The notes under the pieces were generated by a model, which was given only the letters and a program-made list of their open reading frames with translations, was not told where the DNA came from and did not search any database. Below, piece by piece: positions 1 through 64,000 of a DNA stretch of 64,000 nucleotides. Positions within the stretch are counted from its first letter, which is position 1. Every line of letters begins with the position of its first letter. A program made the translations under genes and the position numbers. The DNA is taken from the NCBI GenBank assembly GCA_026874595.1, contig CM049314.1:37181229-37245228 (forward strand). Reading direction: 5' to 3'. The stretch comes from Sipunculus nudus. Lineage: Eukaryota; Annelida; Sipuncula; Golfingiida; Sipunculidae.

Positions 1-1250
1 TGTTAAGATGTTATACATAATTTTTTAACATTTAAAATATATTTCAATTTTTAAAAGGTACACTATATAAAGGTACACCCAGTAACAGTAAGTCACTTTT
101 TAATGGACTCATATTAAAATAAACTGCATGAAAAAATCTGAAAAATATTTTTCTACTTTTTCTTCTTATGTGTGTGTCCTTCTTGGTAAAATTGAAATCT
201 TTAATCTTTTATTCAATCAAAATTTAAAATTTCAGTTATAGAGGCATGATATTATCAATATTAAAACCATTAATTTATACAAGATTCAAAATATACATTG
301 TTGAGTGATGGGTCTTGCTCCAGATCAGTGGCATAATGAGCCATTTAAGTTACAGGTTCGATAAATTTGGGCAAATCTGGGTTTTAAAAAAAGGTCCACA
401 GGGCCAACTCCCCACAAAATATTACATAATATAATATAATATAATATAATATAATATTATAAAATATTGTGTAATATAACATAATTTTATATTATAGTAT
501 AAGATATGAAAAGACGATATAATATTATATAATTAAATATAATGTCCAGCTCCCTCTTAATATAACATAACATAACATAATATAATATAATAACCAGCTC
601 CCCCTATAATATAATGTAATGTAATAAAATATAATATAATATATAATATAATATAATTTAATTTAATAAATATAATATAATATATTAAGATATAATGTTA
701 TTGCAGACTCAATATCCTTATAAGCTATACATAGAATTAAATGAATGTGAAAAATAATACATATGCTGTTCATTATACATGTAAATTTTCAAATGTTAAA
801 TCTATACATATGCATTCACATACAAAACACACATACATTTATAAATAGGCCTATATATAAATACACATAAACCCATGTACACATACCAATACATACATAC
901 TCCTATTTATTTGTTATGAAATAACATCACTTATATCACAGAAATTATTCTTAACTTTGTTTGTTTGTTGCTTTTTGATAATATAAAACAGCATCTGCTC
1001 ACATTTGTGAAAAAGATCTGATTTCATATATTAATTAGGAGGTGTATATATGGCACTTACAGTAACTTATTTATGTATTCTTTCTTCTCATGAATTGTTT
1101 TTCTAGGAGTGCATTTGCTAACACATTAAAAATGAAGCTTAGCCATAATTTAAGCCACATTAATTTTACTTTTTAATAGCCAGCTAATTTTTCAATGAGG
1201 CCTACCGGTAAGTATTTATATAAGATTAATTCACACAGCCCACTAACCAG
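1..1250. other. AT-rich non-coding DNA with AATAT-type simple repeats
   Basis: No coding exon or RNA gene is recognisable. Stretches around 421-475 and 545-690 are degenerate pentanucleotide arrays of the ATAAT/AATAT type, broken by short repeats of 'ccagctcccc'. The rest is ordinary AT-rich sequence. Confidence 0.6.
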
Positions 1251-1253
1251 CAG

Positions 1254-1350
1254 GTACAGTTAAACCTCAAACTAAGGACCTCAATACAGTGGTCATTATT
1301 CTGAGGTGGTCACTAAACTTGGGTGGTCTTAAGGTGAGGTTTTACAGTAC
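1254..1350. mobile_element. short palindromic MITE, pogo/Tc1-mariner-like ends
   Basis: The left end reads GTACAGTTAAACCTC and the right end GAGGTTTTACAGTAC. They are inverted copies with about two mismatches over 15 bases. The CAGT-start and TA borders resemble the pogo-like elements elsewhere in the window (20593, 27683, 28903). At under 100 bp it has no coding capacity. Classification is by end similarity only. Confidence 0.55.
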
Positions 1351-1525
1351 AAGTAATCAACACGCTTTAAATAAACAAAGGGATCTATAACAATCAGTGT
1401 TTAGCTTGCCCTTTGCCCCTTGACAAGTGATCAATTTCACACATGACAGTAACAATCATGACAATACATACCCTGATCTATGGGCAGAACAGAACAGAAC
1501 ATTATTCTGGAAAAATGGCCACAGG

Positions 1526-2473
1526 CAGGGCTGGTATGATTTAAATCACTTGATTTAAATGGTGATTTAAAATCGTGATTTAAATCATGATTTAAATCAC
1601 TGTTAAAAAGTCATAAAAATCATCAAAATTGATTTTTTTAAAGTTAATTGATCAAATGCGATAGATATTACTGCATGAATTATTACTGATATAACATGAT
1701 ATTACTATGAATTACATAACAAAAAAAATCACCCACTGCAGATCCTCTGTGAAAAATTTCAAAATAGTCTGAAATTATTTGTTGTAAGCTTTGTATTTTC
1801 ACTGAACATGATACATACTTCAAAATTAACACTATCCTTCAAGTTAATTTGGCAACCAGTTTCCTATACAGGAAATGATAAACTATCCAATCTTAAGAAG
1901 ATTGTCTTCCAATGCTCCATCATTTTTAAATACACTGATAAATGTAAGGAAGATATGCAGAATTATTTACTTAGATTCTAATGGATAAAGACCCAGTAGT
2001 GGTGGTGAACAAACCAGCAATGTTGCATGGGATTAACATGCCACACATTCTATTCTCATAAACTAAACTAAGTAGAAAAGACTGACAGATCATGCAAACA
2101 CTGTATTTTACATAATTTTAATTTAATTTTGTTTGGTAATTGGCAGTATGCAGGCATACTATAGGGTTATAGTACATGATCAGCCTGAAATGACATGTTG
2201 GAATCAGGTTAGCCAATGGTCACAATTTATTAACAAAAAACTTTCTATTATGTTCCTTTTATTCTACTGGTACATATTACTTTCTAAAATACTTTGAAAT
2301 ACAGTCATAATAACCTGCATAATAAAACCTTTTAATTTAGTTGATAAAAATAGAGGAAGTGATTAATTCATCATTAGGTGATTTAAATCAATAACCTGAT
2401 AACAGTCCATTGAAATAAAAAAAAAGTAAAAAATCATGATTTTTTTATAAAAGTCGATTTTTTACCAACCCTG
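1526..2473. mobile_element. non-autonomous hAT element, 948 bp
   Basis: The element starts CAGGGCTGGTA and ends TACCAACCCTG, an inverted repeat of about 11 bp with one mismatch. It is flanked by a perfect 8-bp direct repeat, GCCACAGG, at 1518-1525 and 2474-2481. An 8-bp target duplication and CAG..CTG ends are typical of the hAT superfamily. The motif GATTTAAATCA recurs several times just inside the left end and once near 2380, like subterminal transposase-binding motifs. No transposase frame is visible, so it depends on an autonomous relative. The perfect target duplication suggests a fairly recent insertion. Confidence 0.88.
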
Positions 2474-2481
2474 GCCACAGG

Positions 2482-3880
2482 GCCTACAGTTTCCAACATG
2501 ACTCAACATAATACAAGTTCTTATTTAACAACTGAATGTTGTCCCCGGGGGGGGGGGGGGGGGGGTGCTCGCTCGAGCGCTCACCTGTATCCTATGAGTT
2601 GGGATGCCGTTAAGTTTTTCAGCCCATTTCGGAGGCGTGTATGGCACCAAATCTGTCCCAAACCCGTACATACTGTTACTTAGAGACGATGACAAACTGA
2701 TGTAACGCCTGGCCGGGAGATAATGATATGAATTTCTAAGTAACCCAGCCAAACGACAGTAGAAACACCTCATCGCGGGACTTTAAACTTTCCTGAGCAC
2801 CAAGAGGAATTCCCTTTAGGGGTTCCCCCATCACAGAAGGGGGATTCCCGTTTTGCCATTTCATTCACCTTAGTCGGGTAAATATACATGTATAAAATTT
2901 CGTACAGTTGCTTTAACCTTCATGGACAAACATTATTTTCCAAAATAAAATGCATTTTATATGCATCCTGTCTGGCTGACACAATTTGAAACACAGGTAT
3001 TTCTACCAAATGACGATTATAGAATCCGTACCATAAATTACCCGAACGAGCTTTTTCTTGCAGGAAAACACTTTTTAAAGTACACACGGAAATAACATTC
3101 ACTTTATAAAGTGACAACAATTTTCCTTTTTTTCATTTTATTAGAATGATATCTGCCGAGCGTTTCTGGTATATAAGATTTGGCAGTAAGCTGTAATACG
3201 TAACAGTAATATTCTCAAATAAAAAGAGATTCATTTCCCATGGAAGATACATCAGCTCTGTTGTTAAATTAAGGCCATAGACGACAGACAACTATTGACT
3301 CACGGCGACCGGTGTGAACTCTGGGAAAGTTGTGAGTGATAATAGAGGACACGAGTGTGGTGTTACTGGTTACTCAATCAGTTGACAGCTCTGTCTCTTG
3401 GCAGCTAGCTGGGGAACACTCATATGTATATTGGACAAGTATATTGGGTAAAGTATACTACTTGGTGTAGGTGCATTGTACGGGGCTGAACTTCAGGGGG
3501 CTAAACCAGTAACTGAACCCATATTTTTGTTTTGAAAAATGTTGGTTCAATGCCTAAGCCTGCTAAGGCCAAACAAACATAAAAGGTATGGTTGTCAGGC
3601 ACCTCCCGCATCAGTTTTAAACCCCCGCATAAAAAATTATTTTGATTTTTAATAGAAACTTACCAATTTTGAGCTTCAGCCGTTCGGACATTTCTTTCAA
3701 GAAGTTAAAATCATATGATTTCCTCTGTCATGTAGTGCCTTTACTTGTTTAGCAATATAAATCTGTTATTATCATGTTTTCCCCTTATCATTTGACATTT
3801 TTATTGAAACATACCAAAAAATTAAAAAAAACCGCCTGCCCGCATTGATTTCTGAAAAAAAGTGCCTGAGAACCATACCT
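2482..3880. other. non-coding stretch with a poly-G run
   Basis: No gene is recognised. A run of 19 G sits at 2547-2565 and may be length-uncertain in the assembly. Short frames across it have no recognisable domain. Around 3950 there is a GTCT/GTCC simple repeat just inside repeat X. Confidence 0.5.
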
Positions 3881-4660
3881 TTTTAGCTCAGCTGACTATA
3901 AGTCATCTGAGCTATAGTCGTGGTCCATTGTCCGTCGTCTGTCTGTCTGTCCGTCCGTCCGTAAGACTGGCACGTTTCGACACCATTGGACCTACGAATC
4001 TGAAATTTGCCATACAGTTAGATGTCCATAAAAATCTCCTACCATGCCGAAAATTGGGTCAATAGGACTTCGTTCCTTCAAGATATTAAGGAAAAACCTC
4101 AATTTTTAATTAGAAATCTATTTTCACACTTCAGGACTGCCTAATATCAAAACCACTCATCTGGTTTTCTTCATATTTACCATAAAAATTCCTCTATATA
4201 GTTCCTATGTACATGCCAGAAATTAAGTCAGTATTAATATATTATTTAATTTAAAAAAGTTATGGGCCCAAACATAATGGACTTTGTAAAAAAATCAGGA
4301 AAGATATTTGGTCACTTTAGACCAAAAGTGTTAAAGGTAGGGACTTTTTTTCAGTAATACAACTTAATTGATCAAAATTTAATTGTATACCAAAAATTAG
4401 ATCAAAATCTGTTAAATTTTTTAAATATTGGCAAAAATATAAGATTGGTACCTTCAATTTTGCCCAAGTTTGACCATCGCACGTTTTTTTCCTGTAAGTA
4501 CTGTGGATTTAATTTTCACAGCATGTTTTTGTTAGCATTTTGTCTGTTAACACCAAAAATTTGAAACCAGTTGATCAAAAACTGTAGATTTTATTCAAGT
4601 TTTGAAGCACCATGTCACATCAAGTTTACATCAAGCTAGTGTTATGCAGTTTGCTAGAGC
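3881..4660 (+). repeat. interspersed repeat X, copy 1 (5' part)
   Basis: The left end is an imperfect palindrome, TAGCTCAGCTGACTATAAG followed by TCATCTGAGCTA, then GTCT/GTCC simple repeats and a conserved body. Blocks such as GTTATGGGCCCAAACATAAT recur at 4260, 7055 and 19023, and the palindromic start recurs at 9350 and, inverted, at 61510-61546. No protein frame is conserved between copies. The class is not known to me. Palindrome-headed repeats of this kind are abundant in bivalve genomes. Confidence 0.75.
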
Positions 4661-4710
4661 TCAGCTCCCCAGCTTCAGCTCTAAGTTCCTTAAATTTAGC
4701 ATTCAGTTAG

Positions 4711-6424
4711 CAGACATGGGGTAATAGTAATAAGTAATAGTAATAGTAATAGACTATTACAGCTTTTTCCATGTAATAGTAATAGTAATAGTAATAGACT
4801 CAAACATTTTTAGCTGTAATAGTAATAGTAATAGAAACAGAAGGCAAAGTAATAGAGTAATACATATTACTTTCTGTTACTTCCTGTGAGCCCCTTGATC
4901 ATGAAGCATATCAGCAAATAATGCTGAACACACTCAATTCTTGTCCAGCAATTGCCCAGAAGTGCCTATTGTTGAGGCAAGCATGGGCCAGCTGCCACAC
5001 TGCTGGTGACCACTGGTGCTAATTACATAAGAGTACTGGACAGAGCAGGTCACAGCCAAATAGGTAACCTGGCACAATCTGACCTTTGATTAGTAAACCA
5101 TGGATAAACAGAGGAATGTTTGATGTTATGCGACAGATAAATTGTGGATTATTATATTGACATGTACATCTTATCCCACATCCATCAATCCATATGCATA
5201 TTCTGAAATGTACCTAGATTTATTTTCACAAGCCAGTTTGCATTTTAATCATACAGATTGCAATAACACACATTTAAGAAAAATAGAATATGGAACCAGA
5301 TGTAGTTGCAGTGCAGACCCAAAATGTTCATGATAAGCTTATGGTGTTTTCACTACCCATAACGTATGGAAGCCTACAATGCTATATACTAGTAAACTCA
5401 TACCAGTACTACAATCACTTTGATAAAGTCATACTGCAGGCACATGTATTATCTATTTAATTTATATAAATATTCTTTTAAAATAATTCTTTTAATACTT
5501 GTCTGTTATTTCATAGTACCAATTTTGCAGACCTTCATTCAGTATCTAAAATTATGTTAATTTATATTTTGAAAATTAAATTAACAATTTTTTTAAGATA
5601 TTAATTTATTTGATTATATAATATGAGAATATAAGTAACTGTTAATATTTTATTATTTAATATCTGAAATTTTGATATCAAATAATTAGATCCTGTTATG
5701 TACAAAATTTAAAGTATAAGATTGTTGAATACCAAATTAATTGTGAAAGTGATATAAATAATATTTGATTTGTTTTGTAAAATTGATATAAGTTTAAATC
5801 ACTCTCCATATTCCTAAATTATCCTATGCTGGTTTTGCTGCAATGAAGAAGGGCATGCCTGAAGAATAAAAGCCATGCATGCTACCATTATTGTTAAGTT
5901 TACCACCTCTCTGTTCACTCTCAAGATGTACTTTGTGATAAAATAAAACATGGCATCATATCCAAATGAACATATATACACTTGAGAAGATGGGGTACTT
6001 TTGTCTCCAGTTTAGAATCTGTCCAGAATCTTGATGTAAACAGTAGAAACAGGACACAGCCCTACCAAAATTCCTCTCCTGATACATACATAAAGGACTA
6101 AATTGTCAGCTTTGATACTAAATATTAATATGACATAATCATGAATAATTCCTTTGGAGACCATTTTTAGTTACACTGAAAACTTTATTCATTAATTATG
6201 CGAAAGAAGATTAAATCTTAACAGAAGTATGTACTATAAAATAAATTTATGTGAAATATATATGAAAATAATAAAAAATGTACAAGTATGCATATAATTA
6301 TAAATCAATATTTTACATATGCCAGGGTCTTTACAATGGGTTGCTTTTAAATTACATGTATTCAAGAGTTCATACAATTATCTTATAATTTCGACTTGAA
6401 ACGCCCCAATAATCATTGAGGTTT

Positions 6425-6467
<43 letters not shown>

Positions 6468-6816
6468 CAGAATTAAAGAAGCTGAAATAATTAAGATCTC
6501 CAGTATCATTAGGCTTATTGTTAATGACAGACACAGTATAAGAAAATTGTGTGGGTAACTGGATGATATAGGTGCTTCTAATATTAATATATAATATAAA
6601 AATGTGATTTCAGTGCTAGTTTATAGCACTCATGGCTGCGCAAAGGCTAGAATCCTCCCATCAGTTTATGTAATAGTAATAGTAATAGTAATAGATACCC
6701 CAGTAATAGTAATAGTAATAGTAATAGAAGATAAAATGTGGTAATAGTAATAGTAATAGGAATATCAGAAATTGAAAGTAATAGTAATAGAACAACTGTA
6801 ATAGACCCCATGTCTG
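4711..6816. mobile_element. hAT-like element with GTAATA-rich ends, 2106 bp
   Basis: The terminal inverted repeats are CAGACATGGGGT at 4711 and ACCCCATGTCTG ending at 6816, a perfect 12 bp. The flanks TCAGTTAG (4703-4710) and ACAGTTAG (6817-6824) are an 8-bp target duplication with one mismatch. The insertion site falls inside repeat X, where related copies read straight through 'cagttagatgtc'. Both ends carry arrays of GTAATA (4721-4860 and 6670-6800). The interior is AT-rich with a TA run at 6427-6463 and no transposase frame. CAG ends plus an 8-bp duplication support hAT. Confidence 0.8.
6427..6463. repeat. (TA)n microsatellite
   Basis: An uninterrupted TA run inside the hAT-like element at 4711-6816. 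Confidence 0.95.
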
Positions 6817-8615
6817 ACAGTTAGATGTCTCCAAAATCCCCTACCATGCCAAAAATTTTATCACTAGGACTTAATTCCTTCGAAATATTAATGAAAAACT
6901 TCATTTTTCCATTAAAAACCCATTGTTACACTGTAAGACTTCCTAATATCAAAACCACTGATCTGACTTTGATCATATATAATATACATGTTTTTCTATA
7001 CATTCGCTATGCACATGCCAGAAATTATGTCAGTATTGATTAATTGTTTTAAGTTATGGGCCCAAACATAATGCACTTTTTAAAAAATCAAATATATTTA
7101 CTCCCTTATCAAGAGGATTGCTGAAGCTAGAGATTTTTTTGTCAGGGATGTAACATTATTTAATCAAGATTCAATTGAATACCAAAAATTAGTTCTGAAT
7201 TTTTCAAAATTTTTAAGTTTATTAGTATAAATATAAAATTAGTACCTTAAATTTTGCCCAACTTTGACCATGGCACGTTTGTTTCCTGAGAGCACTGTTG
7301 ATATAATTTTCATATCATGCACACATAAGGATTTCATCTTTGTAGTTTAGAAAGCTGAAAGAAATTGGCCAAATATTGTAGCTTTTATTAATGTTTATAT
7401 GAGACCATGTCAGACCCAGGCTTAATCCAGCTCCTCTTCAGTCACCTGTATGTTGACCTTGTTGACCTTTCATCAGATTATGCATGCTTGAGCGAAGCAT
7501 ACACTGGGGCAGCCAGGCAGCTAATGCCCAGCCACAGTTGATCCAGGTGTCCAACCCAACTCATCTAGTAGTTGTTTTGAAAAACAACATAACAATAAAC
7601 AATAAATTAATAATTTTGTATTGTTTTTTTATAACAAATTAAAGAAAAATTAATAGAAAAGGAATTTGTTAGTTGATGAGTAACAGAAAATTAACTTGCA
7701 GTTACTGATGATGTAAGAATCTTGTATGGATGGATAGAATGTCAATTTCAATACTTTGACAGATACTTCCAAAATGTATTCATGAATGCATGAATGCATT
7801 CATGAATATATTCCAAAATATTATTTCAATAATCATTTCAGTTATATTTTATTTTAAAAAATCATATGATCTTCTTATTATTTCTTTTTAATAAAATTAT
7901 ATTGGCACAATATTTATTATTAAATTTTAATAAATAGTTAAACTCTTTTATAATATGTCCTGCTTATAAGTTATATGGCCAAGTCCAAATCTGTGTGACA
8001 ATAGCACTCCATTTGTTAATAAAATAAATGAAATCAATCCTGTTCCCTGTCTCCAAAGATACTGTCAAAATCATACATAAGCTAAACACCAACAACTCAT
8101 AATAAAGCTTATATTTATTACCACACAAAACAAGCATGTGCCTCTTTCCCAAATCATATTTTTTATCATATATAACAGCTGAGCACCATGACCCATGGGT
8201 CCCTTGTTTTTTTAATTTGGCCTAAAAGGCTTCTACTAATGTACAATACCCTACTGTCATTAATATATTTATATCTTATTTGTTAAAGTAAAATAGGAAA
8301 AAAAAAGCATCCTTTCATGACTTTTTTTATCTTGATATGTGTACATGATGTCAATGACAAATATGCCAAATGTGGGTTTATCATAAACATACATAGATCA
8401 GCTAAAACACATTTTTCGTAGCCCAATTTAATCGGACTTGATATTATTAGGCCCTGCCGTTTATCAAGTCCAATAGCCATACAGTGAGAGTTTCTACAAT
8501 ATAGGCCACAGAACATGCAACGGATCTGTTGTATCTTGTTTAACTGCCTGTTTACTTCCAAACAACAAAGACACAGGATTACACCATTTTAACACCAATA
8601 AGTATGTGGTTCATG

Positions 8616-9080
8616 CAGGGTTGGGTGGGTAATACCCAGATGGGTAAACCCAGGCGGGTAATACCCCTTATTACCTGGGCGGGCTATAAGTCTTAAAACC
8701 CACATGCAGGTTTTAATGGGCAATATGATTTGGGCTTTTCTAGTAGCATTCTTTTCAGTCTCAAAATCGCTGCATAAAATGCATATAATCAAATAAAGAG
8801 GAAAAACTACAGTGCTTGACCATGAAATAAGTTAAATACCAATAGATGAGCAACATCATAGATATTAATGTTCAAACTGTTTTATACAAACTGTTACCAG
8901 TCCAGTTCAGAATGTCCACAAAAGACAGGATAGCAGGTCACAACTCTGCAGCAGGTTGTACTAGGAGTTGATTGCAAATCTTGTTTTGTATGTAGCCAAA
9001 GTTAGAGAATACATGTTCTACAGCAGAAGAACTGGCTGGCATACAGAGAAGGTTTGATGCGTATGACACTAGCACTGAGG
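8616..9080 (-). mobile_element. hAT remnant with end of transposase
   Basis: The left end is CAGGGTTGGGTGGGTAATAC, nearly the same as the start of the copy at 22296. The two copies can be aligned by eye for about 450 bp. On the minus strand at about 9060-8880 the sequence translates to a decayed hAT dimerisation tail, with residues like PASSSAVEHVFSNFG followed by QNKICNQL. That corresponds to the conserved PxSS...ER.FS...IRNRL block of hAT transposases. The opposite terminus and target duplication were not found, so this is a truncated copy. Confidence 0.7.
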
Positions 9081-9944
9081 TGTCACTGTTGCTTCACTTG
9101 TGTGGTAACGTATACATGTACTGCCAATCAGTTGACACTTGGCAGCCGGTAACCATCTTGTGTCAACCAGTTAGCCAGTTTTTGTACACCCAATAAGTAA
9201 TCCATCCACTTTCAATCTTTCATTGATACAAAGGAAATAATTTCAAAATCATTAAATAATACAAATGACAGATGCAGATAGAAATATGATTGAAACAATA
9301 GGAGTTACAAAGCAGGTAGGTTTATACTCCATCTTAAAGACTCCTGATTTTTAGCTCAGCTGACTATAAGTCATCTGAGCTATAGTTGTGGTCCATTGTC
9401 TGTCTGTCTGTCTGTCCGTTCGTCGATGTGGCACGTTTTGAAACCGTAAGACCTAGGAATCCAAAATTCAGCATAATGTTAGATGTCCCCAAGATCTCCT
9501 ACCAAGCCGAAAACTGGGTCTTTGCGACTTCGTTCCTTTGAGAAATTAAGGAAAAACCTCAATTTTTTTATTAAAATCCTATTTTCACACTTCAGGACTG
9601 TCTAATATCAAAACCACTCATCTGTTTTTCCTCATATTTACCATAAATATTCCTCTATATAGTTCCTATGTACATGTCAGAAATTAAGTCTGTAAAGTAT
9701 AAATTCTTTAGTTATTGTATCGCAAGATGGCGGATAGGCTACACGCACATTAAGGGGCTCTTACGATCCAGGGGAATAGATGACCAGGAGAAATTAACAG
9801 CAGGAAATGGAACAGTATCCCAAGTAGAATAAAATCCGCGGAACCAGTTCTTGAAATTGACGATCAATTTTGTAACGCAATTTTAACAAAAATTCACGAA
9901 ATCTACGGAACAAAAGAACTGAAAGGTAACATTGTTTTGGTACA

Positions 9945-10829
9945 ATGACGAGCAACCTCGGGGAGGAAATTAGAAAGTCCCTGGACTCTGTCTACTCAAG
10001 CGAGTCAATCCATGAGGAGACACTCGCGCCAGTATTACAGCTTGGCGGGGCTATGAGTGAAGACACTCGTAAACAAGACGCAAAACGTCACAGACAGGAA
10101 TCTACAGATTCTGAGAGTACAAGCCCTTCAGCAGCTAATACACAGATGATGCATCTGACTAAGGTAATTCAAACTGTGTTATCGTCACCTTCAGTCATTA
10201 CCGCTTTTGCAGAAGCTATTCTGCCAATGATTAATGAAAAGCTTGATGAACTTATCAATGTAAAAATAAATAGTGCTCAGAAAACAACTACTGCGTCGCT
10301 GGAAATCTTGTCAAAAAGAACTTTTGAACTGGAAAATGAACTGAAACGGAGCAGAGAAATAATTGAAAAGCTCGAAACTAAACTTGACTCACTTGAACAA
10401 TATGAAAGACGACTCAATCTCCGCATTCACGGTATAGAAGAAACCGAAGGAGAACGGATTGACAATATCGTTATGACCTTTGTGCACAACAAATTAGGTC
10501 TGAAAGATATGACCCTGCACGATATACAAAGATGTCACAGAGTGGGGCCCCCAGGCAGTGGTCAGAGACCCATCATCATTAGGATGACCAGTTATAGAGG
10601 GAGAGCCGCCATATACAGTGCATGGACAAAGCTGAAGGGAACCCGCGTTTACATAAACGAAGACCTGACCGAGGAAAGGGCGCAACTGGCGTTCTTGGCA
10701 AGATGGGCAAAGAAATCAAAGGAGTCAGCCGTAAAGGACTGCTGGACGACAGACGGCAGGGTTCTGGTGAGACTGACTGATGAAAAAATACGAGAGATTA
10801 GAAGTGAGAAGGACTTGAATGGCCTGTAA
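9945..10829 (+). CDS. non-LTR retrotransposon ORF1 protein (L1 ORF1p-like fold), 294 aa
   Basis: This frame is uninterrupted from an ATG to TAA and belongs to the enclosing non-LTR element. Proteins of this type bind the element RNA as chaperones and form the ribonucleoprotein particle. The first 60 or so residues are polar and look disordered. Residues about 115-155 are heptad-rich (coiled coil, for example TFELENELKRSREIIEKLE). Residues about 157-235 begin with YERRLNLRIHGIEE, the typical start of the RRM of L1-type ORF1 proteins, with RCHRVG and RPIIIRM further on. Residues 238-294, with INEDLTEERAQ and TTDGRVLVR, match the C-terminal domain. There is no CCHC zinc knuckle. Family assignment rests on these motifs. 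Confidence 0.85.
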   Translation: MTSNLGEEIRKSLDSVYSSESIHEETLAPVLQLGGAMSEDTRKQDAKRHRQESTDSESTSPSAANTQMMHLTKVIQTVLSSPSVITAFAEAILPMINEKLDELINVKINSAQKTTTASLEILSKRTFELENELKRSREIIEKLETKLDSLEQYERRLNLRIHGIEETEGERIDNIVMTFVHNKLGLKDMTLHDIQRCHRVGPPGSGQRPIIIRMTSYRGRAAIYSAWTKLKGTRVYINEDLTEERAQLAFLARWAKKSKESAVKDCWTTDGRVLVRLTDEKIREIRSEKDLNGL

Positions 10830-10879
10830 AATATGTATGTACTTATGTATCGGAAATGTTGGAAAAAATAAAATATTGT

Positions 10880-11840
10880 AAAATGTCATTTAAATATATA
10901 CTTTATAAAAGAAAATAGGAAAGGTTAAAATGGTAAAAACAAGGAACAATATTTAAAAATAAAAGCAATTTTGTAAACTGATATTACAAGTGCAAGGAAG
11001 AAATAGAAAACGTAAATAAAAAAGGCTATAATGTAAAAATTAGATAGATATATAGAAATTGGGTGTGTAAGATCTAAAATACATACACGAGCCTTAAAAT
11101 AATGTAAAGTGATATCACAAGAGTAAAACAGAAATAAAAAACGGGTAAAAAGGTTGCATTGAAAATTGGAAAGATAAAGAGAAAGTGTGTATAAGATCTA
11201 AAATACATACTGGTCTTGAATATGTAAAGTGATATCACATGTCTAAGAAAGAAATGAGAAAATGTGAAAAATTATATATTGTAAAATTGGAAAGATATAA
11301 TAGAATATATGTGTATAAGATCTAAAATACATACTAGAGTACTGGAAATATGTAAAGTGACTTCATAAGTGAAAAGAAATTAAGAAAATGCGTAAACTGT
11401 TTATATTGTTAAAAACTTGAAAGATGTATAGAAAGTGTGTACGAGAAAAAAATACATTCGAGAGCCTTGAAGATATGTAAATTGATACCGCAAGTGTAAG
11501 AAAGAAATAGAAAAAGTGTAAAAAAAGGTTATAATGTAAAAATTGGAACGATGTACAGAAAATGTATGTATAAGATCTAAACTACATACTAGAGCCTTGA
11601 AAATATGTGAAAGGACTTCACAAGTGAAAGAAAGAAATAAGAAAATGTGTAGAAAAGGTTGATTGTAAAATTGGAAAGATGTATAGAAAATGTGTGTATA
11701 AGATCTAAATAGATACAAGAGCCTTGCAAATATGGTAAGTGACATCACAAAAGACAGGAAATAATAGAGAACGTGTAAAATGGTTATATTGTAAGTATTT
11801 GAAAGATGTCTAGGAAATGTGTGTATACATAAATATCACA
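10880..11840 (+). repeat. tandem array, about 125-bp units, between ORF1 and ORF2
   Basis: The phrase 'gatctaaaatacata' or a close variant recurs at about 11071, 11195, 11319, 11443, 11574 and 11702, a spacing of 124-131 bp. Each unit also holds 'gccttgaaaatatgtaaagtga' and 'ttggaaagatgtatagaaaatgtgtgtataa' type blocks. It lies wholly inside the non-LTR element, downstream of ORF1. Long frames on its minus strand (11401-11748) are repeat translations, not a gene. Its role is unknown; an internal promoter or spacer for ORF2 is possible. Confidence 0.85.
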
Positions 11841-12200
11841 TCTTGTTTTATTTTAGTTAGATTCGAAAGTCTGATATATTTTAATGATATAGTAAAGACT
11901 GAATGATAAAAAACAGTGAATATATGTAAAGTATATCACAGCAAGATGACATCGGAAAAAAAATACGGATAATATTGAGTAGACTTCACAAGTAAAATGT
12001 ATTACGATATTGTAAACAAACATAGGAATCTCCTACAGAACTAGTGAAATTCAAATACATTAAATTATTAGGACAGTCGAAGAAATGATAAATTACCATA
12101 CAGAAGGTTACTGTTAGGATGTAAAGATGTTCATATTTATTGCCGGAATTCTAACCTGCAAAACTATTGTCGTAGAAAGTAAACATTGTTACAAAATATA

Positions 12201-15052
12201 TGGGTCATTCCACAGTAAATTGGGCAAATTGGTGATACTGCTTGGTCAAAAATTTTTTTTGTCATATCTGGCTTAAATTTGTAGCACATGTAGGCAGAGA
12301 TGTCTAGTTTCACTAACACATAAAAGCCAAGCTTAAACAGCAAAGTCCTTTCTGAAAATAACAAGCATCCAAAACTCAGTAAAACACTTTTTCAACTCCG
12401 TCACAGTCATTTTAATTGATCTGAAATACAAAATTTAAGGAGATGACACCAGTTAAATAATACAAGACAATGGCATAATATCATTCCTCCCTTGGAAAAT
12501 AAATAAAACTTTGCCTTATGAATTAGACCAATGTATATACAAAAAAATTTTAAGAAAATTGCAAACTTTATCAAAAACTATTTTTTTTCTTTAATTTTTT
12601 TTCTCAGGTAAAGACAATTATTCTAATTAAAAAAAAATTGAATCATCATTAGATAAATCAAGATTTCCTTTATTTACATTTATAACAGAAAAATCTGTGT
12701 AGTTAAATGATTCCCTTGATAATATTTAGCTGGCAAAGACCATGAGTATTTGTGACGGAGTTGACAGAACAGGCTTTTGACCGGTATACTCTAACATATG
12801 ACTTGATAAATCTCTTAATTATTTTCATGCACAAGTCTTCTATGATCAAATATTTCCTTATATGGTATTTAATTTTTTTTTATTGACCAGCACTTGATTG
12901 TGTCACATAAATTAGCTCATATTTAAGTTCTGGCTGACAGAAGAAAATCTGTTGTCACATAACTAAATATTTCTCTGCAAACTTATGAAAACAACTTGAC
13001 TGTATGTTTAAAATATTTAAAGTATACAGCACAGGTAATTCAAAATGATTAGACATCCTACAGTTGATTTAAATTTCCTTTTCCTTGTCAGTTTTGGGGT
13101 CTGTAGATGTCTTGAAATATTTTAAAGGCCATTGAAATCTCTGGGAGGCGAGACAGGGTAAAAGACCTAAAGATGAGATGGGGCTGCTCTTTGTAAGGGT
13201 TGTAGATTCAGTTTTGCCTTCTTTTTGCTGACCACTAGAGGACTGGAACTGTCCATCAGCTGCCAAATATGCCAAAGTGATGCAAGAAGTTGCTATTATT
13301 CATCATCCTAACTAGATAATATATCAAACAAGATTGGCACTATTGACTCTGGATGTTTCAACAACAGAGTTACAGGTAGTGCAAAAGTTTCTGTTTGTAC
13401 TCAATTACCAGTTCAAAAGTGGAAAACTATTTAGTGAACCAAATTAACTGTTACATTAAACAATGAAACAGGTTTTACAGAAACTGAAGAACAATACCAG
13501 GTGTCATGGAGTCATCTTCATCAGTGTCTGCATTTGCAAGAAAGATTCTGTTATTATGTTGCCACTGTCTTTTGTGGGAACCAGAAGCAGCATGTTAGCA
13601 GGAAAAGAGGAATTGACACCATTTGTTTTTATTTTTTTAATTTTATGCAGCATGTCTACAATCAAGTGTCATACAATGGACATATGAATAATTAAATCAT
13701 ATTAATGTCCACAGAGAAAAATATATTATAGCACAATAATTGACCAAGTCTGCTGCAACATGCTTAGGTTTTCCTGCTGGGACAGGATGTATTAAATGCT
13801 GTCAAAATCTAGCAAATGTATTCTAAATGACTTTGGATATTGTAGTTCAAGGTACAGGCCTGACACTTTTAAGCAGAATCAAACCACTATTAATCTGGGG
13901 TCATAAGAATATCTTTTTTGATTATATGGAACACAGGCTTCAAGAGTGAATGCCCTGTATCATATCTAGCTTCATTTTATTTTTAAATAATTTAGATTGC
14001 CAATTGCCCATGCTGTTAAAAATGAAAGTATTCAGTTATATAAAAAGCAGTGGATGTATCAGGTGAGAATACCAAAATGCAATGATTTTTCTGCTGGGTA
14101 ACTGTATTTCATTAGTTGGCCAATTCATAAATCATTAATATTGCCTGGAACTAAATAAATTGAATAATAATTAAGATTACACATAAAATATGGTTGCAAT
14201 CTAATGGAATATACAATATATTAGTATATATAATAATGGTGAAAGCTTTGTTAAGTAATCAGTGCTCAAAATACAGACATGTCAACTCCATCACGTGACG
14301 GAGTTGACTGTGATGGAGTTGACAAATGCTTGATTTTTAATTTATAATTATTTTGAAAATCACGTTATAAGCCGGTTATTAAAGATTTTGAACAAAAAAC
14401 ACATGTTTTTCTTGAACATAATAACATTTTACCCATTTATCTATTTATGAGGGTGAAAAAGCTGTGACGGAGTTGACACATTAATTTTCCACCCTCCAGG
14501 ATGAAGACATAAAGGGTTCCATTTCTGATACTAGATACATGTTATGTATAAAACAGTGTTTCATGGATAAAGTATGTCCATTCAACATTTTATATTTGGC
14601 TTTGTATAGATATAAATATGTAACTGTCAATTTGCTTGGATATAATTCTTTTTGTGACGGAGTTGACTCAAAACTGGGGGACAGATCAGAAATGCTCGCA
14701 AAAAAATAAGTGGCAACAATTGCTTCAAGCAACAATGGAATCTGAACACCTTATTGTGTATTTTAATTTAGCTAATAAAGATAATGAATGAGTTCTTTAT
14801 CTACTCTACCAAATGACCTAATATATTAGCTCCTTGCTCAGGAGACATGCTATTTGTCTGAAAGTGCATATATTGGGACGGGCCTGCACAAGTAATAATC
14901 CATCCTTTATTATCTCAGTTTGGATGGATGGAGAACCCATGCCAAGGTATTTAACTATATGTATTTGTGTAAAAATTTAACTTCTTGCTGATGAATGAAT
15001 AAGGAGAGACCAGATATATAGGTACTTGCTCATTTTACTGCGGAATGACCCA
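12201..15052. mobile_element. inverted-repeat DNA element nested in the retrotransposon, 2852 bp, class unknown
   Basis: The left end is TGGGTCATTCCACAGTAAAT and the right end, read inverted, TGGGTCATTCCGCAGTAAAA. The inverted repeat runs about 27 bp with three mismatches. The flanks are TATA at 12197-12200 and 15053-15056, giving a probable 4-bp target duplication (TA is also possible). Inside, a 14-bp motif, GTGACGGAGTTGAC, occurs about seven times in both orientations. No transposase frame is recognisable; a short minus-strand frame at 13275-13069 might be an exon remnant. A 4-bp duplication would fit the Sola superfamily, but that is a guess. Confidence 0.75.
12393..14667. repeat. dispersed 14-bp motif GTGACGGAGTTGAC, seven copies
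   Basis: Copies are at 12393-12406 (minus), 12752-12765 (plus), 14281-14294 (minus, one change), 14295-14308 (plus), 14310-14323 (plus, one change), 14464-14477 (plus) and 14654-14667 (plus). Three are head to head or head to tail at 14281-14323. All lie inside the inverted-repeat element at 12201-15052 and cluster toward its ends. That is the pattern of subterminal protein-binding repeats in DNA transposons. No copy was noticed elsewhere in the window. Confidence 0.8.
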
Positions 15053-15317
15053 TATATACTTTTGAAGGATAGGAAACGTGTAAACCCCCACATGAAAGCC
15101 TACATGCACCAAATGATGCACCAGTCCTATATACAGCACAAGGCACACTTTTCACAATTGAATTTTGTTAAAGTTTTGTTAAATTTACTTGTTTACATGT
15201 ACAAAGGAAAATACGAGAGTCCATTTTTATCATGGGCCATTGTGAGAAAAGGTTACTGGGTACCCATTCAAAAGTTGAACACCGAGTTTAGTTGGTCAGG
15301 GGAGTACTACTCCCCAA

Positions 15318-18300
15318 ATGGAGATTAAAATCAGTGTATTTGGTTGTTTTAGCCCCCATTATAACTTTCGGACTCCTTTCAGAGTCCTATTTTTTGTGGC
15401 ACCTTCAGTCAAATCATGCTCAGGCCACTGGATCACCCGTGAAAGACTTATCTTGTCTGGGGACATTCACCCAAATCCAGGCCCGCAGCTGAATGATGTA
15501 AGAACTGAATCACACAGGAATTTCTCATTGACCCATGTGAACGTACGCAGCTTAGTTCCTAAATTGGAGCTTGTATTTGCAGAACTAGGACATAATTGCA
15601 TAATCGGTCTTACCGAGACATGGTTACATAGCAACATAGACAATGAAGAGATCAAGTTGAAAGGGTACCAAGAACCGTTCAGACGTGACCGTAACAACAG
15701 AGGTGGAGGCGTAGCGATGTATGTAGCAAACGGTGTTCCGGTAACTCGAAGAAGTGAACTTGAATTGAATGGGTTAGAGTGTATTTGGCTAGAAATGTTA
15801 TTTTCACATAAAATTTTGATAGGAACATTTTACAGACCACCAAACGCAAATGCTGAGTACTAGTCTCGTTTAGAGGAATCATTTGAGTTAGCTAAACAAA
15901 CAGGTATCCAGAGATTAATTATCATGGGGGATTTAAACGATGATTTATTAAATTCGAGAAACTTAGCTTTCAAGCGTATATGTAATAAATTCAGCCTGGT
16001 AAATTTAATAAATGAACCAACTCGTGTCACCGAGCAGTCTTCTACATGCATAGATATAATTGCTACGACCTGTTTAGATTTAGTATCTGAGTCTGGTGTA
16101 CTAACACCCTTTTGCAGTGACCACCATCCGGTCTTTGTTAAGCTAAAGATGAAATCTTGTAAATTAACGGACCAAAAGAGATTAATATGGTGTTACGATC
16201 AAGTAGATCGTATTTCTCTCGGTACAGAACTTTCAAAATTAGAGGAAATAAATAAAGGCTTAATGAAAGAAAATATAAATCTTGCTGTAAAATTGTGGAC
16301 TGGGACTTTTAAAAAAGCCATAAAGATGGCGGTGCCCAGTAAAAGAATACAGGTACGGCCTAAGGATCCACCCTGGTTCAATGCCAATTTAAGAAGGCTG
16401 ATTAGAAAACGTAATAGAATACATAATCGTGCAAAAAAGAAAAACAACCCAGAGAACTGGACAAAGTTTAGACAGTTCAGAAATCTTGTAATTGATGAAA
16501 TAAGGGCAGCAAAATCCAAATTTGTCAATGAAAAAATAAATAAAATTAACGGCCTAGAAAAGATACCGCAGAAACTGTGGTGGAAATTGGTAATTGATCA
16601 CTTTAAAGGAATGGACAATTCTCAGATATATCCGGCTATCAAATCTGCCGGAGGGCTAGTTGTAAACGATACAGATAAGGCAACAGTCTTTAATAACTAT
16701 TTTGTTAGAGAATCCTATTTAAACACTACGAACGCTACCCTTCCGAACACATCACAGGCAAACGGACCTACATGAAATAAAATAGTTATAAAAGAAACCG
16801 ACGTAAAAGATTCAATATCAATTTTAGATCCTAATAAGGCCAGTGGCCCAGATGAAATCAGTCACAAAATGTTGAAACTAAGCGAATCCTTTATAACAAG
16901 GTCTCTCTGTCAAATATTCAACTACTCTCTCGAAACTGAAAGTTTTCCAGAAAAATGGAAAGAAGCAAATGTTATACCAGTTTATAAAAAAGGTTGCAAA
17001 CAAACTGTGTCAAATTATCGTCCTATTTCGTTGCTCAGTTGTGTGGGAAAGTTATTTGAACGATGTGTGTTCAAACACGTCTTTAACTTCTTGGCTACAA
17101 ACAAACTCATTGTAAGAGTACAGTCAGCCTACAAACCAAATGATTCTTGTGTAAACCAGTTATGTGAATTGTATAATATAGTTACTGATTCTTTAGATCA
17201 GGGGAAAATCGTAAATTTTGTTGCTCTAGACGCATCCAAGGCTTTTGACAGGGTGTGGCATGAGGGGTTGTTATATAAATTAGAATGTATAGGTATAAAT
17301 GGGAAACTGCTTCGATGGTTCAGGAGCTACTTATCCAACAGAAAACAACGAGTAGTGCTAAATGGCAGTTCGTCAAGTTTCAAATATATTCCAGCAGGTG
17401 TTCCTCAAGGATCTATATTGGGACCGCTTCTCTTTTTAGTATATATAAATGACCTTGCCAAACAGGTTGAAACAAACATCAGGTTATTTGCTGATGATGT
17501 ATCGCTCTTCATTGCAGGAAATGATAACGAACATATGTCTCGATGTCTAAATGTCGATCTTGAAAGAATACAAAGTTGGGCGAATATGTGGTATGTAACT
17601 TTTAATGCACAAAAAACAGAAAAATTAACATTCGCCCTAAAAAAAGCGACCCATGAAGCTATTCATATTGGTGACCATGAAGTGCAAGAAGTTGAGATAC
17701 ACAAACATCTAGGTTTGATTTTAAATGGTAAATGTAGTTGGAGAGATCACATAGATTATATATGTAATAAGGCAAATAAAAGGTTAGATGTTTTGAGAAG
17801 CTATATGTATAAATTTGACAGGAGAGCCTTAGAGAAACTGTATTTAACTTTTATCAGACCTGTTCTTGAATATGCAGATGTGGTTTGGGATGGTTGCACT
17901 AAGGCAGAGGCAGTTAAATTAGAATCAGTGCAGTTAAGTGCAGCGCGCATAGTAACTGGTGCACGCAGAGGTACAAGCCACGGCTTATTGTACAAAGAAA
18001 CCGGGTGGCAACCACTATCTACTCGGAGAAAGAGACATAAACTTATGCTATTTTATAAGATGTTTAATGGTATAGCTCCAGTGTATCTTTGTGACTTAGT
18101 TCCAAGACAGGTAGGACAAACAAGCAGTTACAATTTAAGAAATGCTGAAAATCTCGTTTCCCCTATGTGCCGTACAGAAGTAAGGCAACGGTGTTTCCTG
18201 TGCTCCACTTGTGAAGAATGGAACACCCTCAGTGAAATCGTTAGAAATTCAGAAAATCTGTCAATTTTTAAAAAGCACCTGTGTAAAAATGATGAAGTAC

Positions 18301-18638
18301 CACCACCATACTATTATACTTTTACAGGAAACCGCAGCGTTCAGATCGTACACACTCAGATGCGTATAGGATGTAGTGCTTTGAAATGGCATTTATTTCT
18401 TAATAATTGTGTAGAAGATGCTATTTGTGCGTGTGGTTCGTCTGACGAGACACCAGATCACTATTTTTTCTCATGTCCTATGTATACCAATAAACGAACA
18501 GAATTACTAAGAGGCATGCCGTGTGAGATGAAAAAAATTGAAATTTTCCTATACGGTGACAAAAACAAACCAAACATAGATAACTTTCAACTATTTGAGA
18601 AAATTTACTGTTTTATTGAAGAAAGTGGTCGATTCTAA
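15318..18638 (+). pseudogene. non-LTR retrotransposon ORF2: 2A-like peptide, endonuclease, reverse transcriptase (two stops)
   Basis: One frame runs from an ATG at 15318 to TAA at 18636-18638 (1106 codons), broken only by TAG at 15861-15863 and TGA at 16773-16775. Residues 48-56 read GDIHPNPGP, a 2A-like motif. Then comes an APE-type endonuclease with LTHVNVRSL, LTETWL, GTFYRPPN, MGDLND and SDHHPVFV. The reverse transcriptase has YKKGCKQTVSNYRPIS, LDASKAFDRVWH, GVPQGSILGPLLFLVYINDL and the catalytic LFADD. A C-terminal C-x-C..H..C cluster (CACG...DHYFFSC) may bind nucleic acid. In active relatives it nicks target DNA and primes reverse transcription. Because the frame is otherwise intact, inactivation looks recent. 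Confidence 0.92.
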
Positions 18639-20592
18639 GAGAAATATTATATAAATATTACTGTATGGAGCCTGATCATGTTCTTATTGCAAGGCCAATT
18701 GTAAATATAGCCCAAATGTTTATTGCGGTACATTTTCTTTTGTGTTCCACACAAATTGTAATTTCTTGTTATATTATTATAGCACCTATTTTAATTTTTA
18801 TTTAATTATCAATGAATACTGAGAACACAAGGACCTTTAAAACATTAATAGTAGGGATTTCTTCGTCACTGAATTGTATTTGATTGCATTGTACAATTAT
18901 CTTTTGAAACATGTTAAAATATATCTTGTATCTTAGGAGAGGAATTAATATAGGGCTATGCCCTGTTTTCCGATCCTTATTGATGATTCAATAAACTACT
19001 GTTTACACCAAATTCTTTAGTTATGGGCCCAAACATAATGGACTTTGTAAAAAATCAGGAAAAATAATAACTCACTTAACATGAAAAATTTTGAAACTAG
19101 AGTCCATTTTCTCAAGTATATAACTATTTTTAATTAAGATTCAATTGATTACCCAAAATTAGATCTGAATTTTGTAAATTTTTTTTTTAAGTTATAAGCA
19201 TAAAAAAAAAATCAGTACCTTAAATTTTGCCCAAATTTGACCATGGCACTTTTTTTTCCTGTAAGCACCATTGATTTAATTTTCACAGCATGTAAACATA
19301 AATATTTAGTTTGTCTAAATCTGAAATTTGAAAATAAAAGCTTGAAAATTAAGCTAGTTATTGATTTTTTTTTCTGTAGTCACTTGCTTTGATTACAGAT
19401 GCAGGGTCCCACTCCAGATCACTGGAAGTCAGCTATGCCAGGGTTTCGGATTTGTTACAGTCACTGGGGGAGATCCCCTGCTGTGACAGGTGTACAGTTA
19501 TTCTCATATCACCACCCCAATCACCCCCCCCCCCCCACAAACCCAACCCACCAAGTGTTATGCAGTAATTGTTATTGTTTTCACTGTATCTCCTTAATTG
19601 TAATGCTGTTTCCACTCCGATATGCAAAAACTTTCCTTGAAAAAATAATTCAAGGTGTAATCCAGAAGATACAATGTTGTGTATGTAGCATTTTTAAAGA
19701 AATCAATTTTCTTTTAAATGATTTAACAAATATAATTGAACCCATCAGTATGCTTAAATTATTATAAAATATGAAGCACATTATGGATAAATAAAGACAC
19801 AATTAAAAATTGTGAAATCTAAATCAAGTATTATTTTTAGATATTTATTGTTTTGCAGATTTAAAAGATATATTTTTGTGGTAAAAAATAAATAAACATT
19901 TGTATGCATGATGTGGTGTTATCTGACAAGATTGAGATTTATGATGATGCAATTGAGAATTATGAATCAACTTTTATATTCAGATATATATGTTAAATTG
20001 GAAATGTATAGAAATATAAACTTAAATTAGAAAATAATTGATGTGATAAAAAAATGAGGATTTAATACAAACATTTGTTCATTATTTTCCTGCCTCAGCA
20101 GAATTTGAGATCAGGCTTTGTTTGCCCTGTTTTATGTTGTTAATTAGCTATATTTCAACTGTATACATTTCATAAAAAAAATACATATATATTTAATAAT
20201 ATATATTATACAAAAAAATAGATTCAATTGAACAAATGTGTTAACTACTAAAATGTCAACAGTTAATTGAAAAACCAACTAATGATCATGGTAATAGTAC
20301 AGATCATATGTTCACAAACTGCTCACATGCTTTAGTTTCAACATTAGGAAACACATGGTCAGGTCACAAAATATTTTTTGCAACAATTTCTTGCTCATCA
20401 ATACAGGCCAATCATATAAACCAACCACGGCCTTTATTACCTCTTCCTCTTACACTTTATCTCCATTTGATATTATTTCAGATTTTTACCTTCAAGGTTA
20501 ACGTCAGCTGAGCACAGTGACCCATAGGTCCCTTGTTTTAATTACCATTATAACTGCTATAAATCACCAATATCAGTTATATATATATTATA

Positions 20593-21811
20593 CAGTGGAA
20601 ACCCACCTTGCGACCACCCCACAAGTGCGACCACCACATAATTACGACCACTTTGCTTGGTCCCATTTTTTAAAATTTTATTTATGTTTAAAAAATACTC
20701 AAAATTACGACCACCCCTGAATTCAGAATTGCGACCAGAATTTCTGGCCCCAGCGATAATGCGACCCCGCTTATGCGACCACCGCCGAGAAGTGCTGGAA
20801 CAATTAACATTTGTCATGAGTCAATGGCTGCGCCTTGTCACAGGTACCTTAGCGAAAGATCAAACGGGTAACAAGGTTTCACAAACGAATGTTAATCTGG
20901 TTCTGCATATCTTCCTTATTTGGTGTCTGCGTTGAAACTTTTTGTGGCGTAGGTTATAGATCAAAGAGGGTAACCATTGGCCTGATTACTTAATGAGCCG
21001 GTATGCCCTTATGTCTTTGGCCAGCAATACTAATTGCCCCTCAGTGATCACCTGTATTACAGCTACCCTAAGTGCCTCAGTGAGAGTTTAATATTTCAAC
21101 TCATCACATATTTTCAATCCTCATTGGTCAAATTTATGACGAAGTTAATCCTAAATGTGTCCATATCTTACTCACACTGGGTATTGAGCAGTCAGTAAAA
21201 TGTATAAATAAAGCTTGCATGGGGGCAAATCCCACACATTGTCTTGCATTATCTGATAGATTGCTGTCAGTTTCTTTTTCAACTGGATCAGTTTGCATTT
21301 AAATTGCTTGCTGTTGTCCGACCTCCTTGAAGGAGAAAGGAGCATCTGTCAAGGCCGCAACACAAGGACGCAGTCAGCATCAACTGGCTCAGCAGTTTAG
21401 CGTCGGCAAAATTCAAGTGCACGCAATATATACTCAAGCGGATAGCAAAATATATGACACCCACGTATTAAGTTCAATATGTATTCAGTAGGTTAATTGA
21501 CTTCGTATTGCATCCAGTGTAATTATGTGTTTATCATCAGTCGATACGTATGTGTACATGTATATTAATTTTTATCATAAATAAATATATAAAATATTTT
21601 TTTTTTCAGTTATACACACAAAAAATTCATATTAAGGACCCTTTGAATAAAATATTTTGTTGTCGTTCACATTAAAGATCCGCAATTTAATATTCATTAA
21701 ACATCAGCATGTTATATGCGACCAAGGTAGGAGTTTCACAAATACGACCACCCCCGAATTACGACCACTTTGCTCAGTCCCCAGGGTGGTCATAATTGTG
21801 GGGTTCCACTG
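20593..21811. mobile_element. non-autonomous pogo/Tc1-mariner-like element, 1219 bp
   Basis: The left end starts CAGTGGAAACCCACC and the right end, inverted, CAGTGGAACCCCACA, with TA on both sides (20591-20592 and 21812-21813). Both ends carry repeated 'gcgaccacc' / 'acgaccactttgct' motifs inside the inverted repeat, which extends loosely over about 70 bp. No transposase is visible in the middle. It lies just outside the right end of repeat X. A 177-bp relative sits in ASCC1 intron 3 (27683-27859). Confidence 0.82.
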
Positions 21812-21917
21812 TATATATTTATATAGTTATATATATTTTAAAGCAAAGAAGCATACTGATCACAGTATTTCCCAAGCTGGTACAAGAAATTTTATGTTCA
21901 GTCAGTTGCCATTTGAG

Positions 21918-22018
21918 ACTATATTGCCCATAAAACCTGTAAAACCCGGTTTTACACAGTAAAACCCACTGGGCTGGGTTTTATGCTTAAAACCCGGGTT
22001 TCGCCGAACCCTGGTTTC
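21918..22018. repeat. possible solo end of a hAT-type repeat
   Basis: The block has inverted 'aaaacccggttttac / taaaacccactgggctgggtttt' arms and ends in CCGAACCCTGG, similar to the CCAACCCTG right ends of the hAT elements at 1526 and 29339. No partner terminus was found nearby. Confidence 0.35.
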
Positions 22019-22295
22019 ATGGTTTTAGCAACTAAAATTAACGTAGATCATCATTTTTCAACATTAACTGACCCTTTTACCAGAGACATGTCAGCAAGTT
22101 TAGTAGGGACAGAGAAGAACAGTCAAATAGGCGCATTTGAAGACCTCACTTGGGAGCTTTGCTGACTCGAGTGATTGACAGCCAGAATTTTGTTTTTATT
22201 TTGTTTCAACAGGCCCAGCTCTTAAGAGTGATGCGCTGGCACAGGGTAATAAACGCCAGTGTCAACACTGGTTACAAGAGCATTGGGCTGTTGGA

Positions 22296-23700
22296 CAGGG
22301 TTGGGCGGGTAATACCAGGGCAGGTAATACCCCTTATTACCCGAGTAGGCAATAAGCCTTAAAAACCCACATGCGGGTCATAATTGGCAATATGTTTCGG
22401 CTTTTCTAGAAACATTCTTTTTAGTCTCAGAATCGCTGCATAAAATGCATATATTCAAATAAAAGAGGAAAAACTATAGTGATTGTCAATGAAATAAGTT
22501 TAATACCAACAGATGAGCAACATCACAAATATTAATGAAGAAGCACACAAGCAAGAAATTGTGTCATGCAACAATGCTATTATGATACATCATGCATTAT
22601 GTACAAACTATTTTATACAAACTGCTAACAGTCCAGTTCAGAATGTCCACAAAAGGCACGATAGCAGGTCAAAAGCTTTGCAGCACGTTGTACTCCAAGT
22701 CGATTGCGAATCTTGTTTTGTATGAACTGGCTGGTAAAGAGAAGATTGGATGCGTATAACACTCGCTCCGGTGATGTCTTGTAGCACATGTAAGAGACTT
22801 CCACCATACACCTGGTGCAGTTGTAGGGGCAGCTTTCTCCATTGCAGAAGGCAAAGGGCCTGTCATGAATGACAGAAGAGATGGGATAAGGTCATCATTG
22901 TGCCTCATCAACTCTTCCTGAGCTTGAACATTGTTTGCCTGGCTGAGGTGTTTTCCACGATACACTGGATGCAAAAGATTTGCAAGAAAGTGGTTTGGAG
23001 TTAAAGCCTGGTCAGATCGGTGCTGGACTTTTTTTACGGCAGTACTTCAGCAGTTGATAACTCTAGCCAGATTTAACATGCATCTACGATTGTCAAACTT
23101 ATTCCCCTGTGACTTGTCAAGAGCATTGCTGAGAGGCTGCAACAGAGTGAGCATGTGTTTGACTTCATTATGTAGTCCAACATTGTGAATGAGATTTTTT
23201 ATGTGTGTTTTATGCTATCAGCATCATCATCATAGGCCTGTCTTTAATGTATGTCTCAAGACATCCCAGATGTCTATTCCACCTGGTTGCTGCAGGTAGT
23301 TGTGGTTTCAACGAACCTGGCAGATTCTGAAGCATCAAACCAGGAACATGATGGTTTCGAAAATACTTGTCTATTTCAATAGCCTGGGTGATGATTTGAG
23401 TATGAGTAACTTCCTGACCAAGTAAATTCAGCCAGTGGGCTGAACAACCATACACAGTCAATTCAGAGTTCTGATCTTTCAGGTTTTTTCGAAGTTACTC
23501 AATTTTCTTTTCATAATCACTGACAAAACTAGATACTTTTCAGTCATATTCTTCCACATCACTCTTTCTCGCATCAACAGCAAGACTGGTACAATACTCA
23601 GCAGTCTTCTTATTGCTGCCATTCTCTGCAGCTTAGACGAAGTAAGGATTTCCATCAACGTGAAGTGTGGTGGCAATAACTGAAGAGTTGTGTATGGGTG
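22296..23700 (-). mobile_element. hAT element remnant containing a transposase pseudogene
   Basis: The only end found is CAGGGTTGGGCGGGTAATAC at 22296, almost identical to the end at 8616. The body carries a decayed transposase on the minus strand running toward this end, so 22296 is the 3' terminus. The other terminus and an 8-bp duplication were not found. The distal half is probably deleted or too diverged. Confidence 0.75.
22640..23690 (-). pseudogene. hAT-family transposase, multiply frameshifted
   Basis: Minus-strand fragments in different frames follow the order of a hAT transposase. Near 23690-23470 is a piece with DGNPYFVKAAEN and several stops. At 23461-23210 is TVYGCSAHWLNLLGQEVTH, then EIDKYFRNHH and TRWNRHLGCLETYIKDRP, the conserved core next to the catalytic domain. 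At 22974-22780 comes HPVYRGKHLS, a WW pair and FSLPASS. At 22740-22640 comes the dimerisation tail QNKIRNRLGVQRAAKLL. In-frame stops and frame changes between pieces show it is inactive. The start of the protein is not seen. Confidence 0.85.
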
Positions 23701-23749
23701 ATGTGTAGTCTGAGGCTTATACTGTAGTAACTCTCACTCTATCGCTATT

Positions 23750-24897
23750 GTACTCAATATATGGCCGGGCCTAATTAAATAATATTGAGTCTGATTAAAT
23801 CAGGCTAACATTTTCTTTGCAAAAAAAATGTGGGTTCAATGCCTAATACTAAAAACTTTTACTACATTCTTATATAAGTAATATATAATAGTAATTTATA
23901 AGTTAGAAACATGCACTATAAAGTAAGGGTCACTTCTTTTTTTTATTTTTCTGGACTTGCTACAGCCTACTATGACAAAAATGCCATTAAACTGCAAAAG
24001 TGGGTTCATTCTACACAAAGTAAATGTGTAGAGCCAACCACAGAATCTTACATAGCTACTATAGAATGGCTGTATATTTTAAAAACTGAATAATGATATT
24101 ATTTCTTTGTTTTCTTTCTCTTAAAACATTTGTTCAGGATCACAAATACTCTTACCAAATAAAAATAAAAGGACATATTCATATAACTGTTATGCTTCCA
24201 CTTTGTTTCAACTTCATTGACCTATTATCAGTGATTATGACATTAAGACCATTTTATCACAGCCATGTTCCCTTTGACAGCAAACATATAGCCTCTCAGC
24301 CTAGCCACTAAAGGTGACTAAAATATTTCAGTTGACCCATGTCAGGTCATCAGATGTTTTTTCACTTTAGGGGGCTACTATCAGCCCTGTAAAAAGTGCC
24401 ATAGAGCCAATCTTTTACATTTTGTGTAAATTTACAGCACACTGATATGGCATCCCACTTGCTTAGGCCTGTTTGTGCCAGGGAAGTGTAAGCAAAATTA
24501 ATGTGATGGCACAGACGTGCCCACTTTTGATACGGTTGCTCTAGAGGCAGGACATTAAATGAAGAAAGTGTGCTGTTTGAACACTTGGAACTCAGGAACT
24601 GGCATGTTAGCTATACATTCCACCAGATTTCCAAACAGTATTAATCTTAGAACACACCCTTTGGTTTAAAGTGTACACATGAAGGCAACAGAGATTTTTA
24701 AAAATATAACATGGGTAGTTTGATGAATCGGCTCATCTTCTGTTCGATACAGCCAGTTTCAGAGATTGAATCAGCAGACCCCTGGCATCAGCTTTGACAT
24801 CTCAGACTATGAAGTCTAAGGCTCAAATGTTATGAGGTAGTTGACATGTCAGCCTTTTATTAGATGACTGAACGATGTTACCTTATGTATCTTTCAG
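23750..24897. other. non-coding DNA upstream of ASCC1
   Basis: No coding exon is recognised. A splice acceptor (pyrimidine stretch ending 'tttcag') ends at 24897, 16 bases before the ASCC1 start codon. This suggests that at least one untranslated exon and the promoter lie upstream; neither was located. Confidence 0.5.
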
Positions 24898-24913
24898 AAT
24901 GCAAGCCTGAAAA

Positions 24914-25052
24914 ATGAACTTTGAAGATTCTTCCATGACAGTTCTTCGACCACCTATTATCAGGATAGATGGTCGTTTTTACAGGAAGAACCCGTGCATA
25001 CAGACGTCATCCCAGGAACCAGCACCATATATTGAAGAGGATGAGTTTGAGA
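24914..25052 (+). CDS. ASCC1: ASCC1 coding exon 1
   Basis: Begins at ATG 24914 and ends in phase 1 before GTAATA. It encodes residues 1-46 plus one base of residue 47 and carries the LRPPIIRIDGR motif. A second in-frame ATG at 24935 gives a start closer to that of the vertebrate protein, so either could be used. Upstream, an acceptor at 24897 makes this the second or later transcript exon. Confidence 0.9.
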
Positions 25053-28000
25053 GTAATAAACTTCCCATGATCCTCTAGTATTTGAATTTCCATTATTTAA
25101 AGCCAGCTATTCACCTACCATTTCTGCATAATTTATGAGAATTCTGGGTTTCTCTGTGTACATATTAATGAACAGCTGGTAATTCCTGTTGAGAAACATT
25201 TTTGTAACATCTCTGAAGATTCTGATAAATATATATAAACAGAGGACTTGCACCAATGTTTACAAACAGAAAAACCATATATTATAAGATGGTTGGTTAC
25301 ACATGTGCTTGACCATTATAATCTGTATTAACCTACTAGGTTTGAAGTACATATACTTGATTGATTACTTGTGTAGCTGGTTTATGATATTATATGTTAC
25401 ATTATAATATAACACATAATATGGCTATTATAACCTGTGTTAACCTACCAGGTCTGAAGCACATATATCTGATAGATTGATAACATATACAGTTTGTAAT
25501 GACATAATATATCACATTTTATCATATTGTATTACATATATAATATATTTTGATCTAGGTGAGGAAGAAGAAGAAGAAGATCCCTATGCAGATGAAGTTT
25601 GCGATGCTTTCACAAATATAGAACAGACTGATAACGGTTATCGGATAGCACTCCCAATACCGTCAGCTTATTTTGGTGTGATCATAGGTAAAAAAGGAGA
25701 AACAAAACGCAGAATTGAAAGTGAAACAAAAGTCCAGATACGGATCCCCCGGCAGGGGCATGAAGGTGATGTAGGTAAGAAAGCTGATTAATGTTACCAT
25801 GGTTACAAAGGAGAGTGCCCTGGTCAGCTAGTAAAAAAGTTTAACAAGTTTAAAAGTTCTGATCTTCAGCATGTACTTACACTTTATATACCTTTTTTAT
25901 TGCTGCAGCCATAAAATGAAACTTATATTTGAAAATCTGGATTTCTTATTAGATCTCACCATGCAGTGTCAAAAAGTGAGTTTATCTTAAATGAGTTGTG
26001 AAAAGACCACTCCCTAAAGGATCATGGCATTGCCATAGGTGGTAATAGGAAATAAAGCATACTAAAGAGGGAAGACTCTTTGTGGCCATCATTGTTGTCA
26101 GCTGCTTAACTTGCAGATTTTGGTATTTCACTTATTATTATATATAGTCCTGCTGTACAGCATTCAAGATTCAGTTCAGTCATTTTGTGCTAAAATAATA
26201 GTGGCTGCACAAATAAAATATTTATAATTTATTGTACCCTTGACAGTAAATGGTAGGATCTGAATATTTATGACTGTAAAATAGTCATGGTTGTATAAAC
26301 CCAAAGTTCTGTAAAACTGTACCGAGACATTTCATATCTTTAACTAGAAATCTGCATAATCAAGAATACATGCTTCCTCCATGGGGGGGGGGGGGGTCCC
26401 TATTGTCATATGCTCCCAAAACTGTGCTTGCATTCACTTATTCGGCCCATATTCTCAAGTTCATTCATGTATAAGTGATTGAACATTTGTGAATATTCCT
26501 TGATGTTCCTGATTCCAGATCATGTGCCGTATCCAAACTAATATCTGATCAGTTGTTCATTGGCCCATTCCTGAAATGCCCTGAAAATTTCATGAGATTC
26601 AGTTCCACATTAAGTGAGTTATGTTGTGAACAAACACACATAAACACACACAAACAGGGATTAACACATATCCTCAACAAGTACAATGCTGATTTGAATG
26701 GCAATAAGGCTACCCTACTGTGTTGAAAATTATGTGTGTAACTCTGTCATAAGACTTATTATTATGTACAGAGTAATTAATCTGTCACACCAACAGCAGG
26801 ACTACAGAAATTACTTTTTGTAGGTTAAGAGGTCAAGTAATTGAGGGTTTCAGAAATAAAAAACTGAATCTGGTTCAGTTATGCAGCTATGCTGTAATGT
26901 AACACTCTGCATAATATAATGAACCCTTATCAGCATGTAATCTAGAATCACCATAAAGCGAGGCACATGTTGTCTGGTTGACAGCACGCACATTAAGTGG
27001 ATGAGTGGGTGGCCAGTGAATTAGGTTCTAATGAACCATTCTGCAAGGTATTACATAACCCTTTACAGTACAATATTAGCTTTTATGTGCTGTGTAATAA
27101 GTCCACAAGAGGGACTGCCATAAAGTAGTCTTAATAAAAAAGGGAATTCACAGGTCATTTATTATACAGGTCAGTTTTAAGCTTGGTTTGCATCAATTTA
27201 GTTCACTAAGAGATGGTCTTAATAGACAGGTGTTCTAATTAGATAATTGGTCTGTCAGACAGGTTCCACTGTACAGCATAATGTATTGTGTCTGTTGATA
27301 TCATGTCAGTAGCAAGCAGTAGAATTGTTGCATTTAGATTTCAAAAGCAATTTTCCTATCATGAAAGATCTATTTCTGGATATTTGTGTTATTTATTTGT
27401 TTACAGTAATAACTGGCCAAGAGAGAAAAAGCATACTATCTGCTAAGACAAGGATAGATGTGTTAGTCGATTCAGCCAGACAAAGGCAGCCATTCACACA
27501 CTTCTTGTCATTTCCTGTCAATTCTAAGCAGATCAAGGATGGGTTTGCTGAATTCCGTTCAGATGTTCTAAGAGAATGTGATGGAGTGAGTATGCAGGAT
27601 GTTGTTTTTTGGTATGCTTAAGCCAAATGTTTTCCTGAAATTTTTCTAGTTGTCATATGCACACTGTTATAAATAAAAATAACAGTGAAACCCCACAATT
27701 ACGATCATCTTGGGGACTGACCAAACTGGTCAGAATTGGGGGGTAGTTGTATTTGTGAAATTTGAAGTTACCTGGATCATATATTCGGGAGCAAGAAAAG
27801 TGGTCATAATTAGGAGGGTGGTAGCAGTTGTTGGGTGGTCAGAAGGCGGGGTTCCACTGTGCTTCCTTGAGCTGGTAGACCAGTTAATTAATGTCTTTGT
27901 TTGCCAGTTTGGTTTTCTTCCAGTAAGAAGGTATTGATTTAGATAGACATTTTATGCTTCTTAAACATCTGTCGTATGCAGGCCTCTCACTCAGTCATGA

Positions 28001-31000
28001 GCTTCAGCAGGCATCATGGCCTGCTTGACTATAAATATTTACTCCCCCGCCGTAGAATGGAATGACTACAAAAATGATCTATGTCCATTTGTGCGTCTTA
28101 CCTTCTTAGCTTCCATCTGTCAGTCTGTCTTTCCCACCGCAGTCTTTTACCACATATCTCTAAAACCCTTGCTGATTTCCTCACCAAATTTTTAGATGTA
28201 ATCAGCACATGACTTAAATGTGACTTAAGCCTGCAGGTGGTGCTACCTGTGTTTAACAATTTTCTGCTCTCCAAAATGGTCTTTTTTTACTTTCTTTCAG
28301 GTATTTTAGTAAATAAGAACACTTTAAACTTCAAATCATATGCTATGATTCCTTTGAGATAGGGGAATTCAGTGAATACTATACTAAATAGGATTATTTT
28401 CAGACTCATGATTCCACCAGAGTTCAAATTTTTCACTCTCTGTTGTTTTTGTTCATAAAAACCATTTTTCCTTATTTTTTTGTAAGAATAAGTAAATTTT
28501 CTCATCTCCCACTCTCTGTTGTTTTGGTTATTGTCACAAATCATTGCATGTTCTTGTGTTTTAGGACCGGGGACTGGATGGCACAATATTTCAGAATCCT
28601 GACAAGCTGCACTTAACGATAGGCACCTTGCCATTAATGAATGATGCTGAGATAAGAAAGGCATTAGAACTTCTCAAGCAGTGTCAGCTAGAACTTGTAG
28701 AGTAAGTGGAACAGTTTCAGTTAAATATGATGTTGTGTGATATTAATGAGATAAGACAGATGTCTGTATTATCTTTTAAAACAGAAAATGGAACTGATAT
28801 TCAGGGACCTCAGGGTATGTCATTCACTAATCACTCCTAACCCCCTCCTTAATTTCCTGAAGATGGATTTTTTTTACATTTTAATTCAGTTGCTTTTAAG
28901 TACAGTCTAACCTCTTTCATTCACCAATCTTTGGACCGGGGAAATTTTGGCGGTAAGTGAGGGTGGTGGTTGATCAGGGATCCAGATGGAATGGGCAGGG
29001 TAGCTTAAAACGGGCCATGCATTTATTAGGCTTGCCTTCAACTAGTCATATTAAAAAAAACTTTTTGAAAATGTGTACAAATTTTATTACTTTATCACAT
29101 AGAAAGAAAATTTTACAAAAAACTACAGAAAAATACAGTGTGTACAATTTATTTACAAAGATATACATGTATAACATATCCTGTCAAAATATAAAATTCT
29201 GCATGGTCCTCCTTGTGCCGTTTCACTTAAATCCAAGTCTGCCCCCAAAGAATTCTGCAATGGAGCATTGTTTACCAGCTTGTGACTGAAGAGCTGTTAT
29301 TCTTTGGTCCATCCTGTAAAATGCGTCAATATCAGACTCAGGGTTGGGTTTTATCCGGACAAAACTTGTTAAATCCAGGACAATGGATAAAACTGGGTTT
29401 TATTTGGTTTAATCCAGTTTTATCCAGATGAAACTGGATCAAACTAAGAATTGTCTTGTAAAATTTAATTAAATTAACATAAATGCTTATCAGGATAAAT
29501 AAGTTAAGAAGGTTTAATGGTATATTAACAATATTAAGTTTCATATATCCTATTGGCAATTTCCTCCAGGTTCATGTTTCACTGTTGTCAGCACTCAGCA
29601 GCCACTGTAGCTTATGCTGAACACACACAAGAATGAGGAGCAGTCCATTTGCTTCTATGTAACTCTCCTGGCTAGTAGTCAATTTATCAATAGGATGTAT
29701 CATCTTTATAACATCGTCCTCAGCCATTTAATATTTACTTATAGTCAAAGGACAGGCTTACAGGATGACTTTTGCAGCCCAGTTGTCAACAACGTATAAG
29801 AGTCTCATGGAGGAGGATGCCTGAATGACTTTGATCCAGGAGTTTTCTCCTCTCAGGTTGTCATGACTGGCTGGTTGTCAAAAGGCAGCCCACTGCTGCT
29901 GCTTATGTTAACATGCCTGAAAAATACCAGGAGTGAAAAGACAGTCACCTTACTACCATTCGGAGAAACCAACTTTGGCCAGATAGCTTTTCAAGCATTT
30001 TATCTTTTGCATCTGAGAAGTCTCTCCCTCACAATTATAGGCAGCTGATATCACTGTATATCTTAAATCATTTATGCAATATATGACTGGATTATGTACA
30101 TCTCTCTCAGTTAAGAAAAATATATGTTTATCTGTAAATATATGATATCCTATGGTACAACTGATAGTTTAGCTTTTTATAGTGTAATGCACAAAAAAGG
30201 TGATAATGTTTTAATAAGTCAAAATTATACTGACCTCTCTCAAGAAGAGAAATAATTTCAAGTTTTCAAATTATAATTAAGATCATGGTATCACTATCTG
30301 AGACAAAAAATGTGTTTTATGAATAACTGTATGGTCACATGCTAATTCAGATAGCTAGAGACAAATGTTTCTTATTAGAATTATATTATTGTACTGTGGA
30401 ATGCTAAACTTAATATAAAATGTCTACTTACAGACAGTATACACCATAACTTCGGATAAAACTGGATAAAACCTATTTTATCCGATCTTGATAAATCAGG
30501 ATATATCCAGTGGATTAAACCGGCTGCGAATAAAACTGCCAACCCTGGTCAGACTGTTTGCTGTAGTTGTAGCTTTTGAAATATCGCAAGCTGGTCTTCA
30601 TGGCCTGGCAGGATGTTGGTGGAGGTTTGGGAACTATTACATCAGGTTCACAGGTCAGACTGGCTGTATCATATTTCATGAATTAACATGCAAGGTGCCT
30701 GCTAAAGGAATATCTCATTATATCTGAGCAAGAGACCAGCATCTAGGACAATGTTCATAAAAACCATTTTTCCTTATTTTTTGTAAGAATAAGTAAACTT
30801 TTCTCATCTCCCACTGTCTGTAGTTTTGGTTATTGTCACAAATCATTGCATGTTCTTGTGTTTTAGGACTGGGGACTGGATGGCACAATATTTCAGAATC
30901 CTGACAAGCTGCACTTTACAATAGGCACCTTGCCACTTATGAACGATGCTGAGATAAGAAAGGCATTAGAGCAGTATTCTTTGGTCCATCCTGTAAAATT

Positions 31001-33839
31001 TGTCAATATCAGACTGTTTGCTGTAGCTGTAGCTCTTAAAATATTGCAAGATGGTCTTCATGGCCTGGTAGGATGTTGGTGGAGGTTTCCTCAGGTTTAC
31101 AGGTCAGACTGTCTGTACCATGGCTGCCTGTTACTGTTATCACAATATCATGATTGCTCAAAGCCTGTGCTATTCCGATACTCTGGTCAGCATTGACAAA
31201 TTCCTGAGGAGACATACGTGCACTGTGGTCAATCAGGAGGCTATCTGTAACTCTTTGCAGAAGCAGAAGGATTCTATTTGCTTCTGATCCACCTTGCTGA
31301 TCTGTTTCATTTGGCTTGTCACCCCTGGGTATGACGCCTGTGTTTTGAACAATTGCCGATGGTGTCTTTTTTGCCGGAATCCCAGGCACACTATGTCACT
31401 TTGTCACTTGCGTCACTGAGGACAATCACCTCATATGATATGGCTGGGGGCGTTGTCCATCCTTGCCTTGCCTTCTCATCAAATGACACTTAACCAGACA
31501 ACTCTAGGTGTGAAATCAACACGGGTCACTCGGGTGATGACAGCTGTCCCCAAACGATTCAAGGGTATTAAGTCATTAATTAATTAGTTGCACATGGTAC
31601 TTGATCCATAAGCAGTGAGGCGTGACATATTGTATACACGGACGTGGCCAAGTCAGCTGAGCCTCAGGGATAACACACGGGTTGGTGAAATATTCTGGAC
31701 TTGTCTTAAGTTGGAATCAGGAAGTTGGCATATAATCAAGGAAATGTGGCACCTTATGGTAAAAAAACACCTGGTGGATGGTGGATAGCTCGGCTGGCAA
31801 TGAACGAGATAAATTCATAGTAAGGAAATCAGGACTTTTGTCATTTGTTGGCTATAGGCGAGGTTGGCGAATGAACAAGGGGCGAATTAAAGAGGTTAGA
31901 CTGTATGTATGATCACTCCATAGCCAGCATGGTTTGCTTTCTTTTTAGCTTTCTAAGCTGTATGGATGAATAGTATTATAAACCTTTTTGGACGTCAGTT
32001 CAGATGGTGTCCTTGGATAAAATGATAGGCCTAAAGGTGTATCCTATTGTTATTATTGAAACAACATAATGTTTTAATGTTGAATGTAATGTATATGTCT
32101 TTATACACGTTTCATACTTTTTAGCCCTCTTTTACAATGGGAACCACTGATGGCAGACTTCCATGGCCTTGAGTACATGAATGATGATCCTGGAGCAGTT
32201 GATGTACTTTATGCCAAAGTTCAGCTGCAGGACGGCTCTCAAAGGTTGGTAAAGGAAAAAATAATACCACCATCCTGCCCACTTTTATTACTGAAATATA
32301 TTTTTGACAGATATTTTAGTTATTTCATGGATAAGTAAATATTCTCTTGTTAATGACAAATTGTCCAGGTTTTTGTAAAGAAAAATTAGTTTTATATTTA
32401 CAGTAATACACTTAAAGTTATATACTGGTAATAAGTTTGCCCATACCCTTCTTAGACAGTCACTGAATACATTACAGATATGTTGTGCATAACTGCATGC
32501 ATATTGGTTGTGCAAGCCATGGGTAAGATGTATCATCAGGATGGGGGAAATTGGCTGTTACAATAATAGATCTTTGTCTTTCAACAGATTTATATTCTGG
32601 CCATTCAATTTGGTCATTGGTGTCAGTTTTGAATGGATGTCTATGACAGAGATTAATTCATATAACATTAAACATAATACATGTAATGTACAGCTATGTT
32701 TGTTTACATGCTAAGCCAATCAGATTTCTTCTACCAGTACTACAGATTTGTTTAAACGCAGAGCCAGTCAGATTTTCCTTTTCCAGTGCAAAATGACTAG
32801 GTGTTGCCAAACCTGAAAAAGCCTGCTATTTCTCACAGCGTGTGAGTGGAAGGTTACTGGGCCTAGGCTGCGCTATGTTCAGAGCGTAAGCTTATATTTA
32901 CTCTTGTAACTGTCCTTTCAGCTGTGAACAACATATATTCACATATTGATTATATATTCTTAAGACCAAAAATAACAAATGTGTCCTGACATTTTCATCA
33001 CTCAGAGTTTTAAGTTATACAAAGTATCTAAAAACTGCTTTTTCTGTCATTTTAAACCCAACAGGTTACAAAGGTTTGCTGATGCTTTGGTGGACAAGTT
33101 TGTGAGAGCTGGACTGATGCAGAAAGATTATGACAGAGTGAAGCTCCATGTGACCGTTATGAATACACTTATGCGTAAAGACCCAAGTGGAACAAGTGTA
33201 CCTCAAAGCAAAGGTGGCCGTCCATCAGGAAAAGATCGAGAATCATTTGATGCCAGGGGAGTTCTTAGGGTAAGAAAGAACACACATACACATTACACAA
33301 GATTCTAAAATTGATTACACTGCAGGAAATTTTAAGTTAAATGATTGAATTAAACCTGTATTAATATCACTATACATAAACAATAATTAAAGATTAACTG
33401 TAATTCACCCTTGTGAATCTATAACAACATTATATGGATCGGTAGTCCACATTTTTATTAACATAAAATGTTCATATGGATATTATCATTAAAAATTAAC
33501 TAAAATATACGTGTGAAGAAGGAATGGGAATAGATGTAAACTAATAAATAAACATGATGATGCACTCATCACTGGGCTTTCACATGAACTTAGGTGCATA
33601 AGGAGCGTTACTTTTGTGGTTCAGTCTTGTGTTCATATCTCAGTTGTCTCCTTTCCTTTGGGTCCTTTGATTAATGATCTGAATCATTAGTTATGTAAAC
33701 TCTGTTCTTTGCTTCATTTCAGTTATTTGGAGACTACAAGTTTGGAGAGCATAGGATTGGTGAAGTCCATTTGTCACAAAGATATTCTACAGGACAAGAT
33801 GGATACTATGCCTGTGCAGGGAAGCTGGACCTACCCTGA
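24914..33839 (+). CDS. ASCC1: ASCC1, activating signal cointegrator 1 complex subunit 1 (7 coding exons)
   Basis: Exons 24914-25052, 25559-25774, 27407-27585, 28565-28701, 32125-32244, 33065-33269 and 33723-33839 join with matching phases into about 370 residues, close to vertebrate ASCC1. The N-terminus has VLRPPIIRIDGRFYRKNPC, the family signature. A KH domain covers about 75-130 with GxxG as GKKG (90-93). The rest is a 2H-phosphoesterase (AKAP7-like) domain with H194-L-T and H292-V-T, plus EYMNDDPGAVDVLYAKV and MNTLMRKDP. ASCC1 works with ASCC2, ASCC3 and ALKBH3 in alkylation-damage repair and transcription coactivation; that role is from the family, not this sequence. All splice sites are GT..AG. 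No frameshift or stop was seen, so the gene looks functional. Introns 3 and 4 hold transposons. Confidence 0.95.
25559..25774 (+). CDS. ASCC1: ASCC1 coding exon 2 (KH domain)
   Basis: Acceptor 'ttttgatctag', donor GTAAGA. The two leading bases complete a Ser codon with exon 1. It encodes a run of six Glu, then DPYADEVCDAF and the KH core with IIGKKGETKRRIE. It ends in phase 1. Confidence 0.93.
27407..27585 (+). CDS. ASCC1: ASCC1 coding exon 3
   Basis: Acceptor 'tttgtttacag', donor GTGAGT. The first two bases complete a Val codon, then ITGQERKSILSAKTRIDVLV finishes the KH domain, and QPFTHFLSFPVN begins the phosphoesterase domain. It ends in phase 0. Confidence 0.93.
27683..27859. mobile_element. 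pogo-like MITE in ASCC1 intron 3, 177 bp
   Basis: Left end CAGTGAAACCCCACAATTAC, right end inverted CAGTGGAACCCCGCC. The internal 'ggggactga' and 'gtggtcataatt' pieces match the ends of the 1219-bp element at 20593. A flanking TA duplication is not preserved. Confidence 0.7.
28565..28701 (+). CDS. ASCC1: ASCC1 coding exon 4 (first H-x-T motif)
   Basis: Acceptor 'cttgtgttttag', donor GTAAGT. It encodes GLDGTIFQNPDKLHLTIGTL with the first catalytic-type H-x-T of the 2H fold, and ends in phase 2. A partial second copy of this exon is at 30867-30970. Confidence 0.93.
29339..30547. mobile_element. non-autonomous hAT element, 1209 bp
   Basis: Left end CAGGGTTGGGTTTTATCCGG; right end inverted CAGGGTTGGCAGTTTTATTC. 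Target duplication ATCAGACT (29331-29338) and GTCAGACT (30548-30555), one mismatch. The empty site, with a single ATCAGACT, survives in the duplicated segment near 31008. Repeated 'taaaactgg / tttatccag' motifs sit in the first and last 150 bases. No transposase frame. TIRs are of the same type as the elements at 1526, 8616 and 22296. Confidence 0.88.
30753..30970 (+). pseudogene. ASCC1: partial duplicate of ASCC1 exon 4 with its acceptor
   Basis: This matches 28451-28668 with about ten differences by eye. It covers about 114 bp of intron, the branch and acceptor region ('tgttcttgtgttttag', ending 30866) and the first 104 of the 137 exon bases. The reading frame stays open, and the H-x-T motif is kept as H-F-T. 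The exon is cut before its donor and runs into pogo-derived sequence, still open until 31196. Splicing into it would need another donor and would lose the end of the exon, so it is probably inert, though a cryptic exon or premature polyadenylation cannot be ruled out. Confidence 0.85.
31036..31389 (-). pseudogene. pogo/Tigger-type transposase C-terminal remnant
   Basis: The minus-strand frame includes SPQEFVNADQSIGIAQALSN followed by HDIVITVTG. This resembles the EFVNAD...LTDEDII stretch near the C-terminus of pogo/Tigger transposases, where a short acidic motif is followed by a conserved helix. The DDE catalytic core was not recognised upstream. The 5' side continues toward 31900 without a clear frame, in keeping with decay. 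Confidence 0.6.
32125..32244 (+). CDS. ASCC1: ASCC1 coding exon 5
   Basis: Acceptor 'catactttttag', donor 'gttggta'. The first base completes an Asp codon with exon 4. It encodes PLLQWEPLMADFHGLEYMND then DPGAVDVLYAKVQLQDGSQ, the conserved centre of the 2H domain, and ends in phase 2. Confidence 0.93.
33065..33269 (+). CDS. ASCC1: ASCC1 coding exon 6 (second H-x-T motif)
   Basis: Acceptor 'aaacccaacag', donor GTAAGA. One base completes an Arg codon. It encodes RFADALVDKFVRAGL, then VKLHVTVMNTLMRKDP with the second H-x-T, and a Gly/Ser/Lys-rich loop before ESFDARGVLR. It ends in phase 0. Confidence 0.93.
33723..33839 (+). CDS. ASCC1: ASCC1 terminal coding exon 7
   Basis: Acceptor 'cttcatttcag'. 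It encodes LFGDYKFGEHRIGEVHLSQR and ends GKLDLP followed by TGA. The pattern agrees with the conserved C-terminal strand of ASCC1. No obvious AATAAA follows within the next 150 bases, so the poly-A site is not placed. Confidence 0.92.
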   Translation, partial: LFGDYKFGEHRIGEVHLSQRYSTGQDGYYACAGKLDLP

Positions 33840-34349
33840 TTTCCAGCAGAAGTTTGTAATTCTCGTACCACAAAACATTTGTAAAAAGTGACTGTCTCAT
33901 AAAGATTTCATGAAGCCTGCAATGTAGTTATCAGATTTCATGCTGCGACTACAGGACTGACAGATGTCACTATCAATTTTAAATTTAATACATATGTGAT
34001 AAATGATAAGCATACATACATTTTATGTCCATCGTTGTTAGCTTGGCTAATGTCTTCATTATGTTCATATAATCATGTTCAAATATTGACAAGCATGTCG
34101 GGTTAATGTTCTTTGAGGAAGCTCCAATGACCTGAAGAGATACCATAACAAGATGACCAGAGGTCACGCGCTTGCCGGAAATGGAAATGATAGAGACAGA
34201 TAGACAGAGAGTGCATGTAGAAACAGTCATATGAATGAGCAACATTGTTGGGGCAGCAGAAACGGATAATATGTTTATTTATGCATGCTGACCTTTAACC
34301 GCTGCATATCTTTCTAGTGTAAAAGGGACCAAGTTCAAAATTTTTTCAT

Positions 34350-35100
34350 GAAATCCCGTTAATCTCGTTTGACAAGAAGCAGTGAGACGTTTTCAGGTTT
34401 GTCATTTCAAGCTGGCCAAATGATATGAAATGCCGAAAATTAGACCTGTCTAGCTACAAAAGCCGCTTAGTTATAAGCATTTGCATGAAATCTCGTGTTT
34501 TCTCGTTTGACGGGAAATGGTGCGAGCTTTGGCGAGATTTCCAGTTTTGTCATGTCAGGTTTGTCAAATATTACAAAATGCCGGAAACTAGAACTGTCTA
34601 GCTGCAAAAGTCGCCGTGTTATCAGCATTTACGTGAAATCATGTTTTTTTTCTCGCTTGACGAGATATAGTACGAGATTTGGCAAGACGAGCAGTTTTAT
34701 TATGTCAAGACGGCCAAACGTTACGAAATGGCGAAAACTAGATCTGTCTAGCTGTAAAAGTCACCGAGTTATAAGCATTTCTGTGAAATCCCGTGTTTTC
34801 TCGTTTGACAAGATACGGTGCGAGATTTGGCCTGTCTTGCAGCTCTGTCGTGTCAGTTTTGTTTGGTGGAACGAAATGCCGAAAACCATACCTGTCTAGC
34901 TGTAAAAGTCGCCGAGTTATAAGCATTTCCGCGAAGTCCTTTTTTTTCTCGTTTGACGAGATATGGCGCGAGATTTGGCGTGACTTTCAGTTCTGTCGTG
35001 TCAAGCTGGTCATGTGGAACAAAATGCCGAAAACTAGATCTGCTTGCTTAAAAACTGACAAAGTTACAAAAAAATGGTCGTGTTATTTCCAAATTCCATG
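34350..35100 (+). repeat. tandem array, about 148-bp units, five copies
   Basis: The phrase 'ctcgtttgacgaga' recurs at about 34364, 34502, 34652, 34800 and 34948. Each unit continues with 'tggtgcgagatttggcgaga', 'gaaatgccgaaaactagacctgtctagctg' and 'aaaagtcgccgagttataagcatt' type sequence. Spacing is 138-150 bp. Overlapping open frames across it are repeat translations. Related single units recur at about 37653 and 38107. Confidence 0.9.
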
Positions 35101-35395
35101 ATTTTTGCCCAAAAAATATAACCATGGTAACGGCAAATTTAAGTAAGCTACATGTAAAAAGAAAGGCCAGGTGATGTCGAAAAAAATGAGCGATTGCAGA
35201 AGTGGATAAGCCTATTTATGGCGAAGTTAAAGTGCAAAAACCGTTAACCATACCTGTCGTGACCTTGACCCTTGACCTTGGAGCAATGCTGACCAAAAAC
35301 AATAGGGCACCTAGAAATCGGTTTATCAATCAAGCCTGTAAGTTTCAAGTTGATTGATGCAAAAGTGTGGCCTGGAGAGTCGTGACAAACAAACA
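35100..35395 (+). repeat. direct repeat, copy 1 (partner at 38550-38840)
   Basis: It begins near 'ataaccatggtaacggcaaa' and includes 'gtgaccttgacccttgacct' and 'agagtcgtgacaaacaaac'. It matches the partner at 38550-38840 with few differences over about 295 bp. Confidence 0.88.
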
Positions 35396-37330
35396 AACTA
35401 GACGACCAGAGGTCGAACGCTTGGCGGACTAAAATGACATAGAGATTGGAGAAACATGACAAACTGTCATTTTCTATTGAAAGACTTTTTAAGCGATTGC
35501 TGGAAAGTTTGGCCTGTTGAACGACATATATCACACAAAAGAACATGTAAGCAGACATAGCTCAAAACAGACAGATATACTGACACACCTGAGATAACAG
35601 ACCACCAGAAAAAAGTTGGGAACGTAAAGAGAAGCAAAATGAGCTATAGTTTTAGTAGGTAGAGTTTATAGTGTCGGAGGTATGGCCAATATATGGTAGC
35701 GGCCATATCCCAAACATTAAAAATTTCTTTTGAGACTCTAGTGTAAGAAATAAGATGTTGTTCCAGTTCCAAAAGGATTCCTGCAAAACTGTGTCCTGAA
35801 AATTGCTAACTGCAAGAAGCAAGGTCCAGCAAGCAGGCGAAATTTAGGATCACTGACAAACAGACAGACATACTCAAAAAATGACACAAGAATAAGACCA
35901 GATGACCTACTCAGATTATCGAGTAGATTCAGAGGAAGAAAATAAATCATAGTTTTTAATTGGCTACACTGCTTTTTTAAAGTTGCATTTACCCAATCTC
36001 TTCTTATAAAACCCGCAGAAACCTACCATAGAATAATTCTTGTAAAGTTTAAACCAATCAGCTTAACAGTTTCATCATAAAACAGTGTATAAGCTGGAGT
36101 GTCTAAAATTACATTTTCCCTTGTAAAAAAACAGATCAATGTAGGTGGCGCCACCAAAACCTCAATTTCAGATATGACATATGAGACAAACATAGGTATT
36201 AAAATTTGGTAATGACAGCTCTAGCCGTTTCTGAGATTTAAATTTTAGTTTGCTTTTTTGGACAGATGACTAAGTTCAACTTCCTGTTAAATCTCCGAAC
36301 TGAAACCATTCGAACAAACTTGAGATAGATTGTTCAAGAGATCATTTCTTAGAAATATTTGAAAATTTGGCTGGACAGTTTCGCAGAAGAAGATTTTTAA
36401 AGCCTTTTTAGCTTTTTTCCCTATAAAATCTCAGTAAATGCAGAAAGCCAAAAAATAAACAAAAATTGATAGAGCTTTTCAGATGACTGTTTATTAACAA
36501 AAAAATTGGTAATGCTAGTTCCTGCCGTTTTTGAGATAGCTATGGTTAACCTACAGACGACGAACGAAGCTGCACCATAGCATAAGCTCATAGATTCGCT
36601 AATAATCTGTTTCGAGATATAACTGTAAGACATAAGATTTAATAGTTTAAAAAAGATTCTTTCAAAACTGTGGCCTGTAGAATTCTATTAGTGAGACGAA
36701 AGAACAAAGAAGCAGGCGAATTTGAGGACAACTGACAAACAAACAGACATATTGCCAACGGGACACAAGATAAAGACAAGATGACTTAACCAGGTTATGA
36801 GGAAGACTCAGAGGAAGAAAATAAGGTATAGTTTATGTAATTGAGGTTTCTATTTTTGGAGATATGGCCAAATAATGATATACTGGGATTTTCGACTGCA
36901 GCGCCCTCTAGTGGACATATCCTGAAGACGACAAATGCGTTTCGTGATATTAGTGAATGGCATGAGATGTAATCGTTTCAAAAGGATTCCTCCAAATATC
37001 TGGCTTGTTGATTGCTATATGTGAGATGCAACAACCAGCAAGTAGGCTAATTCGAAGATAACTGACAAACACACAGACATACTGACAAGGTAACACAAGA
37101 TGGACACCAGATGACGTTACCATGTTTTGCAGAAGGCCAAGAGAAAGAAAAAAAGCTACAGTTTGTGTAATATAGGTTTACTCTTACGGAAATATGTCCA
37201 AAAACTGATTTGTTTGGATGGGTCAAGTGCAGCGCCCCCTATCAGCCATATCCGGAAAATGAAAAATAAGTTTTGAGATATTAGTGTAAAACATAAGATG
37301 AAGGAACAAACATACGCGGGTGACGAACAT

Positions 37331-37360
37331 GCTTGCCAAAATTGAAGATTTCCGGCAAGC
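37331..37360. repeat. hairpin end of the composite repeat, copy 1
   Basis: Inverted arms GCTTGCC and GGCAAGC around an imperfect stem, preceded by 'tgacgaacat' and followed by AATAAA. The same arrangement occurs at 38880. Confidence 0.8.
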
Positions 37361-37389
37361 AATAAAGTCTGGACTGTGCCTCCAACATG

Positions 37390-37500
37390 TATGATAATAG
37401 ACGGGGCCCGGAGAGGCCGTCACGCACCGCTGCACACGCCGGCCGCCCACCGTAAGGACCCTGCCGCCACTTGCGGCGACGGCACGTGTCTTCGTGGTAT
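37390..37500. other. GC-rich patch in the repeat field
   Basis: The stretch around 'cacgccggccgcccaccg' is clearly GC-rich against an AT-rich window and does not match the neighbouring repeat units. It could be a CpG-rich insertion or a foreign fragment. No gene is visible. Confidence 0.4.
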
Positions 37501-38549
37501 GGCGAAAAACGGCGCGAGATTTGACGAGACTAACAATGTGACCCCTGAATGTGACTGCGAGTGTCAGCCGCTATCCAGCGCTGCAAACCATGTGTCTGTA
37601 GCGTGAAAAATGACAGTATTTTAGGCATTTCTTTGAAGGGTCACGTGTTCTCGTTTCACGAGAAACGGTGCGAGATATGACGAGACTTGCGATTGAACGG
37701 CTTAGAACTAGAGGGATGCTGTCTAACGCCAAAAACCAGACCTTTCTATCGCAAATATCAACAGAGATAGAAGCTGGAAAACTCCGAATTTTCAGATTGT
37801 CAAGTTTTACCCCAAAATTTGGTAACCATGGTAACGGCAGCACAAAGCAACATGTGCGAAGGGATAAGCCAATGTTCCTAGTTTCAGATACGACCAAAAA
37901 AATGGTGTCACGTTTAATATTTTTTGAGATATTGCAGAAAAATGATATGTTACAGTGTTCCATGTACCACGCCCCCTGGTGGCTATTTCCAAAAAATGAA
38001 AAACCGATTTCGAGATATTTACAAATAACAGAAAATATATCAATTTCAAAGGCATTGTTTAAAAAATGCAACCTGAAGGTCATATTTAATGAAATCTCGA
38101 AGACTCTCGTTTGACGAGAAACGGTGCGAGATGTTGCAAGATTTTTGATTGGATCACCGAGAACTCACCAAGGGCTACAAGATGCAAAAAAAATGACCTC
38201 TCCAGCATAAAAACTGACAGAGTTAGAAGCTGAAAACTGCATATTTTCAAAATTCAAAAGTTTTACCCCAAAAATAGAGAAATCTGGCAATAGCGCACTT
38301 TGGCACCTATGCGCAAAAATAAGCCCATGGACCCCAGGTGAAGGTGCTGTGATGGAAATGGCCCAATGTTTAATAGTTCTGGAGGTATAGCACCAAAACA
38401 AATTTTCATGTTTTTTCATCTGCAACGCCCCCTGGCGGCCATTTCCAAAATCTGAAAAAACAATTTCGAGATATTCTTGTGTTACATAAAATATCTCAGA
38501 ATCAGTACGATTGCTGCAAATTTGAAAAATATCACGAAATCCCATGATT

Positions 38550-38840
38550 CCTCCCCAAAAAATGTAACCATGGTAACGGCAAATTTAAGTAAGCTACATG
38601 TCAAAAGAAAGGCCAGGTGATGACGAAAAAAATGAGCTATTGCAGAAGTGGATAAGCCTATTAATGGCGAAGTTATAGTGCAAAAACCGTTAACCATACC
38701 TGTCGTGACCTTGACCCTTGACCTTGGAGCAATGTTGACCAAAAACAATAGGGCACCTAGAAATCGGTTTGTCAATCAAGCCCGTAAGTTTCAAGTTGAT
38801 TGTTGCAAAAGTGTGACCTGGAGAGTCGTGACAAACAAAC
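38550..38840 (+). repeat. direct repeat, copy 2 (partner at 35100-35395)
   Basis: Second copy of the roughly 295-bp block with 'gtaaccatggtaacggcaaa' and 'gtgaccttgacccttgacct'. Here it continues through a CAGACAAA simple repeat to the hairpin at 38880. Confidence 0.88.
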
Positions 38841-38879
38841 AGACAAACAGACAAACAGACATACGCAACTGACGAACAT

Positions 38880-38909
38880 GCTTGCCGAAATCGAAGATTT
38901 CCGGCAAGC
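38880..38909. repeat. hairpin end of the composite repeat, copy 2
   Basis: GCTTGCCGAAATC pairs with GATTTCCGGCAAGC with one bulge, followed by AATAAA. It is nearly identical in setting to the hairpin at 37331. Confidence 0.85.
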
Positions 38910-39408
38910 AATAAACCTTCCAACAGTTTCTTGTTTTCCATAAATTTTGTGAAGAGAAGCAGAATGTGTATTGTGTGCATACCTGTTTATCCCTTGATAA
39001 ATTGTTTTTTTTTCCTAAAGGATAGCATGATCACGTGCGTCATTATGTGTATCCAATCCACCTCATGTCAAATGGAAGCAACAGTAGCAGACGTATACTA
39101 CACTCTTTATTTTCAAATTTATAAGTTTTATCAATTACCTTGCGCCAGTTACACATGCATAGTGATATTTGAATATACAAGCGCAATTGATAGGGTAAAA
39201 CAGGCAAAGATGTCCTTTGGGATCTGCATAAGAAAAAGGTAAATCATATGAAATTTAGGAAATAAAAGCGCTTTTTTTTGCAAAACTTCAGCTATCGATA
39301 TTCAAAAAAATATCCTGTGCCTCACAAACGTAATTGTTGTGTTTCTGTGAGTCTAAACAATATATTTACAAATGGTCACTTAATGTTCTGAGTGAATACT
39401 GATCTCCT

Positions 39409-40480
39409 TTAAGCGAAATACTCATATTTATACAGTACGGCGGCGTCAGGACAAGCAACCCACAGATAAGGATGAGCAAAAGTAATATCACGAGGATTAT
39501 ACAATTCATCTTCTTGTGTCAGCAGATGGCGGATAAATTTTCCTTCAAATGTGAACTCTGACACCCGGTGAAATTTACTATCAGCGACAAGGATGTTACC
39601 ATTTGGCATCATAATAACTCCATGAACCCCTTCAAGGTGTTCATCGTGGTCACCCTGTTTCCTTATTACCCTGATTAACCTACCTTCTGATGTATAAACT
39701 TCTATCCCATTATACTTTGGCACGATATACACCGTACCAACCTCAGGATGCACATCTCACACGAAAAGCTCCTCTCACAGGCAAGTGACTTTGCAGGTCA
39801 CCTATGGTGGAATATCGCCACAGATGGTTGTTGTTATCAGAGAAAAGTATATGATTCTTACAAACATCCATGTCATAAACATGCTGACTGACCCTCGGTT
39901 GTAAAGTGAGTTTATCCTCTGTAGATCCGACGACCATGAATACCGAGTTGCCTTTCTGTGTACCAATATATATGGTATCGTCAATAACTCCAATACCTCT
40001 AACTGGACCGTCGAGTGTTGTGTTATATCTGCCTGTGACTTCCCCTTTTGTGCTTACTTTTAAAACAAGGGTACTATCACAATCGCCAAAGACGGCTGAT
40101 CCATCTGATAATGCTGCTACGTATTCCAATGATTTAACATAAAAAGAAGCTTCCGCAGATAATCTTCCTCTAATAAGAAATAATAGTCGCTTTGGTTTAT
40201 TCTCATACGGGTTAGATTTGCTCGTAAAGTTACATAATACACAACTGAACCCAAGGTGCCCCGAGTCAGGGTTTTCAGTTATTAATCATTTGTCATCAAC
40301 AAATTCAGGGACCGTAACGGGCCCCTGTTTTGTTTTCCGAACTGCAATCAGAGCTTTAAAAACATCTGATGTCTTCTGCACAAAGTGGTCAAGGATATCC
40401 AGCTTTTCGCGTTCTGCAAACTTGTTAATGTCATTCACGTCACGTGACATAACTACATCAGTTCGTCAACTGAAGTCCGT
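39409..40480 (-). pseudogene. TRIM/NHL-like gene remnant (coiled coil plus beta-propeller)
   Basis: Minus-strand pieces align in order with the intact-looking half of the TRIM-like gene at 48589-46764. The first piece (about 40480-40290) has NDINKFAEREKLDILDHFVQ, matching the end of the coiled coil, then a TGA stop at 40288-40286. From 40129 to 39743 comes YVAALSDGSAVFGD and the propeller blades. A frame change near 39750 leads to HPEVGTVYIVPKYNG, GVIMMPNGNILVADSKFHRV and FEGKFIRHLL to the end at 39409. RING and B-box parts are missing. With a stop, a frameshift and no N-terminus it is a pseudogene. Confidence 0.82.
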
Positions 40481-40860
40481 TTGCAAGATGGGCATTATAA
40501 AGTGCATACCAAGCAAGTAAAATACATCAAATAAAAAAAATTGTCACACCTTAAACCCCAGTTCTTCCCATATTTTGGCAACTGATATATATTCTTTTGT
40601 TAGGTGCAACATGTACAAAACAAGTCGTGTGAAAAATGTGTTTTTTATTTATTATTTTACTTATGTAATTTTAAGACAGTACCATATGTATATTCACTCA
40701 AAAATGCATTTTTGTCTAAAAAAAAGGTGGGGCTTTTATCGGGCGGGCTCTAAAACACTTCGATTTAGGCCCGATGATGTCAAAACCCGCCAAATCGCAC
40801 TGCATCCGTATATTACATATATATTTATATGGTAACCACAGCCACTGGGCACTATACCGC

Positions 40861-40933
40861 GCGGTATGCGGATCCAATTCTCCCCTGAGAATTCCATTTT
40901 ACCGCCTGTCTCACACCCCAATCCGCATACCGC
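40861..40933. repeat. inverted repeat GCGGTATGCGGAT
   Basis: GCGGTATGCGGAT at 40861-40873 is a perfect inverted copy of ATCCGCATACCGC at 40921-40933, with a 47-base spacer. A related 'cataccgcattgcgcat' lies at 40987. The patch is GC-rich against its surroundings. It may be a small MITE or a hairpin. Confidence 0.7.
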
Positions 40934-43900
40934 GGCCCGGGAAACGCTAATAATAAAATAACTAGAGCAAAGAAAAAAAATCTTTTCACATACCGCATTG
41001 CGCATATAACGTGCCCGATAATCGCAGCTATAATCATACCATGCATGAAAAGTGTGTTTTCGCATTCAGTTGAATTTTGTTACCCTGAATATTTGAAAGG
41101 ATATATTATTTCTAAAAAATATCAACACCCTTACTCAAATTACAGATCTCAAAATGGAAGATCAGGGATTTTTCTTATACATATATAGCTTTGTTCCTAC
41201 AAAATATGAAAGCCTCGCATATTTACTACACAATCCACAACATTTATGAAACTGCATTTGGCATGCTTCTTTAAATAAAATCAATAGGCCTTTAACATGC
41301 AATATAAAAAAAAAAATCTACTCTCGTATAAAAAAAAACGGATAAATTACAAGATATGCCCTTGCAGCCTTGTATTAAAAATGCCGATGCATTTGCCTCT
41401 CCGACAAGACTGACAGACTTTTAATTATACAAGAATCACTTTATGTTCCATCATGCATCGTTATGATGTATTTGTGGGATTTAATTCTATGGTATAATTT
41501 TTAGACCTAGGAGATTCGGATAACTCACACAGGATCTGTCAAATATTCACTATACACTGTCATGCAGAAAAAACTCAAATCACGTTCGACCGAATATGCA
41601 AAGCGACAAGTGATACTGATTAATTGAATAGCAAGGCTCATTTTGCATGCATGCAGCCTTCATTGTGTTTTGAACTCTGAATAAACTTTAAATGTCCAAA
41701 TATGAATATTATGTATATAAGCATATTAACACACACACACATATATATATGCGGAGAATGTCTGTATGAAAAATAATCTGAATTATGTATTATCATATGC
41801 AACACATTAAAATGATGATTTTATTAATAATATAAATATATGATTTGCTTCAGTATTGAACATGCAGGGGCACTGTATAAATATAAAATTATCTGAACAT
41901 ATATACATTGTTTAAATGTGAAACAGTACTTTCATAGTTTTTTTATAAAATAAAAATACATATTAAAACATATATAATTTAAATAAAATTAGTTTTATTT
42001 ATCTGTATAAATATGATTCAAATAAAACTCTCAAGTAATTTTAAACAAGTAAAAACCAAAATTAATTGAATATATTAATACATATTGAATGATAAATACT
42101 ATGAATAAACCTGGCATCCTTAAATCTGAAGTTTAAAGAGTGAAATGATTATATTTTATATAAAAGCAAATTTATTCTTTTCGATGTAATTACAAAACCA
42201 GTGATTCTTTGGATACGTGATCCCTCTATATTGAGGCCTCTTCTGAATTATCCTTAATTTTAGAGGGAAAAATATTATATATACAAACTAAGATTTTCGG
42301 TAAATACGTGAACTGTATAAAACTATTTTCTGAATGTTTCAGTACATTCGCACATAAATATTCACGGATAAACACTTATTGTAAACTACTTATCATATAC
42401 TTCTTTGTAAGTAGTTTCCTGTTCGCATATTACTAAAAGTCCATGATATCAGAAATGTTTTCGTCTATCGAGGGCGCATCGAACACAAATTGGTCTCGTA
42501 ATTAATTTTCTTGCCTACATTGAGCCTTAGATACGGCAGTTGAAGGATATTCAAATGTGAAATCAATAATTTGAGGTCAAAATTCTGGGCATACTCTAAT
42601 TAAAATAAACGGACAAATAAAGCAATTGTTAAATGGGGTCTGTGTAGCCTGATAAACAGCATTAAATAGTGTTTGACTTATTGATTTAAAAGACCAGTTT
42701 GCTTATCAATTTTTGCAATGACTTAATTAGGCCTATACATTGCTCGGTTGATTAGATATTATATTTCTTTTAGACTCCCATGGTCATTAACAAAGCCCTA
42801 AACAAGAAAGAGATTCAGTACTTGTTATAACACTACATACACGTATGATTTTGTGATTGTACATTTAGTCGGCAAAGGTGTATTTCAGGTGTATGACATT
42901 TCTCACACAGACACATTGCAAGTCACGAAGACCTACCCTCCTTTAAGATAAATTGTCGCCACTGTATATAAAATTTAATGATGCCTAATAATACTTTTAT
43001 TGGGATTTCGGTGTATAATTACTAACCTTTTTTACTACCGTACTTAATACCACTCTAATACCACTCTAATACTTTTAATACCAATATCTCAGTGAAAATA
43101 TTCAAATGGAAGGCCTACTAAGTTATTCAAAATAGTCGGAGTAAATTTGGAGATACTGAACATTAATGTTTCAAAATTGGCCCTTTATTATACTAACCTG
43201 TAACTATCGGGATGAAAAAAAAATAAATCCAAATTTTCAGAACACAGTGATTAAAAAAAAATAGATTTGAAGGAGACACCTACAGGTCACTACCTAATCT
43301 TTCATCACTTCTTTGAACACTTAAGTGAAATAAATTCTGATTTCCGTGTCAAGCGGTTGATGTTACATTATACCCAAGTACAGGCTTATGCTGACAGTAT
43401 TTCAACACAAGAGGTACACATTTCAACAGTGAAAATGGGAAAACTATTGAACACTTTCGCTTGCTCATAACCTTTAACAAGATACATCTATTGAAACTGA
43501 GATATCATAAGACTTTATGTATATATTAAATAAATATTCTAATAGATATGTAAATTATGTACGTGACCCAAATTTGCATATTCAGCTTAAGTGAAATTAA
43601 TATTTTCCCCAAACATCCGGGAAAAAATGGTCAAAACAGCTATTTTCATTAAGACAGGTACATTATTAAATCTACAGATAGTTAGGGGCCCGCTTGAAAA
43701 GCATAAAATATCTCGGGTCAACCAAAAACCGACTCAATCTGTTAAACTTTGTCGTTGCTGGGGGAGCCAGTGTGGGCCGGATATCCTGGGGACCTGTGAC
43801 TGACTCGGGCGCTGACATCACTTTCACTAATTCGGCTTCCAGAAATGCGGGGCCCCCTGAGGACCATCGTGCAACCACATCTAGTTTCCTTTAACATGGT

Positions 43901-44590
43901 AAATAAATGAAACCGGAACACCGAAAAATAATGACTACAGGCTATAGAGTCCGTGCCAGGGGCCGCCCCAACAGCTTATTAGTATTTTTATCCGTTTTCA
44001 ACACCTCGTAACTACTGGAATTTAACAGGGGAAATCGCGATAAACGTAATCAGCTAGCAAGGTCTCTACTTATTAATGAGCAGGAGTTTAATTTGGGAAC
44101 GTTTTAATTTGATTTGTCAATTTTGTATAGCAACATGCGCCAGAATATGTGCGTGGGGCTTGTGCTGCATATATTTTGAACTACATTTGACCTTTGGTTG
44201 TTACGTAATAAGGGGAAACGTACAATTGTAATTTTTTATTTGTGCAGTTTTAAAATTATAAGCTTTGTTCCCGTCACAGACTGAAAAAAACTACTGTTAT
44301 GAACATGCATGAGTAAGTAACTGAAATCAACGATCATTCCTATGAAGGCTATACAGCGCGTAGGTCTACATGTAATAGGCTTGGTAAGAGTTTGCGAAAA
44401 TTGTTTTTTTTTTCTGAAAAAAATAACTATATATATATATTTTAATATATAAAGATAAACAACATGTATATATGAAAAAGTTGTTAATGCAAACATAAGA
44501 GCAGCTGGTCATGGTTCAGCCGAAAAAAAATATAAGGCACGGTTCCGCCGCCGCAGACAAATTTTGTGAGCGACATAACTAAAAAAATGT
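40934..44590. other. AT-rich non-coding stretch
   Basis: No gene or known repeat is recognised across most of this stretch. A short GC-richer block at 43685-43880 has open frames on both strands with no domain I recognise. Confidence 0.5.
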
Positions 44591-44680
44591 TTGACGGATC
44601 TTTCTACATAAATATGGGCCAGAGGACGAAGCCTTTTGACGGATCTTTATACATAAATATGGGCCAGAGGACGAAGCCTT
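44591..44680 (+). repeat. 45-bp tandem duplication
   Basis: Two adjacent 45-base units (44591-44635 and 44636-44680) containing 'ttgacggatctttatacat' and 'atgggccagaggacgaagcc' differ at about one base. Confidence 0.95.
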
Positions 44681-44917
44681 TTAAAATTCGGTTATGCCCT
44701 TTTCTAGGTGAGTGATCATGAAGTGGTTTAGATGATTCCTACATGACGTCACAGGCCAGCTGGCCATAGGCAATAGCCAAGGTGGAGGGCACGCTATCAG
44801 TTACTGCAGGCCCGGTGGATTCCAGGTACGTGCTTTCTAGTGTACCGCCTTTGTATACAAAACATGAAATCTTAGAATACTGTTCCTTCAGTTATAAAAT
44901 TAGTTCACACTATGGTT

Positions 44918-45055
44918 CTTTTTTTTATTGCTGTGTGTATGGATGCAGTAAAAGAGCAGGCACAGAAAAGAAGTCCTTTTACATGCTGCCTGTAGTAATT
45001 AACTATTAGGGTCAGGAGCTGACCACGAAACGGCGTTACGAGTGCTTTCCCGTTT
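44918..45055 (+). pseudogene. THAP-like zinc-finger fragment
   Basis: The plus frame reads CCVYGCSKRAGTEKKSFYML then PVVINY, a TAG stop (45007-45009), and GQELTTKRRYECF in the same frame. This follows the start of a THAP domain: a Cys-x2-4-Cys pair, an SF-x-P-like segment and a basic R-R stretch before the usual Trp. The stop falls where related proteins usually carry Gln. The rest of the domain is not visible. It may be a relic of a THAP gene or of a P-element-like transposon; no flanking inverted repeat was found. Confidence 0.5.
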
Positions 45056-45059
45056 AGAT

Positions 45060-45505
45060 TCAGTTGCATCATTTTAATAAAGTAATTAAAGGGTATATCA
45101 AATTAATATAAGACTTTTCATTCAATGCTCCTGGAATCATATAATGACATCAGTCTCTTTGTAACTGTTGAGCATTAATTGACTATATAGGACCAGGGCT
45201 ACACATTGCCCTTTAATGATATACACTTGCTTATGTTTTTTTTTGCATATCTTGGGACAGTGAATGGCCTCCAATTATTCATAAATAGGAGAACCGGTTT
45301 TTACCGGAGAACCGGAGATTTACTTAAAGGTAAGAAAATATACCTATTGGCAATACAATTTGTAATGATATTAATAAGGATTTGTCATTGATAACACATC
45401 ACTTTTATTTGGGAAAAATATGACAAAGCATCCTTGTAGAAACAATACCTGATACCAACGAAAAATATATAGTTTACTATGAAATCGGGAGAATTGAGAG
45501 AGGTA

Positions 45506-45563
<58 letters not shown>

Positions 45564-46760
45564 TGTTACTAAAACTGACTATGGAAAAAAGAGGACATAT
45601 TGTACATATTTACAATATCTGAAGCACATAGATGAATATGAATGTCAAACATTAAATACTTGTGTTAAAGAAACTACATTTTACAAAATACAATAATAGA
45701 TGATATAATAATAAATGATAAAAGAATAATCTGTATGCAGATGGTATGCAATACTTAAAGGTCAATGCATAAGTTGAGATCAAAGCAAGATGATACTAAT
45801 AAGCCTTATCATACTTGGTCACCTAACATGCTAAACAGTATAATAGTCTGTTTTATTTCATATTATTTTAATCATTGTACACAATAAATGATTCAGTGAC
45901 GCATAGTCTATAAAATTTGACAACACCGTTAATCTGGCATTTTTACCCCTGGCATTTTCATTGGGGCTGTTGTTGTGCATGTGGACAACTCTTATTAACA
46001 TACTCTGTAAGGATTGATGTAATCAATATTGTCTATCTTTTCATGATATTGCTCTTGTGCTTCTCTTTCAAGATCTTGAAAATAGATAAGCAGGTTGCAT
46101 GGAGCAGAAACAGGTCTATCCAGGTTTTTCGCATCCCAGCTTAATATATATTTTAGGAAAACTTAAAATTCGCTCTAGGGCGACTTTTATTCTACTAATA
46201 TGAATTTGCCTTCATGAAAATTTCTAGCACTCCATATCAGTATAAACATATTTCATGCAGTTAGCATAATTACATTGCAAAACATTTTTGGGTACATATA
46301 AAAAAGAAAGAAATACCCCCCCCCCCCATTTCATAAATGATACAAAGAATAACAGCTAAGCGTTTAGACTTATGGTTCCTGTTTTTTTTTATACATGTCT
46401 GCAGTGTGTGCCCATCACTGTCCACTAGAAGACAATGCACCAGAATAATTGTCAGATTAAAAAATGCATGGACATATATCTGGATCAGAGGTCATAGGTT
46501 AAATAAATAGGTCATGTTTAGCCCTTTTGAGTAAAGCTTAAGCAAAATGTCATATATTAAAGGAATTTTTCAAGGATCCTTTCAAAATTTGGTGCCTGTG
46601 ACATCGAATGGCAAATTTCCATATTTCTTGATTTTGGTACCGAGAAACATATCTCTTTTTGTCTCTTTTGTCTCTTTGTCGTATCTCTGTTCCCGAAATT
46701 TCGACCAATAAATTTTGAAAGGAATGTCGATAACATGTTTGAAACTCGGTGTAAAGCCTT
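45060..46760. other. non-coding stretch with a TA microsatellite
   Basis: A TA run occupies 45507-45562. A short frame at about 45240-45330 ends in a GTAAGA donor-like site, but has no recognised domain. A poly-C run lies near 46316-46327. Otherwise nothing is seen. Confidence 0.5.
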
Positions 46761-46763
46761 ATA

Positions 46764-48589
46764 TTATACATACGTAAACAGCATAACTTTTCCCCAACAG
46801 GCAATCCACAAATATGGATAAACGAAGGCAATATCCCGGGAGCAGTGCAAACCGTCATTTTCGTTCAACAGATGCCGCACAAAATCCCCTTCAAAAGTGA
46901 ACTCGGATACTCTGTGTAGATCACTGTCCACCACGAGTATATGACCATTTGGTAACATCACTGATCCACGGATGCCAGAAAACTGACCATCCTGATCGCC
47001 GTCCCCTCCTACTGTCCTAATGAACACTCCATCATTTTTGTAAATTCGCAGCTCCTTTTTTTCATAGTCGGACAGAAGATACACCAAACCGGCAACTGGA
47101 TGAATAGCGATTGTCACACGGGTTACTTTTTCCACATGGATCTCTCCCTTGTTGAGACCCTGATGGTTGTATTTCCACAGCCCATAATCATTACCAACCA
47201 ATAAGACTTGTTCTTTGTCTACAGCCAAGTCATTTGCATTCCTCACACTCTGATTTAAAGTGATTGAGCTTTCAATATATCCCGAAATAGTTATCACTTT
47301 CTCGCCTTTCTCTGTTCCAATATATATATCTCCATCATATTGACATATTCCCCTGGTTCCGCCTCCTTTCTGTGTTGAATATCTTCCTATGACTTCACCT
47401 TTCTTATTTAGTTTTACACCATTATCATGTTTGTATTGCCCTAAATATGCTGAACCATCAGGTAATGCGGCGATATAACATAAACTATCGAATACGTCCC
47501 CTGTAGAGAGTTTATCAAGAGATAACACATTGTGTGGCTTGTCTTTCAGTGAGACGGAAGAACAAGGCAAAATGGAACCAAGGACACAACAGAACCCAAA
47601 GTGCCCCAGTGTATTTTCCGCTGCAGTGGAATACTCAGCTTCAATAGGCTCAGGAATTTCCACACGCGCAAGCTTCCCTTTCCTAATTCTTTCAATAGCT
47701 TGAGATGTTTTTGTAGTTGTGAAGAGAACTTGATTCATGATTTCTAGCTTTCCATATTTTGACAGGTTATTTATCTCGTTAAAACAATTAGTTGCTTGTG
47801 CAGAAGCCTCTTGTTGTTCTTCTAATGCTGACATCACAGCCCTCTGATAGTTATCGTCACGTTTGTCCAAAAAAATTCTGATAGACTGTAGCATTTTCTT
47901 CCTATACTCCTCTAATTTATTTTCTGTTTCCTTTCTTACTTGTCTTTGATGAACCAACGATGAATCAATTATTTTATTCATCCGCTTTTCTAGGTCGCCT
48001 GTTCCCTCCAGTAGCTCATACTTGGATTGTTGCATATTACCAATAGCTTTCTCCTGGGCGTCCTCAATGTCACATGTGTCGTGATCATTATGATAACCGG
48101 ACACTACACACTCGAAGCGCAGGCCTGAGCGACAGGTCAAGCATGCATGAGAGTATTCTCGAATGTGTATTCTGCATAGACCATCTACGATCACGTGTCC
48201 TGAAAAGGTCGGCTTGGTGTTATGTGCGGCCGCGCATGACTGGCAAAGACGAAATTCACATTCATTGCATCGAGCCACTGCACTATTTTCTTGCCTTTAA
48301 ATCCACACAATGTACACAGATACATATCTTTAAAAGTCGTCATTGCCTTTCTAAAAGTCGCCGATCCTGTATCAATTGGGAGGTCTTTTATTCCGTTTCC
48401 AAGAAGCTGCGTAGTATCCATGCATACAGGACATTAAATAGTATCTTTAACGCTAATCCAGGATGTCTTGGACAGGCACTCTTCACAGAACGAATGTTTG
48501 CATGGTAACTGACGGGGGTTCTTGTCTACCTTATCCAGTCCGCAAATCAAACAGTCTACCAGGAGATTAAGCCTTGAAACAGTCGCCAT
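46764..48589 (-). pseudogene. TRIM-type RING / B-box / coiled coil / NHL-like protein, disrupted
   Basis: An intronless gene on the minus strand begins MATVSRLNLLVDCLICG at 48589. RING residues include CLIC, LPCKHSFCEEC and CPVC, but a TAA at 48436-48434 interrupts the domain before CPVC. After LCTLCGF the frame shifts near 48290-48300, then continues as ENSAVARCNECEFRLCQSC (B-box 1), a second B-box (CRIHIREYSHACLTC, ending HNDHDTCD), a coiled coil over about 120 residues and a C-terminal beta-propeller with ALPDGSAYLGQ, GGTRGICQYDGDIYIGTEKG, MLPNGHILVVDSDLHRVSEF and VYPYLWIACWG. Such TRIM proteins act as E3 ligases and are expanded in molluscs. Two lesions in an otherwise open 1.8-kb frame suggest recent loss, or assembly error. 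Confidence 0.85.
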
Positions 48590-48599
48590 TCTTTCCTGA

Positions 48600-49133
48600 A
48601 ATAAAGACATATAACTTAACTGACACTTAAATGCCTTAGAAAATCGTCAGTATCCCTGTACCTAATGCACGGATCAACAACTTTGGCTTGATATGTTTTT
48701 CTTGTAATGTTTCATTTTGGATTACCGATAGTTTTTTTTTATGTATTACGCTTTTTTATTTTCAGACTGTGAAAATGTGTGTGTGTGGGTTTTTGTTTTT
48801 CTCCTGTTATTTGTTTACTTTTATCTGCCCACTAATGGAAATCATAACAGATTTTAAGATATGCATTCATGTATCCTTTTGAAACTTGGTATGCTTAGTG
48901 ATCATGGCTAATTTAACAATTCATTTGATGATGGTGCTACTTTTAGGTTTTAAATCTTTAAAATTTTTATTTATATGTTTACAATTTTAGCTAAAGCAAA
49001 CACTTGAATCATCCTAAAACTTTGTATGAGAGTTCACAAAAAATATATAATTTTTTAAATGTATTTTTATTGTTTTCAGTCTGTAAAATTATATACCAAT
49101 CGTGCCATCTTTCCAACAGTTGATTCAATGACT
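48600..49133. other. AT-rich non-coding stretch
   Basis: No gene, exon or repeat is recognised between the TRIM-like pseudogene and the Ngaro-type element. Confidence 0.55.
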
Positions 49134-49214
49134 AGCGTCAGCCCAAACCCCTTAGCAGGTAGCGCCATCTGTTGGCTGTATAGCCAACGATGGCCAGTCA
49201 GTGTATTCCCAGTG
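49134..49214 (+). repeat. Ngaro split repeat A1
   Basis: It starts AGCGTCAGCCCAAACCCCTT and contains the perfect inverted repeat GTTGGCT-GTAT-AGCCAAC. It matches A2 at 52603-52683 with about eight differences. Confidence 0.9.
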
Positions 49215-49239
49215 GTCATCGCGGGAACATGGCTTTTGC

Positions 49240-49880
49240 TTTCAATGGATGATGAATAAATTAGACAGAGCAGAATTTGAACGATTCCTGTAGGACTATG
49301 ATTACAGGCTAGGGAAATCGAAGAAACAAATGCGGACATACTTGCAAAGCTAAGTATTTTGACAAGCCAGTTGAAGTCACTTGAAAATTAGCAAACCCAT
49401 GATACCCATGAGGCAACAAATATGGCTAATATCGCCCACGATCACCGTCACAGGTATGACGCACCCATTACCTCAACCAATAATTCTGACTTTCCTGCTG
49501 CTGGGGATCAACAGATTGAATCGAGAGTTAAACATAGTGCTTTCACAGCTCCAGTCACTGAAGACGTCCAATCTGAGTATAAACTGAAGACGATCAATCT
49601 GAGTATAAATCTATTGCTGATTCTGTGCAGAGAGTCCATCTATCGCCTGACTGTATTTTGCCAAAGGGAACCCAAGGAGTAACTAAAGAGACCCGCACCG
49701 CTCACGCCATCACGACTAACAGTGCAAAATATGCAAAGACCACATTAAGAATGCTGATTTCCCTGTTTGGTCATACTAACAGTCACACTGAGGTTGAATT
49801 GCACGCAACAGCTAATCGGCAGTTCTACAGGAAACAACGATCAGAAAGCAAAAACATAAATGATCAGAATTTGTGAGGGC
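49240..49880 (+). pseudogene. possible gag-like remnant of the Ngaro element
   Basis: Broken frames begin near 49246 (MMNKLDRAEFERFL, then a stop) and continue to about 49876 with frame changes. The position between A1 and the reverse transcriptase is where gag sits in these elements. There is no domain I can name, so this rests on context. Confidence 0.5.
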
Positions 49881-50289
49881 CAGAATAATGCCTACCAGTG
49901 TATAATTTAATGGGGTGAGCCTAGCGCCCCCAAATGAGACAGAAAGTACATCGCATGTTTGTTTATGTGGATTGGATCCTGCTTGATCCTAGATTAACAT
50001 TAGACATTTTTGTTTACAAACCAATATTTTCAATATTGTTTACTTTGATAAAATGTTCATTGGGAACCATATTTCACCATGGTATTCAGCTTTTTGCTTT
50101 GATTTAGAATATTAAGAGGTTCCTTGACTGTATTAATGCATTGCTTGGACTTGAACATTTATTGCACATGTTGCTTTAAATACATTTAACACGGCTTGTC
50201 ATGGTAACATGATATTATTCTCAGATGTATGCATGGAAACGTATTGGCGCTTTAACTCATAATATAAATTTGGTAAAGAATGGTGTACC

Positions 50290-50980
50290 TATTGAACTAT
50301 CAAAATATCAGAGCAGATTCATTTGCAGAATCCTCAGTTCTCAGCTACTCAGTGTGCATTTTTAGATAAGGAAATTAGTCGTTTATGGTTACTAGATGCA
50401 ATTGAGCCATGCTTCTACAGGCAAAAGTGTGTTAGCCCCATTAACGTTCTCCCTAAGAAACAGAATAAGTTCCGTCTGGTTTGCGGTTTCTTAACCAAGC
50501 TTGTGATACGCCTAAATGTGCTTATGAAGACATACGTACTGTAAAATCATTAATACAGAGAGATGGTGATTTAGCCACAGTTGATTTAAAGGTTTGGTTT
50601 CTGCATGTGCCTGTGAAGCAAGAGCATCATAACTTCCTGAGATTTTAATGGAAGGATATTATTACAGATATAAGAATTCGCCTGTTAGGCCCGTATTATT
50701 TTTGTAAAATTTTTAGACCTATTTGAGGTCATTGGGTTTAAGGATTGTATTATTTGTTGATGACTTCATCCTTATGAGCAGACCTGTTTGTTTCACAGAC
50801 AATTTAGATCAACTGATTCAAACATTATCGGAATTAGGATTAACAGTAAATTTACAAAAATCGTCGCTTATGCCAAAGAAAGATGTGAAATACTTGGGGA
50901 ACATAATCAGGTCGCATGGAAAATCAGGTTTCCCAGAAATATTAATCACAGGAGATAGAATCCGCAAGCTTCGGTGCTAG
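50290..50980 (+). pseudogene. Ngaro/DIRS reverse transcriptase, broken
   Basis: Pieces in different frames read SPINVLPKKQNKFRLVCGF, then YEDIRTVKSLIQRDGDLATV with DLKVWFLHVPVKQEHHNFLR, then RSLGLRIVLFVDDFILMS with the catalytic FVDD, and LGLTVNLQKSSLMPKKDVKY followed by LGNII. The order and wording fit the reverse transcriptase of tyrosine-recombinase retroelements. The segment before FVDD is shortened, and stops at 50542-50544 and 50646-50648 break the frame. Confidence 0.88.
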
Positions 50981-51052
50981 ATCCGCCAAGCATTATCAGC
51001 CCCTTCAGTTATTGCAAGACGGCTTGCATCCATTTCTTGCCAATGTGTTGCA

Positions 51053-51775
51053 ATGGCACAAGTGATCATGCCAGCAAAACTGCTGTGCAGGGGCTCATAC
51101 CGCCTACTACGTGAAAGAGAGACTTGGGAATCCCTGCTGCATCTTAGTCAAGCGGTTCAACAGAAGCTGCAGTGGTGGCTGAGTTACGTCTCAGAATGGA
51201 ACGTCTGTCCTGTACAAGTACGACCCGTACAGATGCAACTCGTAACCGATGCCTCCTATTTGGCATGGGGTGCCACCTTAGGGGAGAGGCATGCTTCCGG
51301 ACAATGGACTCGTCGCATGGCTCAACAGTCTTCCAATTATCGAGAACTGATGGAAAATCTGATTGGTCTGCAAACATTCCGAGATATTATACAGGACAAA
51401 TCCAATCAGAACATACATATACAGGCTGCTCATATAAAGGGATCGGCGAACGAGGAGGCGGATCGGTTATCAAGAATGGTGGACAGTTACAATTGGCAAC
51501 TGCATCCAAAATTGTTTCAACTTATATATCGTATTTTCGGCCCCTATTCCGTCGACAAGTTTGCAAGTGTGAAAAAACACTCAGCTGCCAAGGTTCAATT
51601 CACGCTTCTGGGAGCCTCGACAGAAGGCATAGATGCTCTGTCACAACAGAATTGGGGAGAGGAAATGAACTTTGTAAATGTTCCATTCCGGTTAATCCCC
51701 CAGGTGCTGATTGTCATACGCGATCAGAGAGCAGAAACAACTATCATTGCCCCGAGGTTGCCCTGTCAGTTCTGA
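51053..51775 (+). pseudogene. Ngaro/DIRS RNase H domain and downstream region
   Basis: This open 240-residue piece has LVTDASYLAWGATLGERHAS, then GQWTRRMAQQSSNYREL, IQAAHIKGSANEEADRLSRM and FGPYSVDKFAS. The VTDAS, E-L-M-x2 and AHIKG..N..AD.LSR motifs are the RNase H signature of this group, and the VDxFAS motif follows it in DIRS/Ngaro proteins. It is one frame of a longer, broken polyprotein. Confidence 0.88.
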
Positions 51776-51899
51776 TACAAAAGTTTACAGAACATGGCCA
51801 TTGCTATGCCGTTAAAGATACCGAACAGTACCAGAGCGATTAGGTTTGTTGGTGCCAGACCAGAACCGTGGAAAAATCGACACTGGCGAATATATGAGG

Positions 51900-52491
51900 C
51901 CAACGAATGAGGACCAATTTAAGATCTGAGGTTAAAAACAATTGCTCTGCTTGCGCTATCCATAATGGTTAGACCCTCCGACATTGCCACGGAAGCCAAA
52001 GTTTACGATCCAGAGAGCGGACAAGTCGTGCCGATTGTATTCAGCACAGTTCAAATTACCTTTCTACCAAATGGAGCTGCCGTTATACGCATAAATTGGT
52101 TCGAAAAATGATACATCACGGAGTGGTTTTAAAGACTTTACCGCTGCACGCTGACCCAAAACTGAACCTTGTCACCGCAATTAAATGGTTCATACAACGC
52201 TCGGAGGATATCCGTCCGAAGGATATGTATCCCGTTTTCCTGTCGTTGAGGGCGCCTTACAAGGCTATATCGTCTTCAACAATAGCAGGTATTTTTGATG
52301 GATTGGCCTAAAAGAGATTTTCCGCTAAATCTTTTAGGCCTACAGGTGCCACATCAGACATCGAGACTGGAACAGACCCAGCCATTGTTTTGAAACTTGG
52401 GCGATGGAAAACCAGAGAAGTGTTTTACGAACACTATATACACTCTCAGACACCTTTTGATTACTGCGAAAATCTTTCAAATCAAGCATAA
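51900..52491 (+). pseudogene. Ngaro/DIRS tyrosine recombinase, broken
   Basis: Pieces include MVRPSDIATEA near 51966, HADPKLNLVTAIKWFIQRSE at 52140-52200, VFLSLRAPYKAISSSTIAGI at 52230-52300, a stop at 52309-52311, and SAKSFRPTGATSDIETGTDP, LKLGRWKTREVFYEHYIHSQ to 52491. SFRPTGAT corresponds to the H-x-x-R box and EHY carries the likely catalytic tyrosine. The enzyme integrates the circular DNA in active relatives. Stops and frameshifts make it inactive. Confidence 0.88.
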
Positions 52492-52518
52492 GGTTTATAT
52501 ATATTCTCTCTCTACTGA

Positions 52519-52602
52519 GGCATTCTTCATTTATTTTTAATTAAACCTGTTACACTTCACTCTGCGTTCAGTGTTTGGTGCTCACATCAGTTTATGAAAA
52601 CA
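52519..52602 (+). repeat. Ngaro split repeat B1
   Basis: It contains TTAATTAAACCTGTTACACT and TTCACTCTGCGTTCAGTGTT, then TGGTGCTCACATCAG, and matches B2 at 52780-52861 closely. It directly adjoins A2. Confidence 0.9.
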
Positions 52603-52683
52603 AGCGTCAGCCCAAACCCCTTAGAAGGTAGCAACATCTGTTGGCTGTATAGCCAACGTTGGCCAGTTAGTCTACTCCCAGTG
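52603..52683 (+). repeat. Ngaro split repeat A2
   Basis: It matches A1 from AGCGTCAGCCCAAACCCCTT through the hairpin GTTGGCTGTATAGCCAAC to CCCAGTG. About 95 bases of other sequence separate it from B2. Confidence 0.9.
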
Positions 52684-52779
52684 TGGGCGTAATTTCAGGT
52701 AAGTTTGGGAGATGATAAGTGAGGTTACATACTGTGATTATGTACTATGTATTGCGATGTCACTGGGTGTACAGCCTAA

Positions 52780-52861
52780 GGCATTCTTTATATATTTTTA
52801 ATTAAACCTATTACACTTCACTCTGCGTTCAGTGTTTGGTGCTGACATCTGGTTATGAAAA
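52780..52861 (+). repeat. Ngaro split repeat B2
   Basis: It matches B1 through 'ttacacttcactctgcgttc' and closes the element on the right. Confidence 0.9.
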
Positions 52862-53485
52862 TGGTAGTTTAATCTGCAATACTTATGTCGTAGTTTTAGC
52901 AGAGCAATCATATGAATAAAGCATATAATCATATAATATGAAATATTATAATATTATTATTATTTATTGGGTAGCCCTGCAATCGCTACATTATAATTGA
53001 AATGCCTGCAAAAACATCAGTTTGCTAATATCTCCCTTACAGAAATTTGGCTTGCATGTTGACCTTTGCATTATTCATATTATGGACTAGTGACATCATT
53101 GTCATTTTCTGGTACATTAATAGTAATTTAGGATAATGAAGTAGCAGTATCCATGCCGGGTATTAGCGCAGTAGTCATAATATTTGCCTTGGATCACCAA
53201 ATATTGGCCTCATATATCAGTTATAATAATAGTCTCATACAACTCTACATTCTGCCTTCCGACTTTGGGCGTGTTGATTCCTGTAGCCTTAACCAAGTCC
53301 CTCCAAACGTAGTTTCACCACAACCCCCTGTGTGCAGTCATCTGCTGTTTACTGGAAAGGATTCCATTAGGACTAAGTATTGCTAAGTTATAGTTACAAG
53401 GTTTGAATTGTTGTTTACCTCGGCTACTAGGTCTGAGCGAAAGGGCAAGTTGTAGATAAAGCAGTCCTCATAAAGAAATATGTTA

Positions 53486-53574
53486 CGTACCAAATTTCGT
53501 GTGCTGGAGAACAAGTCAAGGCTGAGACAAGGCTATTATGTGGTAAAATATCAATATTAGGCGACACAGGAAAC
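53486..53574 (+). repeat. diverged direct repeat, copy 1 (partner at 54490-54583)
   Basis: It shares 'tttcgtgtgctggagaacaa' and 'ttaggcgacacaggaaac' with the partner, about 1.0 kb apart. Nature unknown. Confidence 0.6.
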
Positions 53575-54489
53575 GTTGTTAAGTGTATGCTACAAATTGT
53601 CTGTAGTCCGGAATCAGGCCATACATTTTGACAAAGCCTGACCCATTTACATAATTAGTTCAGATTGACACAGATACCGTAACCTATCATATGGGACATG
53701 ACCTGTGTTTGGTGTATTGTGTTTGTTGCGAGTAATAACCTATTCTCTGCTTAAATAATTTACATATATTTGGTGTTAGAATAGTTTTACCTTCCAACTG
53801 AAACCTATTCATTTTGATGGCATTGCGTGAACCTTTTTATACTGAGGTAGCCTATTTATTTCAGATAAAAAAAAGCAACTGAACAATATACACACATACC
53901 TTTGTGCAAAAATTAAACCAATAACGTGCAGTTTTAACTGGTATCACGTTTGTTATATCGGAGTAAATGTCGGAACATATAACCAAGTGGAACTCTTGGT
54001 AACTCTTTCAAATGAGCGATTATCATGAATAAAATTCAGGTTTAACGGATTCCTGCATCCATGGAATGTATTCTATGGTCTTTACGCAAAAGCAATGTAT
54101 ATGTTCATAAACTTTCGATATTAAGATTCTTCTTTTTCATGTATGCTTTATTCATACAGAAAAAACGAGTATTTTAATGTGTTGAACTTCCTTGTGCGCT
54201 ATAAAATATAAACCGAACATGCTGATATGAAACCCCAACATATCGGAGTGAAGTCTTATAATAAATGTCTAATCCCGCAAACATATTTATATTTTTACTT
54301 TACTCTCGCGTGAAAAATCACAATATATTCAGACTTATCTTCAAAGTGCATTTATACCTGTAAGCTGGACAGATTATACATCGCTTAATATTCAGGTTAA
54401 TACAGAAAAAAAAAATGATTGGCTGTATGAGAATAATTTTGAAGAATTTTAAATCTCCAGAGCTTCGAAGAGATTAACATATAGAAAAA

Positions 54490-54583
54490 CGTACGAGTAG
54501 GATTTCGTGTGTTGAAGAACAAATTAAGCTCGAGCAAGGCTGTTATAATATAGTGTAATATTTATATTAGGTGACACAGGAAA
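54490..54583 (+). repeat. diverged direct repeat, copy 2
   Basis: Partner of 53486-53574, with 'tttcgtgtgttgaagaacaa' and 'ttaggtgacacaggaaat'. Confidence 0.6.
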
Positions 54584-55982
54584 TATGGGTAAATGTTGTT
54601 AGCATTCTACAAAATGACACAACGTAACTTTAGGAGAAACATCATCCTCTGGAGCTTGCTTATCACACTTACCTATCAACCGAATCCTGAAGGTTTGTCC
54701 AATATATGCGTAATCCGTGTTGATGAGATTTTGCTTGACTGCTACTGTCAAGGTTAGCTCGCGTTTAAATTATAACTGCATACACAGTCGCGATAATGCT
54801 ATCGCACTATTCTGTTGGGCTCCCTAGGCCCCACTGACCAAATTATGCAACTGGGTCGCCTTTTACAAAACGCACATAAGCTTTAGGGAGACCACATTGT
54901 TGATATTGACACAACCTGACTTCGCACTCGATGGCACGGCAATATTAGCAGTATAGCTATTGGAGAGATAAATTGAATATAGGTATGAATTAATTATATA
55001 AGATATTCAATGCCGCTTTCCTTATTTAGCTCAGCTTACTAAGTCAATACTCTGCTATTGCAATGATTTTTTTGTCATTAGAATGAGATGTAAATGTTAA
55101 TTTTGAAACAAGAATTAAAGACAAAATTGCCTCTACAGGCTACTCCGTGCAAACAGTATTTTAAAAGCTAAATCGTTATACCATTATTAACATTTTAATT
55201 TGCGAGGCAAACAATTTGCATTTAATCACAGAATAATAATTATCCCCCATAAATTTTTTTATATATGCTCTCGTAACAATGTATTAAAACAAACGGTCGT
55301 TACTCTTAACAAAAAATACCACTAATTTTAGTGAAATTTTACTGAAATCTGATACCAATAAGCCATAATGGAACATGTCTCAAAGCGGTATACATAAGTA
55401 TGAAGATATATGTGGATCTGAAACTTAATTATAGCTGGTTATTGTAATCCTGTCATCGAAACATCTGGCGTAGCAAACCGCTCACACATGCTTTCCAATA
55501 ACATGTCATGATGTATACACTAAATATTGATTGACTAACATACAAGGGAAGTATAATAGTTTTCACAGGAAGAGGTAATACATACAGATGGAACACTGAA
55601 CAGTTAGGTATTAAGTCCCACGCCAGGTATTTTATAGCTGATTTAAACCGTTATTTGCTATTGTTACCAGGAACGGCAGTTTTTACGAAAGTTTAAAGGA
55701 ATTCTATTATTATAGAAGTAATAGTTATTCAGGATTTTCCTGCGAAGATTTTTTTTATTGCCGAGTATTTTATTCATTCCTTACCTTGCGCTCATCTTAA
55801 TATTGATTTAAGTTAAATGTCAACCAATCAGCTTGAAACACACCTGAAGCTGCTGTAGGATCATGAATTGAATACAAATTGGTCTATCAGTTTTATTTAA
55901 TTAGAAGAAACACAGACGGCATGAATCGCAGGAGCATATATTTAGCATTTTGGTCGACTCTGGGCACTTGTAAATTTGCCTG

Positions 55983-56033
<51 letters not shown>

Positions 56034-57660
56034 AACTACAAAGACTGGCAGACTTTGCAATACTTGGCTTTTGAGTGAATTTGTATCTGACTATGGCATG
56101 TGTATCAAATGTAAAACGTCCAAGCTGTCACAGTAAATATGTTGAAGACTGGCTTATCTTGTCAGCAGTCCTGAAGGTGTGTTCGAAAATAGTGAATAAA
56201 ACAACTACATATTCATTGTGAAATCACGTTATATTGTGTACACCAAGAGCGTTTACATATGGCTGTAGGTGCATTTACAATTATTTCCCATGCATATTCC
56301 TTTTTTGCGCACCAGCATATTCAGGTGCTCGGTATGTTCTATAAAAAGTGGAGGCTGAATTTTGTAAACTGACAAATGATGATTTGTCAGTTCTACAGTT
56401 TTATAGGTATAACTTGATATAGTGCGGATCGTGTTTCAAAAGAAAACAATGGGCATATCAATATATTACCGTGAATTGAAATAAAATTAAACGTAGACCA
56501 GAAATATATATTTCCTGATTTTTGTTTGCGCATACCGACTAAATACTTCAATAAAAATGTATTCATCAGGGTAAAAATTGGACTATCAAAGTAAGAATTT
56601 CAGGGTTTACCATATTCAGTTGTCCGCACAGTAATATTTTCCTTTAAATTCGAAGGATAAAAAAATACTCCCCTACAGGTTAACTTCTCAAATGCGTCAA
56701 TTTATTTTTGTTATTTGTGGTTATTTGTGTCATAATCTTCATAAAAATCTAAATATCCATATGGATATGTGGTGATACCGTTATAAACCATCAGGACAAT
56801 AAGTGCTTTCAGAAGAAGAACATATTTGTATCTCATCCTCTTTACACACATCTACCTAGTTTCTCTCCATTTTATAACCGATTATTGTAGTTTCTATGAT
56901 ACAACTCAAAATAAAACCTGAAACTTTGAAGTTATGTTGCTCTTCCTAGTGCCTTAACATCAATGAACTTTTTATTTCCTCAAAATATTGAGACTTCAGA
57001 GACAGAGACACCATGCGTGACTGTGTTCTTAGAAGACACCGGACAAAATTGACTCAAACATAATTATGTATCGTCTGCAGATATGTCATAAACAAGGCTT
57101 TCACCCACGCTAATGTGAATGCTGTACCGTGCTTTATTTAGCAAAATATTGCTTGAAGCAGGCATTTCATATATTAATGCTTGGGAACCTATCAAGTTTC
57201 TGGTGCCTGTGCCCTTTTTAATACGGCAGGTGAACATTTTATAGCCTATTATGTGCAGTTCTCACTCTCTGTATATTTCATCCCGATTACATAATGTGGA
57301 AGGTTTTGCTGTTAATGTTAATTGGGACTCTGTATATTCAAGTGCCAGAACTGAGGTATACCTTAGCTGAGTTTTCGGTACTTACACAATGACTATAATT
57401 GTTTAGCCTTGATTACACGGAACTCCATTCAGTCTAATTGCACTTTCATGCACCTCCCGTGTACACCTTTCTTTAATTATATCTTTTGTGACACTGCAAG
57501 TTAATCTTGATTGGTTAACTCATTGTGATGGAAATTTCCTGAAAGACATGCTATGGGTTGAAAGTAAGAAACTGGGGGACAAGTCCTGTGCATGGGGCTT
57601 GGCAGCTCCATTGCTGTAGTTATGATAAAGGTGCTTTATACTGCAACCAAGAGACGTGCA

Positions 57661-60600
57661 AGTTTATTGCATACCCTTGACCTTGGTAAAATATACAGGT
57701 GCTACTCTACTCTTTGCTTTCATGTTTGATTTGATTCCCCGTTTTGTTTTCAGCCCATCGATTGAGAGATAGTGAGGGGATATCCTTAAAGTATTAAGAA
57801 CAGACAGAACGGTCTGGTAAGCCATAAATTTAATTAAGATTGACCGGTCCAAAGTTAGGCGGTCATTAGTGAAGCGGTTTATCTTTTCAACAGGGATTTT
57901 CCACCTATCGGATGACATATACTTATATGTCGTTCTGAATCATCCAAAATATTCTATGGGCATTATTTAGGTGTACTTGTGTTTTTGTGCAAATAAAGTG
58001 CGACGCTAAAATAAGCCTCATGAAATAGCATAAAATGTTTAAACACCAAGTGTTGTAGAGGAAACAAGAGGTTTGGAGGAACAACAACAATAATAATAAT
58101 AACAATAATAACAAATCATTCTGATCCTAGTGCCAGCATTCCATTACTAGTTTTAAAGAAAAATAATAAGTGTGGGAAGATATTTGCGCTGTTGCGATTA
58201 ATGATTTAACAATCTAATATAAGTAAAAAAACAACTGAAACGGGCGTATTATGTTTCTGAATAAAAGATGAAGTACCACACCTGGATATATTACAGTGAA
58301 CACTAAATAAAATACAACAAAGAAAAATATGAAACTATACACTACGAGAAAATTCGAATTTTGTTTTTGACTCTCCCTCATTATGCAAAACCAAAGTTTT
58401 AGTATAAACTATCAGTCGTTTCGTCTATTTTTGAGAAAAAAAAATATTTTTTCTGTCTTGAAAGGCTTAGTGCTGTATGTTAAAAACGGCCTTGTCAATC
58501 TTGTAGTTTCCATAGAAATGCGGGTCACTATAAACCAAAGATTATGAAATTAGGTTTGTTAATATTCACGCTAGTAATGCCATTGTAACCATGTCAAACT
58601 TTCAACCGAGACGACAGAGCTTTAAATAACAAAAATCGGCTACTTAGTGGGAAACCAAGAGGTAACAAAGTAATTTACAAAATAATCTAGACTTATCTGA
58701 CAATCTGTTGTTTGTCCGACCATAAATTATGGAATATAATGGTTGAGTTTGGCAGATTGACTAAAGATTACTCTTATAAGATCATTGAAGAGATTAATAT
58801 CTGTGTGTGTACGAATTCAGAAGTTACGCCCAATGTTAACTTTATGGAAAGAAGAAATCAGCTGTGTTATAGGCAAAATCAAGGGTGCCATTTATTTATG
58901 ATTTCAGAGGACAGGCACCTTTACGGAAAAGCAAAGACCGGATACGCAGATAAAGTGGCTTTTTAATTTGCTAAGTAGCCTTCACAGTCGATGTTTGTCT
59001 CAGAAGTCTAAAAAAATCCATATTCCACTATAAAAAGGTTGTTGATTCCTAATATGGTATAATCTCATGCTCCTGGAAGTGTGTGATTCGACATTTATAT
59101 TTTTGGTTTTAATTTGCAATTGCTTAATTTAATATGTTATGTTTCTGGTCTAAGATGTACACTAACACCGATGCCTTCTTTTACGGATCGGCTTTTGTTT
59201 ATTGATACTTCAGTGAGATAGCAATTCCCCCAGTGATAGGCAGTAATTCCTTAAGAATATTTGGCTACATGCATTATTGTGTGATGCGATCAGCTTATGA
59301 TCGAGGTTTTGGACTCTAAGCCAAGTATAATTTTATTTTTCAAAATGTTTTAATTTTACACATTCTATTCCCTTTCATAATATTACATGAAAATTTACTA
59401 TAGCTCAGATATATAGCGTCGGGGACTGTGTGTTTATGTAATCTCCATTTCACTTTAACGGTTTTACGTTCGGAGTTAAACTTGAAAAAAATATACATAT
59501 TAATTATGTTTTTGATCTAATGAAAACGTAGCTAATTTATATCTGCGTACACAGTATTATCGTTTCCCCTTTATTAAGCTATATTTCCACATATATGGTG
59601 TTTAAATAATTTAAACTAAATAAATTTTAAAGGGCTCTGTAATCAAACTTCGTTTCTTAAAATAAATATGTCATATAATAAATATAATAAATTTCATGTA
59701 ATAAATTTGAAATTACAAGCTTTGCGAGAGGACAAAAGGACATATGAAGATGGCATTACATTATTATCTTTAACATAAAAAGTATGAAATATCTTTTAAC
59801 ATTTTTCTGTTAGGATGCTTTTAATGAGTCAGCTATAATTAATAATACATAATGGCCATAATATGATATAAATAATGCACGCTGACATTTTTTTTATAAA
59901 CAATGACTTGGATTTTGAGGATAATACAGTTTAACGTGCCATAATGCAATGGACCCAGAGCATATTCCCCGAAAAACTAAAATAAAGTAAGGGCCTAATT
60001 ATAATACGGGCCTATACAAAAAAATAATACATGTTATTCACCAATTTACCAACTTTTTACGTTTGCAAAAAAAACAACAAAAAAACACGAAAGCTTTTGC
60101 AACGATATTACGATACCGATCATTTATTATAGAGAAATTTATGTATAGGAGAATCCATGGACATGAGAATCTTTTGGCAATTTTAAAGGCAGATTTTACA
60201 CCTGCTAAATATTATACTATGCGTGTAACAACCTACCTCGCAGGAAACAAAAAATGATTCCGCGCCTATTCGGCGGAATTTGTGTGTCTTTTTGTTCAAC
60301 AGGCATTACAGCCAGAAATCAACTACTTGATATAAAGCACGGATTAGGTAGAGTGGCAAAGGGACTCATATACAGGCTGAGAGAGAGAGAGAGAGAGAGA
60401 CAGAGAGAGTTAGAGTTAGAGAGAGAGAGAGAGTAAGGAAGATTGAACATCAGTTTAATGCATTGAAAGTTATCATGCACTGAATATCATATATAATAAT
60501 TTATGAATACTATAACAAATGAAAATGAGATACTGTTTGTCACACCGTGTACAATGATACAGACGTAGACCAGTTGACTAGAGTAGTTTATCAATTCATT

Positions 60601-61380
60601 ATTTTGTCCGTTACTACCTCTGTGCTTGTGCATAAATTCAGGATTATTTACACTTGTTTTTTAAATGGAAACGTTCGAGAAAGATCATGCTGGAGAGTCG
60701 TGTACTTTATATGATATTAAACCTGTAAACGTCGTAAATATTACAGTAAGATGATATTGGAATCAATAAATAGCAACAGACTTATTTCAGTGATTCACAA
60801 ATTAATAATATGCATCCTGCTCGTTTACATTTCTGTCTTCTTAGTCCAATATATGAAATGTATAGAATTCTTTTTTTTAATTATCGATTTATAGAGTATA
60901 TCCATAGCATATCCTTAAGATTGTTTTAATAGATAACATTTGATTAAATTAATTATACCACGGGATACTACTTTATTATGCAAATACAATTATGCAACAC
61001 GGACAGGGCTGTAATATAGTTTTTTTTTAAGTTCAGCATTATTCTTCCTTTTGACCAGCAGCAATTGAAGCTCTGCCAGTTCAGAAAACACCAGGAGTCA
61101 TGGTAAACAAAGAGAGAGAGAGAGAGAGAGAATATTCGCCAAAAGTATTCACCAAATAAAGATTCGTGCATATAGTGCAAACAATTTATTCTTATATACC
61201 AATACTTACTTAAACGATATACATTCAGGCACTTGCTTTCACTTATACATAAAACAAATGAGCTATAATCATATGCGTATATTGCTCTTGTCACTTTGAT
61301 AGGAATACATGAATAAGATCAAGGATATTTGCATAGAACCTCTCTGGATGTTGCGTTAGAAGAATTTCCAAGGGAAATCG
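57661..61380. other. non-coding stretch with GA microsatellites
   Basis: Runs of GA lie at 60379-60433 (with TTAGAG interruptions) and 61110-61131, and AATAAT-type repeats near 58080-58115. A minus-strand 84-residue frame at 57918-57664 has an ATG start, but no domain I recognise and no support beyond length. Nothing else is seen. Confidence 0.5.
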
Positions 61381-61548
61381 CCTTGGACCTTCCTGGATGT
61401 ACAGTTAGATTTTAAGTCGAACGGTTACAATTTGTGCCCTGTTAACGGACGGACGGCGGGACCGCTGGACAGACTGACGGTCAAACGGATGATAAACAAA
61501 GGGTGATCGCTATAGCTCAGATGACTTACGGTCAGCTGAGATAAAAGC
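61380..61548 (-). repeat. interspersed repeat X, inverted 5' fragment
   Basis: The minus strand begins with the palindrome TATCTCAGCTGACCGTAAG then TCATCTGAGCTATAG, followed by GTCTGTCC-type and CCGTCCGTCC sequence, as at the start of copies 1 and 3. Only the first part of the family is present. Confidence 0.7.
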
Positions 61549-62216
61549 ATAGGTTTTTGGATGAATTATTCCCCAGTGAAAGAAATGGAGGGACAACAAA
61601 GTATACAAATCAATAGCAGTGTATCATGTCAAATACATCGAGCAATTTAGCAATCTAGGGGCCTACCTGTTGAGGCTAAGGTAGATTGAAGCCTTCAAGC
61701 AAATAAATCCAAGTAGTTGACTGGTTGTGTTTTTATTTTCTTTCCCACTGGATATGCTTTTTTGTTTGTTAATTCATCGATTGGTATTCACAAAGCTGAT
61801 TTCATGAAACCTTGACAGAAAATTTTCTCGATGCATGTAAACCTGCAGTAACAAAAGCACATAACCAGTGAATAGTGGAGCCGCATTAGGGTTCAATACA
61901 ATTATATTATTCAGGGAGAAAAGGATTTAAGGTGCGAGTTAGTTTATTTAACAGTGCATTACTGGCTCAAATACTGATGTGACACGGCACTGCCGCTAGT
62001 CTTTGCCCAGTGAACATTGGCGCTCATCATGACCATTCTCTGCCTATCGTTAATTCTCCTCACTGTGGCAGGCAATATTATTTTTAACGTTTATAACACT
62101 TTCTACTATGTTTATACCAATTGATATAAATAAACAAAAAGAGATTCATGATTCATGATGTGTTTCACCGAATATTTCTACTAACTTTTTTTTTACCTTA
62201 TTGACCTTTGTGTTAG

Positions 62217-62434
62217 AACAGTGATGGTCTCGAGTGCGGTACACACAGTGACTGATTTAAAACGTGTCCACCGTCATAGAATTTCAAAAAGGGAATGTGA
62301 TGAAATATGCAGAAGGCAGCGGCATCCCCCATGTGATCGCATAGGGGTATCGCAAGGCGTCTGCTTCATTCAAACCTTAAGCCCATATAAACTTTCAACA
62401 GAGGGATCTGTTTCCGGTACAACGATTTCTGAAA
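62217..62434 (+). CDS. exon upstream of a C-type lectin domain (partial gene)
   Basis: The acceptor follows a pyrimidine tract ending 'gtgttag' and the donor is a perfect GTAAGT. The frame is open across the exon and ends in phase 1, which fits the two leading bases of the next exon at 62757. The encoded region contains RECDEICRRQRHPPCDRIGV and a further cysteine, so it is a short Cys-containing linker or N-terminal segment of unknown fold. An upstream exon with a signal peptide would be expected; I did not find it. That this and the next exon form one gene is inference from phase and distance. Confidence 0.55.
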
Positions 62435-62756
62435 GTAAGTCCTTATATGAACAAAGGTACATCAAAATATTTACACGTTACAATAAATTTTAATACCCAT
62501 CATAAGCAATATGAGCTTTATAATGCGTACCTTTCAGCGCCGAAAATTAAAAATTAGAAACTCTTATCTCATGCCAGGTGTATAGAAAATAATGGAAATG
62601 AAATATACATAAACAAACGTCAGTAAACAAAGTATATAATTGAATATTTACTGGAAAATATTGATATTCTCTGATATTCCCTGTGTATTTCATTACATTA
62701 GATTGTCTTAACACTATTTAAATTACTTTTTACGTCAGTCAGAAAATATCCTGCAG

Positions 62757-63018
62757 GGTATCGAGACCCTTTTCCATGCGGTCTTCCCCTTGGAGAAAAA
62801 TGCCAAAGTTCAAGTTACATGATCTCTGGAGACCGAGCATCTATCTTCAAGGCTAGCGAAAGGTGCTCAAATCATTCGGGAAAGCTAGTTGCCATAGAAA
62901 CAGAAGCAGAACAGCAGCATATAGAACGAATGTTGAGAAGGACCAGAAGAGCTAAAGTATTCAGTTCAGCGAGTCAGACCCAGGCGGTCTTTGAGCCTTG
63001 TTGCCAGATGTACAATAT
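62757..63018 (+). CDS. C-type lectin-like domain, first exon (partial)
   Basis: Acceptor 'aatatcctgcag'; two leading bases complete an Arg codon with the exon ending 62434. It encodes FPCGLPLGEKCQSSSYMISG, then ASIFKASERCSNHSGKLVAI and ETEAEQQHIERML. The A-x2-C...G-x-LV-x-I-E..E pattern is the first half of a C-type lectin domain. The WIG and WND motifs and the calcium-site residues would lie in later exons beyond the window or in undetected ones. The 3' end is uncertain: GTAAGA at 63019 is the best donor, while GTATTC at 62957 would cut after the conserved part. Confidence 0.65.
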
Positions 63019-63019
63019 G

Positions 63020-64000
63020 TAAGAATTGTATTTGTAAGTGCATTTGATCCAAAATTAAAGGTTATTTGTAAATAGGGATTGGTTTTTATTCTGAAAACGA
63101 ATGATATGCTCGATTTATACATGTGATGTTTATTCCAGAATACGTACTGTCACTTTGAAAATATAAAATACACCATTAGAACACCTACAGTGTAAGATTT
63201 GTAATGTTACGATTACCTAAGCTGCCTCAGTCAATATTGAAGTAATTCAACAATTTAGTATTTTACCATAGGATAAGAACAGACAACAAGAAAACCAAGC
63301 ATGAGGCATGCCTAATGTTTGGAAACATGAACAAAAAGCAGACGACATGCTTGAAAATCTTTAATTTCTGCAAGTCTGCAAAGGTGTTAGTACCTGATAT
63401 AAATATCTTGTATATATGTTGTATATGATGGTAAAATGCAGGTATTGCCTTTGTAGCACATGTTGACTATTGGACATCTGGGTAAGACGCCCGACGTGAA
63501 GGTCAGTGGGTCTGGCATACAACTGGGCGAAAGATTGTATACACTTATTAGGCCAGAGGGGAACCAAATAATCACAGGTATCCTAAAACTCAACAGGATT
63601 ACCTGGTTATAAATGCAAGGTACAACTTGGATGGAACGACAATATTGAAGCTTCACTCCGGTATATATGTAAAAAAAACTATTTCTAATTTATCGGACTG
63701 TTGGTACACGGTTATTACATAAATATGGCCAATACACAATTAGTACTTATGACCTCAAGATTTATACTATATCATGTAAAAATAGCTGTTACTGTTTGAA
63801 CAGACAAAACAACAAGGAACATTAATCTAATTTAATAGGATAAATATCAAATTTGATCGTACTACATTTGTCAATTATTTAAAATTTAGCAAATAATTGA
63901 TGGGCCATTCCTATTTATCTCTCTCTTCCCCCCTTCTCTCTATATATATTTATACATATATTTGTGTGTGCGATTCGTAGCAAGTATGTATATAAGGACC
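63020..64000. other. non-coding stretch downstream of the lectin exon
   Basis: No further lectin exon, gene or repeat is recognised up to the edge of the window. It may be the intron of the lectin gene. Confidence 0.45.

Follow-up and report, generated by a model that had tools for sequence, protein, structure and literature searches.

How did a partial copy of ASCC1 exon 4, complete with its splice acceptor, come to lie inside a transposon in the next intron of the Sipunculus nudus gene, and does the gene use it? The copy and its possible splicing, but not its origin, were brought up by a first-pass annotation of the 64,000-nucleotide stretch analyzed here (GenBank assembly GCA_026874595.1, contig CM049314.1, positions 37,181,229 to 37,245,228 of the forward strand), which is called the window and to which coordinates refer unless another locus is named. 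We consider it very probable that template-switching repair inside an intronic pogo/Tigger element captured the exon fragment, and that the result is a single-copy Pack-TIR, most likely without function.

The parent exon and its partial copy

ASCC1 exons 1 to 6 were found in order on the + strand by tblastn. The human ASCC1 query served as a lead only, and the identification rests on the Pfam and PDB matches: the protein joined from exons 3-6 gave a 188-residue match to the ASCC1 structure 8tuk (E = 3e-75), and exon 4 alone matched Pfam AKAP7_NLS, the AKAP7-type phosphoesterase domain. Exon 4 (28565..28701, + strand, 137 bp) is intact, starts in phase 0 and ends in phase 2, leaving two bases for exon 5, and is flanked by the acceptor TTTTAG and the donor AGA/GTAAGT (the slash marks the exon end). 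Exon 3 (27407..27585, + strand, donor GGA/GTGAGT) and exon 5 (32125..32244, + strand) were placed by tblastn and sequence, the 3′ edge of exon 5 being uncertain (32244 or 32248). Intron 3 also holds a short repeat at 27670-27870, with ends like CAGTGAAACCCC / GGGGTTCCACTG, which is perhaps a further pogo-type miniature element; part of it was found again in inverted orientation at 21734-21825 (84%).

Self-comparison of the window revealed a pair of direct repeats, 28450-28668 and 30752-30970, each 219 bp long, lying in cis in the same orientation and 2302 bp apart (E = 3e-95). In their alignment 210 of 220 columns were identical, the remainder being 8 mismatches and 2 one-base gaps. The parent segment (28450..28668, + strand) comprises the end of intron 3, the acceptor and the first 104 bp of exon 4; its copy (30752..30970, + strand, 95%) thus combines 115 bases of intron end, including the acceptor, with 104 of the exon's 137 bases (30867..30970, + strand). 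The partial duplication about 2.3 kb downstream at about 95% identity, and the share of the exon included in it, were as the first-pass annotation had described them; the length given there, 218 bp, fell one base short, because an extra matching T is present at 28450/30752. When the parent segment was searched against the whole 1.43-Gb assembly, it was found at 2 loci, with 100% and 95% identity.

The copied part of the exon carries 6 substitutions, 2 of which are amino-acid changing: R>W, and L>F, by which HLT becomes HFT. The H-x-T motif is therefore retained, as had been proposed, in the form HFT instead of HLT. Exon 4 reads DRG and HLT like 8tuk, and the copy reads DWG and HFT. Since the parent matches 8tuk at both protein differences, these two changes occurred in the copy, and for them the order from parent to copy is established.

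The surrounding pogo/Tigger element and its rearrangement

The copy had also been placed inside a pogo element, and the termini bear this out. The element (28903..31903) lies in ASCC1 intron 4 between TA target-site duplications (28901..28902 on the left, 31904-31905 on the right), and its terminal inverted repeats begin with CAGTCTAACCTCTTT at both ends and match at 21 of 24 bases; a TA duplication and terminal repeats starting with CAG are the marks of pogo/Tigger elements. Dozens of relatives with 73-87% identity are present in the same genome. One of them with the same ends, L071, encodes the Pfam domains HTH_Tnp_Tc5 (1.4e-14) and DDE_1 (3.3e-44), and this combination of a Tc5-type DNA-binding domain and a DDE_1 nuclease domain indicates that the family is pogo/Tigger-like. 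The window element is non-autonomous. A 119-codon open remnant on its - strand (31039..31395) resembles the C-terminal part of the family transposase, is alike in L071, L078 and L080, and gave no Pfam match of its own.

Alignment to other copies, with internal positions numbered as in locus L063, showed that the window element runs from its left end to ~763, continues with a filler of 79 bp and the ASCC1 segment, and resumes at ~599 to reach its right end. About 150-165 bp of the element are present twice, as segment A1 (29290..29338 + 30556..30672, split by a hAT insertion) and segment A2 (30968..31121), and the filler and the exon fragment occupy exactly the space between them. A1 and A2 grouped as sisters (support 0.96) in a tree that included 20 relatives, and both have the same 9-bp deletion, indicating that the segment was duplicated in place, within this element. 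The element duplication flanking the exon fragment is private to this copy of the family. The joints of the insert are internal to the element instead of terminal, and at the right joint the captured exon end and A2 share a 3-bp microhomology, AGA at 30968-30970, which is common to both templates and weakly above chance, as random joints reach 3 bp in ~6% of cases.

For the filler (30673..30751), a whole-genome similarity search gave no match elsewhere in the assembly, a search for a 33-base pattern allowing up to 3 mismatches gave no source, and sensitive local alignment against 20 copies of the element and the ASCC1 locus gave none clearly above shuffled sequence.

The insertion that splits A1 (29339..30547, 1209 bp, ends CAGGGTTGG) is of hAT type. 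It is bounded by an 8-bp target duplication with one mismatch (29331-29338, ATCAGACT; 30548-30555, GTCAGACT), and dozens of genomic copies, up to 89-92% identical, have the same start and end bases; the 8-bp target duplication and the matching ends in a repeat family are what assigns it to this type. It is missing from A2 and from the other pogo family copies, and most simply it was inserted after the duplication. Another copy of this hAT-type element (C12:76917042-76919415) holds a 28-bp tandem array of its end region.

Two similar copies placed close together could in principle be produced by faulty assembly. An artefact of this kind is scarcely credible here, since the copies have diverged by ~5%, have joints of their own and are separated by a hAT insertion and an unrelated stretch of 79 bp.

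Internal duplications were also observed elsewhere in the family. At least 4 other copies carry tandem or displaced ones, with tandem duplications of 186-322 bp (89-98%) located inside or at the end of L066 745-1385, L071 1211-1642 and L072 164-534. In L079 (G000:C2:40210765-40213900), positions 612-759 and 1066-1213 duplicate nearly the same internal segment at 99%, and the duplication is directly followed by a terminal-repeat-like end (GGTTAGAGTGTA), which suggests that template switching has been repeated in this part of the element. Among the 20 sampled copies, which were chosen by similarity, the pogo family seems prone to internal duplication. A hairpin was considered as the cause of breakage, and the folding of the duplicated element segment was not unusual (z = -1.06).

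Other repeats were noted in the window. A 308-bp direct duplication (35091-35398 and 38537-38844, 95%, 3.4 kb apart) adjoins diverged tandem repeats at 34300-37300, a tandem array of diverged copies (about 75%) occupies 10972-11827, and the region 10001-12000 is strongly asymmetric between the strands for G and A (GC skew 0.25, AT skew 0.26).

Origin of the insert

How the copy arose is the best-supported part of the answer given here. With the structure, the copy number and the intact parent observed directly, we infer template switching as the repair mechanism, since such repair leaves as its signature a filler templated nearby, joints that fall within the element, microhomology and a jump backwards. 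A non-autonomous pogo/Tigger element would first have inserted into ASCC1 intron 4. A break or a stalled replication fork would later have arisen inside it and been repaired with template switching: synthesis would have left the element, copied 79 bases from elsewhere and then 219 bases of the exon-4 region ~2.3 kb off (the present spacing, which includes the later 1.2-kb hAT element), and re-entered the element ~165 bp behind the point of departure by means of the 3-bp microhomology (AGA). The expected product is a partial exon with its acceptor intact and without a donor of its own, and the hAT-type element would afterwards have inserted into the left duplicate.

Since pogo elements are mobile and mobile elements are known to capture genes, the fragment might instead have been taken up at another locus by an element that subsequently moved into ASCC1, as in the mobile gene capture of Pack-MULEs. 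Such a history is very improbable, because the genome contains no further copy of the captured fragment, the parent lies 2.3 kb away in the same gene and the flanking element duplication is private to this copy; on copy number, this history was rejected.

The divergence of the duplicates bears on whether a single event was sufficient. The element duplicates differ at 12/147 positions and the exon-region duplicates at 8/218 (p = 0.10), and the contrast is stronger with the intron part alone (2/114, p = 0.03 uncorrected). As the element duplicates have diverged more, a single event is less than certain, and the figures would fit two steps, in which duplication of the element segment preceded the exon fragment, which was either added later or kept alike by gene conversion with its parent. 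We regard this as unlikely, since the numbers are small, A2 alone seems to hold the excess (9 private changes vs 3 in A1), and the exon fragment lies exactly at the seam of the element duplication. The greater divergence of the element duplicates may be noise, or may point to a second step or to conversion between exon 4 and the copy.

Capture in place by template-switching repair, the preferred reading, agrees well with what has been reported for single-copy Pack-TIRs of animals, which have a median size of 224 bp and a median microhomology of 2 bp, derive mostly from nearby parents <5 kb away, and were ascribed by the authors to gap filling independent of transposition (PMC8277862). One example given by Tan et al. 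2021 is a gibbon Pack-Tigger1, a Tigger element (PMC8277862). The locus described here likewise consists of a TIR transposon, and a Tigger element, that contains a few hundred bases of nearby non-transposon sequence in a single copy, with the parent within 5 kb and microhomology at a joint (PMC8277862). Both element ends are found around the captured 219 bp, which fall in the range of 100-5000 bp, and an unambiguous parent is present outside the element at 95% identity, against a cut-off of at least 90%. Insert and parent are of similar length (80-120%) if the 219-bp piece is taken by itself; the stretch between the element parts also includes the 79-bp filler, and the hAT element lies nearby. 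The published screen leaves out parents with a transposon within 100 bp (PMC8277862); the parent segment in the window ends 234 bp before the element.

Pack-TIRs typically show a small loss, whereas the window element has ~165 bp duplicated around the insert, an adjoining 79-bp filler and a later interruption by the hAT element. In its backward jump the locus resembles replication-based switching more than it does the small losses of Pack-TIRs. With P-element gap repair and with FoSTeS/MMBIR (PMC2621351) it has in common a local templated filler, copied pieces that are discontinuous, a short microhomology and the jump backwards; here the end product alone is seen, from which excision, a break and a stalled fork are indistinguishable. 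The presence of host exon fragments inside a DNA transposon is also a feature of plant Pack-MULEs, but the fragment in the window was not amplified by transposition and its carrier belongs to a different superfamily. The event itself is confirmed and is well explained as a probable single-copy Pack-TIR of pogo/Tigger type with a neighboring exon fragment, a kind of event already known.

Splicing potential of the copied exon

The first-pass annotation suggested a truncated or altered phosphoesterase domain or a decoy acceptor as consequences, and either would be possible. Over the 41 intron bases that precede the acceptor, parent and copy are identical, so that the copied acceptor could be recognized. 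The exon-4 donor and the last 33 exon bases are missing from the copy. If the exon-3 donor were joined directly to the copy (27585 to 30867), the frame would be kept and would remain open for 109 codons, in agreement with the open frame of the first-pass annotation; if exon 4 were joined to it (28701 to 30867), the predicted frame shift would lead to a stop after 19 codons of the copy.

As no donor was copied, an in-frame exon would need one from the transposon, such as the best in-frame candidate, CAG/GTCAGA (31100..31105, + strand, last exon base 31102). It scored 7.96 vs 6.48 for the real exon-4 donor by a rough textbook consensus matrix, which ranks sites poorly, and one in-frame donor among three good candidates is no more than chance. 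With this donor, the predicted transcript joining exon 3, the copy (30867-31102, 236 nt) and exon 5 would be in frame and stop-free, and would exchange the last 11 residues of exon 4 for 44 transposon-derived ones.

These predictions allow the copied exon to be viewed as a used alternative exon that tunes ASCC1, either mutually exclusive with exon 4, by way of the shared acceptor region and the higher-scoring in-frame donor (7.96 vs 6.48), or as a poison exon, with the stop 19 codons in when both exons are included. Such use is highly unlikely. The parent has remained intact, both the donor and the final 33 exon bases are absent from the copy, the 44 transposon residues would enter the phosphoesterase domain, and a strong donor in frame among three is expected by chance. 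The 2 amino-acid changes among 6 exon changes also fit a neutral copy (P = 0.14 under a neutral copy and a conserved parent), and by this weak test there is no significant sign of constraint on the copied coding sequence.

A decoy role, in which the copied acceptor would lower ASCC1 output by low-level mis-splicing without being selected for it, is less doubtful and is compatible with the origin by template-switching repair. An identical acceptor sequence lies within a transcribed intron, and 5/8 human Pack-TIRs with exonic sources are transcribed, often as chimeras with host genes (PMC8277862). The real acceptor, however, lies closer to the donor of exon 3, and exon definition would have no copied donor to support it; we hold such an effect to be possible but somewhat improbable. 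Judged from its sequence, the copy is probably a non-functional pseudoexon, the acceptor of which would at most cause mis-splicing at a low level, mostly yielding premature stops.

The locus offers a clear example of how repair in an intronic transposon plants a ready-made acceptor and a partial exon beside the original, and it extends the known animal Pack-TIRs by a pogo/Tigger case from a further genome. Its importance for ASCC1 is small unless RNA shows that the copy is used. Should the copy prove to be a mutually exclusive or poison exon, a repair accident in a transposon would have given ASCC1 a regulated isoform whose phosphoesterase domain contains a transposon-derived stretch.
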